Assembly: GCA_016788785.1 (NCBI GenBank)
Contig: JAEUSM010000017.1
Location: 248,001-312,000, forward strand
From: Candidatus Kapaibacterium sp.
GTDB lineage: Bacteria; Bacteroidota; Ignavibacteria; Kapaibacteriales; JAEUSM01
Direction: 5' to 3'
Length of the DNA stretch: 64,000 bases
Shown: positions 1 through 64,000 of the stretch, piece by piece
Layout: the number at the start of each line of letters is the position of its first letter
Numbering within the stretch: the first letter of the stretch is position 1
Notes under the pieces: generated by a model
Databases searched by the model: none
Told to the model about the DNA's origin: nothing
Seen by the model: only the letters and a program-made list of their open reading frames with translations
Translations under genes and position numbers: made by a program

Positions 1-1515
1 CCATTAGCTCGAACTGCCGATATTCATTTAGATATTCGTCCTGGTACCGACTCAGCTCTCTTTGGTGCGATACTCAATTATATGATACGCCATGATATGG
101 TAGATCACGATTTTATTGATTATTTTACTTCTGGTTTTGAGGATGCAAAAGATGCAGTAAAAGACTATACATTAGAATGGGCAGAAGAAATCACTGGAGC
201 AAAAAAAGAAAAAATAGAAGAAGCTGCAAAACTGTGGGGTAAAGCTTCAACTTCGTTTTTACTACATGCAAGAGGCATTGAACATCATACTAAAGGTGTT
301 GAGAATGTATTAAGTTGTATTAATATTGTCTTAGCTTCAGGTAGAATTGGTAAACCCTACTGTGGATATGGAACCATAACTGGGCAAGGAAATGGTCAAG
401 GTGGAAGAGAACATGGTCATAAGTGCGATCAACTACCAGGGAATAGAGATATTGAAAATCCAGAACATCGTAAGTATATTTCAAAAGTTTGGGGCATCGA
501 AGAATCTGAATTACCTGGTAAAGGTTTATCTGCATATGAAATTATCGAGGCAATACATAGAGGTGAAATAAAAGGACTCATTTCAATATGTTTCAATCCT
601 TTAGTTTCTCTTCCAAATAGTAATTATGTACGTGAAGCTTTAGAAAAATTGGAATTTTATATTGGAATTGACTTCTTTCTCAGCGAGACGTTACGTCATG
701 CAAACATTGTACTCCCAGGTTCTTTACATGAAGAAGAAGAGGGTACAGTTACTACTGCAGAAGGTAGGGTAGTTAGAATTAGAAAAGCTGTTGATCCGCC
801 TAAAAATGCTCGAACTGATACAGAGATAATTCTAGAAATTGCCAAAAGATTGGGTGCTGGTGATAAATTTTCTTTTTCTTCGAGTGAAGATATTTTTAAT
901 GAACTTCGAGTTGCTTCTAAAGGAGGAACTGCAGATTATTATGGAATAACCTATGAAAAAATCGAAAAAAATATGGGAGTGTTTTGGCCCTGTCCGGAAT
1001 TAGATCATCCTGGAACACCTCGACTTTGGGAAGATAAAAAGTTTCGAACCCCTGACGGAAAAGCACACTTTAATCCTGTGAAGTATCATTCGAGTATGGA
1101 TCCTGTAGATGATGAATATCCAGTCATTCTTACTACAGGTAGGGTTGTTTCTCAATACTTAAGTGGAAGTCAAACGAGAAGGATTGGTAAGTTGGTTCAA
1201 CAATATGCAGAACCACTATTAGAAATACATCCAAAATTGGCTGCTCAATTTGGTATACGACAAAATGAAGAAGTTGTCGTTACTACAAAAAGAGGTAGTG
1301 CTATTTTCCCTGCAAATATTGTTGAAACAATTAGAGAAGATACTGTATTTGTTCCTTATCATTGGCCTGGTAAAAAATCAGTAAATCAATTAACAAGTGG
1401 ACACTTAGATCCAATTTCTAAGATACCAGAATTTAAAGTAAGTGCATGTTCTTTACAGCCTACTGGTAAGATTGTCGAAGTGAATAAATTTTCAGAAACG
1501 TATAAAAGTTCTTAA
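1..1515 (+). CDS. Molybdopterin oxidoreductase catalytic subunit, nitrate-reductase-like clade (5' partial)
   Basis: The frame is open from base 1 ([17 protein letters not shown]), well before the first ATG at 82, so the gene enters from outside the window and 504 residues are visible. The segment H-L-x-I-R-P-G-T-D-x-A-L-F, the later [10 protein letters not shown], and a C-terminal molydopterin-dinucleotide-binding domain (from V-I-L-T-T-G-R, visible residue about 376, to Y-H-W-P-G and [11 protein letters not shown]) place it in the Mo/W-bisPGD (DMSO reductase) superfamily. The pattern is closest to assimilatory nitrate reductases of the NasA/NarB type, but the substrate is not established. 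The N-terminal [4Fe-4S] domain and the metal ligand lie outside the window. It ends 2 bases before a ferredoxin-type subunit gene, so the two are probably cotranscribed. Confident on superfamily, uncertain on substrate. Confidence 0.9.
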
Positions 1516-1517
1516 TC

Positions 1518-2084
1518 ATGAATCAATATTATAAATTACAAGAAGAATTTTTTGTCGATATGCAACGTTGTATTGGTTGTAAAGCTTGTGAAGCAGCTTG
1601 TGCCGAATGCGAAACGAATGGTCATGAACCTATGATACATGTAAATTACGTTAATAGAGCAGTAACAATTCAAACAACTGTACAGGTTTGTATGCACTGT
1701 GATGATCCAATTTGTGCAAATGTTTGTCCTGCTGATGCTATTACAAAAGATGAATTTGGTATCGTTCATACTGCAAATACTTCCAGATGTATTGGATGCT
1801 CCAATTGTGTGATGGCTTGTCCTTTTGGAGTTCCAAAAAAAGTAGAAGAATACGATTTGATGATGAAATGTAACATGTGTTATGATAGAACAAGTGTTGG
1901 TAAAAAGCCTATGTGTGCGACTGTCTGTCCAAGCGGTGCATTGTTTTTTGGCACTCGAGAACAAATGGAAAAACTTCGTCCGAACTCTTCTCCAGTGAAT
2001 AAATTTATTTTTGGGATGGAAACTGTAACCACAAAAGTAAATATAATGTTACCAAAAGGTACCGAAGTTCTGAAAGTTTTTTAA
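1518..2084 (+). CDS. Four-cluster ferredoxin-type electron-transfer subunit (HycB/NrfC-like)
   Basis: The 188-residue protein carries sixteen cysteines in four ferredoxin groups: C18/C21/C24/C28, C58/C61/C66/C70, C91/C94/C97/C101 and C118/C121/C133/C137. This is the layout of electron-transfer beta subunits of bisPGD oxidoreductases (HycB, NrfC, DmsB, PhsB types), which bind four [4Fe-4S] clusters and wire the Mo subunit to its redox partner. It has no signal peptide. If the complex is periplasmic it would have to be carried out by a Tat signal on the catalytic subunit, whose N-terminus is not visible. It starts 2 bases after the catalytic gene and is followed by a Rieske gene after 34 bases. 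Confidence 0.92.
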
Positions 2085-2118
2085 TTTTTTCATCCATTTC
2101 TCCAAAAAAATATACATT

Positions 2119-2619
2119 ATGAATAATGAAGATAAACATTGGAAAAAAGATTTTCCTATAAATAGATCTGAAGCTAATCAAGTTAGTAGAAGAGATTTTG
2201 CCAAATTACTTCGTGTCATTTCCGGTGGAATGGTATTAGGTAATGGAATTATAGCTTCCAAAGCTTTCCTATCAAAAGAACAAACTGTTTTTGAAAAACA
2301 GAAAATTTGTAACAAAAAAGACATTCCAGTTGGAGGAACAAAATCATTTGTTTTGGCAAATGAAGAAGTACCTTATATTCTCATACATACTGAAGAAGGG
2401 CAATTTTATGCTTATGAACAAAAATGTACGCATCTTTCTTGTGCAGTATATTACAAACCAGGAACTATGAAAATTGAATGTCCTTGTCATAATGGATATT
2501 TTGATGTAAAGACAGGTCATGTTTTGCAAGGTCCTCCTCCAAGACCATTAAAAAAATTGGAAGTTATTATTGAAGCCGAAGCTATTTTTGTTGTACATCC
2601 AAAATCTACTACTATATGA
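2119..2619 (+). CDS. Rieske [2Fe-2S] protein with Tat signal/anchor
   Basis: The 166-residue protein has both Rieske boxes: C103-T-H105-L-S-C108 and C121-P-C123-H124-N-G. C103, H105, C121 and H124 are expected to bind the [2Fe-2S] cluster, and C108 and C123 to form the usual disulfide. Residues 23-29 (S-R-R-D-F-A-K) match the twin-arginine consensus S-R-R-x-F-x-K, followed by a moderately hydrophobic stretch to about residue 50, so it is probably a Tat-exported, N-terminally anchored protein. Its stop overlaps the next start (ATGA), indicating translational coupling. Position suggests it passes electrons between the four-cluster subunit and a membrane or periplasmic partner, which is an inference. 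Mo-enzymes with Rieske partners are known (arsenite oxidase), but this catalytic subunit looks different. Confidence 0.9.
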   Translation: MNNEDKHWKKDFPINRSEANQVSRRDFAKLLRVISGGMVLGNGIIASKAFLSKEQTVFEKQKICNKKDIPVGGTKSFVLANEEVPYILIHTEEGQFYAYEQKCTHLSCAVYYKPGTMKIECPCHNGYFDVKTGHVLQGPPPRPLKKLEVIIEAEAIFVVHPKSTTI

Positions 2620-2855
2620 GTAACTTTAGAACTGGACAAAATAATGCCCATCCTCAAAAAAGAAGTATGATACTTACAACATTAATTGTTGTTATGTTAG
2701 TTAATTTACTTATTCAAATTTGGTTGTTATATACAGCTCTTAACAATGCTTTAGATGGAAATAAAGAAGTAGCTTATAGTACATTCATTGCTTCATTTGT
2801 ATTATTTTTAGCAAGTTCTATTTGGCTTTATCTTTTACCTAAAAATGTTAAGTAA
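2616..2855 (+). CDS. Small two-helix membrane protein (DUF6755-like)
   Basis: The 79-residue protein has two clear transmembrane segments, about residues 19-41 and 54-74, with a short positively charged N-terminus. It resembles the small membrane proteins classed as DUF6755, recalled from memory rather than searched. The start overlaps the Rieske stop by four bases and its stop overlaps the moaA start by one base (TAATG), so it is translated as part of this operon. It may anchor the Mo/Fe-S/Rieske complex or provide a quinone-side contact; no cofactor ligands (conserved His or Cys) are visible to support direct electron transfer. Confidence 0.75.
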   Translation: MSNFRTGQNNAHPQKRSMILTTLIVVMLVNLLIQIWLLYTALNNALDGNKEVAYSTFIASFVLFLASSIWLYLLPKNVK

Positions 2856-3832
2856 TGTTAGTTGACACATTTAATAGAGTTCATGATTATCTTCGGATTT
2901 CAATAACCGACGCTTGCAATTTTCGATGTGTTTATTGCATGCCTGAAGAAAATATTACATTCTTGAAACAACAGTATTTAATGTCTAATGAGGAGATTTT
3001 TTCATTAGCAAAAATATTTGTAGATTTAGGTGTTACAAAAATTAGATTGACAGGTGGTGAACCATTAGTAAGAAAAGACTTTGGATCAATTGTATCAAAA
3101 TTAGCCTTACTTCCAATTAAAATTGGTATAACTACTAATGGTTTATTATTAGACAACTATTTGGAAGATATAAAAAAAGCTGATATCGTTTCTATAAACA
3201 TTAGTTTGGATAGTTTACGTAAAGAAAAATTTAAAACCATTACTCAAAGAGATCATTTTGATCAAGTAATGAAAAATATTCTCCTTTGCATTGAAAATAA
3301 TCTCTATGTAAAATTGAATGTAGTTACGCTCAAAGGAGTCAATGATTCTGAAATTATAGATTTTGTTCACCTCACGAAGAACTTACCCATCCATGTAAGA
3401 TTTATTGAATACATGCCATTTTCTGGGAATAATTGGGATAAGGATAAAGTCTTTAGTAATCAAATTGCCTTACAAACTATTGAAAATCAATTTTCACTCT
3501 TCAAATTAGTTGATGAAAAAAATGATACAGATAAAAAGTTTGGCATATTTGGTCATGCTGGTACTATTAGTTTTATTTCTACTCTGACAGATACTTTTTG
3601 CAGTACTTGTAATAGGTTACGAATTACTTCAGACGGAAAATTGAAAAATTGTTTGTTTGGTAAAGAAGAATTTGATTTGATAACACCATTAAGGAATGGT
3701 GAAAATATTGTCCCAATTATAGTAAATGCTATTGTAAAAAAGCATGAAAAATTGGGTGGTCAATTTGTTGATTATACTCAGGTTGTAGCATCAACTCTTG
3801 AAAATAGAAGTATGATAAAAATTGGCGGATAG
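2855..3832 (+). CDS. moaA: GTP 3',8-cyclase MoaA (radical SAM)
   Basis: MoaA carries out the first step of molybdenum cofactor synthesis, rearranging GTP to 3',8-cyclo-GTP. The 325-residue protein has the radical-SAM triad C21-x3-C25-x2-C28 (C-N-F-R-C-V-Y-C-M-P), the L-T-G-G-E-P segment, and the second cluster motif F-C-S-T-C-N-R-L-R with a downstream Cys in K-N-C-L-F-G, which is diagnostic for MoaA. The C-terminus ends in the conserved Gly-Gly needed for catalysis. Length is normal for the family. Its start overlaps the preceding membrane-protein gene by one base, joining cofactor synthesis to the Mo-enzyme genes in one transcript. Confidence 0.97.
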   Translation: MLVDTFNRVHDYLRISITDACNFRCVYCMPEENITFLKQQYLMSNEEIFSLAKIFVDLGVTKIRLTGGEPLVRKDFGSIVSKLALLPIKIGITTNGLLLDNYLEDIKKADIVSINISLDSLRKEKFKTITQRDHFDQVMKNILLCIENNLYVKLNVVTLKGVNDSEIIDFVHLTKNLPIHVRFIEYMPFSGNNWDKDKVFSNQIALQTIENQFSLFKLVDEKNDTDKKFGIFGHAGTISFISTLTDTFCSTCNRLRITSDGKLKNCLFGKEEFDLITPLRNGENIVPIIVNAIVKKHEKLGGQFVDYTQVVASTLENRSMIKIGG

Positions 3833-3855
3833 CTTTATAACACTTTAATACTACA

Positions 3856-5037
3856 ATGATTTCCGTACAAACTGCTCTTGAAATAGTAAGTTCAATTAAA
3901 AAAAATAATTTTGAACAGAAACTTCCACTTCTTCAATGTCTTAATTTACTATCGGCTGAAGAAGTAATTGCTCCTATCGATGTTCCGAGTTTTGATAATT
4001 CAGCAATGGATGGATATGTCTGTAAATATGAAGATATTCAAGAAAATTCTTTAGCACTTAGTACAAATGAAATTCCTGCGGGCATTTCAAATCTACCACT
4101 ATTAACGAAAAATACAGCCTGCAGAATATTTACAGGTGCACCTATCCCTGAAAATGCAGATACTGTTATTCCACAAGAAGATGTGTTCATTCTTGATGGT
4201 CAAATTAGTTTTCTTAAAGACATTCAACAATTTTCACATATTAGACGTAAAGGAAGTCAAACTAAAAAAGGTGCAATAGTTTTAACAAAAGGTACCATTC
4301 TAACTGCTGAATACATAGGATTTTTGGCTACTTTAGGCATCGTCGAGTTATTAGTTTACAGAAAACCTTCTGTAGGCATTATCATTACAGGTAAAGAATT
4401 GGTTCCACTTGGAAACAATATAGGCTCGTTTCAAATTTTTGAAAGCAATTCTGTCTTTTTAATTTCTGCTTTAAAATCCTTAGATATTACACCTAATTTT
4501 GTTGTGAAAGTCGATGATGATAAAGAACAGTTATACTCTATTGTCAACGAAAGAATTACTACAGTAGACTTATTACTATTTACAGGGGGAATTTCTGTTG
4601 GTGATTACGATTTTGTGAGACCTGTTCTCGACACACTTGGAGTTGAAGAACACATTTATAAAATCAAACAAAAACCTGGAAAACCACTCTATATAGGTTC
4701 TTACAAAAATACAGTAGTTTTTGCTATGCCAGGAAATCCTAGTGCCGTTGTGATGTGTTTTCACATTTATGTCAAATTCTTTATTTCTCTTTGTATGGGA
4801 AAGTTTCCGATTATAAAAAAGAACTATGGAATTTTGATAAATGAATATACCAAAAAAAGTGGACTAACTCATTTTGTAAAGGTAAAAGTTCATAATCAAA
4901 AAATAGAAATTCTATCGAATCAGTTATCGTATCAAATGGATTCTTATTCCGCTGCAAACGCTTTTGCTGTTTTACCTGAACATCAAGAACATTTTCAGAT
5001 TGGCGAAAAAGTGGAAGTGATATACTTTTCAGTTTGA
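3856..5037 (+). CDS. moeA: Molybdopterin molybdenumtransferase MoeA
   Basis: MoeA inserts molybdate into adenylylated molybdopterin made by MogA. The 393-residue protein has the standard landmarks: S-F-D-N-S-A-M-D-G-Y near residue 50, F-T-G-A-P-I-P-E-N-A-D-T-V-I-P-Q-E-D near residue 95, the MogA-like central domain with T-G-G-I-S-V-G-D-Y-D-F-V, and M-P-G-N-P-S-A-V with the C-terminal beta domain. Length is normal. It lies 23 bases after moaA and is followed after one base by a TauE-family permease gene, so it belongs to the same operon. Confidence 0.96.
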   Translation: MISVQTALEIVSSIKKNNFEQKLPLLQCLNLLSAEEVIAPIDVPSFDNSAMDGYVCKYEDIQENSLALSTNEIPAGISNLPLLTKNTACRIFTGAPIPENADTVIPQEDVFILDGQISFLKDIQQFSHIRRKGSQTKKGAIVLTKGTILTAEYIGFLATLGIVELLVYRKPSVGIIITGKELVPLGNNIGSFQIFESNSVFLISALKSLDITPNFVVKVDDDKEQLYSIVNERITTVDLLLFTGGISVGDYDFVRPVLDTLGVEEHIYKIKQKPGKPLYIGSYKNTVVFAMPGNPSAVVMCFHIYVKFFISLCMGKFPIIKKNYGILINEYTKKSGLTHFVKVKVHNQKIEILSNQLSYQMDSYSAANAFAVLPEHQEHFQIGEKVEVIYFSV

Positions 5038-5038
5038 G

Positions 5039-5767
5039 ATGGAATTGATGATAATAGTAATTCTATTTTTTATTGTTGCAACGTTGTATTCATCCGTTGG
5101 TCATGGTGGTGCAAGTGGCTTTATAGCGTTAATGGTTCTTTTTTCATTTCCAACTGAAGAAATTCGATCTAACGCTCTTTTTTTGAATCTTATAGTTTCT
5201 TTGATTTCATTTGTTCTTTTTTTTTCTAAAAATAATTTTCCAAAAAAACTTTTTCTTCTACTCAGTTTGAGCTCTGTGCCAATGGCATATTTAGGAGGAA
5301 TGTGGAAACTACATTCACAACTATTCAATATTTTGTTGGGGTGTATTCTGTTGATTCCAATTGCAAATTTTTTAGGTGTTATTCCAAAGTTACAACTACA
5401 GATTAAACAGAATACTTTGTTGATTTGTTCTGTAGGAATCTTAATTGGGATATTATCTGGAATATTGGGAATTGGAGGAGGAATAATATTGAGTCCTTTG
5501 CTTCTTTTATTTGGATGGTGTACTGTTAAGGAAACTCCAGCTGTTAGTGCTTTGTTTATCTTTGTTAACTCTGCTGCAGGATTATTAGGTTTATTTCCAC
5601 AAAATCTTCACATTTCTACTTCTTACATTGTACCATTTATCACATCTGTAATTATAGGTGGACTTTTAGGTGGTTACTTGGGTGCTTTTCAGTTGAGAAA
5701 TGAATGGATTAAATATCTTTTAGCTTTTGTGTTATTTATAGCATGTATCAAACTCTTTATAACGTAA
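5039..5767 (+). CDS. TauE/SafE-family anion permease
   Basis: The 242-residue polytopic membrane protein has two similar halves, each with a glycine-rich motif (S-V-G-H-G-G-A-S-G near residue 20 and G-I-L-G-I-G-G-G-I near residue 145), as in the TauE/SafE (DUF81) family. Members export sulfite or other small anions or organic acids. It lies between moeA and mobA with one-base and six-base gaps, so it is firmly part of the Moco operon. It could move the product or substrate of the Mo-enzyme (an oxyanion), or serve sulfur supply. Neither is shown by the sequence. A second TauE-family gene is at 47031-47861. Confidence 0.88.
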   Translation: MELMIIVILFFIVATLYSSVGHGGASGFIALMVLFSFPTEEIRSNALFLNLIVSLISFVLFFSKNNFPKKLFLLLSLSSVPMAYLGGMWKLHSQLFNILLGCILLIPIANFLGVIPKLQLQIKQNTLLICSVGILIGILSGILGIGGGIILSPLLLLFGWCTVKETPAVSALFIFVNSAAGLLGLFPQNLHISTSYIVPFITSVIIGGLLGGYLGAFQLRNEWIKYLLAFVLFIACIKLFIT

Positions 5768-5773
5768 TTGCTT

Positions 5774-6337
5774 ATGAAAGCATACATATTAGCCGGGGGA
5801 AAAAGTACTCGATTAGGAAGAGATAAGGGTATTGAACCTATTAAAGGTAAACCTATGATTTCATATTTACTTGATACCTTGAGTACAATTAACGTTGATG
5901 TTTCCATCATAGCAAATAATGATAATTATTCTCACTTTCAAGTTCCTGTTATTACAGATATTGTTGCTGAAAAGGGTCCCTTGGGAGGAATTTTAACAGC
6001 GATATCGCACGCTAATGAAGATTCGATAGTTTTAAGTGTAGATACACCATTTATATCAGAGAAAAATGTTCTACAGTTAATGAAACGCTATAAGAAAGGT
6101 TCGATATCTGTTGTTGAATCAGATACAATACTTTTTCCATTATTTGGAATATACCCTCTTTCGTTGATAGAATCACTCAAACAAACTATTCATTCTAACA
6201 ATCTCAAACTCATTAAATTTTTGTTGGAAAACAACGTTACAAAAATTACGTTACAACTATCAGATTTAGAAAAACTGAACATAAACAACCTAGAAAATTT
6301 ACAAACTGCTGAAAGATTATTACAAAATGAAAATTGA
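5774..6337 (+). CDS. mobA: Molybdenum cofactor guanylyltransferase MobA
   Basis: MobA joins GMP from GTP to the molybdenum cofactor, giving the MGD form used by bisPGD enzymes such as the one at the start of this window. The 187-residue protein begins with the nucleotidyltransferase signature L-A-G-G-K-S-T-R-L-G-R-D-K-G and has a metal-site segment S-V-D-T-P-F-I-S. The frame also contains a TTG two codons upstream (5768), but ATG 5774 puts M-K-A-Y-I-L-A-G-G at the N-terminus, as expected for the family. The last 11 bases overlap moaD. Its presence supports the view that the local enzyme uses a dinucleotide cofactor. Confidence 0.93.
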   Translation: MKAYILAGGKSTRLGRDKGIEPIKGKPMISYLLDTLSTINVDVSIIANNDNYSHFQVPVITDIVAEKGPLGGILTAISHANEDSIVLSVDTPFISEKNVLQLMKRYKKGSISVVESDTILFPLFGIYPLSLIESLKQTIHSNNLKLIKFLLENNVTKITLQLSDLEKLNINNLENLQTAERLLQNEN

Positions 6338-6554
6338 TACCTATGGAATAATTTCGGACATTATAGATAAAGAAATTGACATCCTTTTGCCTTTGAAAGT
6401 TGGTGAACTTCGTTCTTTATTAGAATCAAATTTTCCTAAGTTATCTCAGTTTAACTATTCTCTAGTCATTGATAATGAGATAATTTCTGATGAGATGAAA
6501 TTAATTGAACATTCAAATTCAATTGCAATAATGCCTCCATTTTCAGGCGGTTAA
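6327..6554 (+). CDS. moaD: Molybdopterin synthase sulfur carrier subunit MoaD
   Basis: This 75-residue ubiquitin-like protein ends in P-P-F-S-G-G. The C-terminal Gly-Gly is adenylylated by MoeB and converted to the thiocarboxylate that donates sulfur in MPT synthase. The start lies inside the end of mobA (11-base overlap) and the gene is followed 8 bases later by the MoeB-like activating enzyme, a natural pair. Sequence outside the tail is divergent, as is usual in this family, but size, tail and context together make the call firm. Confidence 0.92.
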   Translation: MKIDTYGIISDIIDKEIDILLPLKVGELRSLLESNFPKLSQFNYSLVIDNEIISDEMKLIEHSNSIAIMPPFSGG

Positions 6555-6562
6555 AAAAACAT

Positions 6563-7630
6563 ATGAATCGTTACGCTCGACAAATAATATTACCAAATTT
6601 TGGTCCTCAAACTCAGCAAAAGTTAAAAACAAGTAAAGTATTGATAGTTGGTGCTGGTGGATTGGGCATACCAGTACTACAGTATCTTACTGCTGCAGGT
6701 ATTGGAGTAATTGGAATTGCTGATGGTGATACTATTGACATTAGTAATTTACAGAGACAAGTTTTATTTTACGAACAAGATATAGGCTACAACAAAGCAA
6801 CTGTTGCATATAACAAGTTACATTCCCTTAATTCAGAAATTGAGTTTGTCGTGTATGATTATAATATCAACCAGCAAAATGTTTTTGATATTGTAGAATG
6901 TTTTGACATAGTTGTTGATTGCACTGATAACTTTTCTATTAGATATCTATTAAATGACGTTTGTGAATTACTGACAAAACCGTTAGTGTTTGCATCTATA
7001 TTTCAGTTTGAGGCACAACTTTCTGTATTCCATTATGGAGTAAATCCGTATAGTTTACGAGACATTTTTCCCAATATTCCAATTTCGAACTCAGTACCGA
7101 ATTGTACAGAAGCTGGAGTAATTGGAACAATTACAGGATTGATTGGAAGTATTCAAGCTAATGAAGTCATCAAAATTATTACAAATATCGGAACTGTTAA
7201 TTCAGGTACGTTGCTATTAGTGAATAGCCTTTATAATACAATGCAAAATGTAACTATTTCAAAAAATTCTTCACTTATACCTTTTACTACAAAAGATCAA
7301 ATTCTCAATTACAATTATGGATCTTTTTGCTCTCATTATCAATACATTTATTCTCTAAATGAACTTAAAGAATTACTAACAATGGATAATAGTATATTGA
7401 TTGATGTGAGAGAATTAGAAGAACTTCCAAAAGTTATTGAGGTTTCATGCAAACAAATTCCACTAAGTATATTGCCATCAACACTACAGGATTTGAAATC
7501 ATATAATCATATTGTCTTTTTATGTAAAAGTGGTGTTCGAAGTAAAAAAGCTATTGATATAACTCAAGAGGTTTTTCCATCAAAAACGATTTATTCAATT
7601 AAAGATGGAATCACTATATTTGAAGAATAA
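6563..7630 (+). CDS. moeB: MoeB/ThiF-type sulfur-carrier adenylyltransferase with C-terminal rhodanese domain
   Basis: The 355-residue protein has an N-terminal E1-like domain: nucleotide-binding V-G-A-G-G-L-G near residue 29, D-I-S-N-L-Q-R-Q near residue 58 with the catalytic Arg, and V-D-C-T-D-N-F near residue 118. A rhodanese domain follows, from about residue 270, with active-site loop C-K-S-G-V-R-S. It activates the MoaD C-terminus and the rhodanese cysteine can carry the sulfur. The paired C-x-x-C zinc motifs of E. coli MoeB are not present; only single cysteines such as P-N-C-T-E-A-G remain. ThiF or a shared MoeB/ThiF role is possible, but placement directly after moaD favours MoeB. 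Confidence 0.9.
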   Translation: MNRYARQIILPNFGPQTQQKLKTSKVLIVGAGGLGIPVLQYLTAAGIGVIGIADGDTIDISNLQRQVLFYEQDIGYNKATVAYNKLHSLNSEIEFVVYDYNINQQNVFDIVECFDIVVDCTDNFSIRYLLNDVCELLTKPLVFASIFQFEAQLSVFHYGVNPYSLRDIFPNIPISNSVPNCTEAGVIGTITGLIGSIQANEVIKIITNIGTVNSGTLLLVNSLYNTMQNVTISKNSSLIPFTTKDQILNYNYGSFCSHYQYIYSLNELKELLTMDNSILIDVRELEELPKVIEVSCKQIPLSILPSTLQDLKSYNHIVFLCKSGVRSKKAIDITQEVFPSKTIYSIKDGITIFEE

Positions 7631-7722
7631 TTCAAGTTTTTTTAAAAAGAAGTATCAAAAAGTTTTCTCAATTTTCAAAGTTTTTTACAAGAGTTTTCTC
7701 AATTTATATTTAAGTTAAATCA
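7631..7722 (+). promoter_or_regulatory. Only sizeable gap inside the Moco operon, with a 14-base direct repeat
   Basis: This 92-base gap separates the MoeB-like gene from moaE, whereas all upstream genes in the block overlap or sit within a few tens of bases. The word AGTTTTCTCAATTT occurs at 7661-7674 and again at 7692-7705, a 31-base period (about three helical turns). The stretch is T-rich with no hairpin terminator. It may hold an internal promoter with paired binding sites for moaE and moaC-mogA; this is inference only. Confidence 0.35.
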
Positions 7723-8160
7723 ATGTCTACTAAAAAAAACGTTTTTGTAGATGGAGCAATTTCTCCAGAAAAAATAGCTAAGAGCATTACTAATCATCAA
7801 CATAAAAAAAACATTGGAGGTCATTCCATTTTTCTTGGGCAAGTTCGAGAGGATCTTGTTGGAGATAAATTAGTAAAAGCAATTGAGTATTCTTCGCATA
7901 GAGAATTAGCAGAAATCAAAATACATCAAATTCGAGAAGATATTTTTGCGAAATACCCATTAGTTTGTCTACATATTTATCATAGTGTAGGAACTATACT
8001 AGCTGGAGAACTTTGTTTTTTTGTTTTTACATCTTCTCAACATAGAAAACCAGCACAAGATGCTTGTGATGAAATTGTAGAAAGAGTAAAATCAGAAGTA
8101 CCAATTTGGGGTAAAGAGATATTTTATGATGATACTCATCAATGGAAAACTAACAACTAA
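7723..8160 (+). CDS. moaE: Molybdopterin synthase catalytic subunit MoaE
   Basis: MoaE forms MPT synthase with MoaD and installs the dithiolene sulfurs on precursor Z (cPMP). The 145-residue protein shows the family pattern: G-G-H-S-I-F-L-G-Q-V-R near residue 35, A-I-E-Y-S-S-H-R near residue 64, H-S-V-G-x-I-x-x-G-E near residue 88, and H-R-K-P-A-Q-D-A-C-D-x-I-V-E-R-V-K near residue 109, ending with the catalytic-lysine region P-I-W-G-K-E. It follows a 92-base gap and precedes the moaC-mogA fusion by 14 bases. Confidence 0.95.
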   Translation: MSTKKNVFVDGAISPEKIAKSITNHQHKKNIGGHSIFLGQVREDLVGDKLVKAIEYSSHRELAEIKIHQIREDIFAKYPLVCLHIYHSVGTILAGELCFFVFTSSQHRKPAQDACDEIVERVKSEVPIWGKEIFYDDTHQWKTNN

Positions 8161-8174
8161 AAAATCCAATATTT

Positions 8175-9083
8175 ATGATAGATATAACACATAAAAATAC
8201 TACTCTTAGAATTGCAATTGCTCAAGCTATTGTCGTGGTAAGCAAACAAGAAACCATTTCTGCTCTCATTAATAAAACTGTTCCAAAAGGAGATGTTTTT
8301 GAAATGGCAAAAACAGCAGGTTTATTTGCTGCAAAAAAAACTTCAGAAATAATTCCAGATTGTCACCCATTGCCTATTGAATATACTAAAATCGATTATA
8401 CAATTAACGGGTTAGAAGTTGCTATAACAGTTGAGATAAAAACTATTTACAAAACTGGCGTTGAAGTTGAAGCAATGCATGCTGCCTCTGTTGTTGCTCT
8501 TACTTTTTATGATATGTTAAAGCCTATTGACAAACATATTGAAATTAAAAATATAAAACTACTTCAAAAACAAGGTGGTAAATCCGATAAACTTGATCAG
8601 TTTACTACTAAAATAAAAGCAGCAGTCTTAGTATGTTCGGATAGTATTTCTAATGGGAAGAAACAAGATTCATCAGGCAAAATAATTGTAGATAAACTGA
8701 AAAAATTTCCAGTTGACGTTTGTAATTATGATATTATTCCAGATGAAGTTGAAATAATACAAACAAAAATTGGAGAATATACTTCAAATCAAATCGAACT
8801 AATAATTGTAACCGGTGGAACAGGTTTATCGAAAAGAGATTTTACACCTGAGGCAATTTCACCACTATTAGATAGATTAATACCCGGTATAGGTGAATAT
8901 ATACGACAATATGGTCAAAATAGAATGCCTTACTCTATATTATCAAGAAGTATCGCAGGTTTAATTGGAAATACTTTAGTTATCACTTTACCTGGGTCAA
9001 CAAAAGGTGCAGAGGAATCAATGGACGCCCTTTTTCCCCATGTGCTTCATGTATTTAAAATGATACATTCTGGAAAACATTAA
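8175..9083 (+). CDS. moaCB: Bifunctional MoaC-MogA/MoaB fusion
   Basis: The 302-residue protein joins two enzymes of the pathway. Residues 1 to about 140 are cyclic pyranopterin monophosphate synthase MoaC (K-G-D-V-F near residue 38, C-H-P-L-P-I near 61, E-V-E-A-M-H-A-A-S-V near residue 97). Residues about 150-302 are a molybdopterin adenylyltransferase domain of the MogA/MoaB type (V-T-G-G-T-G-L-S-K-R-D and L-P-G-S-T-K-G-A). It thus covers the second step and the adenylylation that precedes MoeA. Such fusions are known in Bacteroidota. It ends the operon; two hairpins with T-runs follow. Confidence 0.93.
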   Translation: MIDITHKNTTLRIAIAQAIVVVSKQETISALINKTVPKGDVFEMAKTAGLFAAKKTSEIIPDCHPLPIEYTKIDYTINGLEVAITVEIKTIYKTGVEVEAMHAASVVALTFYDMLKPIDKHIEIKNIKLLQKQGGKSDKLDQFTTKIKAAVLVCSDSISNGKKQDSSGKIIVDKLKKFPVDVCNYDIIPDEVEIIQTKIGEYTSNQIELIIVTGGTGLSKRDFTPEAISPLLDRLIPGIGEYIRQYGQNRMPYSILSRSIAGLIGNTLVITLPGSTKGAEESMDALFPHVLHVFKMIHSGKH

Positions 9084-9104
9084 TCTATAGACATTATAAC
9101 TAAC

Positions 9105-9136
9105 AAAAAAAGAGAAGTAGATACTACTCTTTTTTT
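9105..9136 (+). terminator. Hairpin with T-run after the Moco operon
   Basis: A stem built on G-T-A-G / C-T-A-C with a three-base loop, extended through a bulge by A-rich and T-rich arms and ending in seven T, lies 22 bases after the moaC-mogA stop. It fits a rho-independent terminator on the plus strand. Confidence 0.65.
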
Positions 9137-9227
9137 GTTTGGAGTATTGTAATTAACTTTGTCAAAATGCTAAATTATGTCTACGAACTTCTTAGAAAAG
9201 TGTCTGAAAAAGAGGTAAAATAAAAAA

Positions 9228-9253
9228 GCCCCCAACAAGTTGGAGGCTTTTTT
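9228..9253. terminator. Bidirectional terminator between convergent genes
   Basis: A nine-base stem with one mismatch (GCCCCCAAC / GTTGGAGGC, two-base loop) is flanked by A-rich sequence on one side and T-rich sequence on the other, so it can stop transcription from both the Moco operon (+) and the flavin oxidoreductase gene (-). Confidence 0.8.
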
Positions 9254-9276
9254 ATTTTCTATATAGTTTATTAAGT

Positions 9277-10179
9277 TTAAAACATTTCGATTGAAATTTC
9301 ATGATTTATCATACCTCCAGCAATATTTCCTGCAGAAACCGCATACGCTACTGACCTCATCATCGTCGAATTATCGCCACAAGCATAGATTCCGGGAACA
9401 GTCGTTTTTTGGAATAGGTCGACAGAGATATGACCAAACTCTGTGAATTCACAACCAAGTTGTTTGGGAATGTCTGTTTGTTGTTCAAATGGCAATGCAG
9501 CATATAATGCTGAAAGACTACGTTTTGTTCCATCTTCAAACACAACACTCTGAATTGCCCCATTAGTTTGTTCAACAGAAGTAATTTTCGATTCTATAAT
9601 GTCAATTGAATGCTTTTGTAAAATGGAACGTTGTTCTAATGTAAACTCAGCTTCACCTGACGATACAATTACTAACGATTTAGTCAGATTAGTAACAAGT
9701 GTTGCTACGTGAAATGCTTTTTGACCATTTGCAAATATCCCAGTAACAGCATCTTTAAACTCATATCCATGACAATAAGGACAATGAATAATAGTTTTAC
9801 CCCAACATTCAGCAAAACCAGAGATATTCGGTAAAACATCACGAACTCCCGTCGCAAAAAGGAGTTTTTTTGCAGAATATGTATGTCCTTTTTTGGTTGT
9901 GATTGCAAAACCATCTTTTGTTTTCTCGCCAGACAGAGCTTCATCCTGCTCAAAAGTAACAGTTTCATATTTTAATACTTGCTCCTTCGCCTTGGAAGAA
10001 ATCACATCAGGCTTTTCCCCATCAAAAGTAATAAAATTATGAGAGTGAGGACTAAAGCGATTACATGGCAATCCACTATCCAGTATCAACACCTTTCTCA
10101 ACGAACGAGCCAAAGACATCGCAGCCGATAAACCAGAATAACTACCGCCAATAATTATAACATCAAATTTCAAATTCAT
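9277..10179 (-). CDS. Thioredoxin-reductase-like NAD(P)/FAD-dependent oxidoreductase
   Basis: The 300-residue flavoprotein has the N-terminal FAD dinucleotide motif G-G-S-Y-S-G-L-S-A-A (residues 11-20), the central C-P-Y-C-H-G-Y-E segment with the C-x-x-C redox pair near residue 135, and the C-terminal G-I-Y-A-C-G-D-N-S segment. This matches the thioredoxin-reductase-like family in which the pair is C-P-Y-C followed by H-G. True TrxB usually has C-A-T-C, so the physiological partner is uncertain. The gene stands alone on the minus strand with a terminator on its 3' side; no thioredoxin gene is adjacent. Confidence 0.9.
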   Translation of the reverse strand: MNLKFDVIIIGGSYSGLSAAMSLARSLRKVLILDSGLPCNRFSPHSHNFITFDGEKPDVISSKAKEQVLKYETVTFEQDEALSGEKTKDGFAITTKKGHTYSAKKLLFATGVRDVLPNISGFAECWGKTIIHCPYCHGYEFKDAVTGIFANGQKAFHVATLVTNLTKSLVIVSSGEAEFTLEQRSILQKHSIDIIESKITSVEQTNGAIQSVVFEDGTKRSLSALYAALPFEQQTDIPKQLGCEFTEFGHISVDLFQKTTVPGIYACGDNSTMMRSVAYAVSAGNIAGGMINHEISIEMF

Positions 10180-10284
10180 AGTACTATTTATTTACTTAAC
10201 TTTTGACAATACACTAATAAAACCGACACCAAATCAAAGTGAGAAGACAGTATGCCTCTACAATTATTTCCAAAAAATAAAAAA

Positions 10285-10310
10285 GCCCCCAAGGATTTGG
10301 AGGCTTTTTG
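10285..10310 (-). terminator. Terminator downstream of tRNA-Lys
   Basis: The inverted repeat GCCCCCAA / TTGGAGGC (10285-10304, one mismatch) with a four-base loop lies just 3' of tRNA-Lys on the minus strand. It is followed on that strand by a long T-rich tract, as in a rho-independent terminator. It closely resembles the hairpin at 9228-9247. Confidence 0.75.
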
Positions 10311-10324
10311 CTATATGGTTTTTG

Positions 10325-10397
10325 TGATCCCGGATGGATTCGAACCATCGGCCACTTGATTAAAAGTCAAGTGCTCTACCAGCTGAGCTACGAGATC
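10325..10397 (-). tRNA. tRNA-Lys (anticodon TTT)
   Basis: On the minus strand the 73-base sequence begins GATCTCGTAGCTCAG and folds as a tRNA. The anticodon stem is CTTGA/TCAAG around loop CTTTTAA, giving anticodon TTT (Lys). The T-arm GGTTCGAATCC is intact, and the acceptor ends CGGGATC plus discriminator A. CCA is not encoded. A hairpin terminator follows on the same strand. Confidence 0.96.
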
Positions 10398-10465
10398 ATA
10401 TTTTATGATATAGAAAACAAAAATACGGCTTTTTTTTGAATCTACCAAATTTTTGTGAAAATTTC

Positions 10466-12397
10466 TTACACTAACACCGAAGTAGATAAATTGATGTACT
10501 CTCGAACGACTTCGGAGATTCCTTTAGCGTCTAATTGTAAATCTGCCCACAGTTCCTCTTGGGTACCATGCTCTACAAAAATATCTGGTATACCATGCAT
10601 TAATACCGATACTTTGTTATTATAAATCGTTGACGAAATATATTCGACAACTGCTGAGCCAAATCCACCCTGTATTTGTCCATCTTCAACGGTAATGATT
10701 TTATCAAATCGTTGACATAGATCATTTATCAATTCTGTGTCTAACGGTTTCACAAAGCGAGCGTTAACTACTTCTACCGAAACGCCTTCTTTTTCCAGTA
10801 ATTCAGCTGCTTCGAGTGAGAATTGTACCATCTTACCTATGGCTACGATTGCAACATGTTCACCATTGCGAAGAATTTCACCTTTTCCTAATGGGATTGA
10901 TTTCATTTGTGAAGTCGGTACACCTACTGCATTTCCACGTGGATAACGGATAGCTACCGGTCCATGGGTGTAATTATACACTGATGAATAGAGCATATCG
11001 CGTAGTTCTTGCTCATCTTTTGGTGCCATCACTGTCATTCCTTGAATGATGCGCAAGTACGCAAAATCCAATACTCCGTGGTGGGTTGGTCCATCTGCTC
11101 CTACTAACCCTGCACGATCCAAAGCAAAAACGACATGAAGATGTTGAATAGCACAATCATGAACAATATGGTCGAATGCACGTTGCAAAAACGATGAGTA
11201 GATTGCACAAACTGGCACAATTCCTTCAGTTGCCATACCTGCAGCAAATGTAACGGCATGACCTTCGGCAATTCCAACGTCAATGACTTTATCGGGGTAT
11301 GTTTTCGCTAAAATATCAAGTCCTGTTCCATCCGGCATTGCTGCAGTAATTCCTACAACTTTTGGATTTTCTTTACAAAGCTCTACCATTGCCTCACCAA
11401 ATACTTTTTGGTAGGTTGGAGGTTGAACTATTACAGGAGCTTTTGCTAAAGATTTTCCTGTAATTTTGTCTACTTTCCCAATCGCATGGAGGAATTGTTT
11501 ATCACTTTCGGCTGGTGCATATCCTTTTCCTTTTTGGGTAGTAACATGTAGCAAGATAGGACCCTTCATTTCTTTGAGCGATTGAAAAGTTTTAACCAAT
11601 TGATTTATATTATGTCCATTGATAGGTCCATAATATTTGAATCCTAAGGCTTCAAAGAGCATTCCTGGAGTAATAACAGCTTTTAATCCACCTTCTAAAC
11701 GAGAGACTGTTTTGCGAATCCTATCTCCAAGTTCATCAAATTGACCCGTCAATTCCCAAATATTTTTTCGTAGTTTTTGTGCTGTTGGAGTAGTAAATAT
11801 ATCTGTGAAGTAGTTGGATAATGCCCAAACATTTGGAGCAATTGACATATTGTTGTCATTGAGCACAACAATCATATTTCGTTTTTGTACTCCACAATTG
11901 TTCATAGCCTCATACGCCAAACCGCCGGTCATAGCTCCATCACCAATAACCGCAATGACATTATAATCTTCATTATTAATATCACGAGCGGTTGCAACAC
12001 CTAACGCAGCAGAAATGGAAGTCGTAGCATGACCAGCACCAAAAACATCATAATCACTTTCTGTTCTTTTCAAAAATCCAGAAAGACCATCTTTTTGACG
12101 AATGGTATGTAAACTATCACGACGTCCTGTCAATATTTTGTGTGGATAGGCTTGATGACCCGTATCGATGACTATTTTGTCTTTTGGGGTATCAAACACA
12201 TAATGCAAAGCAACAGTCAGCTCAACAGTACCCAGTCCTGCACCAAAATGTCCACCAACCTTTGTAATGGTATCAACTAAAAATTCTCGCACTTCAGAAC
12301 AAACCTCTTTTAGCTCAGATTCGGGTATTGCACGTAAATCTGATGGAGTATTTATGTCCAGTAAATATTTATATGAGTATGGGTGTTCTGTGGTCAT
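10466..12397 (-). CDS. dxs: 1-Deoxy-D-xylulose-5-phosphate synthase
   Basis: Dxs condenses pyruvate and glyceraldehyde 3-phosphate to DXP using thiamine diphosphate, the entry to the MEP isoprenoid pathway. The 643-residue length is normal. Visible landmarks are H-F-G-A-G-L-G-T-V-E-L-T near residue 50, D-T-G-H-Q-A-Y-P-H-K near 78, the ThDP motif G-D-G-A-M-T-G-G...N-N near residue 152, and the transketolase-like second half with D-V-G-I-A-E-G-H-A-V and H-D-C-A-I-Q-H-L. The gene is monocistronic in this window. A perfect palindrome 112-129 bases upstream of its start may be an operator. Confidence 0.97.
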   Translation of the reverse strand: MTTEHPYSYKYLLDINTPSDLRAIPESELKEVCSEVREFLVDTITKVGGHFGAGLGTVELTVALHYVFDTPKDKIVIDTGHQAYPHKILTGRRDSLHTIRQKDGLSGFLKRTESDYDVFGAGHATTSISAALGVATARDINNEDYNVIAVIGDGAMTGGLAYEAMNNCGVQKRNMIVVLNDNNMSIAPNVWALSNYFTDIFTTPTAQKLRKNIWELTGQFDELGDRIRKTVSRLEGGLKAVITPGMLFEALGFKYYGPINGHNINQLVKTFQSLKEMKGPILLHVTTQKGKGYAPAESDKQFLHAIGKVDKITGKSLAKAPVIVQPPTYQKVFGEAMVELCKENPKVVGITAAMPDGTGLDILAKTYPDKVIDVGIAEGHAVTFAAGMATEGIVPVCAIYSSFLQRAFDHIVHDCAIQHLHVVFALDRAGLVGADGPTHHGVLDFAYLRIIQGMTVMAPKDEQELRDMLYSSVYNYTHGPVAIRYPRGNAVGVPTSQMKSIPLGKGEILRNGEHVAIVAIGKMVQFSLEAAELLEKEGVSVEVVNARFVKPLDTELINDLCQRFDKIITVEDGQIQGGFGSAVVEYISSTIYNNKVSVLMHGIPDIFVEHGTQEELWADLQLDAKGISEVVREYINLSTSVLV

Positions 12398-12508
12398 TAT
12401 GGAATTTTATCGGTTGAGTTACTGTAACAATTTTTTTGTGTCAAAAGTTTATTTTGATGCAAAAAGTTATATACTAACGTTTAATGGAAAGAATAATTAC
12501 ACATTTTC

Positions 12509-12526
12509 ACCGACCAATTGGTCGGT
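12509..12526. promoter_or_regulatory. Perfect 18-bp palindrome upstream of dxs (TetR-type operator candidate)
   Basis: The sequence ACCGACCAATTGGTCGGT is perfectly self-complementary. It lies 11 bases beyond the stop of the preceding minus-strand gene and about 112 bases upstream of dxs. It is G+C-rich in an AT-rich gap and is not followed by a T-run on either strand, which argues against a terminator. Operators of the form A-C-C-G-A-C-C...G-G-T-C-G-G-T are typical of TetR-family repressors. No TetR gene is in the window. Confidence 0.5.
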
Positions 12527-12537
12527 TTGTACTCCAT

Positions 12538-13011
12538 CTAATTCGTAGTTTTTCGAGAAAAATTGAAAACCAGTTTCCGTATTTTTTCATTTGATGTAGC
12601 AGAAACTACTGCATTGATTGAATCTTGGTTAATCATAGTATACTCGATTTTTTGCGGAAAATCATGGTCAGGATTTTCAAATGTTACAGAATTGTCAGTT
12701 AGGCTTGTCAACCTAAAAGGAATTGCTTTATTTTCGTTATGATTTTTGACCGTTACTATATAATATAAATCTCTATCAATTTGCTCAATACGCATTTCTT
12801 CTTGCGAAACTATTCTGTTGTTTTTATAGGCAATACCTCTTCCTTCTAAAGTAGTGCTATCCATAGAATAACTCCAAAACTCAGTAAAAACCATATCTTG
12901 TCTGGTATATTGCCAATCTCCTAGCAACCAATTGAGGGACTGAATTGATGTTTGAGACATAGTTATCACTGGAAAAAATACAAAAAGTGTCAATAGAAAG
13001 AACTTCTTCAT
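12538..13011 (-). CDS. Secreted lipocalin-like protein (DUF6265-like)
   Basis: The 157-residue protein starts with a signal peptide (K-K-F-F-L-L-T-L-F-V-F-F-P-V-I-T to about residue 18). The mature part opens with L-N-W-L-L-G-D-W-Q-Y, then F-T-E-F-W-S-Y and a stretch with F-E-N-P-D-H-D-F-P-Q-K-I-E-Y. This W-L-x-G-x-W opening and the N-P-x-H-D-F-P-Q motif are typical of the DUF6265 group of small beta-barrel proteins. Function is unknown. It is separated from the OmpA-domain gene upstream by a terminator hairpin, so it is probably transcribed on its own. Confidence 0.8.
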   Translation of the reverse strand: MKKFFLLTLFVFFPVITMSQTSIQSLNWLLGDWQYTRQDMVFTEFWSYSMDSTTLEGRGIAYKNNRIVSQEEMRIEQIDRDLYYIVTVKNHNENKAIPFRLTSLTDNSVTFENPDHDFPQKIEYTMINQDSINAVVSATSNEKIRKLVFNFSRKTTN

Positions 13012-13014
13012 AGA

Positions 13015-13052
13015 AAGGAAAAAAGCCGATATTCGTTTTCAGAATATCGGCT
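13015..13052 (-). terminator. Terminator after the double-OmpA gene
   Basis: An 11-bp perfect stem (AGCCGATATTC at 13024-13034, its complement at 13042-13052) with a seven-base loop is followed on the minus strand by a T-run. It lies 14 bases past the stop of the OmpA-domain gene. Confidence 0.85.
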
Positions 13053-13066
13053 TGAAAATGTGGTTG

Positions 13067-15001
13067 TTATTTTACTGGTGTTTCCACATAAATTTGAACT
13101 GTTCTTGATAAATGTCGTCCAATTGGAATTTCATTATCAAAGAGTACTTCATTTTCACCAACACCATTGACCGTATACGTAGCATTTGGAGCTTTAGATT
13201 TCAATACATCACGAACAGATGTTGCTCTGTCCAAAGAAAGTTTTTTGTTATATGTCTCATCACCAATTCTATCAGTATAACCATATATTTTTACTGTAGA
13301 ATTTGGTTGAATTGCTGGAAGAATTATCTTATCAACAATTGATTGGTTGTCAGCAGTCAATTTTGATTGATTGAAATCAAAAAGAACTAAAGAAAAACGA
13401 GAAACAATTTTGTTATCAATTTTTTCTTCTTTTTTCTGAATGCTAGATTTGTAAATTACTGGAATTTGTCCTTTTACTTCTTTCGTAACACCTTTCATAT
13501 CAGTAACTTTCAAATCATAGTCAATTGCTCGGTCAGATGCTTCCAATTCATTCGAACGAACTGCCCAACGAATTGGAGTTACATTACCCATTCCGCTGAA
13601 ATTACGAAGAATTTTCCCATCTTGTTCAACGGCTAATTTCCATTCTTTGATAGGTTCTGTAGAACTTACTATAGGTCTAAATTCAATCAAATCTGGATCG
13701 GTAATTCGTTGGTTATCACTTTGAATAATGATTGGTGCTAAAATTTCTGGGTCATTTGATGCAAATTCCACCCTTCTATTTTCAGCATCACCATCATCTA
13801 ATGTTCGTGAAGAAGCTTTTTCAGGAACTTCTACAGCTTTTGTTGTAATTCTTGATTGGTCGATTTTATAATTTTTCACTAAATACTCTTTTGCAAATTC
13901 TGCACGTTTCGCTGACAAACCAGTTACTTTCCGTTCAGTTTTCCCATCATTGGTACCAGTAATAGTCAATTTTGCATTTGGTTTCGAAGACATTCTTGTT
14001 CCAATGATATCCAAAGTAGATCTATTGATTTCCACTGCATCTGGTACTAACTCAACTGTAGTTGCTTGACCACTTTGGTTGTCAGTTTGAACAAACACTT
14101 GTGCAGTCTCATCTGTTGTTGCTTTTTGTGTAGGGAAGAAAACATACGGAATCAACGGAAACATTTGAGTTAATTGCACATCTTCTACGTAGAGTTCTTT
14201 TACAGGCAAATACGCACCTTCTTTAGTATAGTATCCAACTTCTTTCATACCCACATTCAAATCAGAAGCAGTTTGTTCAGGAGTAGGTTCTTGAGTATCA
14301 GGTGAACCAAACAGAGAAAACATTACATTAATACCAGCACGTAATTGCGGAACATTCCAAGAGTTATAAAGTGTGTCAGATGAAACTTGAGCAATTGGAA
14401 GACGGTACGTTACCTCTGGTTGAATAGAAACAGTAGGAGTAGCTTGGTAATTATAATTTACTCCTAAGGCAATAGCTAAACGTGACGCTGGAGACAGAAC
14501 ATCTACTACAACTGAACCATCTGGTGAGCCGGTTGTAGCAGTAAGAGGTACACCAAATTCGAAACCAGCTAAGGCATTCAAATTTGGAAGTATTTCTGGT
14601 AATCCAATCGACAAGATTGGTGAAATCTCAAAGTATTGAAGATTGACTGCTGAAGTAATTGTGTCTACCAATCCGGGATTTGTTAAAGAATCATTACCGA
14701 AAATTGTCCCATTCACTCCATTAAACCCAAATCGTCCACTTAAAGTAAAACGACTGTTGATAGTATAATTAAGTAATCCACTAAAATAGCCATTTACTCC
14801 AAAATCGCTTCTATTATATGGTACAAAACCAATTGTTCCACCTGGAGTTAGAACACTGGCTCTAAAATTCGGATTTTGGAAGTTGAATGTTGCACCTCCA
14901 CCCAATCCTAATGATATTTTACTTTTTTCTTGTGCGGTAAGAGTCGAAACAACAGTCAAAAACAGCAACAAAATTGCTGAAAGAATATGTCGATTTTTCA
15001 T
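13067..15001 (-). CDS. Outer-membrane/peptidoglycan-binding protein with two OmpA-like domains
   Basis: The 644-residue protein has a signal peptide (residues 1 to about 23), then a glycine- and aromatic-rich region of about 210 residues that looks like an outer-membrane beta-barrel. A linker follows. A first OmpA-like domain (about residues 325-415) has A-K-L-T-I-T-G-T-N-D, S-A-K-R-A-E-F-A and N-R-R-V-E-F. After a beta-rich spacer comes a second OmpA-like domain (about 530-640) with L-F-D-F-N-Q-S-K-L, K-I-Y-G-Y-T-D-R and S-L-D-R-A-T-S-V. The second has the Asp and Arg expected to hold diaminopimelate. It probably ties the outer membrane to peptidoglycan. Two such domains in one chain is unusual for classical OmpA. 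Confidence 0.85.
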   Translation of the reverse strand: MKNRHILSAILLLFLTVVSTLTAQEKSKISLGLGGGATFNFQNPNFRASVLTPGGTIGFVPYNRSDFGVNGYFSGLLNYTINSRFTLSGRFGFNGVNGTIFGNDSLTNPGLVDTITSAVNLQYFEISPILSIGLPEILPNLNALAGFEFGVPLTATTGSPDGSVVVDVLSPASRLAIALGVNYNYQATPTVSIQPEVTYRLPIAQVSSDTLYNSWNVPQLRAGINVMFSLFGSPDTQEPTPEQTASDLNVGMKEVGYYTKEGAYLPVKELYVEDVQLTQMFPLIPYVFFPTQKATTDETAQVFVQTDNQSGQATTVELVPDAVEINRSTLDIIGTRMSSKPNAKLTITGTNDGKTERKVTGLSAKRAEFAKEYLVKNYKIDQSRITTKAVEVPEKASSRTLDDGDAENRRVEFASNDPEILAPIIIQSDNQRITDPDLIEFRPIVSSTEPIKEWKLAVEQDGKILRNFSGMGNVTPIRWAVRSNELEASDRAIDYDLKVTDMKGVTKEVKGQIPVIYKSSIQKKEEKIDNKIVSRFSLVLFDFNQSKLTADNQSIVDKIILPAIQPNSTVKIYGYTDRIGDETYNKKLSLDRATSVRDVLKSKAPNATYTVNGVGENEVLFDNEIPIGRHLSRTVQIYVETPVK

Positions 15002-15215
15002 GAGAGTACCTTATCTATTGAAAAATGTGTTATTACTATTACAAAAATACGAAATTTCATTTCAAACAACGTTGTAATGCTCTGTATTATCCGAATTTAT
15101 GTTGTAAATCATAGTATCAAACGGCTTTCAAAAGTATTTCATTTTATTTTTACTGAGAAATAGTGTATTTTCGTTGTTATCCGAAAAAAATGATAGTCAA
15201 TTTAGAAAGAATCGA

Positions 15216-16997
15216 ATGAGATTTTTCCTCCTTTTTAGCGTTTTTATAGTATCGTTGTTTCTTTCTTCTTGTGTGAAAAACAAGAATTTTGGAGCTATTG
15301 AAAACGCTCTTAAAACAATGTCACCAAACGAAAAGCCAATACCGGGTGATTGGCTAATAATTCATACGCTTTCAGATCCAGAAGGGTTGAATCCTTTTAC
15401 CGTCAATGATGCCGCAAGTCAAGAGATTTACCCAAAAATATTTGAATCCTTACTCGAATTAGACCCATATACAGCACAATTGAATCCTGTATTGGCGGAT
15501 TCATTACCAATTTTATCTGAAGACAAAAAACAATATACCTTTCGTTTACGACCATCGATTTACTTCTCCGATGGTAAACCGCTCACCAATTCAGATGTGA
15601 TTTTCAGCTTCAAAGCTGTGAAAAATCCGCTTGTAATTGATGCAGCAGCATTGAGAAATTATTACAATGACATCGAAAATGTTTCAGTTGCACCCGATAA
15701 TTCGCTCATTTTTACCATGAAAAAACCGTATTTTATGGCAGGTGATTTTATAGGAACGCTTCGAATTTTACCAAAACATCTTTTTGACCCAACGAATTTG
15801 ACAGATAAGTATAGTTTTGAAGACATTAACGACATTGAAAAAGCTGAAAAAAACAGTGCTGTTGGTGAATTTGCAAAATGGTTCGGCAAAAACGAATTGA
15901 AACGTGAACCCAAATATTTGATTGGAACAGGTCCTTATGTATTTGAAGAATGGCGTCGTAATGAGCAAATCCGCTTGAAACGAAACGACAAATATTGGGG
16001 AAAGGGTATCGTAGCATCGCAAACGTCCTACCCTTCACGATTAGTTTGGCGTCCAATTAATGACCGAACAAGTGCTGTGAATGCTCTCAAAAATGCAGAT
16101 ATTGACTTTATGGTGATTCCACCAAGAATGTTTGTAGAGCTTTTGGATACTGCATCAACGCCATATTTGGCAAAGGCTCAATACGATGTTCCTTCATATA
16201 TGTACATAGGTTGGAATATGCAAAAAGCTATTTTTCAAGATAAACGTGTTCGACAAGCCTTTTCTCATTTAGTTGACAAAAAAGAACTCATGAGTACGGT
16301 GATGTTAGGCTTTGCCAAATCGACAATTGGACCAATTTACAAAGGTAGACCTGAATATGATACAACCTTACAAGAATATGAGTATAACCCTCAAAAAGCA
16401 AAAAAACTTTTAGCAGAAGCAGGTTGGACTGATTCGAATGGTGATGGAATTTTGGACAAAACCATCAATGGTACTCGTCAAGATATGGCGTTTTCCTTCT
16501 TGTTAAATTCTGGTAATGAAACTCGTGAAAATTTGATGTTACTTCTGATAGAGGAAATGCGTAAGGTTGGTGTCAAAGCAGAAATTCAAAAATTAGAATG
16601 GGCAGTTTTTTTGGAAAATCTTCGTTCTCGACAATATGATGCTTATATTGGTGCATGGATAAATGACAATGTTCCACCAGATTTGTTTCAAATTTGGCAT
16701 TCATCACAAGCAAAAAACAAAGGCTCTAATTATGTACATTTTATTAATGCTCGTGTTGATGAATTAATAGAAAAAAACCGAATTGAATTTGACCCAGAAA
16801 AACGAAAAGAATATATGTTTGAAATTCAACGAATACTTCATGAAGAACAACCATATACATTCTTGTGGTTACAACAATACACTGCTGGATACAACAAAAG
16901 TTTACAGAGCGTCCGATTTTCAACTGTAAGACCGGGATATTTTGTGCATCACTGGTGGATACCACCAGCAATTCGTAGATATAGCGATTTTCAATAA
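15216..16997 (+). CDS. Peptide/nickel-type ABC transporter substrate-binding lipoprotein (SBP family 5)
   Basis: The 593-residue protein starts with a lipoprotein signal peptide ending L-F-L-S-S-C (lipidated Cys). The frame also contains an in-frame TTG at 15174, 14 codons upstream; ATG 15216 places the hydrophobic core directly at the N-terminus and follows AGAAAG, so it is preferred. The body has the family 5 pattern: L-N-P-F-T, Y-T-F-R-L-R-P-S-I-Y-F-S-D-G-K-P-L-T-N-S-D-V near residue 115, G-T-G-P-Y-V-F near 240, V-R-Q-A-F-S-H-L-V-D-K near residue 345, and a C-terminal lobe. It would bind oligopeptides or similar ligands. No permease or ATPase genes are adjacent, so its transporter is elsewhere. 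Confidence 0.9.
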   Translation: MRFFLLFSVFIVSLFLSSCVKNKNFGAIENALKTMSPNEKPIPGDWLIIHTLSDPEGLNPFTVNDAASQEIYPKIFESLLELDPYTAQLNPVLADSLPILSEDKKQYTFRLRPSIYFSDGKPLTNSDVIFSFKAVKNPLVIDAAALRNYYNDIENVSVAPDNSLIFTMKKPYFMAGDFIGTLRILPKHLFDPTNLTDKYSFEDINDIEKAEKNSAVGEFAKWFGKNELKREPKYLIGTGPYVFEEWRRNEQIRLKRNDKYWGKGIVASQTSYPSRLVWRPINDRTSAVNALKNADIDFMVIPPRMFVELLDTASTPYLAKAQYDVPSYMYIGWNMQKAIFQDKRVRQAFSHLVDKKELMSTVMLGFAKSTIGPIYKGRPEYDTTLQEYEYNPQKAKKLLAEAGWTDSNGDGILDKTINGTRQDMAFSFLLNSGNETRENLMLLLIEEMRKVGVKAEIQKLEWAVFLENLRSRQYDAYIGAWINDNVPPDLFQIWHSSQAKNKGSNYVHFINARVDELIEKNRIEFDPEKRKEYMFEIQRILHEEQPYTFLWLQQYTAGYNKSLQSVRFSTVRPGYFVHHWWIPPAIRRYSDFQ

Positions 16998-17022
16998 ATA
17001 ATTAAAGAAATGTAACTCAAGA

Positions 17023-19518
17023 ATGAAACATAACAGATATTTGGTTATTGGATTAGTCTATGGAGTAATTCTTGTTACTAACTATTTCAATGTATTGTCA
17101 CATCAAATAAATCATGACGATGTGACAAAAAAGCTTCTTCAATCTTCTCAATCAATCTATTTTACTGAAAATATTGGACAGATAAGCGACCAAAATGGGA
17201 AAGTAAACACTGATGTTCTTTTTGTAGCTCAAATTGAAAATGGGACAATATCAATTCGTAAGGATGGAATAAGTTTCAATTTTTTTCGGTGTGATACACT
17301 CCTAAGTCAGAATAGAAATTCGACAAATGATTTTCGATTTGAAAAATTTTTATATTCAAAAGCTTCCCCTCAAACTGTTGAAACGTATCGGTTAGATTTG
17401 AATCTAATTCATTCATTGACTCCATCAAATATACATGGTTTAGAAGCTTCAAATGATTATACTAATTATTACTTAGCTCACTGTCCAAATGGCATATCTA
17501 AGGTAAGAAATTATAGATCAATTTGTATTGAAAATGTGTTTGAAAATATAGATTTAGTGTTGTATTCTAATATCGAGAATCAATTTCAATATGATTTTGT
17601 AGTAAAACCTGGTGCAAATCCTCAAGATATTCGATTTCGCTTTGATGGAGCAACTACTGTAGAAGTAAACCAATATGGAGATTTGATTCTTTCTACACCA
17701 TTTGGTACCATAGAACAAAAAGCACCAAAATCGTTTCACTTAGAAAATTCACTATCGTATACATCTGGTCAATTAAATGGAAAAAACGTACAATTAGTTT
17801 CAAGTGAGTACAGTAAAAATGTAGATTCTACAATCTCTTTCACTGTAGATAATTATAACAATCATTTACCATTAGTCATAGAACCAATTACAAGGGTATG
17901 GAGCACATATTTTGGCGGTAATAGAGAAGAATCAAGTTCAGCAATAGCAATAGATAATTCTACTAATATTTATTTATGTGGATATACAAATTCAATTAAT
18001 ACTATTGCTAGTACAGGAGCACATCAGACTACTTTAGAGCGATATTCTGATGCCTTTATTGCTATGTTTGATAGTAATGGTGTAAGAATATGGAGTACCT
18101 ATTATGGAGGAAATCATGAAGATGGGGCAAATGATATTGCTATCAGCAAATTAGGAGACATATACGTTTGTGGAAACACTAAAGCATCAAATGCTATTTC
18201 GACAGAAGGCTCACACCAATTTACTCTTGGGGGTGACAATGATGCGTTCTTAGTAAAGTTTGATCAAATTGGTAAAAGAGTATGGGGAACATATTATGGA
18301 GGTTCTAACTCAGATTGGGGAAATTCGCTTTCCATAGATGAAAATGGAGATATTTATCTTTGTGGTTCAACTTCTTCTACTAATTCCATTGCAACAGAAA
18401 ACTCCTTTGATACAATTTTATCAGGTCAACAAGATGTTTTTTTAACTAAATTTAACAGTATTGGAGAAAGAATTTGGGGAACCTACTTCGGAGGAAATGG
18501 GAGTAATGAACCAAGTAGTATAACAATAGATAAAAACGGATTTATCTATTTTTGTGGTTCAACAAGATCATCTGAAGGCATTGCAACAAGTGGGTCTTTT
18601 CAAGAAAATCAGAATGGCTTTTTTGATGCTTTTTTAGCAAAATTTACTCCTGATGGTTTTAGAGAATGGGCAACGTATTATGGAGGAAGTGGCTATGATG
18701 TTGGCACTGAAGTTACAACATTTAATGGTGAGGATATATATTTGTGTGGAGCTACAAGTTCTTTAGCAAATATATCTTCCTCAGAAGCATTTCAACGGAC
18801 TCATGGTGGGAACTATTACGATGCTTTTTTAGTGAAGTTTGACAAAAATGGAAATAGGATTTGGGGAACGTATTATGGAGGATTAGGTAATGATAACGCC
18901 TTGAGTACAACTACCGATAATTTTGGAAATATATACTTTTGTGGATCATCTAGCTCAAACGATTTAATTGCTACTTCAGGAGCATATAAAACTTCGAAAG
19001 TTGCAGATACAACTGCTTACTTTGTCAAATTTAGTCCAAACGGCGATAGACAATTTGGTTCATATTATGGTGGTAATCATTTTGATTATGCCAATTCTAT
19101 CTTAGTTGAAAACAATAAACTCTATCTTTATGGAAGTACAAAGTCAAGTGTTGATATTGCGACCCCAAATTCATTTAAGCCAAATAATACTTTCGGAGAT
19201 TTTGATGTTTTTCTTGTTAAATTTGATCTGGGAACCTTTACATCTGTCAATGAACAAGTAGAAAATATTACTTTAATTAAAACGAACTTTTTTGAATCGA
19301 AAGTAGACATTAATGTGTTATTGAATCAATCTAACGTTTTAAATATAAAAATGTATGACATTTTAGGCAACGAAGTTAAGCAAATATTTCAAGGATGGAA
19401 AGAAATGGGTGAACATACCTTTTCTGCCAACATTAACTCTTTAACTCAAGGAATGTATTTTATTCAGATAAAAACCGACTTTGATATTACAACTGAATCA
19501 TTTTATATAATTAAATAA
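17023..19518 (+). CDS. T9SS-secreted seven-bladed SBBP repeat protein
   Basis: The 831-residue protein has a signal-like N-terminus and an N-terminal beta domain (residues about 45-285) of the kind found before SBBP repeats (DUF7948-like: F-T-E-N-I-G-Q...I-S-I-R-K-D-G-I). Seven repeats of about 60 residues follow, each with W-x-T-Y-Y-G-G and later D-I-Y-L-C-G or a variant, consistent with a seven-bladed beta-propeller. The last about 80 residues form a type A T9SS sorting domain (N-I-K-M-Y-D-I-L-G-N-E-V...G-M-Y-F-I-Q-I). It should pass the outer membrane by the Por system and be surface-attached or released. Ligand unknown. Confidence 0.9.
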   Translation: MKHNRYLVIGLVYGVILVTNYFNVLSHQINHDDVTKKLLQSSQSIYFTENIGQISDQNGKVNTDVLFVAQIENGTISIRKDGISFNFFRCDTLLSQNRNSTNDFRFEKFLYSKASPQTVETYRLDLNLIHSLTPSNIHGLEASNDYTNYYLAHCPNGISKVRNYRSICIENVFENIDLVLYSNIENQFQYDFVVKPGANPQDIRFRFDGATTVEVNQYGDLILSTPFGTIEQKAPKSFHLENSLSYTSGQLNGKNVQLVSSEYSKNVDSTISFTVDNYNNHLPLVIEPITRVWSTYFGGNREESSSAIAIDNSTNIYLCGYTNSINTIASTGAHQTTLERYSDAFIAMFDSNGVRIWSTYYGGNHEDGANDIAISKLGDIYVCGNTKASNAISTEGSHQFTLGGDNDAFLVKFDQIGKRVWGTYYGGSNSDWGNSLSIDENGDIYLCGSTSSTNSIATENSFDTILSGQQDVFLTKFNSIGERIWGTYFGGNGSNEPSSITIDKNGFIYFCGSTRSSEGIATSGSFQENQNGFFDAFLAKFTPDGFREWATYYGGSGYDVGTEVTTFNGEDIYLCGATSSLANISSSEAFQRTHGGNYYDAFLVKFDKNGNRIWGTYYGGLGNDNALSTTTDNFGNIYFCGSSSSNDLIATSGAYKTSKVADTTAYFVKFSPNGDRQFGSYYGGNHFDYANSILVENNKLYLYGSTKSSVDIATPNSFKPNNTFGDFDVFLVKFDLGTFTSVNEQVENITLIKTNFFESKVDINVLLNQSNVLNIKMYDILGNEVKQIFQGWKEMGEHTFSANINSLTQGMYFIQIKTDFDITTESFYIIK

Positions 19519-19529
19519 AAAGGAATTTG

Positions 19530-20954
19530 ATGAAACGTTCATCCTTACTACTTTTAGTTGGAACCATTGTTCTGACTATTCTTTTATCTTCTTGCGAGGA
19601 AACAGTTACACCAATCGATCCAGGTAATGGAGGGGATAACAGTTATCCTGGGTTTTCAGGAGCTGTTAAAGATTCGACCACTAATTCTCCCGTTGTTGGT
19701 GCAAATGTGTGGCTTTTTGCTCAACCAACAGAGGATGCAACAGTTGCCTCGTTACGTGCAAAGTCTCCTTCGCTTAGAACTGAGACTTCTGCTACTATTC
19801 CATTTGACCATCGATATAGTGGAACTCCGTTACAAAAAGTAACAACAGATACAGCAGGTAGATTTGTATTTGATACAACCCAATTTACCTCGAATAACTA
19901 CATTGTAGTAGTAACTCATCCTAATTATACATGGAAATATGTTTATAATAAAACATCCAAAGGTTTGGGTACATTGTATACAAAACCTGTCATTACTGTT
20001 CCTGCGGGTCAAGGGCAAACGCTCAATTGGAATGTAAAAGACCAAGATTATGTCGTTACAGGTTCTATTAGCCCAACGTCCATAACCATCAGTGATGGTG
20101 TGAGAGTTCGAGTAAATGCAGGTTCTGGTATTACGTTTTTGAATGGTGGGACCCTTACTGCTAATTCTTCTTCAGAACCAATCAGAATCACTGTTAATAG
20201 TGATAATTCAACTGATTATATGGGGAATATTGGTATTTTGACTTCTAATGTTACATTGAACAATGTTTTCATATCAGGAGCAGGTTCTGGAAATAATCCT
20301 GCTCTAACACTTGACGAAGCTGCAGGGTCAGTAACCAAAACCATTATATCCAATTGTAATAATGGAATGACTGTTCGTGGTGTTAAATTAGCTGCATCAT
20401 TAACGTTGAAAGGAATTATTGTTCGTAATATTACAACTACAGGAATAAACATTACAAATTCTATCAATAATTCTATCTCTAATTGTATTGTCTATAATAC
20501 GAATCTCGGAGTAAATTATACTGCGAATTCTTCCATTGATTTCTCTAATTGCTACATCGAAGGAAATACAAATGGTTATAATGCTACAGGTGGTCAAATT
20601 GATTTAACTTCTTGCGAAATCGTCGCAAAAAATGGAACGTCAGTTCAATTACGTAATCCATCTACAGCAGCATTGGATTTATGTGAGTTAGTAGGGAAAG
20701 TTTCTTTAGATTCTGATGCTGCTGGGACACAAGTTGGTTATATCTCTGATTGTAATTTGATGGGAACTGATGCAAAATTTGTAATTCTTGCAAGCATAAG
20801 TTACAACTTCCTCAATTGCTATTTCGATGGTACGACCAATGATGCAGGAGTGAGATCAAAAATAACTATCCCAGCTGGAAACAATATCAATGATTTACAA
20901 GTATTAGGAACTGTCTACACTAAAATCCCTAATGCCGGATTGAAAACAAATTAA
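19530..20954 (+). CDS. Lipoprotein with carboxypeptidase-regulatory-like and right-handed beta-helix regions
   Basis: The 474-residue protein has a lipoprotein signal ending L-L-S-S-C (Cys about residue 22). ATG 19530 is preferred to the adjoining TTG 19527; AGGAA lies five bases upstream. Residues about 40-155 look like a carboxypeptidase-regulatory (transthyretin-like) domain: G-F-S-G-A-V-K-D-S-T-T-N-S-P-V-V-G-A-N-V-W-L and D-T-A-G-R-F-V-F. From about residue 180 the chain is rich in short N/I/S/T repeats (I-S-N-C, F-S-N-C-Y-I-E-G-N-T), typical of a parallel beta-helix. It lies 11 bases after the SBBP gene and may be cotranscribed with it. Function unknown; a terminator follows. Confidence 0.75.
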   Translation: MKRSSLLLLVGTIVLTILLSSCEETVTPIDPGNGGDNSYPGFSGAVKDSTTNSPVVGANVWLFAQPTEDATVASLRAKSPSLRTETSATIPFDHRYSGTPLQKVTTDTAGRFVFDTTQFTSNNYIVVVTHPNYTWKYVYNKTSKGLGTLYTKPVITVPAGQGQTLNWNVKDQDYVVTGSISPTSITISDGVRVRVNAGSGITFLNGGTLTANSSSEPIRITVNSDNSTDYMGNIGILTSNVTLNNVFISGAGSGNNPALTLDEAAGSVTKTIISNCNNGMTVRGVKLAASLTLKGIIVRNITTTGINITNSINNSISNCIVYNTNLGVNYTANSSIDFSNCYIEGNTNGYNATGGQIDLTSCEIVAKNGTSVQLRNPSTAALDLCELVGKVSLDSDAAGTQVGYISDCNLMGTDAKFVILASISYNFLNCYFDGTTNDAGVRSKITIPAGNNINDLQVLGTVYTKIPNAGLKTN

Positions 20955-20979
20955 TAAAAGAAAGTATAATTAGTACTGT

Positions 20980-21010
20980 AAAGACGCTCGTTTTGGGCGT
21001 CTTTTTTTTT
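20980..21010 (+). terminator. Terminator after the beta-helix lipoprotein gene
   Basis: The stem AAAGACGC / GCGTCTTT with a nine-base loop is followed by a run of about nine T, 25 bases past the stop codon. It is a clear rho-independent terminator. Confidence 0.88.
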
Positions 21011-21020
21011 ACATATAAAT

Positions 21021-21190
21021 CTCGTCTGAGACGCAATGCTTTGCGTCTTAGATGCAGAATGCCCCTCTCCCTAACCCTCTCCCCAATGGGGCGAGGGAAT
21101 CTCAGGATGGTGGGTTGGAAGATTCCACCACGACTAACCACCCCCGATTATAATCGGGGGTTACAATATTGGTCATCCCTACGGGATTTT
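21021..21190. repeat. Dispersed palindromic intergenic repeat, copy A
   Basis: This non-coding stretch has a hairpin (AGACGCAA / TTGCGTCT at 21029-21048), a C-rich segment, and a perfect 20-bp palindrome CCCCCGATTATAATCGGGGG at 21141-21160 followed by T-T-A-C-A-A-T-A-T-T-G-G-T-C-A-T-C-C-C. The last 50 bases align without gaps to 25550-25599 with 39 identities by hand count, and the first hairpin has a counterpart there. It is markedly richer in G+C than its surroundings. The remaining gap bases up to 21300 hold only C/A-rich sequence and no convincing gene. Confidence 0.75.
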
Positions 21191-21302
21191 ATGAAAAGAT
21201 TCCACCCCACCCTACGGGCACCCCTCAAGAGGGGAACCCAAAATGACTCCTTCCTTTCAGAAACACCACCATTGGAGGGGAATTGATTTTCTACACAAAA
21301 AA

Positions 21303-21319
21303 AGCCCCAAATGGGGCTT
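21303..21319 (-). terminator. Terminator after the OmpA-like-remnant gene
   Basis: The short hairpin AAGCCCC / GGGGCTT with a three-base loop lies 11 bases beyond the minus-strand stop at 21331 and is followed by seven T on that strand. Confidence 0.75.
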
Positions 21320-21330
21320 ACGAAATTTGA

Positions 21331-22092
21331 TTATTTTTGGAAAGGGTCTTTGACTTCGCCAACATAGATAATGGCATTTCCTCCTTGAACTCCTTCTTTT
21401 CGCGTAGAAAAGGTGATTTGTTTTTTTTCTACATCCGAGAAGCTACTTTCTAAAACGGATTTTCTCGCTTCAAGGATAGCATCAGAAACTGGAGATTGAA
21501 CAATTTCTTCCATTTCTACACTTGCAGGAGGAGCTTCAACTGCTTTTGACTTACCCTTTTTTGGTTTTGATTTTGCATCTGCTTTTTTTGCGGGAGCTGA
21601 TTTTTTCACAATCTTTGATTCATCATATGCAGCAACAATTTCTAATTTTAAGGTACGGTTTTCTTTCAGTAAGGTTTTTGCTTCCGCTATCAACGAATTA
21701 AAACTTGAAGTTGGATTTGCAGTTTTGTTTTCAAATCCATGAACGGCAAAAAGGGAAAATCCTTGTTCTAAGACACCAACACGAAAATCATGATCTTTTT
21801 CGTAGTATTTACCTTTATTTTCGATAAATACTTCTTCGGTCTGATTGAGAACATTATAATTTCTAAATTTAATAGTATAGGTCTCACCAGCTTTTACGGT
21901 CTGTTGGTAATCGCCATTCACATCGGATTTACCTTTTGATTTTTCACCACCGCTACTGCTGACGTTGAATTCGACAGAAGCAGGTTTACCAGTGAATTTG
22001 TTATAAATTTTGCCCTGTAAGACAACAGTACTTTGAGCGAATGTTACAAATGGAACAAAAAGTAATAAAATGACAAGAGCGGTTTGTATCAC
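21331..22092 (-). CDS. Secreted protein: carboxypeptidase-regulatory-like domain plus divergent OmpA-like domain
   Basis: The 253-residue protein has a signal peptide (to about residue 19). Residues 25-105 resemble a transthyretin-like regulatory domain (L-Q-G-K-I-Y-N-K-F-T-G-K-P-A-S-V-E-F...G-D-Y-Q-Q-T-V-K-A-G). The rest follows the order of an OmpA-like fold (F-N-S-L-I-A-E-A-K-T-L-L-K-E-N-R-T-L-K-L-E-I-V-A-A-Y-D then A-R-K-S-V-L-E-S). Between the two halves of that fold is a Lys/Ala/Pro-rich insert of about 35 residues (A-P-A-K-K-A-D-A-K-S-K-P-K-K-G-K-S-K). Function is not recognised; an envelope role is plausible. It is 25 bases downstream of the enoyl-CoA hydratase gene on the same strand. 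Confidence 0.7.
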   Translation of the reverse strand: MIQTALVILLLFVPFVTFAQSTVVLQGKIYNKFTGKPASVEFNVSSSGGEKSKGKSDVNGDYQQTVKAGETYTIKFRNYNVLNQTEEVFIENKGKYYEKDHDFRVGVLEQGFSLFAVHGFENKTANPTSSFNSLIAEAKTLLKENRTLKLEIVAAYDESKIVKKSAPAKKADAKSKPKKGKSKAVEAPPASVEMEEIVQSPVSDAILEARKSVLESSFSDVEKKQITFSTRKEGVQGGNAIIYVGEVKDPFQK

Positions 22093-22117
22093 AATAATCT
22101 CCTAAAAGGTTAAAACA

Positions 22118-22885
22118 TTATTTGGGTTGTAAAAAAGATCGAATACCATTTTTGCAATCTTCAGTCATTCTGGTCAGTGCATTCATTGTTGTTGCATATT
22201 GCAAACCAGATTCTAAGGACATTCCATGAAGTTGGGTCAACATTTCTTTGCTTAAGTGTAAAGAAGATGCACTAAACTTCGACATTTTTTTTGCTAAATT
22301 GAGAACTTCATTATCAATTGTTTCTTTTGGGTGCACATAGGACACTAATCCGAGTGCAAATGCCTCATCGGCAGTAATCACTTCAGCAGTGAGCATCATT
22401 CTTCGAGTACGTGTATCGCCTATTTTTTTAAGCAAATAGACCATTACAATTGCTGGAATAAATCCTATTCTCACTTCGGAATAACCAAAAGAAGCTTCTT
22501 CTTTTGATGCGACAACGATATCACAAACGGTTGCTAAACCACAACCTCCTGCTATTGCTGGTCCTTGTACTTTTGCTATAACTGGCTTTGGACATTGGTA
22601 GATAGTAGCCAATGCCTGTTCTAATTGTTTTGAATCATCAATATTTTCAATGACATTCAATTGTGAGATTCGTTCCAAATACTCCAAGTCTGCCCCAGCA
22701 CAAAATGCAGGTCCATTTGCTTGAAGTATGACTACTCGGACTTGGTCATTGGTTGAAATATCTCGAAATATCGCCGTCAATTCCGCTACGACTTCATTAT
22801 TTAGTGCGTTACGTTTTTCGGGTCTATTGAGCGTTACGGTCGCAATATTCTGTTCTATTGTTACTTCTATATGTTGCATTTTCAC
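22118..22885 (-). CDS. Enoyl-CoA hydratase/isomerase family protein
   Basis: The 255-residue crotonase-fold protein has the usual opening (T-V-T-L-N-R-P-E-K-R-N-A-L-N), an oxyanion-hole segment A-F-C-A-G-A-D-L near residue 62, a second segment A-I-A-G-G-C-G-L-A near residue 109, and F-G-Y-S-E-V-R-I-G-F-I-P-A with one expected catalytic Glu. It hydrates or isomerises 2-enoyl-CoA thioesters; methylglutaconyl-CoA hydratase is one close group, but the substrate cannot be fixed from sequence alone. No other acyl-CoA genes are nearby. It is divergent from priA with a 54-base gap. Confidence 0.9.
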   Translation of the reverse strand: MKMQHIEVTIEQNIATVTLNRPEKRNALNNEVVAELTAIFRDISTNDQVRVVILQANGPAFCAGADLEYLERISQLNVIENIDDSKQLEQALATIYQCPKPVIAKVQGPAIAGGCGLATVCDIVVASKEEASFGYSEVRIGFIPAIVMVYLLKKIGDTRTRRMMLTAEVITADEAFALGLVSYVHPKETIDNEVLNLAKKMSKFSASSLHLSKEMLTQLHGMSLESGLQYATTMNALTRMTEDCKNGIRSFLQPK

Positions 22886-22939
22886 TTCAAATTTGCCTTC
22901 ACTACAAACAAAATTCGGAACTAATCGTATGTTGTTTGT

Positions 22940-25468
22940 ATGAACTCAGTCTACCAAGTAGCTATTCCCAATCCAACGAACCAATTATTTAGTTATCGCT
23001 GTACGTTAGTACTTACACACGACACCTTGGTTGGGTGTAGGGTATTAGTTCCATTTGGAAAAAGAATCGTCACCGGTATTGTTGTCGAAGAGGTTCACAA
23101 TGAGCCAAATCAAGAACAATTCAAAAACATACTCGAGGTGTTGGACGAAGCTCCCGTCATCATTCCACCCATATTACAACTCACGAAATGGATTTCAGAA
23201 TATTATTTTTGTTCTTGGGGTGAGGTGCTAAAAGCAGCATTACCGCAAGGAATGTCGCCGGAAAGTACAGTAACAGTTCAAGTCGCAGACATAATAACAA
23301 AGGAAGTCTTAGCTCATCTTGAATTAACTGCACCAAAACGCCATAAACTTTTAGAATATATTCTCGCATCCAACTCTAAAGTTCTAACTATAAAACAACT
23401 TCAAAAACACTTTGGGTCGAATATCCAGTTCCAATTAGAAGCCCTTGAACATCTCGGATATATCCTATGTACTCAAGTTTTGGGAGATAGTATTACTCCC
23501 AAAAGTCAAAAAGCTGTCAAGCTCTCAAAACAAGTTTTAGAACCTGATTTTGACAGAGAAACCGTTTCAAAAGAGTTGGATAGTTTTTCTGCTAAACAAT
23601 CATTAGTTTTTTCACATTTGCTTTTACTTTCTAATAACACATCAACTGGAATTGTGTTACTTTCTCATTTGCTGAAGGATTTGTCGGTGACTGTAAGTGT
23701 TATCGAATCTTTACAAAAAAAGCAACTTGTAGAGGTATTTGACATCGAGATAAACCGAGCAATTGACAAAACCTCACAAGAACAGAAACTCCACAATAGT
23801 GAAGAAGAAAATTATTTATTAACTCAAGAACAAGAACACGCTGCTAATCAAATTATCGATGCGATAGAGCTTGGTAAACCTAAAAACTTTCTGTTACATG
23901 GTATCACAGGAAGTGGAAAAACCTTAGTATATTTTCGGGCAATACGTGCTGCTTTGCACTTAGGAAAAACTGTACTTATTTTAGTGCCGGAAATTTCACT
24001 TACTCCGCAACTGTTGGATAGATTTACGAGTGCTTTTCCTGGAATGATTTCATTAATGCATAGTAAAATGTCCGAAGGTGAACGCTATGATTCTTTCCGA
24101 CAAATCCGAACAAATAAAAAACCAATTGTGTTGGGGGTACGATCTGCATTGTTCGCACCGTTGGAAAATTTGGGGTTGATTATCGTTGACGAAGAGCATG
24201 AACCCACCTACAAACAAGATTCACCCGCACCTCGATATAACGCTCGAGATGGTGCTATTGTTCGTGGGAAATTGGAGCAAGCAGTCGTTGTGTTGGGTTC
24301 AGCAACGCCTTCTATGGAAAGTTATGCGAATGTAGTGTATGAAAAATATTCTTTGCTTTCACTCAAAAACAGAGCAGATGGAGCAACATTGCCGAGTGTT
24401 GAGATAGTGAATATGGCAGAACAGCACAAATTGAAAAAAATGAATGGACTTTTTTCTGAAACACTTTTGAATGCCATAACTCAAACCTTAGATAAAAAAG
24501 AAGGTATCATTTTGTTTCAGAATCGACGTGGATATTCACCTATAATACAATGTCGTTCGTGTGGGCATATCCATCATTGCATTGACTGTTCCATACCGTT
24601 AACCTATCATAAGTACACTTCACTCCTCCGATGCCATTATTGTGGATATACCCAAAAAGCAAGCAGTCGATGTGGCGAATGTCATTCTGATGATTTGGTG
24701 GAATTGGGTGCTGGTACGGAAAAAATTGCAGAGATGTTGATGGATATAATCCCTAAATCATATAACGTGCAAATATCGAGAATGGATATTGACACTACTT
24801 CTCGCAAAGGTTCGCAAAGGCGAATGCTCCACGACTTTAGTACTGGAAAAACGGATATATTGCTCGGAACCCAGATGGTAGCAAAAGGAATCGACATCGA
24901 GCGAGTGACATTGGTTGGAGTGATTAATGCGGATTTGTCGATGTTTCATCCTGATTTTCGAGCTACTGAACGCACATACCAACTTCTCACACAAGTTGCA
25001 GGTCGTTCAGGAAGACACGCCTCCAAACCGGGAAAGGTAGTCGTTCAAACGTATGCACCTCATCATCCTGCGATAACAGCCTTGGTATCGCATAGTGGCG
25101 ATTCATTTTTTCAGAATGAATTAGAGATGCGTCGGTTGAGCAATTATCCGCCTTTTTGCCGATTTATTCGCATAGAATTTTCGCATAAGCATGATGCTGA
25201 CGTTAAAAACTATGCTCAGCTTTTTGTACAAATACTCAAAAAATTAGAAAACGAATTTTTCGAAATACTGGGTCCCACCATTCCAACCATTCCAAAACTC
25301 AAGGGAATGTATCGTTCGCTTATTATCATCAAAAACAACAAAACATTAGATCCATCAGGATGGTATTTTCGTTCTGCACTGCAACAAAGCCTCACCACCT
25401 TCAAAAACATCAAAGGCTCATCTACTGTTCGAATCGTCGTCGATATAGATTCATATCAAGGAGTTTAG
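22940..25468 (+). CDS. priA: Primosomal protein N' (PriA), replication-restart helicase
   Basis: PriA recognises stalled forks and reloads the replisome. The 842-residue protein has the N-terminal 3'-end-binding domain (V-A-I-P-N-P-T...V-P-F-G-K-R-I-V-T-G-I-V), helicase motif I G-I-T-G-S-G-K-T near residue 322, motif II D-E-E-H near residue 416, the zinc-binding cysteines (C-R-S-C-G-H-I-H-H-C-I-D-C near residue 538 and C-H-Y-C-G-Y...C-G-E-C), and the C-terminal helicase motifs (G-T-Q-M-V-A-K-G; Q-V-A-G-R-S-G-R). Length is normal or slightly long. It stands alone on the plus strand and is followed by a repeat element. Confidence 0.97.
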   Translation: MNSVYQVAIPNPTNQLFSYRCTLVLTHDTLVGCRVLVPFGKRIVTGIVVEEVHNEPNQEQFKNILEVLDEAPVIIPPILQLTKWISEYYFCSWGEVLKAALPQGMSPESTVTVQVADIITKEVLAHLELTAPKRHKLLEYILASNSKVLTIKQLQKHFGSNIQFQLEALEHLGYILCTQVLGDSITPKSQKAVKLSKQVLEPDFDRETVSKELDSFSAKQSLVFSHLLLLSNNTSTGIVLLSHLLKDLSVTVSVIESLQKKQLVEVFDIEINRAIDKTSQEQKLHNSEEENYLLTQEQEHAANQIIDAIELGKPKNFLLHGITGSGKTLVYFRAIRAALHLGKTVLILVPEISLTPQLLDRFTSAFPGMISLMHSKMSEGERYDSFRQIRTNKKPIVLGVRSALFAPLENLGLIIVDEEHEPTYKQDSPAPRYNARDGAIVRGKLEQAVVVLGSATPSMESYANVVYEKYSLLSLKNRADGATLPSVEIVNMAEQHKLKKMNGLFSETLLNAITQTLDKKEGIILFQNRRGYSPIIQCRSCGHIHHCIDCSIPLTYHKYTSLLRCHYCGYTQKASSRCGECHSDDLVELGAGTEKIAEMLMDIIPKSYNVQISRMDIDTTSRKGSQRRMLHDFSTGKTDILLGTQMVAKGIDIERVTLVGVINADLSMFHPDFRATERTYQLLTQVAGRSGRHASKPGKVVVQTYAPHHPAITALVSHSGDSFFQNELEMRRLSNYPPFCRFIRIEFSHKHDADVKNYAQLFVQILKKLENEFFEILGPTIPTIPKLKGMYRSLIIIKNNKTLDPSGWYFRSALQQSLTTFKNIKGSSTVRIVVDIDSYQGV

Positions 25469-25498
25469 GGGATTATTTTGGAATTAAACAGTATTGTA

Positions 25499-25599
25499 GA
25501 GACGTAGCATGCTACGTCTCAGATGAGAAGAAACCAGACCACCATTTCACCCCCGATTGAAATCGGAGGCTACAAAATCTGTCATCACTTCGGGAATTG
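25499..25599. repeat. Dispersed palindromic intergenic repeat, copy B
   Basis: The element begins with a perfect 22-bp palindrome (arm GAGACGTAGCA) at 25499-25520 followed by C-A-G-A-T-G-A-G. At 25550 it has CCCCCGATT and the complementary A-A-T-C-G-G-A-G-G, then T-A-C-A-A-A-A-T-C-T-G-T-C-A-T-C. The hairpin order and the 50-base tail match the repeat at 21021-21190. It lies in the gap after priA and carries no gene. Confidence 0.75.
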
Positions 25600-25622
25600 A
25601 AGAAGATACAATGTAATTTATT

Positions 25623-25645
25623 GAGACGCCCACATAGGGCGTCTC
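25623..25645. repeat. Nine-base perfect stem-loop between copy B and the next gene
   Basis: GAGACGCCC and GGGCGTCTC face each other across a five-base loop. The arms share the G-A-G-A-C-G start of the copy B palindrome, so it may be part of the same repeat. There is no T-run on either side. Confidence 0.6.
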
Positions 25646-25659
25646 TACGAAAATACAAA

Positions 25660-25684
25660 AAAAGCAGACCGATGGTCTGCTTTT
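25660..25684. terminator. Terminator between priA and the FN3 T9SS gene
   Basis: The stem AAAAGCAGACC / GGTCTGCTTTT with a three-base loop has A-rich and T-rich flanks, so it can act in both directions. It lies 26 bases past the minus-strand stop at 25711. Confidence 0.85.
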
Positions 25685-25710
25685 TAGTTGAGAGATATTT
25701 CTCGTGGAGA

Positions 25711-28700
25711 TTATTTTTGGATGATGACTAATTTTGATTCACTGCCAGTTTTTGATGTAACGACGATGTAATAAGCTCCGTTTGGAATGTTCATTGTCGA
25801 TAGTTGTAATGACGATGTGTTTTGACTCAAAATCGGAATTGTCGCTATGGATTTTCCAGAGAGATCCATAATTTCTACAAAACTTACATTTCCTTGTTCG
25901 AATGCAATTGTCATTGATGATTGCACCGGATTTGGAGATACTGTAAAACTTGACATACCTTTTTCTGCAACAGATACAGGTGGATCTGATGGTGTTTTAT
26001 CCAAAGTAATTAAGACAGTATCTGGTCGTTTTTTAGGGTCTATTTCGACGGTAAAATCAATTGAGTTTAGTCCTGGTTTAGAAGCAGTACCATTGTAAGT
26101 ACCACCAGAAAGTCCTGTGATACCAACTAATCCTTGATTGTTTGAAATTCCAAATCCAGCAGGTTTGCTGTTTTGGTCACTTAACATAATAATTACACCA
26201 GGATCGGTAATCGTTGAAAGAGGTGAAACTAATCCTTTGACAAGTCCTTCATCACGAGAAATTAATCCAAAGAAAGAAGCATTTCCAGGTCGTGCAGTTC
26301 TCAAAGGAAATTTAATTGCCGATGGTAATGGTACCCCATTAAATAGTACAGGGACTATCGTTGCATCTTCCCATTTGTCCACTAATAAGTTTTGGTTTGA
26401 TGCATAGAATCCACCAACGTGGGTACGTGAATATGCAAACCCTGTAAGTGGAATTGCTATAATAATATATCCACCTGTTTCCAAATTGTCTAATGTCCAA
26501 TTTCCGTCTTTTCCGACTAATATTGCATATTGAGCAAGTCCACTAAAATCTCTTCGACCGTTTGGTTCAGTAACTTTATATGCAGCAACAATTCCTGATT
26601 GTCTATTTCCTGCTTCATCTAACAACACACCACGAATTGAAACCGCTTGAGCTAAGCGAGGTTTCATAGTAATGGTATTATCAGAACTATTGTCATCAAA
26701 TGGTCCAACAATTCGAGATTCAATAGGATTGGAAGCACTATCTAAAAATGTAGGTAAAAATCCAATTGCGGATGCTCGAACATAATAAACACCTCTACGT
26801 ACTAATGATGCTGAAAAAACTCCATTCGTATCGGTAGCTACGTCAACGGTTGTACCAATGGATGTTGTAGGCAAAAATCGAACAGAACCAACAATGGGGT
26901 CATTATTCAATGCACTTCTCAAAACTCCAGAAAATGTAATAGGAGTTGTATCTACTACAAAATATGTGAAGTTGGCCTGAACGCTATCATCGCAAACAAT
27001 TGTTACATCTGGACTTTCAAATTCTTCTACCGCATTATACCATTGTTTTTCACCATTTTCTTGTAGTAACGATACTTGATATAATCCTTTTGGTAGCGGT
27101 AAACGAATTGTATCTGTACCAGTTTTTTTGAATTCTATAATTTCGTCTGGTTGCGTATTTTCATTTACTTTAATTGCAATAACGGTGCTTGAACTGCCAG
27201 AGGCTCCTGCAATTACAACATTCAACACCCCACAAGCAACATTATATTCTGGTGGAGGAGTACAATCAACTTTGCGTATTTTATATTCCAATGTTGATTT
27301 TAAGGCAGGATTATACTCGGATTGAACATTGACAACCACTGTTGACAGTGGTAATGATTCTGTATCTGGAGTCCATGCTAACATTCCAGTATTTGGATCA
27401 ATGGTCATTCCATTTGGTCCTCCAACAAGGCTGAAGATTAATTCTCCTATTCCTGTATATTTGGTTTGGATATTTTGTTGATATACAAAGTCTTGACAAG
27501 CTGAATCTTTTGGTGTTGTAGCAATCAGCAACGTATCTGGAGCAAAAACAACAGTTTGAAATGGCGTTGGTTCACTGATGACGTTTTTCGACAATGTTCT
27601 TACTCTGAACGTATAAGTGCCATCAAAAATTCGTTTCCCAAAAGGAGTTCTATAGTTTTTGGTAAATAATGTTTGTTTATTCAAACGAACAATTGTATCG
27701 ATTGCAATCATTTGTGCAGAATCTGCTGCCGTACCTTTTACTGCATAAATGATACAACGTTGAGTAGCAGAATCAGAAGCTGCTAAGCTAAAAGAAAGTG
27801 TGATTGATTTTGTCGTATCAAGAACTTTTGTAGCTGAAAACGCTGTTGGAACTGCTGGTAATGAAGCATAAAAAAATGGTGAACGAGGTCCTATTGTATC
27901 AGCTTTTGCTATTACATAGAATGTATATCGATTTCCACCAATTAATGATGATGAAGTATAGGTCTGTGCTATGTCCGTAGTATCTCTTGCAACAGAATCA
28001 ATGAGAGTAAAATTCGATAAATTTGTAGTTGAGTCAGTTGCTCTGTATATGTAAAACTTTCTTGTTATTAACCGTTCTTGTGGAAAATTCCAATTCAACG
28101 TTACTGAGGTTGGAGGATTATTAATTACTCCACTAAGTGCTTTGACTGTATCAACCACAAATGGTGTCGTAAATGTATCTATAACACCATAAACGACTCT
28201 TGAAGGAGTACTGACAAAAGCTCTGTAGTAATAAGTTCTTTTTGGAGTGAGATTTTGTAATGATCTATTAAAAGATCCATAACTTCCATTTACCCTAACG
28301 GTATCTGCATTGGTAACTAAAGGAGAGTCATTGGTAAATGAATAGGCAAAACCTCTTCTGACTATAGTATCTTTTTCTCCATCATTGATAGAACCAGAAA
28401 CTGTTGCAGAAATACGAGTAATATTTGAAGGGTTATTCGTTACTGCATTGACAGGAAAAACTTGTCTAAAAGATGCATATAAGTCTGCATTATGAGATCC
28501 AGGTATTATAAACGGAGAACCTGACAATTCCTCACGTAAAGTATCTGAAGAATATTCAGAAGGAATAGCTAATATATCTACTTTAGAATTAGTTCCAGCA
28601 ATAGCTCTGAAGAAATCACCCTCACCTGATCCATATACTATTGGTCTAGCTTGGATTGCTCTTCTATTGTTAGAATTATATGTTGCAATGAAATGAGTAT

Positions 28701-29970
28701 TATTAATTTGTGTGTTTCGTAGAATATAGACACTATCTGTTGGGTCCATATCTAATTGATTTTTATCCGTTTCACCTGCAAGGATAAGATTACCATTCGG
28801 TATAAAGTTTATCCTGCGTATTCTTGTTTGTGTAGAATCTGCACCTAATCTGATTGCTCTTACCAAATTTCCAGTTGATTTTGAATACCATGCTATATAA
28901 GATGTTACAGAACTAGGATACGGAGTATATATTTCTGTATTAGGACTTGGGTCTAAATCAAAAGGATGATCAACTCTTCCAGCAATTGCAAAAAGAGAGT
29001 TGCTATTTTGTTTTTGAACTATTAATGAGCTTATATGAACACTTGTTAATGCATTTTGAGGGTCTATTACCTGAGAATATTCTAATGACAAAGCACGATT
29101 ATATTTTGCCAAAAATGCAGAGGTTCTATTTAATCCTACAACTTTTACATTTTTAACAACACTATCAGCTGTAAAGGCAACATGACCATTTATTATCCCT
29201 GCAATATACACATTTCCGTCGTTATCTGTTTCACTAAATAAATCATTTACAGAATTCAAAAGTGTATCAGCTATGGTACGTGAACGCATAAAAATACCGG
29301 AAGAGTTGTATTTACAGATTGCAATATCTCCACTAACATTATTGATAGGAATGTAAATGTTGGATGAACCTAAAGGATTGATATTTACATCATCATAAAT
29401 AAAGGAAGTAACAAACAATTCATCATTCGGAGCTAAAGCAATATCATTTATATAAAGTAACAGGTTACCATTATTCGCCTCAAACTCCATATTATAGATA
29501 GTATTACCATTTGCATCTAATTTAATGATATTGTGTGCATCATTAAATGTAAATGAAACTGAATCTTTTTTTATTGATGAAACAATTGATGGTGGAACAT
29601 ACCTACTATATGCAAGATATACTAACCCGGAAGATGTAATTTCTACATCTAAAGGTGTCAATGTACTGCCACCATAATTGTTTGAATCTCGAATTTGTTT
29701 TAACCAAATAAGTGAGTCCGAAGTGTTATATTTTGCAATATAGATTTCAAAATTTGTTACAGAAGTACTGACTGGTGAAGTTTGTAAGGTAAAATTGGTG
29801 GTACCATTAAATGTACCAACAATGTACTTATTTCCATTTTGATCATATTTCAAAATGTTTTTATATGTATAATCTGTAGAAGGAAATTGTTTTACCTTCG
29901 TATGATATAATTGTTGTGAGAACAACGTTGTAGAGACTAAAAAAAGTAATAAGTAAAGTAGTTTTTTCAT
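25711..29970 (-). CDS. Large T9SS-secreted protein with fibronectin-type and carboxypeptidase-like domains
   Basis: The protein is 1419 residues from ATG 29970, which starts a clean signal peptide (K-K-L-L-Y-L-L-L-F-L-V-S-T-T-L-F-S); an in-frame ATG eight codons upstream is less likely. The first about 500 residues contain propeller-like repeats (D-x-N-G-N-x-Y-I...). Next come fibronectin-type III-like modules (Y-Y-Y-R-A-F-V-S-T; V-T-L-N-W-N-F-P) to about residue 860, a putative Ig domain (N-G-M-T-I-D-P-N-T-G-M-L-A-W-T-P), and two carboxypeptidase-regulatory-like domains at about 1070-1250. A type A T9SS sorting domain ends the chain (F-T-V-S-P-N-P-V-Q-S...G-A-Y-Y-I-V-V). Probably a surface adhesin or scaffold; function unknown. 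Confidence 0.88.
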   Translation of the reverse strand: MKKLLYLLLFLVSTTLFSQQLYHTKVKQFPSTDYTYKNILKYDQNGNKYIVGTFNGTTNFTLQTSPVSTSVTNFEIYIAKYNTSDSLIWLKQIRDSNNYGGSTLTPLDVEITSSGLVYLAYSRYVPPSIVSSIKKDSVSFTFNDAHNIIKLDANGNTIYNMEFEANNGNLLLYINDIALAPNDELFVTSFIYDDVNINPLGSSNIYIPINNVSGDIAICKYNSSGIFMRSRTIADTLLNSVNDLFSETDNDGNVYIAGIINGHVAFTADSVVKNVKVVGLNRTSAFLAKYNRALSLEYSQVIDPQNALTSVHISSLIVQKQNSNSLFAIAGRVDHPFDLDPSPNTEIYTPYPSSVTSYIAWYSKSTGNLVRAIRLGADSTQTRIRRINFIPNGNLILAGETDKNQLDMDPTDSVYILRNTQINNTHFIATYNSNNRRAIQARPIVYGSGEGDFFRAIAGTNSKVDILAIPSEYSSDTLREELSGSPFIIPGSHNADLYASFRQVFPVNAVTNNPSNITRISATVSGSINDGEKDTIVRRGFAYSFTNDSPLVTNADTVRVNGSYGSFNRSLQNLTPKRTYYYRAFVSTPSRVVYGVIDTFTTPFVVDTVKALSGVINNPPTSVTLNWNFPQERLITRKFYIYRATDSTTNLSNFTLIDSVARDTTDIAQTYTSSSLIGGNRYTFYVIAKADTIGPRSPFFYASLPAVPTAFSATKVLDTTKSITLSFSLAASDSATQRCIIYAVKGTAADSAQMIAIDTIVRLNKQTLFTKNYRTPFGKRIFDGTYTFRVRTLSKNVISEPTPFQTVVFAPDTLLIATTPKDSACQDFVYQQNIQTKYTGIGELIFSLVGGPNGMTIDPNTGMLAWTPDTESLPLSTVVVNVQSEYNPALKSTLEYKIRKVDCTPPPEYNVACGVLNVVIAGASGSSSTVIAIKVNENTQPDEIIEFKKTGTDTIRLPLPKGLYQVSLLQENGEKQWYNAVEEFESPDVTIVCDDSVQANFTYFVVDTTPITFSGVLRSALNNDPIVGSVRFLPTTSIGTTVDVATDTNGVFSASLVRRGVYYVRASAIGFLPTFLDSASNPIESRIVGPFDDNSSDNTITMKPRLAQAVSIRGVLLDEAGNRQSGIVAAYKVTEPNGRRDFSGLAQYAILVGKDGNWTLDNLETGGYIIIAIPLTGFAYSRTHVGGFYASNQNLLVDKWEDATIVPVLFNGVPLPSAIKFPLRTARPGNASFFGLISRDEGLVKGLVSPLSTITDPGVIIMLSDQNSKPAGFGISNNQGLVGITGLSGGTYNGTASKPGLNSIDFTVEIDPKKRPDTVLITLDKTPSDPPVSVAEKGMSSFTVSPNPVQSSMTIAFEQGNVSFVEIMDLSGKSIATIPILSQNTSSLQLSTMNIPNGAYYIVVTSKTGSESKLVIIQK

Positions 29971-30082
29971 GACAAATTTTTCATTGTTGTGCAATTCGAC
30001 TACGATACGAATGTATTTTGATATTATTGAACATCAAAGATTCATTATAGTATAATTACGTATATACATTAGAGGTTCAATA

Positions 30083-31246
30083 CTACCAAATCAATTGTTG
30101 AAATGCTCTTTTTGCAATGGTAAAAGCTTCTTCGTTTGACGATGCGGTTACAGTGAGATGTCCCATCTTTCTGCCTTTTCGAGAATCTTTTTTCCCATAC
30201 AAATGGAATGATACTTCTGGCACTTTTAATGTTTCAAGAATTGAATCTGGTAATCCGCTTCCATTCCTTGTTGCCAGTAAATTTATCATTGCTGCACCTC
30301 CACATCGAAGCTCTGGTGAACCAAGTGGTAAATTTGTTACCGCACGAATTGTGTTTTCAAATTGAGATGTGTAACATGCTTCGATAGTATAATGTCCTGA
30401 ATTATGTGGTCGTGGAGCAATTTCGTTAAACAAAATTGTACCATCTTGACATAAGAACATCTCAATTCCAAACATACCAACTCCATCGATACTTTCAACA
30501 CAGTTTTTTGCTATAGTTTTAGCTTTTTCCTGTAACTCTTCTGAAATCCTTGCTGGTGCAATAACGGCTACACAAATGTGATTTTCCTGAATTGTTTCAA
30601 CGCATGGATAAACAACTGTTTCACCACGTTTATTCCTTGCGACCATCACTGCAAGTTCCATAGAAAAATTGACAAACGCTTCGGCTAAAAGTTCACGAGG
30701 TTCTTCAGTGAGAACAAAAGCTTCCCACGCTGAGCGAATATCACCTTCATTGCGGATTGTTCTATTACCGTAACCATCATAGCCTAATGTACGAGTTTTC
30801 AAGACAAAAGGATAGCCATGGTTGTTACCGAATTGAATTGCACCTTCAATTGAATCAATTTTTTCAAATGGAGTTGTTGCAATTCCAGCGGAAGACATTG
30901 TTTGTTTCTGAATGAATTTATCTTGAATTTTTTCAATTGTTTCTGGTCTTGGAAATACTAATCTTCGTTCTGCTATTTTGTGAAGAATTTGAGGGCTTAT
31001 AAATTCATTTTCTAACGTTACAATGTCACTTACTGATATAAATTGTTCCAATTCTTCTTCATTAGACCACCCATTGGTAAAATCATGTTGTGCAAAAATC
31101 CCAGCAGGAGATTGATTGCCATTTTCAATAGTAGCAAAATTCATCCCCATTTTTAGAATTTCAAGTCCTAACATTTTTGCTAATTGACCTCCACCAATAA
31201 TACCAATTGTAGTGGTTTGAGAAGGTTTATATATTGATGGAATCAT
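30083..31246 (-). CDS. purK: 5-(Carboxyamino)imidazole ribonucleotide synthase PurK
   Basis: PurK uses ATP and bicarbonate to convert AIR to N5-CAIR in purine synthesis. The 387-residue ATP-grasp protein opens with T-I-G-I-I-G-G-G-Q-L-A-K-M-L, has the D-K-F-I-Q-K and Y-P-F-V-L-K-T-R-T-L-G-Y-D-G-Y-G segments near residues 110-160, E-M-F-L near residue 262, and N-E-I-A-P-R-P-H-N-S-G-H-Y-T-I-E-A near residue 277. The partner purE is not in the window. The gene stands alone between two T9SS cargo genes. Confidence 0.96.
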   Translation of the reverse strand: MIPSIYKPSQTTTIGIIGGGQLAKMLGLEILKMGMNFATIENGNQSPAGIFAQHDFTNGWSNEEELEQFISVSDIVTLENEFISPQILHKIAERRLVFPRPETIEKIQDKFIQKQTMSSAGIATTPFEKIDSIEGAIQFGNNHGYPFVLKTRTLGYDGYGNRTIRNEGDIRSAWEAFVLTEEPRELLAEAFVNFSMELAVMVARNKRGETVVYPCVETIQENHICVAVIAPARISEELQEKAKTIAKNCVESIDGVGMFGIEMFLCQDGTILFNEIAPRPHNSGHYTIEACYTSQFENTIRAVTNLPLGSPELRCGGAAMINLLATRNGSGLPDSILETLKVPEVSFHLYGKKDSRKGRKMGHLTVTASSNEEAFTIAKRAFQQLIW

Positions 31247-31357
31247 TTTTTTTCTTTTGTTTTTGGAATTATATTAATTGTATCAATTGAAAATGTTGTA
31301 TTATACGTCATTTATTAAAACCTATTAACTAACTTATTAATCGAGTAGAGCTTATAG

Positions 31358-33835
31358 ATGAAAAAAACGTTATACTATTTTGTTATCGTCATAGCAATTT
31401 GCTGTTCAAATTCTTCATTGTTGGCACAATGCCTCCTACAACCAATATCTCTTGAAACTAAAATCAAAGAAGCTTCTGTTATTGTAGAAGGAAAAGTTAT
31501 CAATCAAGAATCATTTTGGATTGATAACCCAAGACGAATTGTTACAAAAAATACTATTGAAATTTTTAAATCCTTCAAAGGAAATGTTGGAACTACCATC
31601 GATTTTTACTCTGACGGAGGAAGGGTTGGAAACGAAATTCATGTTATTGAACCAAATGTTTCTGTAACAATTGGAGATAAAGGGATGTTCTTTTTACAAA
31701 ATGACAAAGTAAATGGAAATCTCCTTGTTTCTGTTGGAAGCCCGCATGGATTCTACAAATACGATGAGGTTTCAGGAAGTGCAAATGCACCGTTTGCGAT
31801 AGTAACGAATGTAAAAAAGCAACTATACGCTCCAATTGTTTCTCAAACAAAACAACAATTTCAAAGCTTCAAACCTTTCGAGTTACTTTCTCCATCCAAA
31901 AAAGCAGTACAACCTTCTTCTATTATGAATGTTTCTGCCTTTGAGCCACCTACTGTTACAGCAGGTACAGGTGACGAGTTAAGGATAATTGGGAATGGTT
32001 TTGGGAATAGTGGTACTTTAGCATTTCGTGATCCAGACAATGGAGGTGCAAATTTCGTCAATGTTCATCCATCAAATATCAGAAGTTGGTCAAATTCTCA
32101 AATCGTTGTTCGAGTTCCTTCAAAAGCAGGTACTGGTACTGTATTAATCAATGGAGTTCAATCAACAATTCCAATAGAAATTATCTATAACACCACAGAA
32201 ATTCCTGCTCAAACTAGTCAACAGGGTACTTTTTCTGCAGCACTTATTCACATCCTTTCGAGCAATGGTGTTGGCGGAATAACTTTTTCCCCATCTACGA
32301 GTTTCAAAAACAATGCTCCCGCATATTCTTGCTTCTTGCGTGCAATGGAAACATGGCGATGTGGAACGAATATTAACTTTACGATTGCACCAAATGCTAC
32401 AAATAGAACTACTGCAATTCGTGATGGTGTAAATATTGCTATGTTTGATGATACACAGCCGTTACCAAACGGTGTTTTAGGAGTAACCCAATCATACTAC
32501 AATCAATGTCAGGAAACTGGTGATATTTTTGTTGAAGAAATAGATTTCAGATTTGATAATAATCCTGGTGGTGGTTGGAATTTTGGACCAAATCCAACAA
32601 CGGGTGGTCGAATTGATTTTCAATCTGTTGTTACTCACGAAATGGGGCATGCTCATCAACTAACCCACGTAAATGACAATCAAAAAGTAATGAATTGGAG
32701 CATAGGTCCTAATACCGATTTGCGTGTTCTCAATATCCCATCTGATATAGGCGGTGGTACAAGGGTTTTAAGTAGAAGTGCTGGAAAGTCTTGTTCTGTA
32801 TCTGATACCTTTGGCGTATTGCGTAAAGTTCCTTCAGATGGATGTCAATTATCTTTACCTGTTGCTGATTTCAGAGGAGACAAAACATCTGGATGTGCTC
32901 CTTTAACTGTCAATTTTACCGATCTAAGTAGAAATTCACCTTTAAGTTATAATTGGGATTTCAATAATGACGGTACCGTAGATGCTACTACTGTTGATCC
33001 CTCATTTACTTTTACAACTCCTGGAACGTATACAGTTCGGCTAATAGTAACAAATGCTTTTGGTGGAAATACCGCTACAAAAAATGCCTTTATCACTGTG
33101 AGTGAAGGAGTAAATGCAGCAGTTTTACAAGATACAACTATTTGTAATGGAGATTCCTTATTGTTGTATGCTATTCCGCAAACAACTGCAACGGTTAATT
33201 GGGCTAACCCAATACCAGCACCTGAAAAAGCAAATCAGACTGTTGTCGTTCGTCCTACTTCTACAACGCAATATTCAGTGTCTATTACAGGTAATGGTTG
33301 CACACGAAATTTTTCTCTGAATGTCACTGTTGCAACTAAACCCCCTAAACCAACAATCTCATTAGTTGGAACTACACAACTACGAGCTCCTGGAACTTTA
33401 GCAAAACGATATTATTGGTATATTGATGGTAATGTATTACCTCAATTCACAACTGCTACTATCACTCCAACAGTTACAGGTGAATATACGTCACAATGGG
33501 AAAATCAAGCTGGTTGTATTTCACCTCTTTCTGATCCATTCAAATTTACTGCACCTCCTGTTTCAGTTTCTGAGATTTACACTGCTAATGTGGTGACATT
33601 ACGTCCAAATCCTGTTATGGACAAGCTTATCATTCAAGGCAATGGTGAGATGATTACAGGATATGAAATTTTCAATATACTTGGACATTCTGTAATGAAT
33701 GTACAATCAATTGAATCAAGTTCTTTGAACAAAAATTCTGTTGAAGTTACAGTAACCTCTTTACCCTCTGGAATGTATATACTCAAAACGACTCACAGAA
33801 ATGGCATAGTTTACAGTAAGTTTATCAAACAATAA
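31358..33835 (+). CDS. T9SS-secreted metzincin-like metalloprotease with IPT/TIG and PKD domains
   Basis: The 825-residue protein has a signal peptide (to about residue 23), an N-terminal beta domain, and an IPT/TIG domain near 195-275 (G-D-E-L-R-I-I-G-N-G-F-G-N-S-G). A zinc protease domain carries H-E-M-G-H-A-H-Q-L-T-H at about residues 427-437, followed by V-M-N-W as a possible Met-turn. Then a PKD domain near 510-590 (P-L-T-V-N-F-T-D-L-S...Y-N-W-D-F-N-N-D-G), a second Ig-like module, and a type A T9SS sorting domain (L-R-P-N-P-V-M-D-K-L...G-M-Y-I-L-K). The metzincin glycine at position 8 of the zinc motif is Gln here. It is likely a secreted peptidase; substrate unknown. Confidence 0.87.
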   Translation: MKKTLYYFVIVIAICCSNSSLLAQCLLQPISLETKIKEASVIVEGKVINQESFWIDNPRRIVTKNTIEIFKSFKGNVGTTIDFYSDGGRVGNEIHVIEPNVSVTIGDKGMFFLQNDKVNGNLLVSVGSPHGFYKYDEVSGSANAPFAIVTNVKKQLYAPIVSQTKQQFQSFKPFELLSPSKKAVQPSSIMNVSAFEPPTVTAGTGDELRIIGNGFGNSGTLAFRDPDNGGANFVNVHPSNIRSWSNSQIVVRVPSKAGTGTVLINGVQSTIPIEIIYNTTEIPAQTSQQGTFSAALIHILSSNGVGGITFSPSTSFKNNAPAYSCFLRAMETWRCGTNINFTIAPNATNRTTAIRDGVNIAMFDDTQPLPNGVLGVTQSYYNQCQETGDIFVEEIDFRFDNNPGGGWNFGPNPTTGGRIDFQSVVTHEMGHAHQLTHVNDNQKVMNWSIGPNTDLRVLNIPSDIGGGTRVLSRSAGKSCSVSDTFGVLRKVPSDGCQLSLPVADFRGDKTSGCAPLTVNFTDLSRNSPLSYNWDFNNDGTVDATTVDPSFTFTTPGTYTVRLIVTNAFGGNTATKNAFITVSEGVNAAVLQDTTICNGDSLLLYAIPQTTATVNWANPIPAPEKANQTVVVRPTSTTQYSVSITGNGCTRNFSLNVTVATKPPKPTISLVGTTQLRAPGTLAKRYYWYIDGNVLPQFTTATITPTVTGEYTSQWENQAGCISPLSDPFKFTAPPVSVSEIYTANVVTLRPNPVMDKLIIQGNGEMITGYEIFNILGHSVMNVQSIESSSLNKNSVEVTVTSLPSGMYILKTTHRNGIVYSKFIKQ

Positions 33836-34197
33836 ATTGTGGATAACCCTTAGCAAAAAAGCTCTTCAAATTCATTTTTGAAGAGCTTTTTTTGGTAATT
33901 CTAAGTGAATGTAACGAAAATTTCACAATTACGTGTGTTTATAACTACTATGAAATATGTGGAAAAACCTACGAATATTGTGCAAAAGTACGTGTAAAAG
34001 TGGTGAATAACGTGTTAACAACTGCCTTTTGTGGATAAACCCCGCCTTTTCCACATACTTATCCACATTTCATTCACATTGTTACCATTTGGAAACATCC
34101 CAAAAATCGGTCGTTAGAATAGTTATCCACATATCCACACTGCTTATTCTTTCTTACTATCTTTTTGCATAGCATGACAAGTCTATTATAATAACTA
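33836..34197. other. DnaA-box cluster: candidate replication origin (oriC) or DnaA-titration region
   Basis: This 362-base gene-free gap holds four perfect DnaA boxes TTATCCACA: 33838-33846 and 34030-34038 on the minus strand, 34059-34067 and 34123-34131 on the plus strand. Near-matches lie at 33958-33966 (TGTGGAAAA), 34047-34055 (TTTTCCACA) and 34131-34139 (ATATCCACA). A 9-mer should occur about once per 130 kb on both strands by chance, so the cluster is not random. The stretch 33895-34010 is AT-rich and could serve as an unwinding element. No dnaA or dnaN gene is in the window. A plus-strand terminator lies inside at 33861. Confidence 0.7.
33861..33893 (+). terminator. Terminator after the metalloprotease gene
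   Basis: The stem GCTCTTCAAA / TTTGAAGAGC with an intervening loop is followed by seven T. It lies 25 bases past the stop at 33835 and insulates the DnaA-box region from incoming transcription. Confidence 0.88.
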
Positions 34198-35472
34198 TCA
34201 ATAGGATTTTTCAATTCTATCAAAACGACAATATGGACGTAAAACCTCAGGAACCTCTATTGAACCGTCTTCTTTTTGATAATGCTCTAACAAAGCAACC
34301 ATAATTCTTGAAGTAGCTATACCAGAACCATTTAATGTATGTAGAAGCGACGGTTTGGCATTTGGGGTATCTTTGTACTTTATACTCGCTCTACGAGCTT
34401 GGAAGTCCTCGAAATTTGAGCAAGAAGACACTTCTAACCATTTTTGTTCACATGGTGACCACACTTCAATATCATACGTCTTTGCACTATTAAAACTTGT
34501 GTCGCCTGAACATAATAATATTACTCGATATGGCAGTTGTAACGCTTGAAGGAGTTTTTCTACACAAACAACCATCTGTTCTAATTCATTGTAAGATTCT
34601 TCTGGTTTTGAAAAATGCACCAATTCCACTTTATTAAATTGATGTACCCGCAAAAATCCCCGTGAATCTTTTCCATAGCTTCCTGCTTCTCGGCGAAAAC
34701 ATGCTGAAAATCCTGTTAATTTGATTGGCAATTCAGCACCTTGTAAGGTTTCGTTGCGGTAAAAATTTGTAATCGGTACTTCAGCAGTTGGAATCAAATA
34801 TAAATTATCTTCAGTGCAATGGTACATATCTTCCGCCATTTTTGGCAATTGACCTGTAGCACGCATAGAATCCTCATTGACTATAAATGGCGTATAAATT
34901 TCTTTGTAACCATTTTCAGAAATATGTGTATCCAAAAAGTAATTCCACAAAGCTCGTTCTAATGTAGCACCTTTGCCAACATAATACCCAAAACCACTTC
35001 CAGAAACTTTGGCTCCACGTTCGAAATCCAAAATCGATAGTTCTTTTGCAATTTCCAAATGATCTTTTCTGAATCCTTTTTCACCACATTCACCGTTTCT
35101 GCGAATTTCCACATTATCATCGGCAGTTTTACCTGTCGGAACACTTTCATGCAACATATTAGGAATATAAAGAATCAAATTTTCTAATTCCACTTCTATT
35201 GATGCTAATTTTTCATCTAATTCTTTAATGGAATCAGAAACAACCTTCATCGCATCTATCAATTCCGTTGCATCTTGTTTGTTTTTTTTCAACACAGCAA
35301 TTTCTGATGAGACTGTATTTCGTTTACTTTTAAGAGTTTCTACTTCTTGGATGATGGAACGGCGTTGTACGTCCAATTGTTCGAATGTATCAATGGTTAC
35401 TTTTTCATTTTTTCTTGCAATATTCAATCGCACTAATTCGAGATTTTCTCGAATAAATTTACTATCCAGCAT
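34198..35472 (-). CDS. serS: Seryl-tRNA synthetase
   Basis: The 424-residue class II synthetase has the N-terminal two-helix coiled-coil arm that grips tRNA-Ser (residues about 30-105), motif 2 F-R-R-E-A-G-S-Y-G-K-D-S-R-G near residue 262, the H-Q-F-N-K-V-E segment, and motif 3 N-G-S-G-I-A-T-S-R near residue 383. Length is normal. It starts 92 bases from the divergent DivIC/FtsB-like gene and ends at the DnaA-box region. Confidence 0.97.
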   Translation of the reverse strand: MLDSKFIRENLELVRLNIARKNEKVTIDTFEQLDVQRRSIIQEVETLKSKRNTVSSEIAVLKKNKQDATELIDAMKVVSDSIKELDEKLASIEVELENLILYIPNMLHESVPTGKTADDNVEIRRNGECGEKGFRKDHLEIAKELSILDFERGAKVSGSGFGYYVGKGATLERALWNYFLDTHISENGYKEIYTPFIVNEDSMRATGQLPKMAEDMYHCTEDNLYLIPTAEVPITNFYRNETLQGAELPIKLTGFSACFRREAGSYGKDSRGFLRVHQFNKVELVHFSKPEESYNELEQMVVCVEKLLQALQLPYRVILLCSGDTSFNSAKTYDIEVWSPCEQKWLEVSSCSNFEDFQARRASIKYKDTPNAKPSLLHTLNGSGIATSRIMVALLEHYQKEDGSIEVPEVLRPYCRFDRIEKSY

Positions 35473-35564
35473 AAGAGAATGAGAGAATTGTAAAACAATA
35501 TGTATTTTTGTAGACTGTAATAGTCGTTTTAACCCTTATTTACGTTTTGTTTCTACTATATTGT

Positions 35565-35936
35565 ATGAATTCAATACCTCCTCAACAAAAAAAGTCAGAT
35601 CAATTACAAACGAAAATTATCTATTTTATTAATAGGTTCAAATTCACTACAGGCTTTTTAGTATTCAGTATTTTAGCAATATTTTTTGTTTTTTATAAAT
35701 ATGGATTATTACAACGTTTTGTTTTGGAACAAAAAAAAGAGGTAGTAGAAGCTGAAGTGGTGAGAGCCAAATTTGTTGAGGATTCTTTACGAGGGTATAT
35801 TAAAATACTTACCTACGATACATTAGAAATTGAAAAAATTGCTCGTGAACAATATGGTATGATTCGTCAAAATGAAGAGGTTATCTATGTGAAGATGACC
35901 GAGGATAAATCTGATACCACCTCAACTGTAGAATAA
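35565..35936 (+). CDS. Septum-formation initiator (FtsB/DivIC) family protein
   Basis: The 123-residue protein has a cytoplasmic N-tail, one transmembrane segment (about residues 29-50), and a coiled-coil-prone stretch (K-K-E-V-V-E-A-E-V-V-R-A) ending in T-L-E-I-E-K-I-A-R-E-Q-Y-G-M-I-R-Q-N-E-E-V-I-Y. The R-E-x-Y-G-M-I-R-x-x-E-x-V-I-x pattern is the FtsB/DivIC signature of the divisome FtsB-FtsL-FtsQ complex. ATG 35565 is chosen over an in-frame TTG at 35547. The motif T-A-T-T-T-T-T-G at 35503-35510 fits the Bacteroidota TAnnTTTG promoter element upstream. Confidence 0.88.
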   Translation: MNSIPPQQKKSDQLQTKIIYFINRFKFTTGFLVFSILAIFFVFYKYGLLQRFVLEQKKEVVEAEVVRAKFVEDSLRGYIKILTYDTLEIEKIAREQYGMIRQNEEVIYVKMTEDKSDTTSTVE

Positions 35937-35987
35937 TAGCAACTATTTACTTTCGTCTTTTGTTTCACTTTTTTATAAGCCTAATTT

Positions 35988-36010
35988 TTGAAGGTAATTT
36001 TTACCTTCAA
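35988..36010. promoter_or_regulatory. 23-base inverted repeat upstream of gcvP
   Basis: TTGAAGGTAA and TTACCTTCAA face each other across TTT, a perfect ten-base repeat ending 25 bases before the gcvP start. It is not followed by a T-run in either direction, so it is more likely an operator or a 5'-leader hairpin than a terminator. Confidence 0.5.
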
Positions 36011-36035
36011 CCACTACTATACTTACTAATTTTCA

Positions 36036-38912
36036 ATGGAAAATTACTTTCAATACACTGATTCATTTGAATCTCGACATAATGGTCCAGACGCTCCTGA
36101 AGTTGTATCAATGTTAGAAACTATTGGCGTTTCTTCTTTAGATCAGCTTATTAATGAAACTGTTCCACCACATATTCGATTAGAAAAAGATTTACAACTT
36201 TCTGGTTCGCTTTCAGAATTTGAATTTTTGAAAGAATTAAAAGGTGTTTCTTCCAAAAACAAATTATATAAATCTTATATTGGAATGGGGTATTATGATA
36301 CTATTACTCCACCTGTTATATTACGAAATTTGTTGGAGAATCCGGGTTGGTATACACAATACACTCCCTATCAAGCAGAGATTGCTCAAGGTCGTTTGGA
36401 ATCATTGTTGAATTTTCAAACGATGATTTGTGATTTGACGGGATTCGAACTTGCAAATGCTTCCTTACTCGATGAAGGTACTGCAGCTGGTGAAGCTGTG
36501 GCACTGATGTATGCTTCTCGTAAAAACAAAGATGCTCATACTGTTTTTGTTTCTGAGTCTATTTTCCCTCAAACCTTAGATGTCCTCAAAACTCGTTGCG
36601 AGCCATTAGGAATTACCATTGAGGTTGGAAACGTATTTTCTACTGAATTTACTGATTCGATTTTTGGTGTTATTGTCCAATATCCCAATAATCTTGGTGT
36701 TGTCGAATCATATAAAGAAGTTTCCGACAAAGCTCATGCTGTCGGTGCATTAATAACATTCTGTTGCGATATTCTTGCGTTGGTGCTTTTAACTCCTCCA
36801 GCTGAATTAGGTGCTGATATTGCTGTTGGTTCTGCTCAACGTTTTGGTGTACCGATGGGTTATGGTGGACCTCACGCAGCGTATTTTGCGACAAAAGATG
36901 AATTTAAACGCTCTATACCTGGTAGAATTATTGGTGTTTCCATTGATTCTCATGGAAACCAAGCACTTCGTATGGCATTGCAAACGCGTGAACAACATAT
37001 CAAACGCGATAAAGCAACGTCGAATATTTGTACTGCACAGGCATTACTTGCGAATATTGCGGCGATGTATGCAGTCTATCATGGTCCTGATGGATTACAA
37101 GCGATTGCAAATAGAGTCCATTCTTTGACGAAATTATTAGCACATTCTCTTCAAAACTTGGGATATTCCTTAGTTTCAAATAGCTTTTTTGATACTCTTG
37201 CGATTTCAGTTTCAGCGGATGAACAAGCAAAAATTCATAAAACTGCTCTTGAAAATGAAATTAATCTTCGCTACATTGGAACGAATTTGATAGGTGTTTC
37301 TCTTGATGAAACCGTTTCTTTCGATGATTTGACAGCGTTAGTTTCAGTTTTTGCAAGTGTCAAAAATAGTGCTGTTCCATCATTAACTTCTGTACATATT
37401 GATTCATTGCCTCAAGCTATATCAACGGATTTACTTCGAACAGATAAGTTCCTAACCCATCCACATTTCAATACGTATCGCTCTGAAACGGAAATGATGC
37501 GATATTTGAAGTATTTGGAAAATAAAGACCTTTCGTTGGTTCACTCGATGATTGCTCTTGGTTCTTGTACAATGAAATTGAATGCTGCCGTAGAAATGAT
37601 TCCTGTTACATGGAAAGAATTTGGCGGTATTCATCCATTTGTACCATTAGATCAAGCAACTGGGTACAAAGAAGTCTTTACTAATCTGGAAAAAGCGTTA
37701 TGTGAAATTACTGGCTTTGATGCGATTTCCTTACAACCAAATGCAGGTGCTCAAGGGGAATATGCAGGTCTGTTGGTTATTCGTAAATATCATCATTCTC
37801 GTGGTGATTTCCACAGAAATGTTGTTCTCATTCCATCTTCAGCTCACGGAACTAATCCTGCAAGTGCTGTGATGGCGGGTATGAAGGTTGTAGTAACGAA
37901 AACTGATGAAAACGGAAATATTGATGTAGCGGATTTGAAAGAAAAAGCACTTCTCTACAAAGATACACTTTCTGCATTGATGGTTACATACCCATCAACT
38001 CACGGTGTATTCGAAGAAACCATTATGGATATTTGTTCTATCATCCACGAAAATGGTGGTAGGGTCTATATGGACGGTGCAAATATGAATGCTCAAGTCG
38101 GTTTGACTTCACCTCGCCGAATAGGTGCGGATGTGTGCCACTTGAATTTGCACAAAACCTTCTGTATTCCTCACGGTGGTGGTGGACCTGGAATGGGACC
38201 AATTGGCGTTGTTGCAGATTTGGCTCCGTTTTTACCGGGTCATGCTGTTGTTCCGATGGATATTGCAGACGCTATTCCAGCTGTTTCGTCAGCTCCATGG
38301 GGATCAGCATCAATTTTGCTTATTTCTTGGGCATATATTCGTTTGATGGGTGCTAAAGGATTAACGAATGCAACGAAATTCGCTATTTTGAATGCGAATT
38401 ACATCAAAGAACGTTTGCAACCATACTACCCTGCTTTATACACTGGATTGAACAATCGTATTGCACACGAAATGATTATCGACCTTCGTATGTTCAAACA
38501 ATATGGTATCGAAGTTGAAGACATCGCCAAACGTTTGATTGATTACGGTTTCCATGCCCCTACAGTCTCGTTTCCGGTACCAGGCACTATGATGATCGAA
38601 CCAACCGAAAGCGAGCCTAAAACGGAAATAGATAGATTCTGCGATGCGATGATTAGTATTCGTGTGGAAATTGATGAAGTGATTTCCGGTATTGCGGATG
38701 CGAAAGACAATGTGTTGAAAAATGCTCCTCATACTGCTTATTCAGTGATTAGCGATGAGTGGGATCATTTGTATTCTCGCCAAAAGGCAGCATACCCACT
38801 TCCATACTTGAAACATCATAAATTCTGGCCCTCAGTCGGTAGAGTCAACAATACCCATGGAGACAGAACACTTATTTGTACTTGCCCTGACATTTCCGAA
38901 TACGAAGCATAA
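36036..38912 (+). CDS. gcvP: Glycine dehydrogenase (decarboxylating), P-protein of the glycine cleavage system
   Basis: GcvP decarboxylates glycine with pyridoxal phosphate and passes the aminomethyl group to the H-protein. The 958 residues are the full-length fused form: an N-terminal half ([30 protein letters not shown]) and a C-terminal half with the PLP lysine in [18 protein letters not shown] near residue 710. The genes for H-, T- and L-proteins are not in the window. The gene is monocistronic here, with an inverted repeat just upstream and a strong bidirectional terminator after it. Confidence 0.97.
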
Positions 38913-38930
38913 ATACAAAATACTTTCAAC

Positions 38931-38958
38931 AAAAAAGGCGGTTTAAAACCGCCTTTTT
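38931..38958. terminator. Bidirectional terminator between gcvP and cassette copy 1
   Basis: The stem AAAAAAGGCGGTTT / AAACCGCCTTTTTT is followed by ATGCTATTT. The same hairpin and the same trailing ATGCTATTT recur at 43955-43993 next to the other copy of the two-gene cassette. Confidence 0.9.
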
Positions 38959-38975
38959 TTATGCTATTTTCTTAC

Positions 38976-40472
38976 TTATTTAGTAAGAACAAACGAGGTT
39001 GTTACTTTCTCTTTGTCACCAAATGATAGATAATAGAACCCACTTGGTAATGCAGATACATCGATATTCGAGCGAGAAGTATAATTTTGTATTTTCATCA
39101 CCTCTTGGCCATAGATATTCGAGATTGTTGCTGACCCTACCTTCAAATCTGGAGTATTTACAAAAATCACACCTGCACTTGGATTTGGAGAAACAACGAT
39201 ATGTTGTTGTTTTGGTTTATCTTGTACAGACAAAGGAATACCAGAATACGAAGCAGTGTACATATAATCAAATGGACCACTGGTGATATCCAAGCCAGTT
39301 GCAACAATAGTTCCATTTGATGTAGCCGTTACTGCTAAAAATCTACCTAATCTATCATTTTCATCAAAAGAAAAAGTATCCTTAGTTACTAAAGAAAACC
39401 CCTTGATTGTAGGTCGAAAAATAGTATTTGATTGAATCGTCTCTAAGTTTTCACCAGCAAAAATTATAGCACTCGAATCAGATGAAAAGCAAAAATCTCT
39501 TGAAAGAATACTTCTTTCTTTCCCAAAAGGAAAGTCTACAGAAAGTAATTCTCCATTGATATGTATCGTTGCTACAAATGGATGATACTTTCTAAAACCG
39601 CTTAGTGAGTTTCCGCAAACATAGATTCTGTCATTTTTTAGTAACATTTTTCTTACAAGCAATGCGTGGTTTGGAACACCCACATCACTTGAAGTAAATG
39701 TATATAATTCATTGCCGACCAAACTATTTGTTGTGTCTTCAAACATACTTAAGTCGCTTTTAGAAACTACAAAGAAATTTGGTTGTACTCCTTCTTGATT
39801 ATATCCAAAAAGATGAAAGAGTGAGTTAGAAACTCTATAAATTTTAGTATCCCACAAGGAATAAAATGGAGAAGCTTTATCAAAAATATTAATAGTATCT
39901 GAAAAGAATTTTCTACTGAATTGGTCGAAAGAACTAACTTCAATTTGACTATAATAGTCATTGTTTCCTGAAGAAAATAAGTTATAGTTGTTGTCTAATA
40001 ATTTGTTGTCTTTTAACTTACTAATAAACGTGGGTATTTTAATTGTACTACTATTTTGAGATGGAAATGTTCCTTGTGCAGTTCCAATATTATTTAAAAA
40101 CTTTAGAAAAAGTAAAGTACCACTCCAATCCTTTTTTGTAGATGTTCGCATTGAAAGAAGCTGATAATTATTTTCTTCTTTATTGTACTCCAAAGTACCA
40201 AAGTTGTTAGGACGTCTTTCTTGAAATTGTACAGGATAAGTGTAACTATGCCTATTCCATTCTATTTCACCATTTTTAGTATATTTTATCATATACGTAA
40301 ACGCAGAATCAGAATCTAAGGAAATACAGACATTTCCATCTACATCGGATGCTATCATTGTACCCCAAACTCTTTGAGCAGTGTCTTTATATTCCACACT
40401 CCAGTTTCTTTGTAAGTTTTGAGCAGATACAAATGAAAATGAAAAAAATAATAAAATTAATAGACTTTTCAT
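38976..40472 (-). CDS. T9SS-secreted cassette protein, copy 1 (paralog of 42463-43947)
   Basis: The protein is 498 residues from ATG 40472, which begins a signal peptide (K-S-L-L-I-L-L-F-F-S-F-S-F-V-S-A-Q); the frame continues upstream inside the neighbouring gene. The mature start Q-N-L-Q-R-N-W-S-V-E-Y is shared with the paralog. It ends in a type A T9SS sorting domain (V-S-P-N-P-S-A-G...G-F-Y-Y-L-S-F-G-D). Before that lies a block nearly identical to the paralog (T-K-D-T-F-S-F-D-E-N-D-R-L-G-R-F). The start is one base after the stop of the cysteine-rich gene, so the two are translated together. No recognised enzymatic motif; the fold before the sorting domain looks beta-rich, possibly a propeller. 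Confidence 0.85.
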   Translation of the reverse strand: MKSLLILLFFSFSFVSAQNLQRNWSVEYKDTAQRVWGTMIASDVDGNVCISLDSDSAFTYMIKYTKNGEIEWNRHSYTYPVQFQERRPNNFGTLEYNKEENNYQLLSMRTSTKKDWSGTLLFLKFLNNIGTAQGTFPSQNSSTIKIPTFISKLKDNKLLDNNYNLFSSGNNDYYSQIEVSSFDQFSRKFFSDTINIFDKASPFYSLWDTKIYRVSNSLFHLFGYNQEGVQPNFFVVSKSDLSMFEDTTNSLVGNELYTFTSSDVGVPNHALLVRKMLLKNDRIYVCGNSLSGFRKYHPFVATIHINGELLSVDFPFGKERSILSRDFCFSSDSSAIIFAGENLETIQSNTIFRPTIKGFSLVTKDTFSFDENDRLGRFLAVTATSNGTIVATGLDITSGPFDYMYTASYSGIPLSVQDKPKQQHIVVSPNPSAGVIFVNTPDLKVGSATISNIYGQEVMKIQNYTSRSNIDVSALPSGFYYLSFGDKEKVTTSFVLTK

Positions 40473-40473
40473 G

Positions 40474-41298
40474 TTAATTCGACTCCGGGCAAGTAAACTC
40501 ACAATTTCCACTATAAGTACTAAGAACTGTATGACCAGCAGCTGAAAAAATAGGACATACTGGAGGCGTTTTAGTGATACATTCTGTTCCATTAATACCA
40601 TGATTTACTGATTGCCCATTTAAAAATACAGCTTTATTTGTATTTCTATCGATACAATAATAATGAATCATGCTACAACAATTATTTTCAACACAATCTA
40701 AATATTTATGACCAATAATATATTTTGTAGGATCATTGTTGTCTTGTAAATATGCGGTACATACAGACATACAAGCACCTGTTAAAATTCCTTGCTGCCA
40801 AAGACCATAATGGTCATTAGGAGTTCCGTCAGGCTTAGTACAGTACCATTTTTCTTTATCATTTGGAGTTACTTCTCGAGCAAAGGTTTCTTCTAGTAAA
40901 AGTCCCAAGATGCTTTTTTGAATTTGACCATACAATTGCCTTAAGAAAATTTCATTAGGTGGTCCATTTACTCCAAAAGGATAGATTTGCATTAATAAAT
41001 TCTGACAACCTCCCATATACTGAATATTGCTAATTTTAATTATACTTAAATAAGGAGCACAGTCGTTTGCTAATTCAAATTCTACTTTAGCATAACAGAA
41101 AGGATAACCTGGTACAGGGATTATTTTTGTCTCAGTTCTCCAGTTTGGCGTACCTATGCAATACGTATAATGATCACAGCCATGATTTGGTAATTGAGCA
41201 AAAAGTAATCCATTAGAACTAAATAAAAAACACACAATAACTAAGAATAGAATCCCACTTATAGATAGATGGTTTAACGTAAAAAAACAATTAGACAT
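40474..41298 (-). CDS. Secreted 16-cysteine protein, copy 1 (paralog of 41646-42461)
   Basis: The 274-residue protein starts at ATG 41298, preceded by a strong AAGGAG seven bases upstream. A signal peptide spans about residues 1-34. The mature chain begins L-P-N-H-G-C-D-H and has sixteen cysteines, all matched in the paralog: G-C-D-H, P-G-Y-P-F-C, G-G-C-Q-N, G-A-C-M-S-V-C, C-V-E-N-N-C-C, T-C-P-E at the end, and others. This suggests eight disulfides. There is no T9SS sorting domain, so it may stay periplasmic or bind its T9SS neighbour. I do not recognise the family. Confidence 0.75.
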   Translation of the reverse strand: MSNCFFTLNHLSISGILFLVIVCFLFSSNGLLFAQLPNHGCDHYTYCIGTPNWRTETKIIPVPGYPFCYAKVEFELANDCAPYLSIIKISNIQYMGGCQNLLMQIYPFGVNGPPNEIFLRQLYGQIQKSILGLLLEETFAREVTPNDKEKWYCTKPDGTPNDHYGLWQQGILTGACMSVCTAYLQDNNDPTKYIIGHKYLDCVENNCCSMIHYYCIDRNTNKAVFLNGQSVNHGINGTECITKTPPVCPIFSAAGHTVLSTYSGNCEFTCPESN

Positions 41299-41645
41299 AA
41301 CTAGACTCCTTATAATAATAATTAACATATTCAACTTAAACGACATGATTTAATCTTTATTTTATATTTCTAATTTAAACTATATGTTTTATCGATGCAA
41401 TTATTCATATGTGATTTACTATAGTTTTTATTAAGTTTCTTTACTACTTTCAATAAAATCTGAAGCTATATACTACAAGAATGTTTTGTTAACGCAATCA
41501 ACAAACACTAAGATAAATATTAGTAATTGTAGAATTTTAACTTTGGCCAAGCAATAATTTTATTGTTAATATATTGTTTATTACAATATGCGATCCTTGC
41601 TGACGTTTGAATAGGTATGTTTTTTTAATTTTGAAAAGGTGTTTT
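41299..41645. promoter_or_regulatory. Divergent promoter region at the centre of the inverted cassette pair
   Basis: This 347-base, very AT-rich gap separates the two head-to-head copies. It holds the AAGGAG ribosome-binding site of copy 1 (complement of 41306-41311) and A-A-A-A-G-G-T-G before copy 2. I see no gene and no long inverted repeat, so the two arms are not mirror images at DNA level in this centre. Each copy presumably has its own promoter here. Confidence 0.5.
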
Positions 41646-42461
41646 ATGAAATTTCAGTTTATTTACAATTTTAGATTTGTAATAACTAATGTGTTCGTTT
41701 GCAGTATATTTCTGCTATTGTTCATTTCTATGAATAATTATTTGTACTCACAAATAGAAAATCATGGATGCGATCATAATAATTGGTGTCCAAATGGCAC
41801 CAAAACTACAGAAACAAGGATTGTTCCTGTACCAGGATATCCTTTTTGTTTTGCGAAAGTAGAATTTGAACTTACTAGATGTGAACAATTTTCTAGTGTA
41901 GTTGTGGTTAAATCCATTAATTACTTAGGAGGGTGTACTAATCTTTTAACTCAAATGTACCCCTTAGGTTTAAATGCACCACCTGATGAAATATTTATGA
42001 GACAAATGTGGGGTCAAATACAAGTAAATATCTTATCATTAGCATTTGAGGAATTTTTTAATAGTATAACAGATCCTGTAATAAAAGATACATATTATTG
42101 TACAAATCCTGATGGAACCCCAAGAAATTCTTCTACATATACACAACAAGTTTTAATTAATGGAGCATGTTTGTCATTATGCACAGCCCTTTTACAAGAC
42201 ATTAACACCTCTGAGTATGTAGTTGCTCAGAGGTATCAAGATTGTCTTGAAAATAATTGTTGTATAATGTATTATACGTATTGCATTAATAGAAATACAA
42301 ATAAGGCTGTTAGAACAACTCCTGTTGTTAATACCGGAGTTTGGGAAAGTCAATGTACCAATACTGCACCACCAGATTGTCCGTCTTTTGTAACTTCTAA
42401 TTATAATGTAATAAGCACTTTTAGTGGTACATGTAAATTTACTTGTCAAGAAGAAGATTAA
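41646..42461 (+). CDS. Secreted 16-cysteine protein, copy 2 (paralog of 40474-41298)
   Basis: The 271-residue protein starts at ATG 41646 (preceded by A-A-A-A-G-G-T-G); an in-frame TTG lies 13 codons upstream. A long signal peptide spans about residues 1-36, ending L-Y-S-Q. The mature part begins I-E-N-H-G-C-D-H and follows copy 1 throughout: P-V-P-G-Y-P-F-C-F-A-K-V-E-F-E-L, Y-L-G-G-C-T-N-L-L-T-Q-M-Y-P, N-P-D-G-T-P, C-L-E-N-N-C-C, N-R-N-T-N-K-A-V. All sixteen mature cysteines align. The stop is one base before the T9SS partner gene. Family not recognised; the conserved cysteines point to a rigid extracytoplasmic fold. Confidence 0.75.
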   Translation: MKFQFIYNFRFVITNVFVCSIFLLLFISMNNYLYSQIENHGCDHNNWCPNGTKTTETRIVPVPGYPFCFAKVEFELTRCEQFSSVVVVKSINYLGGCTNLLTQMYPLGLNAPPDEIFMRQMWGQIQVNILSLAFEEFFNSITDPVIKDTYYCTNPDGTPRNSSTYTQQVLINGACLSLCTALLQDINTSEYVVAQRYQDCLENNCCIMYYTYCINRNTNKAVRTTPVVNTGVWESQCTNTAPPDCPSFVTSNYNVISTFSGTCKFTCQEED

Positions 42462-42462
42462 A

Positions 42463-43947
42463 ATGTATAATCTTATAATTGTATTTCTCATAACTTTTTC
42501 TACTCTATCCTCCCAAACCTTACAACGTAATTGGGGAGTAGAATATAATGATTCTGTACAGAAAGTGTTTGGAAGAATGATAGCATCAGATATTGATGGA
42601 AACGTTTGTCTTTCTATAAGTTCAGACTCTTCGTATACATATATTCTCAAGTATACCAAAAATGGAGAAATAGAATGGATTAGGAATAGTTATGATTACC
42701 CAGAGCTATTTAGAATAGGATATCTAAGTAGCATGGGTCAATTTGACTATGATAGTCAAAACGATGTTTTTCATCTTGTTTCAATAAGACCTAGTAGTTT
42801 TGGAAGTCCTTATGGTAAACTGTTATCACTTACCTTTCAAAATAAAACTGGTATATCACAAGGTTTTTCACCAACTGAAAATAGTACCAGTTTGTTGATG
42901 CCGAGTGTTTTACGAAAAGCTAATGATAATTTATTTTACGATAACAAACTACTCTTTAATCATGTAGATAAACAAGGCTGGATATTTATAAGTTCTTATG
43001 ATAAATTTAGCAGATTATATACTGTAGATACTATAAATGTTATTGATTCTTTAGTACCTCAATACTCTTTATTTGATACGAAAATCAATCCATCTACAAA
43101 TTCAATGTATCATCTTTTAGGATTGAATATAGATATGGTTGCACAAAGTATGTTTGTTCTTTCAAAAACAAGTATGACATTGGTTGAAGATAGTACTAAT
43201 GAATTTTTAAACAATGATGTGTATGTATTTACATCTTCTGATTTGGGTGTTCCGACTCATGCTCTTTTTGTTAGAAAAATACTACTTAAAGATGATAAAA
43301 TCTATGTATGTGGTATGTCGTTGAGTAAAATTAGGATGTACCATCCCTATGTAGCAACTATTAATAATAATGGTAAATTACTATCAGTAGATTTTCCATT
43401 TGGAACAAAAGGAAGTACTCTTCCAAGAGATTTTTGCTTCTCCTCTGATTCTAGTGCAATAATTCTTGCTGGTGAAAATTATGATTTTATAAATAATTCC
43501 ATTTACCGACCTACTGTTAAAGGTTATTCATTGGTAACAAAGGATACATTTTCGTTTGATGAGAATGACAGATTAGGTAGATTTTTAGCAGTAACAGCTA
43601 CAAGTAATGGAACTATAGTCGCAACAGGTTTAGACCTAACGGGTGGTCCAGATTATTATATGTACACAGCATCGTATTCTGGTATACCGTTATCTGTACA
43701 AGATAAGACGACGAAGCCACAGATAGTTGTAGCTCCAAATCCTACAACTGGAATGATACGTTTAGATGGGCTAAAGGCTATAAACGGAACACTGACAATA
43801 TCAAATATTTATGGTCAAGAACTATTGAAATTGAATGATTATCAAACTTCCTCTTCAATAGATGTTTCGCAATTACCATGTGGATTCTACTTTGTATCGT
43901 ATGGAGATAAGGAAAAGCTTACTACCTCATTTGTTTTGACAAAGTAA
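42463..43947 (+). CDS. T9SS-secreted cassette protein, copy 2 (paralog of 38976-40472)
   Basis: The 494-residue protein starts at ATG 42463 with a signal peptide (Y-N-L-I-I-V-F-L-I-T-F-S-T-L-S-S-Q) and mature start T-L-Q-R-N-W-G-V-E-Y, the counterpart of copy 1. A near-invariant block at about residues 355-415 includes S-L-V-T-K-D-T-F-S-F-D-E-N-D-R-L-G-R-F and Y-T-A-S-Y-S-G-I-P-L-S-V-Q-D-K, followed by a type A T9SS sorting domain. Synonymous sites in this block differ between copies, so the likeness reflects protein constraint rather than a very recent copy. Coupled to the cysteine-rich gene by a one-base gap. Function unknown. Confidence 0.85.
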   Translation: MYNLIIVFLITFSTLSSQTLQRNWGVEYNDSVQKVFGRMIASDIDGNVCLSISSDSSYTYILKYTKNGEIEWIRNSYDYPELFRIGYLSSMGQFDYDSQNDVFHLVSIRPSSFGSPYGKLLSLTFQNKTGISQGFSPTENSTSLLMPSVLRKANDNLFYDNKLLFNHVDKQGWIFISSYDKFSRLYTVDTINVIDSLVPQYSLFDTKINPSTNSMYHLLGLNIDMVAQSMFVLSKTSMTLVEDSTNEFLNNDVYVFTSSDLGVPTHALFVRKILLKDDKIYVCGMSLSKIRMYHPYVATINNNGKLLSVDFPFGTKGSTLPRDFCFSSDSSAIILAGENYDFINNSIYRPTVKGYSLVTKDTFSFDENDRLGRFLAVTATSNGTIVATGLDLTGGPDYYMYTASYSGIPLSVQDKTTKPQIVVAPNPTTGMIRLDGLKAINGTLTISNIYGQELLKLNDYQTSSSIDVSQLPCGFYFVSYGDKEKLTTSFVLTK

Positions 43948-43954
43948 AAGTAAC

Positions 43955-43984
43955 AAAAAAGGCGGTTTTGAACCGCCTTTTTTT
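43955..43984. terminator. Bidirectional terminator after cassette copy 2
   Basis: The stem AAAAAAGGCGGTT / AACCGCCTTTTTT with a three-base loop lies seven bases past the copy 2 stop and abuts the stop of the convergent peroxiredoxin-like gene. The trailing ATGCTATTT repeats the sequence at 38951-38969. Confidence 0.9.
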
Positions 43985-44525
43985 ATGCTATTTGCTTTTG
44001 TTGTAATTTGAGGATGGAAGGAATTTTTGCAAAGTCTGGATGATCACCAATGTGTTTGAAGTGATGCTTCCACAAAATTGTGTCTGTTTCTACATAAAAC
44101 ATTCCAGGCATTACCAATGGGTCTCCGACGGGTTTACCGACGAAATTTCCTTTTGCGACTGCACGAAATCCACACGCTACAACGCTTGGTCCCAGTAACT
44201 CATTGAACGAACCTCGCTCGACTCCAAATTCAGAATACAACGTTTTGCTAGGGTCAGAAATAGCAGGAACTTCATCCCAAAATTTGCGGAAAAAGGTATC
44301 CCCCTCTTCAACGCTTCCCATGTGAACAAACATCACGTTCGGAAAATTGGGGATAGTTTTTGTTGCATTTTTCAAATCTTTGATATTTTCACGACAAAAG
44401 ACACATCCAAAATGTCGCAAAAACACAACAAATTTGGGTTCACGAATGAGCTCAGAAAAGTGTGAACCTTGTTCGAAATTTCTCCCATACATTGGAGTTG
44501 AAAGTATTGCTGGTGATAGTACCAC
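43983..44525 (-). CDS. Peroxiredoxin-like (AhpC/TSA, PRXL2-type) protein
   Basis: The 180-residue protein has a thioredoxin-fold core with V-V-F-L-R-H-F-G-C-V-F-C-R near residue 40, the C-x-x-C pattern of the AhpC/TSA-related PRXL2 group. The frame is open further upstream into ligA. GTG 44525 lies one base past the ligA stop and gives the N-terminus L-S-P-A-I-L-S-T-P-M-Y; ATG 44492, 11 codons later, is an alternative. Coupling to ligA is likely, given the one-base gap. The role is probably reduction of peroxides or redox signalling; the substrate is unknown. Confidence 0.8.
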   Translation of the reverse strand: MVLSPAILSTPMYGRNFEQGSHFSELIREPKFVVFLRHFGCVFCRENIKDLKNATKTIPNFPNVMFVHMGSVEEGDTFFRKFWDEVPAISDPSKTLYSEFGVERGSFNELLGPSVVACGFRAVAKGNFVGKPVGDPLVMPGMFYVETDTILWKHHFKHIGDHPDFAKIPSILKLQQKQIA

Positions 44526-44526
44526 G

Positions 44527-46882
<2,356 letters not shown>

Positions 46883-46965
46883 AATACACCTACAATAGTA
46901 GAGAATAACAATAACTAATACTATAAACGAACTATGCAGTAAAAAAGTTCTTAATTAACTCCAAA

Positions 46966-47032
46966 TCATCCTCATCTTAAATTGTGAAACTTGTAGTGAA
47001 CAATCATCCTCATCATCTTTATCATCCTCATC
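46966..47032. repeat. Short interrupted repeat of TCATCCTCATC
   Basis: The unit A-A-T-C-A-T-C-C-T-C-A-T-C occurs three times within about 70 bases just beyond the stop of the second TauE gene. Read on the minus strand the units give Asp/Glu codons in a frame other than the gene. There is no hairpin. It is probably a slippage-prone low-complexity stretch. Confidence 0.45.
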
Positions 47033-47861
47033 AATGGTTCAGACAGAGTGAGTATACTTCTTTCGCCAAAACCCCAATACCAATAGTTGAAACTAAGTAG
47101 ATGAAAAACAGGGATAATTTAGAATTGCTGACCCTATTTTTGACGATGATTCCTGCCCAAACACCCCCAAAAGAACCAAGAAGGAATATCAAAACGAACA
47201 ACAAATCAACATTCAGTGAAGTAATCAAATCACCAATAATCCCAACGATAGAATTTATGAGCAATAGAGCAGTAGAAGTTCCGATGGCTGTTTTTACATT
47301 TTGTTTATCAAATGCTACAAAATAGGGTGTCGTCAAAAATCCACCACCAACCCCAAAAAGTCCAATAATTGCTCCCAGAAATACACCAAAGGATATTGTT
47401 CTAAACGGTGAATTTTGTACTTCCTCTGTCGTATCAACTTCCTTTCGTTTGGTCATCAAATACGCAGCAGTGAAAAGCAACAACGAAAAGAATATCATCG
47501 CAAGGGTATCTTTGGCAATGGTTTGCGAAAATATGGTAAATGATTTGGGAATGGAGGGAACAAGGTATGTACGAAACAAAAACACACTCACAAAGGAAAT
47601 AATACCAAGCGTAAACACACTATTCCATTTGATTTGCTTCATTTTTTGTGCATTAATGGCACTAACTGCAGCATTTGCACCGATGAAAATCATGGAATAT
47701 CTGGTGGCGTTGTATTGCGAAAATCCTAATGCATACACCAAGATTGGTACTGTAACAATACCGCCACCAGCTCCAAACAATCCAACAATGCTACCGGAAA
47801 AAAAACCTGAGATAAGAGTAATTAGGAAATATCCGTGGATTATGCCATCAAAAATTTCCAT
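47031..47861 (-). CDS. TauE/SafE-family anion permease (second copy)
   Basis: The 276-residue polytopic membrane protein has the two glycine-rich half-motifs of the family, G-L-F-G-A-G-G-G-I-V-T-V-P near residue 27 and G-L-F-G-V-G-G-G-F-L-T-T-P near residue 165. It is longer than and clearly different from the TauE gene in the Moco operon. Its ATG overlaps the dapD stop (TAATG), so it is cotranslated with dapD, although no functional link is obvious. A sulfite or organic-acid exporter is the usual assignment for the family; the substrate is unknown here. Confidence 0.88.
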   Translation of the reverse strand: MEIFDGIIHGYFLITLISGFFSGSIVGLFGAGGGIVTVPILVYALGFSQYNATRYSMIFIGANAAVSAINAQKMKQIKWNSVFTLGIISFVSVFLFRTYLVPSIPKSFTIFSQTIAKDTLAMIFFSLLLFTAAYLMTKRKEVDTTEEVQNSPFRTISFGVFLGAIIGLFGVGGGFLTTPYFVAFDKQNVKTAIGTSTALLLINSIVGIIGDLITSLNVDLLFVLIFLLGSFGGVWAGIIVKNRVSNSKLSLFFIYLVSTIGIGVLAKEVYSLCLNH

Positions 47862-48700
47862 TAGCGTAACGCAGATTCTAAGGCAGTTCGAGCATCAGTT
47901 TTTTCATCACGATATTTGATGATAATCGGTGCCGAAATTGCCAAACCATTTGCTACCCCGAAGTCGGAGGTAATTGCTCGAGAACCCGGAATGACAACGG
48001 CTCCTTCTGGAATAGTCAAAGGCGATACACTACTTCCACGTAGCACGGTTTCGTTTACGAGGTCATAGACGGGAGTTGATGCTGTGAGAATGACTCCTGA
48101 ACCCAAAACCGCACGTTTTTTGATACGAACGCCTTCATACACACCACAATTTCCGCCAATCATCACATCGTCTTCGATAATCACTGGCGATGCACCAGCA
48201 GGTTCTAAAACGCCACCAATTTGTGAAGCAGCACTCAAATGAACGCGTTTCCCAATTTGGGCACACGTTCCCACCAATGCGTGAGAATCTACCATCGTAC
48301 CTTCATCGACATACGAACCAATATTGATATACATCGGAGGCATACAAATCACTCCTTTAGCAACATAACATCCAGTACGGATAGTAGAACCACCCGGAAC
48401 AATGCGAATGCCATCGTTCAGTTGCATTGGTTTAGTGGGAATGGAATGTTTATCAAAAAACGAAAACCCACCTTCGCTCATATCCACCATTTGCCCTGCA
48501 CGGAAAAGCAACAAAATGGAACGTTTTACCCATGTATTCACCACCCAATCACCCGATTCAGTGGGAGATGCAGATCGGATTGAACCATCGTTAAGACCAT
48601 CTAAAAAAGCAGAAAGCACTGCTGTTGATGATGCCGAAGTGAGGTCTGCTGTGGGAGATTGTAATGCTTCTAATGCTGTTTGAAGTTCTTGTATTGTCAT
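47861..48700 (-). CDS. dapD: 2,3,4,5-Tetrahydropyridine-2,6-dicarboxylate N-succinyltransferase DapD
   Basis: DapD succinylates tetrahydrodipicolinate in the lysine/diaminopimelate pathway, using succinyl-CoA. The 279-residue protein has an N-terminal helical region and then hexapeptide repeats of a left-handed beta-helix ([23 protein letters not shown], split here across several turns; then [17 protein letters not shown]). These are signature segments for DapD. Length is normal. It implies the succinylase branch of lysine synthesis in this organism. Confidence 0.96.
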
Positions 48701-48817
48701 ATTTTCTATACTGTTGACGGTACTACTTACTCATTTTTGTCAACAAATATACCTTTTAAAACCGAATAAAGGTCAACCCCTTCTGCAAACATATCCATAT
48801 ACGGCACCATATACCAT

Positions 48818-49528
48818 TTATTTGTGATAATAAAAGCGTTGTTGACCAGTATTTTTATCAAATAGTAAAAAACCGATAGAATTATAGGAAAGTACGATGG
48901 TGTTGCGTGTTGCAAAGGTTTGCAGCTGTTTGGCGATGGCTGGATAAGCGGACGTAGGGTTAGACGGAGATAGTTCTAATTCTGGGAAGAGAATCGCCTG
49001 TGGAGCAGTCCATACGACTGTAGCAGAATCCGATATGAACGACAACATACGGTCTGATTCGTCAAAATGGGTTGTTTGATGCAAAACGAGAGCGTGATGT
49101 GCATCTTTATAGATGATCATTGGTTTGATGAAGCGTTGGGATGTGGTTTTGGCACCAACCGCTATGGCAAAGTCGGTAGAAAGAAAATCCGGTGAGCCTT
49201 GTAAGGTAAATGTAGGAGTAGTTTTGTTCGACTTTTCGGGGACACCTGAAATATTTTCTTTTGAAGAAATCACACGCAACGAATCAATGGAAAAAACCGA
49301 TACCTTTTGTGTTTTACCAAGCCGCACACCCGCAAATTCGAAGCTGTAAAAATCGTGAAAAAAGCGAATTTCATTTCGCAAAGAATCCACAGTAACTATG
49401 TTGTGATAGATACCGGTGATGGGTTTTTTCAACCAAATATCTATCACCACAAAATAGTATAATACTCCCAGAACAGTAGGAATGAGAATAAACCATACAC
49501 CTTTTGGAATGATTCTTTTTTTCTCCAT
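48818..49528 (-). CDS. Membrane-anchored protein of unknown function, possibly frameshifted at the C-terminus
   Basis: The 236-residue protein has a basic N-tail and one transmembrane segment (about residues 11-29), then a beta-rich extracytoplasmic domain. I do not recognise it. Its frame ends F-Y-Y-H-K-stop. The next frame continues directly with T-N-K-W-Y-M-V-P-Y-M-D-M-F-A-E-G-V-D-L-Y-S to a stop at 48727, in protein-like sequence. Loss of one A in the A-run at the stop would join the two. The gene may therefore be truncated or contain a sequencing error. It follows the T9SS gene at 49529 with no gap on the same strand. Confidence 0.65.
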   Translation of the reverse strand: MEKKRIIPKGVWFILIPTVLGVLYYFVVIDIWLKKPITGIYHNIVTVDSLRNEIRFFHDFYSFEFAGVRLGKTQKVSVFSIDSLRVISSKENISGVPEKSNKTTPTFTLQGSPDFLSTDFAIAVGAKTTSQRFIKPMIIYKDAHHALVLHQTTHFDESDRMLSFISDSATVVWTAPQAILFPELELSPSNPTSAYPAIAKQLQTFATRNTIVLSYNSIGFLLFDKNTGQQRFYYHK

Positions 49529-52500
49529 TTATCGTTGATGAAAATACAGAATGGTTTGTTTATTTGCCCCAGAAGTCGCCATTACGAAATACACTCCTTG
49601 CGACAATTGAGTCGTTTCCAAATCAACGGAAGGCACTTTTGCTGAGGCATCTTTTTGTGCAACAATTTGACCCATTACATTGGATATGATAATAGATGTC
49701 GGTGTTGTTCTTTGTGGAGATAAGGAGATTGTAACACCACCATTGCTCGATTGTACTGATTGCATCAATGGAACTGAAAATGACGATGCCGTGGCAGAAG
49801 TTGATTTGACAGCAACAAAACAACGACTATCACCAGAAAGCGATTTTTCTAATCCCATAAGTACTAATTTAACGAATTGAGCACATCGAGTTGCAGCAAA
49901 AAACGTAAGTGAATCATTATTCTCTCCAATGGTTTTTGGAGAAAATGCGACAACTATCGACGCTGATCCATTCGCAGGAAGCGTTATTGGGAATTGATGC
50001 AACGGAATGGATGCTTTGCTATTATAGGCAAAATGTACATCGTTTTCGTAAACTGTTACCGGATATGGCGTTGGGTTAGAAACAAGAATTGTATCAAAAT
50101 ACAAATCGCCAACGACTGTTTGTGCGTAAATATAACTCGAATCCAAACCACCAATCGTAAGAGTTGGGATTTGGCGAATGACGATAGAATCCTTTCCTCT
50201 ACATCCATTGCCAAATTGAAAATCAACATAATAAGTCCCTGGAATTGAGATTGGTATCGTTGGAGTAGTTTCACCAGTCGACCAAGAAACGACAGAACCG
50301 GTTCTCAACGACAGTGTCGCTGTTTCACCAAAACATAGGTCAGTAACTGAGCTTTGAATGATAGGATACTCTGCCTCAGCAACTGTGACAAAGATTGAAT
50401 CCGTTATTTCACATCCATCAGGGTTTAATACTGTTAAAAAATACCAACCACTCGAATCAGGAGTAAAGGTATAATTGGAACCGTTCCAAATGACTTGACC
50501 ACTACTGTTTTTCCATTCGATAATTGCATTTGGCGAGGAATTTATTGAATCTGGTGCTAATGTAACCGAATTACCTTTACATACAATTGAAGTATTTTTA
50601 AGAGAAAGGAATGGAGTAGAAACTGCTTCACATACAACGCCATCCAAACCAAAATCATACCCAGCAAATTGAGCATTTACTGACCAAATAGAAAGTGGGA
50701 AAGAACCTGTAAACGGAGCAATAAATGTACCTTTTATTTGAACCCAGCCGTCATCAAGTTGAAGTTGTTGGGAACGTACAAGCGGTATTTCGGAAGGTCC
50801 GTATCGTAACTCCATGATTGGACCAATATTTCGAGTATCTACATTTCGAACCCATGCAGAATAGGAGTATTCTTCACCAATTTTTACGTTTATGGAAGTT
50901 TCATATACTTTATGTGTACCAGTTCTTGAATCACCGATAAAATATTTTCCACTTCTTGCACCAGTATTATCGATGAAGTTAGCGTTAAACAAACTAGCAT
51001 CATCAGTAATAGTTGCTTGATTTTGACCCGAAAATTGTGAAGGAAGTGTACAAGAGAAATTCATTGGTGTTGTAAAACCAATAGTAGTACATGGAAGAAC
51101 AGTCGTTTGTTCAAACTCTCCATTTTTAATTTGGTTTCCGCAGCAAATCTCTGAAGTAACGATGACAGTATCTTTACCTTTGCAACCATTTGAATCAGTG
51201 ACTGTAAGAATATACAGTCCATCTTGGTAAGCAACTATAGAACGAGAAGAATTCCCAGTATTCCATTCGTAACTATCAAATCCAGCAGGAGCAGAAATAA
51301 CGACGGTATCTGGACGACAAAGAGGTAAGGTTCTATTGATGGATAAGTCAAATTTAACTCCAACAATGGTAATGGTTGCAGTAACAAATTCACCTGAACA
51401 AGAATTAACCGGATCTTTGCTCAAAATAACCGTATAAACACCCGGTTCAGAATACATGTGGGTCGGGTTTGCACCAGTAGCAGTATTTCCGTCACCAAAG
51501 TTCCAATACCAATTTGTATTTGGGTCAGTTGAGGTAATAGAAAAATCAACTGGAAACCCTAAGCAATACGATGCAACTTCTGGATTTATGGCAAAAGATT
51601 CTTTACGTGGAACTAATCCCATAGTAGCATTGTAGGCTAAACCCATTGCACCAGATCGAGAGAACCCGTACACAGAAATTGCATACGGAAACCCAGAATT
51701 GGCTGTAAAAACAAATCCATCTTGCGTATTTTCTCCACCAGTTCGGTAAGAGTATTGCGGAGCACCAGGAACTTCTGCCCAAGGTCCAGTTGGGAAACCA
51801 CCTTGTATGTTGAGATTTGCAACATTCGCAGTCAATGTAACAGCTGAATAGGTATAAAAAACACGTGCTTCTAAAAGAATATCATTGACCACATCAGGTT
51901 TGTAAAAATCATATTTTCCTGTTACCCATTGGGAAACCGGTGCAACTAAAGCCATTGCAGGATCTGCTCCACCATTGCCAAATTGTGCAGTGAAAAATTG
52001 CGCCATTGAAATTGGTTCAGTAGAGGTAATATATTCAGCTTGTGTGAGTGTTGTATCCCAAAATTGTTTTGCATTGAGCGTACGAACTGGAATTCCATTG
52101 ATTGAAATGACAGTATTGTTACGAGAAGCAACTGCTCGAATGAAATATTGTTGTCTTGTTGGAATTGGCGTTGTTACAAATTCTTTGCCCCAAGTTTGTG
52201 CTGGAGTTAATTGCTCAAACATGTGGTCACCTGCACTTGTTCCAATTGGACCTTGTACTTCTCCAGAAAAAACAGCAAAGGGTTTACAAGTTTCTTGACC
52301 TTTTCTAACTGAGCGCATCTGAGTGCCAGTGATTTCTTGGAAGGACTGAATATGATAGGTTTGCCCTTTTTGTAAGGTTATTTCAAATGGAACCCCTGCT
52401 AAAGCACCATCTCGAAGATTCCCTGTTGGTGTTATTTCAATAGTCGTGTTATCTTCTACAGCGACAATGTTAATAGCGGATGGAGATGGAACTGCAGCTG

Positions 52501-52912
52501 GAAAACGAGAACGACAAATGGCGAAATATTCAAAACCTAAAGTATTTTTAGGATAAACTACCGAAATATCTGTTGAGTTAAATATATAATTTGAAATGAA
52601 AAGTGAAACTGGATTATCGGTTTCAACTACTATTGAATTATTGTTAATAACACCGGAAGAATTAGGAACATCTGCTTCCAAAGGAAGTCGAAAGGATACA
52701 ATCGAATCTCTAGTCACAAAAAAAGTTTTTGTGTAATTTGTTCCATTTATACGCAAAACACCATTTGTAGGAGTTGTTGTACAAACACGAACATTCAAAT
52801 ACTGACCAGTTGCATTATGTAAATACGAAAACCAAAATTCCGTTCCAATATTCGACTGTGAAAGTACGGTTATTGGTACAAAAACGAACAAAAGGATGTA
52901 GAAATATCTCAC
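49529..52912 (-). CDS. T9SS-secreted IgGFc-binding/PKD repeat protein
   Basis: The protein is 1127 residues from GTG 52912, which begins a signal peptide (R-Y-F-Y-I-L-L-F-V-F-V-P-I-T-V-L-S); an in-frame TTG lies 18 codons upstream. An IgGFc-binding-type domain spans about 25-450 (G-T-E-F-W-F-S-Y, V-A-V-E-D-N-T-T-I-E-I-T-P). A PKD domain near 460-530 has N-W-Y-W-N-F-G-D-G-N. Ig-like/gliding-motility-type modules follow, with V-T-D-S-N-G-C-K-G-K-D-T-V and a repeat of it, then a choice-of-anchor-like region and a type A sorting domain (I-I-I-S-N-V-M-G-Q-I...G-V-Y-F-V-M-A). Probably an adhesin or surface-layer protein. A smaller relative is at 60266. Confidence 0.88.
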   Translation of the reverse strand: MRYFYILLFVFVPITVLSQSNIGTEFWFSYLHNATGQYLNVRVCTTTPTNGVLRINGTNYTKTFFVTRDSIVSFRLPLEADVPNSSGVINNNSIVVETDNPVSLFISNYIFNSTDISVVYPKNTLGFEYFAICRSRFPAAVPSPSAINIVAVEDNTTIEITPTGNLRDGALAGVPFEITLQKGQTYHIQSFQEITGTQMRSVRKGQETCKPFAVFSGEVQGPIGTSAGDHMFEQLTPAQTWGKEFVTTPIPTRQQYFIRAVASRNNTVISINGIPVRTLNAKQFWDTTLTQAEYITSTEPISMAQFFTAQFGNGGADPAMALVAPVSQWVTGKYDFYKPDVVNDILLEARVFYTYSAVTLTANVANLNIQGGFPTGPWAEVPGAPQYSYRTGGENTQDGFVFTANSGFPYAISVYGFSRSGAMGLAYNATMGLVPRKESFAINPEVASYCLGFPVDFSITSTDPNTNWYWNFGDGNTATGANPTHMYSEPGVYTVILSKDPVNSCSGEFVTATITIVGVKFDLSINRTLPLCRPDTVVISAPAGFDSYEWNTGNSSRSIVAYQDGLYILTVTDSNGCKGKDTVIVTSEICCGNQIKNGEFEQTTVLPCTTIGFTTPMNFSCTLPSQFSGQNQATITDDASLFNANFIDNTGARSGKYFIGDSRTGTHKVYETSINVKIGEEYSYSAWVRNVDTRNIGPIMELRYGPSEIPLVRSQQLQLDDGWVQIKGTFIAPFTGSFPLSIWSVNAQFAGYDFGLDGVVCEAVSTPFLSLKNTSIVCKGNSVTLAPDSINSSPNAIIEWKNSSGQVIWNGSNYTFTPDSSGWYFLTVLNPDGCEITDSIFVTVAEAEYPIIQSSVTDLCFGETATLSLRTGSVVSWSTGETTPTIPISIPGTYYVDFQFGNGCRGKDSIVIRQIPTLTIGGLDSSYIYAQTVVGDLYFDTILVSNPTPYPVTVYENDVHFAYNSKASIPLHQFPITLPANGSASIVVAFSPKTIGENNDSLTFFAATRCAQFVKLVLMGLEKSLSGDSRCFVAVKSTSATASSFSVPLMQSVQSSNGGVTISLSPQRTTPTSIIISNVMGQIVAQKDASAKVPSVDLETTQLSQGVYFVMATSGANKQTILYFHQR

Positions 52913-52996
52913 GTTGTTTCTTCGAAAAAAATCAGAATGTCTGTAAAAACATATACAAACAACCAAACAAAGATTTTATTTCAACATCCTTTAAAA

Positions 52997-54520
52997 TTAT
53001 CGTTCAATTATAAAGGATTTTGAGTGTACATCATTTTTCTTACTTCGTAAAGTCAAGACATAACTCCCTGATGGGAGATTGCTTACAGATAGTTGGATTG
53101 CATTTTCAGAGCTATTTTCGGATAATTTCTGCAAGAACATAACCTTCCCGTCTATCGAAAGAATCTCTATAATCTTAGGGTTGTCTAATGTTTTTGAAAA
53201 GCGTACTGTAATGAAATCCTTTGATGGATTAGGATAAATTGAAATTGTAGAATTATCCTCTTGATTCTGTGATTCTTTCACAGAAACTGGCACTAATAAC
53301 CGAATATTCGCAACGTACAGATTATCATTTATTCCACCGGTAATATATACTGAGTCAATGATATCTGCATATACATCACCCAATCGATCATTGCTATCTG
53401 CTTGACCCCAAATAGTTTCAGTATATTCTCTTGTTTTAGCGTTGAAATTCGCAATATAAAAGTCTAAAGAATTTGGATTTTGTTCCTCTGTTCTTCCTCC
53501 CACCAAAAGTACTGAAGAGTTATCTTTGGAAATTGCCGAAGAAATCAATTTAGTATCCTTTGGTATTACAGAATGCCTCACTTTATTACCTTGTTCATCA
53601 AAATAACAAACAAATGGAAACATCATTCCCTGATGGCGAACGGAGCCTGTAACGACAACTTCATTTGCTACATGATGGATAGCGAGTGGAAATAAAGTGT
53701 CATTTGGATATCCAAGTTGATTTGGATGTAATAACTTTGATACTGTTTCAGAATAGGTCGTATCAAAATAGCGTATTTCAAATTGATTGTTTGGTATAAT
53801 TTTCTGATTTTCGTAATTACCAATTACTAAAGCGTACAAATTTCTGGTAGAATTGAGTTCGCAATAAATTGATTTCCAGTTTCTGTTTGCACATTTTGAT
53901 AATAGGTAAGATTTTGGAGCTTTAGGTTTATCAGATGCATCAAATGGCTGTGAAAAAATGATTGGTACATGATCAGCACTATGATAATCTTTTCCAATTG
54001 TAATAATACCTTTTTCCTTTTCAGCAATACAATACAATTCATATTCATTTGGAAGGTTTGGAATTCTGTTGTTTGAAAAGTCTGCTCCTTTACAGTCCAC
54101 ACAAAATACCTCTGTAGCATAAGCATTATCGGATTTTCTTAGTTGAAGTATTTCAGCTACTTTTTGATTGTCATGAATACCAAAATATAATAAGGTTGTA
54201 TTCTTTCTTTTCAAAGAATCTGCTAAAAATGGAATTGAATTTACATTGTACGTAGAATTATCGTGATTTATAAAAAAATATGGATTTACATATTTATTTG
54301 TTTCTAAGATAACTGAAGTTACGTTATTTGCATTTGTAGATGGTCTTATTATAGCTCCAAATAACTTATTAAAGTATGTAGTATCAACCCAATGTGGATC
54401 GATATTGCTGAATTTTGTCGTATTGGAAATTGAGTACTCCCAATTGAATTGGGGTTGTGAAAAACAAATTCCAACGGAAAAAATGAAAATTTGTATAGAA
54501 ATAGTCAAAAACTGTTTCAT
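52997..54520 (-). CDS. T9SS-secreted protein, distant relative of the cassette T9SS proteins
   Basis: The 507-residue protein has a signal peptide (K-Q-F-L-T-I-S-I-Q-I-F-I-F-S-V-G-I-C-F-S) and a type A T9SS sorting domain at the end (I-S-I-Y-P-N-P-S-K-D...G-S-Y-V-L-T-L). Its mature start F-N-W-E-Y and a segment W-G-Q-A-D-S-N-D-R-L-G before the sorting domain recall the cassette proteins at 38976 and 42463 (R-N-W-x-V-E-Y and D-E-N-D-R-L-G), at much lower similarity. It is not accompanied by a cysteine-rich gene. Function unknown. Confidence 0.82.
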   Translation of the reverse strand: MKQFLTISIQIFIFSVGICFSQPQFNWEYSISNTTKFSNIDPHWVDTTYFNKLFGAIIRPSTNANNVTSVILETNKYVNPYFFINHDNSTYNVNSIPFLADSLKRKNTTLLYFGIHDNQKVAEILQLRKSDNAYATEVFCVDCKGADFSNNRIPNLPNEYELYCIAEKEKGIITIGKDYHSADHVPIIFSQPFDASDKPKAPKSYLLSKCANRNWKSIYCELNSTRNLYALVIGNYENQKIIPNNQFEIRYFDTTYSETVSKLLHPNQLGYPNDTLFPLAIHHVANEVVVTGSVRHQGMMFPFVCYFDEQGNKVRHSVIPKDTKLISSAISKDNSSVLLVGGRTEEQNPNSLDFYIANFNAKTREYTETIWGQADSNDRLGDVYADIIDSVYITGGINDNLYVANIRLLVPVSVKESQNQEDNSTISIYPNPSKDFITVRFSKTLDNPKIIEILSIDGKVMFLQKLSENSSENAIQLSVSNLPSGSYVLTLRSKKNDVHSKSFIIER

Positions 54521-54588
54521 TGAATACCCCTTCTATAGGTATAATGTAAAAAACTATAGTAAATAGGACAATTGACAAAAAATAATTA

Positions 54589-56766
54589 TTACAACTCCAA
54601 ATTTACTTGTAAGGTGATGTTCCGAGTTTGTCCCAAATTTCCTATGACTTCAGTGTACACATAGTTGAATGCATTATTGAGATTAAGCGTTGCGGAAAGT
54701 GGAATTGAAATTAGGCTTTTGGGTCTCCAAATTACTCTCGCATCAACGACGTGAATTGGCACTCTTGCTTCGGCATCCTCTATGACTCCCAATTGAACTA
54801 TACGCTCGTCAATGGTTTCAAATCTACTAATAAAACGGTAATCTGCTTGAAATTCGAATTCATTGATTGGTACCAAAAATCTTGAATACCATAATACATT
54901 TGGTCTGAATGGGAGTGTTTGGTTTTCTAACAAATCTTTAGGATCCATGACAGTTACTGAAGTTTCTATCCCCAAATAACGACTGAGTAAGGTTTTGACG
55001 CTCAGTTCACTCCCCAAGATACGTGCATTGGTAATATTGGTAAATCGAATTCCATTTGCTTCAAGACGTGGTTCAATCAATTGGTCAAGTCTGTTTTCAA
55101 AAAACGAAAAATCGATGAAGAAAGGTAGTAAACCAATTTGTGTTTTGTAATTGACGCCAATTTCTGAGGAAAACGAAAATTCTGGATTCAAGCCAATATT
55201 TGGAACAACAGAAAATGGTCCTACCCTTGTTGCGGCGTATCGTTCAGCAACCATAGCTGCACGAAACCCTCTCCCAAAGGAGGTTCTGAAAGTTAGGTCA
55301 CTACTTGCAGACCATGTAGCACCAAATTTGGGGCTAAACTGAACTGTAGATTGAAGTGTGTCCGTTTGTTCATAATCTGCTCGAATACCTCCTGTGAGCG
55401 TAATCGTGGAGATGGGTTTGTATTCTGCTTGAGTATATCCTGCAACAAAACGTTGACGTTTATCACTATATATAGAAGACTCAACATCGTTTTGTTGTCC
55501 CCAAATTCCGTACGTTAGGTTGAAATCTGAGGCAAACTGCGTATTCATTTGTACTTCAGAGGTTAAAGAGTTGCTTATCGAAGAGCGATAGTCAGGGCTT
55601 GTGATGGGGTGTGAGGTTGTAAACGAGGTTCTAAAGAGTGATACACGTGCAGTCATAAATGTTGCATCGGAAAAAATTTGTTTCCAATAGGTTCCTAGCA
55701 TTAATTTTGGTGCATTTAATCGTATAGAACGGTCTGTTGCTGTTGGTGGTAAGGTTGCAGAATCCAAAGAATTCCAATAGACCCAATCTGTACGGTCTTC
55801 AACTGCAAAAAGGGAAATTAACCCAATTTGAGTTCTGTTCGATGGTGAATAGGTTACTTTTCCAAAAAAAGATTGCCGTTTTGAGTCATCATAATCTCTA
55901 TAACTATCGTTTTGTTTTGCACCAACAGTCATTAATACACCAAAATCGCCAAATTTTTGTGAATAACCGAGGTCAAAACCATTTTGCAAAGGCAATGACT
56001 CGCGATATTTCCATTGCTCAAATGGAGGTTGGAAATAAAATCCTGTATAGCCACGAAATTTGATTTTTGCCTTTTCTTCCGGTTCTTGTGTGATGATATT
56101 GACAACACCACCCAAAGCACCAGTTCCATAGAGTGCAGAACCAGCACCTTTGACAATTTCAATTTGTTCGATATCCACCATTGGAAGAATATCTAATTTG
56201 ATATCTCCATTATCGCCAGAAAGCAAAGAAAATCCATCCAATAACATCGAAACACGTGAACCTACGCCAAAAGCTAACCCTGAAGAACCACGAATGGAAA
56301 TTTGGTCTCGAGCAATATTCACTCCCGGGACGTATCGCAATGCATCATCTAAACGAGTAATGTTTCTATCTTGTAATCCACGTTGATCGAGTACTGAAAC
56401 GGAAATCGGCACATCTTGCACTGCTTGAACCTTTTTATTTGCCGATACAACCACCTCATTTGTTTGCAATGGAATTTGATCTAAGGAAATTGTAAGAGAG
56501 TCTGTGTCTATGGGAACAACAATTTTTTTGCTCGAATATCCAATGTAAGAAATCAAAATAGTGTGTTCTGTTTTAGGGATATTTTTTAATTGAAAGAAAC
56601 CCTTCGAATTTGATTTTGTACCGAAAGAAGTCCCTTCAATACGAATGACAACACCTGAAAGTGCCTCTTTGGATTCAAAATCTTGGACAAATCCAGTTAT
56701 GTTTTTTTGGGCAAAAACAGAAAGAGGAAATAGTATAATTATGAATATGAAAACGAAAATACGCAT
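54589..56766 (-). CDS. TonB-dependent outer-membrane receptor
   Basis: The 725-residue protein has a signal peptide (to about residue 19), an N-terminal carboxypeptidase-regulatory-like domain (I-T-G-F-V-Q-D-F-E-S-K-E-A-L-S-G-V-V, about 22-95), and a plug domain (about 110-225: V-P-I-S-V-S-V-L-D, D-A-L-R-Y-V-P-G-V-N-I, S-A-L-Y-G-T-G-A-L-G-G-V-V-N-I-I-T). The rest is a 22-strand-type beta-barrel ending in an aromatic/hydrophobic strand (I-T-L-Q-V-N-L-E-L). It imports a siderophore, cobalamin or other scarce ligand; the ligand is not evident. It is divergent from the ArsR-SRPBCC operon across a 133-base gap. No TonB/ExbB genes are nearby. Confidence 0.93.
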   Translation of the reverse strand: MRIFVFIFIIILFPLSVFAQKNITGFVQDFESKEALSGVVIRIEGTSFGTKSNSKGFFQLKNIPKTEHTILISYIGYSSKKIVVPIDTDSLTISLDQIPLQTNEVVVSANKKVQAVQDVPISVSVLDQRGLQDRNITRLDDALRYVPGVNIARDQISIRGSSGLAFGVGSRVSMLLDGFSLLSGDNGDIKLDILPMVDIEQIEIVKGAGSALYGTGALGGVVNIITQEPEEKAKIKFRGYTGFYFQPPFEQWKYRESLPLQNGFDLGYSQKFGDFGVLMTVGAKQNDSYRDYDDSKRQSFFGKVTYSPSNRTQIGLISLFAVEDRTDWVYWNSLDSATLPPTATDRSIRLNAPKLMLGTYWKQIFSDATFMTARVSLFRTSFTTSHPITSPDYRSSISNSLTSEVQMNTQFASDFNLTYGIWGQQNDVESSIYSDKRQRFVAGYTQAEYKPISTITLTGGIRADYEQTDTLQSTVQFSPKFGATWSASSDLTFRTSFGRGFRAAMVAERYAATRVGPFSVVPNIGLNPEFSFSSEIGVNYKTQIGLLPFFIDFSFFENRLDQLIEPRLEANGIRFTNITNARILGSELSVKTLLSRYLGIETSVTVMDPKDLLENQTLPFRPNVLWYSRFLVPINEFEFQADYRFISRFETIDERIVQLGVIEDAEARVPIHVVDARVIWRPKSLISIPLSATLNLNNAFNYVYTEVIGNLGQTRNITLQVNLEL

Positions 56767-56850
56767 ACCTAAGATTGCTTTTTTGAATTGAATATCTACA
56801 ATGATACAATTTTCTTCGTAAATAACAGAAGGAATTTGAAATTATTTTTC

Positions 56851-56878
56851 TATATTTGTAGTCAAATGGCTACAAATA
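56851..56878. promoter_or_regulatory. Promoter/operator of the ArsR operon
   Basis: TATTTGTAG at 56853-56861 and CTACAAATA at 56870-56878 form a perfect nine-base inverted repeat across an eight-base spacer, 21 bases before the ArsR-type start. The left arm overlaps TATATTTG (56851-56858), which fits the Bacteroidota -7 element TAnnTTTG. Autoregulation by the ArsR protein is likely but not shown. Confidence 0.6.
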
Positions 56879-56899
56879 GAATTATAATCACTTTCAAAA

Positions 56900-57217
56900 A
56901 TGAATTTACGAAGAGACATTTTTCAAGCAATTGCAGACCCTACTCGTAGAGCAATATTGATGTTACTCACATCGCAAGCTATGACTGCAGGTACGATTGC
57001 CTCAAATTTTGAAACGGCAAGACCAACAGTTTCAAAACATTTACAAATACTCATTGAGTGTGAATTGCTTTCGCAAGAACAGAATGGAAGGGAAATTTAC
57101 TATTCATTGAACCCTCTGAAACTCCGTGAAATAGAAGATTTTATTGAACCATTTCGTAAGTTATGGGACAATAGATTCTCAAAATTAGAATCTGTTATGA
57201 AAAATTATACTTTATAG
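56900..57217 (+). CDS. ArsR/SmtB-family winged-helix transcriptional regulator
   Basis: The 105-residue protein is a winged-helix repressor: [17 protein letters not shown] near the start, then the recognition helix in [12 protein letters not shown], and the wing with [11 protein letters not shown]. No metal-binding C-x-C motif is present; the only cysteine is in I-E-C-E-L, so a metal-independent signal is likely. It is the first gene of an operon with an SRPBCC protein (5-base gap), a pairing common in Bacteroidota, where the regulator controls its neighbours. Confidence 0.92.
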
Positions 57218-57222
57218 ATACA

Positions 57223-57690
57223 ATGGAAAGAAAAACAACGGTTGATGGAATTGAAGGGACACAAAATATTCAAATTACTCGAGAATTTGATTTGACGGTA
57301 GAACAACTTTATAAAGCATACACTGTGCCAGAAATTATTGAACAGTGGATGGGTACAAAGGTTATCAAGTTTGAAGGTTTCAATCATGGTGGATGGAAAT
57401 TCGAGACTTCAACTCCTGATGGAATTATAGTATTTTCTGCGAATGGAGTACACCATGAAGTAGTACCAAACCAACGTATCGTTCGAACATTTGTAATTGA
57501 AAATTCTGGTTTTCCTGCTCAATTAGAGTTCATAGAATTTGAGGCACTTACCGAATCGAGCTCTAAACTTTCTATGCTTATGGTATTTAAAACTGCTGAA
57601 GACCGCAACAATATTTTAAAATTACCATTTGCCTATGGTTTAAATATGGCACATGATAAATTACAATCATTTTTTAATTCAATTAGTTAA
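57223..57690 (+). CDS. SRPBCC (AHSA1/START-like) domain protein
   Basis: The 155-residue protein shows the AHSA1-type SRPBCC pattern: I-T-R-E-F-D-L-T-V-E-Q-L-Y-K-A-Y-T-V-P-E-I-I-E-Q-W-M-G near residues 20-45, G-G-W-K-F-E near residue 65, and I-V-R-T-F near residue 87. Such proteins have a deep hydrophobic pocket for a lipid-like or aromatic ligand. It follows the ArsR gene by five bases and precedes a DoxX-like gene by six. Ligand unknown. Confidence 0.88.
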   Translation: MERKTTVDGIEGTQNIQITREFDLTVEQLYKAYTVPEIIEQWMGTKVIKFEGFNHGGWKFETSTPDGIIVFSANGVHHEVVPNQRIVRTFVIENSGFPAQLEFIEFEALTESSSKLSMLMVFKTAEDRNNILKLPFAYGLNMAHDKLQSFFNSIS

Positions 57691-57696
57691 GTACTT

Positions 57697-58086
57697 ATGA
57701 AAAAATCTTACAAAATCATCTATTGGGTTTCAACTATTTGGTTGTCGTTGGGAATGGTTTCCAGCGGATTAGTTCAGTTATTACATATAAAGGAAGAAAT
57801 TGAGTTGTTTACTCATTTGGGTTATCCTTTGTATTTCTTATACTTGCTTGGAGTGTGGAAAATTGCAGGAGTTGTTGCAATTCTTGTACCTAAATTCCCA
57901 ATTGTAAAAGAATGGGCGTATTCAGGGTTTTTCTTTGCAATGACAGGTGCCTTATATTCCCATCTTGCATTAGGAGATGGGTTTGGTAATATATTTCCAT
58001 CTTTATTGCTTCTTATATTAACAGTAGTTTCATGGTATTTTCGTCCAGAAGAAAGAAAAATAGCGGTACAAATTAAACAAGAATAA
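57697..58086 (+). CDS. DoxX-like membrane protein
   Basis: The 129-residue protein has four predicted transmembrane segments and the DoxX-like pattern: S-S-G-L-V-Q-L near residue 22, H-L-G-Y-P-L-Y near 40, L-G-V-W-K-I-A-G-V-V-A-I-L-V-P near residue 51, and W-A-Y-S-G-F-F-F-A-M-T-G-A near residue 71. The G-V-W-K-I-x-G segment is characteristic of the short DoxX-like family found beside ArsR-SRPBCC pairs. Function unsettled; redox or quinone-linked roles have been proposed. Confidence 0.88.
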   Translation: MKKSYKIIYWVSTIWLSLGMVSSGLVQLLHIKEEIELFTHLGYPLYFLYLLGVWKIAGVVAILVPKFPIVKEWAYSGFFFAMTGALYSHLALGDGFGNIFPSLLLLILTVVSWYFRPEERKIAVQIKQE

Positions 58087-58098
58087 ATAAGTTTGATT

Positions 58099-58935
58099 AT
58101 GAATATCATACCTTACAAAAATCCGCAAGAGTTTTTGCAAAATACACTTCATTTGTTGGAAAAAAATGAAATTGAAAACAACTTAATACTTGGGTTGTGT
58201 AATGGACTTATTGATAATCAAAAAAAGTTTGATGGTTGTGTTTTTCTTAATGCAATTGATGGCAATGATATAAAATCCAGTTCCATCAAAACACTCCACA
58301 AAGCAATGGTAACAAGTTATGATGATAATATGCTTGGGGTAAAAGCTCTAGCAGAGTATTACAAAGAATATTTTCCTCGAATAAAAGGAGTTGTAGGTAA
58401 AAGTACTATTGCAATTAAGTTTTCTAATTGGTTTGGAAAACAATTCGTTGAAAGTAAAGTGTTGATAGTTCACAAATTAGAATCAATCAACCCTTTGCCA
58501 TTATCGGAAGGTAGTATAGTTCAAGCTTCAATGGAAGATGTAAAGTTAATAATAGATTGGTCAATTAACTTTGAAAACGATGCCAACTCATCCATAAAAT
58601 CAAGTTATAATGAAATATTAACCAGTGTAGTAAGAAGAATTGAATCTGGAAATTTTTATAAATGGATTTGTGATGGTGAAATTGTTAGCATAGCTGCAAT
58701 TGTTCGTCAAACAACTAATGCTTGTATTATTGGTGTGGTTTATACTCCTTCATATTATCGTGGAAAAGGGTATGCTACAAGTTGCGTTCATAAACTGAGT
58801 GAAACAGTACTTGAAAGAGGTTTCAAATATTGTGGTTTATATACTGATAAAGCAAACCCAACTTCCAACAATATTTACAAAAACATCGGTTATGTTCCTA
58901 TTGAGGAACATTCCGATATTGAGTTTATTGATTAA
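58099..58935 (+). CDS. GNAT-family N-acetyltransferase
   Basis: The 278-residue protein has an N-terminal domain of about 130 residues and a C-terminal GNAT domain: I-I-G-V-V-Y-T-P-S-Y-Y-R-G-K-G-Y-A-T-S near residues 213-230, with the acetyl-CoA pyrophosphate loop R-G-K-G-Y-A, then A-N-P-T-S-N-N-I-Y-K-N-I-G-Y. ATG 58099 is chosen over an in-frame TTG two codons earlier. It follows the DoxX-like gene by 12 bases and is probably the last gene of this operon; a terminator follows. Substrate unknown. Confidence 0.88.
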   Translation: MNIIPYKNPQEFLQNTLHLLEKNEIENNLILGLCNGLIDNQKKFDGCVFLNAIDGNDIKSSSIKTLHKAMVTSYDDNMLGVKALAEYYKEYFPRIKGVVGKSTIAIKFSNWFGKQFVESKVLIVHKLESINPLPLSEGSIVQASMEDVKLIIDWSINFENDANSSIKSSYNEILTSVVRRIESGNFYKWICDGEIVSIAAIVRQTTNACIIGVVYTPSYYRGKGYATSCVHKLSETVLERGFKYCGLYTDKANPTSNNIYKNIGYVPIEEHSDIEFID

Positions 58936-58956
58936 ATTTTTTCATAGATAGTATAA

Positions 58957-58995
58957 CAAAAAAGACAAAACAGAAATGCTGTTTTGTCTTTTTTT
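58957..58995. terminator. Bidirectional terminator between GNAT gene and tRNA-Pro
   Basis: The stem AAAAAGACAAAACAG / CTGTTTTGTCTTTTT has a loop of about six bases and a T-run on each strand. It serves the GNAT operon (+) and tRNA-Pro (-). Confidence 0.88.
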
Positions 58996-58998
58996 GTG

Positions 58999-59073
58999 TC
59001 GGGGTGGAGGGATTTGAACTCTCGACCTTCTGGTCCCAAACCAGACGCGCTAACCGGGCTACGCTACACCCCG
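58999..59073 (-). tRNA. tRNA-Pro (anticodon TGG)
   Basis: On the minus strand the 75-base sequence starts CGGGGTGTAGCGTAGCCCGG and folds as a tRNA. The anticodon stem TCTGG/CCAGA encloses loop TTTGGGA with anticodon TGG (Pro). The T-arm carries GAGTTCAAATCCC, and the acceptor ends CACCCCG plus A. CCA is not encoded. Confidence 0.96.
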
Positions 59074-59166
59074 TTTCATAAGGAATACAAAAATAGGGAA
59101 AAATTTTTACATTTCAAAATAATACTGAGAAATTTTCGAGATTATTACTATACGTACCAAATTTCA

Positions 59167-60255
59167 ATGTTTAAGAAAACAAATTTTTACAAAGAACGAA
59201 TCATCATTTTTGCTCTTTCAGGTTTGGGAGATGCACTAATGGCTACTCCAGCAATATCAGAATTGCGAAGAATATTTCCGTATGCTCAAATTGATGTTGC
59301 TACGATGTTTCGAGCAGTGTATGATATGTTTGTTTCAAATTCCGATGTTTCAAATGTTTTCTATTGGGATTTTCTAAAACAGTCTCCTTTTGCTTCGTTT
59401 AAATTCCTATTTCATTTACGACAGAATAATTACACCCATAGTATTTCTGTTTATCCTTCGAATAGAAAAGAATATAATATCATTAGCTTTTTAGTTGGTG
59501 CAAAGAAACGGTATGGGCATAATTACCAGCATCAGTCTTTTTCGTCATGTGCATGGTTGCAATCTGTGAGTATTAATGAAGAAGAACATCTCCACAACGT
59601 TGAGGAAAACCTACGTTTAGCACAGTTAATTACCAATGTAGAACCGCAAAACCATAAACCACTTTCGTTTCAAACCAGTTATTTTGATGAAGAAAAGGTA
59701 TCAAAATGGTTTGATGAAATTGGGTTGGAAAAAGGTAACTATTTTTGTGTTCATGCTGGTTCTGCTACGTTGAAAAATCAAATTAATAAACGTTGGGGAT
59801 TTGAAAAGTATGCAGAATTAGCAACAAAACTTCATAGTAGGTACAAGAAAAAAACGGTTCTTTTAGGTGGTCCTGATGAATTGGGATTAAACAATGAGAT
59901 TCATTCTTTATCCAAAAATGCAACAGTTATTGCCCCAATTGTGCCAATATCGATGACAGCTGAAATATTAAAAAATTCAGTACTAACTATTTCAAATGAT
60001 TCGGCGTTAATGCACATTGCTGCCTCACAAGCGGTACCTGTAGTTGCAGTTTTTGGGTATACAAAACACTATCAATTGTACCCATGGCAAACAGAACATT
60101 CTGTTGTGCGTCTTGATTTGGAATGTAGCCCTTGTTTTTATAATTCGCCAAAACCAGCAAGTTGTCAATGGACTGGTGAAAGTGAATTCAAATGCATTAA
60201 AACAATAACTGTAGAGCAAGTGTATCAAGCTTGTGAAAAAATCCTTTATAAATAG
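59167..60255 (+). CDS. Glycosyltransferase family 9 (heptosyltransferase-like)
   Basis: The protein is 362 residues from ATG 59167 (M-F-K-K-T-N-F-Y-K). The frame is open further upstream, but that part reads through the complement of tRNA-Pro (giving W-R-D-L-N-S-R-P-S) and is spurious. Residues about 15-30 (I-F-A-L-S-G-L-G-D-A-L-M-A-T-P-A) are the family 9 N-terminal motif. The C-terminal half has F-C-V-H-A-G-S-A near 195, G-G-P-D-E near 240, and N-D-S-A-L-M-H-I-A-A-S near 278, matching the nucleotide-sugar domain of ADP-heptose:LPS heptosyltransferases. It likely acts in LPS core or surface-glycan assembly. Confidence 0.92.
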   Translation: MFKKTNFYKERIIIFALSGLGDALMATPAISELRRIFPYAQIDVATMFRAVYDMFVSNSDVSNVFYWDFLKQSPFASFKFLFHLRQNNYTHSISVYPSNRKEYNIISFLVGAKKRYGHNYQHQSFSSCAWLQSVSINEEEHLHNVEENLRLAQLITNVEPQNHKPLSFQTSYFDEEKVSKWFDEIGLEKGNYFCVHAGSATLKNQINKRWGFEKYAELATKLHSRYKKKTVLLGGPDELGLNNEIHSLSKNATVIAPIVPISMTAEILKNSVLTISNDSALMHIAASQAVPVVAVFGYTKHYQLYPWQTEHSVVRLDLECSPCFYNSPKPASCQWTGESEFKCIKTITVEQVYQACEKILYK

Positions 60256-60265
60256 GAGCATTAAA

Positions 60266-62392
60266 ATGTTTCGTAAATACGTTTTACCATATCTTGTACT
60301 ATTCACAGTATTGTGTTCACTCACGTTTGCACAAGGTGTCAAAGACTCAAAAGGAACCGATTTTTGGGTTACATTTATGCCAAATTATCATAATCCAGAT
60401 TTTCCAGATTTAGATTCTTTATATATTTTTATTTCTTCGGAAACACCAACTTCTGGTACTATTAATTATACAGATTTCAATGGAACGCAATTTCAACAAA
60501 ACTTTGTTATTTCAGATGTTTCAACGGTACATAAATTTGCAGTCCATTATGATAATTTTGAACTTCGAGGCTTTAATCAAAGTGGTTCGAGTTTTTCACA
60601 GAATCATCAAAACGAAGTTGCTGCTCCTCAAACCTTTCATATAGTTTCCGATAATGAAGTAACCGTTTATGGTTTTAATCAAGCAAGTCTTACGAGTGAC
60701 GCATTCTTAGTCTTGCCTACAGATGTATTGGGTCAAGAGTATTATGTATTGGCCTATCCATCAGATGGAAAAACGCAATTCTTTGGTCCTTTAGATCAAA
60801 CACAATCAACTCCTTCACAATTTGTTATAGTTGCAACAGAGGATAATACGGATATAGATATAACTTTGAGTACCAATCGTTCGTATAGAACAAATTCAAA
60901 ACAAATCACTACGACGTTACAACGTGGTCAAGCATATTTGGTACAAGCATTTATTTCAAGAACGCAGTTAAACGATGATTTGACAGGAACAAATATTATC
61001 TCTTCGAAGCCTATAGCTGTGTTCGCTGGGCATCAAAGAGCCACCGTTCCTTCGAATGGTTCTGGAAACTCTCGAGACCATTTATGTGAACAGATGCCTC
61101 CATATGATAAATGGGGTAACACTGCATTTGTTGTCCCGTTTATTCCGGGTACAAATCAATCGTTAACAGCTAGAGATAGATATGTCGTACTATCAGGCGA
61201 AGACAATAATGTTATTTATAGAAATAATATTCCTGCATTTACTTTGAACAAAGGTGAACGTCGTGAATTTGATTTAATAAATCCTGAATCTTTAAAAGGC
61301 ACTTTTCCAATTTTGGTAGCAGCATTTAAAAAACAATCTTCTGATGGTTTTAGTGATCCATTGATGATGATTATTCCTCCTGCAGAACAGTTTTTAAAAT
61401 CCTACAGGTGGATAAATGCCCAAGTTGATAATATTTTTACCGAACAATTTACGACTATTGTTGCTCCAAATGCATCCATACCATCTATAAAAGTTGATAA
61501 TCAACCTATTATTGGTAATTTCATTCCTATACCGACAACAAACTATAGTTATATAACCCTTAGATTGTCAGATGGAGTTCATGATGTTACTGCCGATAGA
61601 AGAATCGGTATCTACGTATATGGTTATGGCGTGACTGATTCGTATGGGTATACTGGCGGAATGCAATTGCTCAATCAATTTAAACCAGTTATTTCTATTT
61701 TTCCTGAACAAATTTCTGCAAAATCTGGTGATACAACTTCTGTAGGAATTCTTCTGGATAGTCTATTCCCAACATCTCCAACCATCGCTCAAGCAGATAT
61801 TGCAAAAGCGCATATCATAGCCTCAGTGAATGCGACTGTTGCTACACCTCAGTTTTCATTTCAACGTGGTGAAATTCGTTTTGGCCGTCATTATTTTGAT
61901 ATAGAAATACCTATTGTTAGAAATACCCAAACAAAGACAATTTTACAAAATCTCTCAATGATTGTAGGGTTAGGAGATGCAGAAGTTAGTGATATTCGAA
62001 TAGATTCAGTTGTTTGGCTAACACAAGATAATGACACTATTTGGTCTGAAACAACGACAAAATCAGGAACTATTACGGTTGCAGATGTTTGGAAAGACAA
62101 TGCTGGTTCAAGACTTATCAATCCTCAAGAAGTTAGAATTGGACTAATCTTGACAAATAATGTCATTGACAATCAATTGATTTACACATATAAAAATATA
62201 ATTATCACCGAACCAACTTCAGTAGAAATAATCAATATCAATGGAGTAATCGTAACAAACGATAATGGAAATCTATCTGCTACTTCTGGTAGTAATGGAA
62301 TAAATGTTTCCAATTTGCCAGTAGGAAGGTATTACATACGGTTATCAAATGGAAGAAATATCGTTGTACGAGAATTTTCTATCGTTCGATAA
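60266..62392 (+). CDS. T9SS-secreted IgGFc-binding-domain protein
   Basis: The protein is 708 residues from ATG 60266, preceded by AGGAG at 60255-60259. A signal peptide covers about residues 1-23. The mature part is an IgGFc-binding-type domain of about 440 residues: S-K-G-T-D-F-W-V-T-F-M-P-N, V-A-T-E-D-N-T-D-I-D-I-T, K-P-I-A-V-F-A-G-H-Q-R-A, D-H-L-C-E-Q-M-P-P, with the same order as in the protein at 49529-52912. A further beta region and a short type A sorting domain follow (V-E-I-I-N-I-N-G-V-I...G-R-Y-Y-I-R-L). It starts 10 bases after the glycosyltransferase gene. Probably surface exposed; ligand unknown. Confidence 0.88.
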   Translation: MFRKYVLPYLVLFTVLCSLTFAQGVKDSKGTDFWVTFMPNYHNPDFPDLDSLYIFISSETPTSGTINYTDFNGTQFQQNFVISDVSTVHKFAVHYDNFELRGFNQSGSSFSQNHQNEVAAPQTFHIVSDNEVTVYGFNQASLTSDAFLVLPTDVLGQEYYVLAYPSDGKTQFFGPLDQTQSTPSQFVIVATEDNTDIDITLSTNRSYRTNSKQITTTLQRGQAYLVQAFISRTQLNDDLTGTNIISSKPIAVFAGHQRATVPSNGSGNSRDHLCEQMPPYDKWGNTAFVVPFIPGTNQSLTARDRYVVLSGEDNNVIYRNNIPAFTLNKGERREFDLINPESLKGTFPILVAAFKKQSSDGFSDPLMMIIPPAEQFLKSYRWINAQVDNIFTEQFTTIVAPNASIPSIKVDNQPIIGNFIPIPTTNYSYITLRLSDGVHDVTADRRIGIYVYGYGVTDSYGYTGGMQLLNQFKPVISIFPEQISAKSGDTTSVGILLDSLFPTSPTIAQADIAKAHIIASVNATVATPQFSFQRGEIRFGRHYFDIEIPIVRNTQTKTILQNLSMIVGLGDAEVSDIRIDSVVWLTQDNDTIWSETTTKSGTITVADVWKDNAGSRLINPQEVRIGLILTNNVIDNQLIYTYKNIIITEPTSVEIININGVIVTNDNGNLSATSGSNGINVSNLPVGRYYIRLSNGRNIVVREFSIVR

Positions 62393-62393
62393 A

Positions 62394-64000
62394 TTACCGC
62401 AGATAGAGAGCAATAGCAGTAATATCTGAGGCTGAAACACCTGAGATTCTTGAAGCCTGACCAAGTGAAATTGGTCTAATTCTCTCTAACTTTTCTCTAC
62501 CTTCTGAAGAAAGTGATTGAATTCTCGCATATTCAAAATCAGTAGGTATTCTTTTCTTTTCATTCTTTTTAAAAAGCTCAACATCCTTTTGTTGTCGGTC
62601 AATGTAACCTTCATATCGAATAGTAATATCAACTTGTTCTAAAGCTCTTTTTTCACAAGAATAGTATTCGATAATAGCATTTGGTTCAGATAATTGAAGT
62701 AAATGTTCTAAAGAAAAAATATTTCGCTTGTTTAACTGTTCGATTGTCTGAGACTCTCTAAGCGGAGTGGCCTCTTTTTGTTCTAATAATTGGTTAATTG
62801 TTTCGGGACGAATTTTAGTTTTGGTGCAGTAATCACTAAGATGAGAAATCTTTTCTTTGTATCGTAGAAATGAATCATATCGTTGTTGAGCAATTAATCC
62901 AATAGAATGTGATTTATCTAACAAACGTAAATCAGCATTATCTTGACGTAGTAGCAGTCTATATTCTGCTAACGATGTAAATATTCTATACGGTTCATTT
63001 GTGGATTTATTCACCAAATCATCAATTAAAACGCCGATATATCCTTCAGAACGATCAATGACAAACTCATTACCATTGTCTTTTAATGATAAAGCAGCAT
63101 TAATACCAGCAATTAATCCTTGAGATGCTGCTTCTTCATAGCCAGAAGTTCCATTAATTTGACCTGCGAAATAGAGACCAGATATTGCTTTTGTTTCAAG
63201 CGTAAATTTTAACTGATAAGGAAAAAAGAAGTCATATTCAACTGCATAACCATACTTTAAAAACCTTGCGTTTTGAAGTCCTTCAATTGATCGCAAAGCA
63301 CGTTCTTGAATATTAGCAGGTAAACTGGTTGAAAAGCCATTTACATAATATGAATCAGTGGAAATTCCTTCAGGTTCTAATACTATTTGATGCGAAGGTT
63401 TATCGGAAAATCGTGCAATTTTGTCTTCTACAGAAGGACAATATCTGGGTCCAGATCCCTGTATTAAACCAGTAAACATAGGAGATTCGGAAAAACCTTC
63501 TTCTAATATAGAATGTGTAGTTTGATTTGTTTTTGTAGAAAAACAACAAAGTACATTTTTAACCTCACGAGTGTACCAAGAAAATGGTACTGGTTTTTCA
63601 TCTCCTTCTAAAATAGAAACTTTCGAAAAATCAATACTATGTTTTGAAATACGAGGAGGAGTTCCGGTTTTAAGTCTACCACGTTGTAAGCCATACGATT
63701 CAAGCAAATCTGATATTTGTTTAGCAGGTTGTTCACCTACTCTTCCACCTTCAACACCCTTTAAGCCAGTAAACATAACTGCATTTAAAAAAGTGCCGGA
63801 ACACAGAATTACTTTTTTCGCATTGATTAGCTCGTTTGATGCTGTTTTAACACCTGAAATAGCATCCTTTTGAACAGTTATACCCACAACAGATTCTTGA
63901 ATAATGGTTATGTTTGGGTGTGAGAGGACAAAACTTTGTGCAAAATATGGATACAAATCTTTATCGTTTTGGGATCGTGGAGACCATACTGCATGACCTT
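62394..64000 (-). CDS. mnmG: tRNA uridine-5-carboxymethylaminomethyl modification enzyme MnmG (5' partial)
   Basis: MnmG (GidA), with MnmE, installs the cmnm5 group on U34 of several tRNAs using FAD and a folate. The frame stays open to the window edge (A-V-W-S-P-R-S-Q-N-D-K-D-L-Y-P-Y-F), so the N-terminal FAD motif lies beyond it and about 535 codons are visible. Typical segments are G-R-L-K-T-G-T-P-P-R-I, R-Y-C-P-S-V-E-D-K, F-S-T-S-L-P, G-Q-I-N-G-T-S-G-Y-E-E-A-A-S-Q-G, A-E-Y-R-L-L-L-R-Q-D-N-A-D and the C-terminal S-R-I-S-G-V-S. It converges on the IgGFc-binding gene with one base between stops. Confidence 0.96.
   Translation of the reverse strand, partial: GHAVWSPRSQNDKDLYPYFAQSFVLSHPNITIIQESVVGITVQKDAISGVKTASNELINAKKVILCSGTFLNAVMFTGLKGVEGGRVGEQPAKQISDLLESYGLQRGRLKTGTPPRISKHSIDFSKVSILEGDEKPVPFSWYTREVKNVLCCFSTKTNQTTHSILEEGFSESPMFTGLIQGSGPRYCPSVEDKIARFSDKPSHQIVLEPEGISTDSYYVNGFSTSLPANIQERALRSIEGLQNARFLKYGYAVEYDFFFPYQLKFTLETKAISGLYFAGQINGTSGYEEAASQGLIAGINAALSLKDNGNEFVIDRSEGYIGVLIDDLVNKSTNEPYRIFTSLAEYRLLLRQDNADLRLLDKSHSIGLIAQQRYDSFLRYKEKISHLSDYCTKTKIRPETINQLLEQKEATPLRESQTIEQLNKRNIFSLEHLLQLSEPNAIIEYYSCEKRALEQVDITIRYEGYIDRQQKDVELFKKNEKKRIPTDFEYARIQSLSSEGREKLERIRPISLGQASRISGVSASDITAIALYLR

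Follow-up and report, generated by a model that had tools for sequence, protein, structure and literature searches.

A cysteine-rich secreted protein family and its operon partners with type IX sorting domains in Candidatus Kapabacteria

The locus described here carries two paralogous copies of a conserved two-gene operon, which sequence comparison shows to have been co-duplicated as one unit. The first gene encodes a predicted secreted protein whose family, marked by 14 conserved cysteines, is undescribed, and the second encodes a partner that bears a type A sorting domain (CTD) of the type IX system (T9SS). Our main reading, to which we give a probability of about 0.5, is that the disulfide-rich protein without a CTD would form a complex with its CTD-bearing partner and reach the surface together with it. 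The window, meaning the whole stretch of DNA that was analysed, is 64,000 nt long (contig C15, positions 248001-312000) and belongs to a genome of 2.97 Mb in 18 contigs (G000).

The first-pass annotation had described two two-gene units of the same order, placed head to head around a common centre, and the open reading frames listed in Table 1 bear this out. It had also pointed to a gap of a single base between the stop codon and the next start, which we find in both units (TAAcATG on the left and TAAaATG on the right). Within the window, inverted-repeat blocks of up to 298 nt with 74-83% identity confirm the inverted layout of the arms. The locus lies deep within a 493-kb contig, and the strong divergence of the arms makes an assembly artefact unlikely. 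A promoter scan of the locus returned 29 promoter-like sites, no excess over the 29.2 expected from shuffles. Elsewhere in the window (8175-9083, plus strand), an open reading frame resembles, by eye, a fusion of MoaC-like and MogA/MoaB-like molybdenum-cofactor proteins.

Table 1 Features of the locus (window coordinates)
Feature	Coordinates	Strand	Remarks
Cysteine-rich secreted protein, left copy	40474..41298	-	274 aa; 16 cysteines past the signal region; without CTD
T9SS type A CTD-bearing partner, left copy	38976..40472	-	498 aa; PF18962 36.5 bits, above cut-off
Cysteine-rich secreted protein, right copy	41646..42461	+	271 aa; 16 cysteines past the signal region; without CTD
T9SS type A CTD-bearing partner, right copy	42463..43947	+	494 aa; PF18962 34.7 bits, above cut-off
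Divergent intergenic centre	41299..41645	.	347 bp, 22.5% GC; both promoters presumed here
Bidirectional hairpin terminator between gcvP (+) and left unit (-)	38931..38959	.	
Bidirectional hairpin terminator between right unit (+) and gene 43983-44621 (-)	43955..43983	.	
Flanking direct repeat, left copy	38928..38973	+	hairpin plus TTATGCTATTTTCTT
Flanking direct repeat, right copy	43952..43997	+	last part is the 3' coding end of gene 43983-44621

The arms had been annotated as old and maintained, and their divergence (dS about 1.4-1.65) and the purifying selection on both copies (dN/dS about 0.22-0.25) agree with this. In particular, the left and right first genes are 49% identical, with the post-signal cysteines in the same order, and codon comparison of the two copies gave a dS of 1.65 and a dN/dS of 0.25. 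The second genes are 58% identical, collinear over their whole length, and gave values of 1.43 and 0.22, respectively. The similar dS and the low dN/dS in both genes indicate that the unit was duplicated whole, long ago, and that both copies were kept under selection. The further proposal that the head-to-head arrangement is itself a system finds no support: the units diverge here only, the other multi-copy loci (in G007, G115, G003 and G083) are tandem, and no second divergent pair was found among the surveyed loci. The layout is an ordinary result of local duplication, not the system itself. Such a duplication would have left two diverged versions of the unit read outward from one centre, and separate promoters for the two versions are one possible consequence.

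As annotated, each unit ends in nearly the same hairpin (AAAGGCGGTTnnnAACCGCCTTT), and these two sites are the only ones in the 2.97-Mb genome, which rules out a common genome-wide terminator. Nor do the hairpins mirror each other as the ends of an inverted duplication would, since the repeats that contain them are direct rather than inverted. These repeats are identical at 43 of 46 positions and far more alike than the arms. Both contain TTATGCTATTTnCTT beyond the hairpin; the right copy of this tail is the 3' coding end of gene 43983-44621, whose product we take by eye to be peroxiredoxin-like, and the left copy is non-coding. Flanks free of selection should have drifted further apart by the time the arms reached their synonymous divergence (pS about 0.65), and we infer that an old pair was placed between gcvP and gene 43983-44621 later, with a short site duplication. 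The 46-bp repeat pair resembles a site duplication in which the tail of the neighbouring gene was duplicated; no recombinase lies nearby. A gene like 43983-44621 occurs in three relatives, with no gcvP or ligA within 1.5 kb of it, and an uninterrupted junction of gcvP with such a gene was not found in them. A small mobile element of 5 kb, bounded by direct repeats of about 46 bp and carrying both units, is a very improbable explanation of the pair. End repeats that are direct, unique in the genome and matched far above arm identity are what such an element would leave, but no transposase or integrase reading frame is present in 38.9-44.0 kb and the three relatives offer no empty site for comparison.

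Neither first gene of the window matches Pfam or NCBIfam, and a contig scan with the two cysteine-rich copies as query found no relative. A profile of 27 members contains 10 invariant and 4 nearly invariant cysteines; family members have no convincing Pfam match and none in PADLOC, and the profile has no match in the PDB. Searching with this profile, we detected the family in 61 of the 123 genomes and 35 of the 51 genera of the order (Candidatus Kapabacteria). In a phylum sample of 396 genomes the family is confined to this order, and in a class sample of 391 genomes it is also present in G491, G500 and, weakly, G511, all outside the order. The T9SS CTD is absent from the window's first genes themselves, and the same genome holds two further copies without it (L016 and L017), each followed by a same-strand gene for a CTD protein. 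In the C1 unit (L016:2885-5760) the partner gene is split by a frameshift, either through real decay or through an assembly error. Repeats of the TGAATCAGGATT type border this unit on either side; their core occurs in 8 copies in 10 kb and not in the window. AlphaFold2 single-chain models of both window proteins, made from alignments of the window sequences only, were poor (pLDDT 47.7 and 39.5).

The second genes of the window score above the Pfam cut-off of 27 for PF18962 and, with 36.8 and 32.6, above the NCBIfam cut-off of 23 for TIGR04183. A hydrophobic N-terminal segment is present in 60 of 61 partners by a simple hydropathy test, which is not a signal-peptide predictor. The translocon component SprA is encoded in the same genome (TIGR04189, E = 5e-203) and in 122 of the 123 genomes of the order. 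A single partner family is ruled out, as profile comparison leaves several groups unlinked. The window partners belong to the largest group, which comprises 21 of the compared sequences and includes the G007 partners; a second group (n = 11) consists of BNR/Ycf48-type propellers where tested, and the remaining partners form small groups with no similarity detectable by profile comparison. Since the partner groups vary, the cysteine-rich gene is the constant element of the unit and the propeller-like CTD protein the variable one. Against the PDB, the profile of the window's group matched a repeated part of CylK (7fh8 and others; E about 1e-13) as well as known CTD structures, and on this basis the window partner is probably a beta-propeller. 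The likeness to CylK, although in keeping with a beta-propeller, concerns that part only and the family profile only rather than the window protein alone, and there is no sign of CylK enzyme activity. Another T9SS protein of the window (52997-54520, minus strand) has about 22% identity to the partners and no cysteine-rich gene beside it. The partners in genus g11 (L084:7399-8796, L130, L135 and L153) end in a cysteine-containing tail, CSxGCYHSRLLL, that the CTD profiles missed.

For the surveyed loci, genes were called mechanically and CTDs were detected with an HMM built here, which overlooks tails that have diverged; owing to the relatedness of the genomes, the counts are not independent. 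A downstream gene could be read for 68 CTD-less family members. It shares their strand in 66 cases and lies no more than 150 bp away in 59, the median gap being 15 bp. A CTD was detected in 48 of these 68 downstream genes versus 33 of 378 other genes of the same loci (Fisher p about 9e-27, a value that ignores relatedness); on the upstream side, a CTD gene on the same strand was present in only 5 of 55 cases. Counted by genus, a CTD gene is among the next two same-strand genes in 24 of the 27 genera with a readable downstream gene, some of them outside the order; in the three exceptional genera the locus either meets a contig end or has a downstream gene whose C terminus has diverged strongly. 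Gene order in the clade had been set beforehand as the check on the annotated pair, and the two genes are not usually apart. Outside the order there are 6 loci in 3 genomes: a CTD gene lies directly downstream in 4, one downstream gene is cut by the contig end, and one is without a detected CTD, its frame ending near a contig end. The conserved order and the purifying selection thus uphold the earlier claim of an old, maintained unit in which a disulfide-rich secreted protein is paired with a T9SS partner. Many operons include a third gene for a protein of 150-220 aa that consists of little besides a signal region and a T9SS CTD; such small proteins are often encoded by the middle or third gene (for example L085:7809-8306 and L146:6348-6869).

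The same counts bear on the unlikely alternative that the operon joins two co-expressed envelope proteins, for example of a surface adhesin or matrix, that do not interact physically, so that the gene order reflects co-regulation and the CTD-less protein travels by another route. The variable partner domains would fit this explanation, and CTD proteins are common (about 11% of genes near the loci), so some adjacency is expected. However, the observed adjacency is far above that background, occurs downstream only, has very short gaps and is kept across genera, across families and beyond the order.

The CTD is mostly absent from the cysteine-rich proteins but is fused to them in some relatives, with four tandem copies in G007, one in G016, two in G000 and one in G491. 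The fused state requires at least three changes on the family tree, and well-supported branches force at least two of these; further fused members, in G083 and G074, had diverged too far to be placed on this tree. In these lineages the cysteine-rich protein, judged by its own CTD, is itself a predicted T9SS substrate. In G007, five cysteine-rich genes stand in tandem and CTD proteins of about 500 residues lie between them; four of the five cysteine-rich proteins have their own CTD and each of these is preceded by its CTD partner. The window's partner family also stands beside the fused form there, in reversed gene order. The two fused copies of G000 (L128 and L129) are each followed by a gene for a large IgGFc-binding/PKD T9SS protein. 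Contigs C9 and C8 begin at these two loci (L128:1-1945 and L129:1-2077) with sequences that are 93% identical over about 860 bp and run into the fused genes, and the assembly breaks at this repeat. Because the fused members still adjoin a CTD gene, the neighbour is more than a substitute for a missing tag, which tells against our main reading.

Fused CTDs also bear on a second explanation, that the CTD-less cysteine-rich protein is a periplasmic chaperone or escort dedicated to the CTD partner and is not exported. Most family members are CTD-less and lie just upstream of a CTD gene, and the partners vary widely, as the clients of a chaperone could. An own CTD, as in the relatives from G007, G016, G491 and G000, is not expected of a periplasmic chaperone, however; moreover, its 14-16 cysteines look more like structural disulfides than like the active site of an oxidoreductase, and searches linked the protein to no known fold family. 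We consider this role improbable.

The annotation had further listed a toxin-immunity pair, and neither this nor a polymorphic toxin pair is supported; we regard both as highly improbable. Multi-copy, diverged paralogous pairs with variable partners do occur in such systems, but the window proteins gave no hit to a toxin, immunity or defence family (for described defence families, in PADLOC). The weak Tli3 matches seen among partners from other operons coincide with generic BNR propeller repeats, and export tags are fused to the cysteine-rich protein in relatives.

We return to export on the partner's tag. The T9SS carries folded proteins over the outer membrane and requires a folded CTD on the substrate, and proteins without a CTD have served as non-exported references in published controls (PMC9251779, PMC10994853). 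With a Sec signal and no CTD, the disulfide-rich protein would stay in the periplasm unless it were carried. We propose that both gene products would cross the inner membrane by Sec and that the first, with its signal region and, in the window, 16 mature cysteines, would fold with disulfides in the periplasm. It would there bind the second gene product, the probable beta-propeller with a type A sorting domain, and the complex, directed by the partner's CTD, would pass through SprA across the outer membrane, to be displayed or released as a whole. Relatives whose first gene has its own CTD would reach the same destination in cis. As the neighbour nearly always bears a CTD and some relatives are CTD-fused, a complex on the partner's tag is the simplest reading, and we infer a carrier-cargo relationship as the best account of the pair. 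The several dissimilar groups of partner N-terminal domains are harder to fit to one conserved binding interface. A broader claim, that a class-wide disulfide-rich family is exported in trans on the CTD of its operon partner and has switched repeatedly between fused (cis) and partner-borne (trans) tags, is one that we advance tentatively.

Several known systems can be compared with this operon. The second gene resembles T9SS type A substrates (TIGR04183 / PF18962 Por_Secre_tail) in its signal region, its CTD above the curated cut-offs and the presence of SprA, whereas the first gene mostly has no CTD and yet nearly always adjoins a CTD gene. In Tat hitchhiker co-export (Rodrigue et al. 1999, as described in PMC9251779) an untargeted protein crosses with a targeted partner, as would be the case here; unlike that account, the proposed route involves the outer membrane and SprA, the rider has its own Sec signal region, and its co-export is predicted. 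Type B CTD adhesins with SprF/PorP-like partners (SprB-SprF; PMC9143113) likewise place a T9SS substrate beside a dedicated partner gene, but that partner is a PorP-like outer-membrane protein and the CTD is of type B, whereas here the neighbour is disulfide-rich and the CTD of type A. No PorP-like match was found in Pfam or NCBIfam for either type of window protein, and we found no report of T9SS co-export of a CTD-less protein in the open-licence literature.

The analysis defines a new protein family, marked by 14 conserved cysteines, and its strongly conserved operon in a largely uncultured clade. The naturally fused and unfused relatives let one ask whether the type IX system exports a protein that has no tag of its own.
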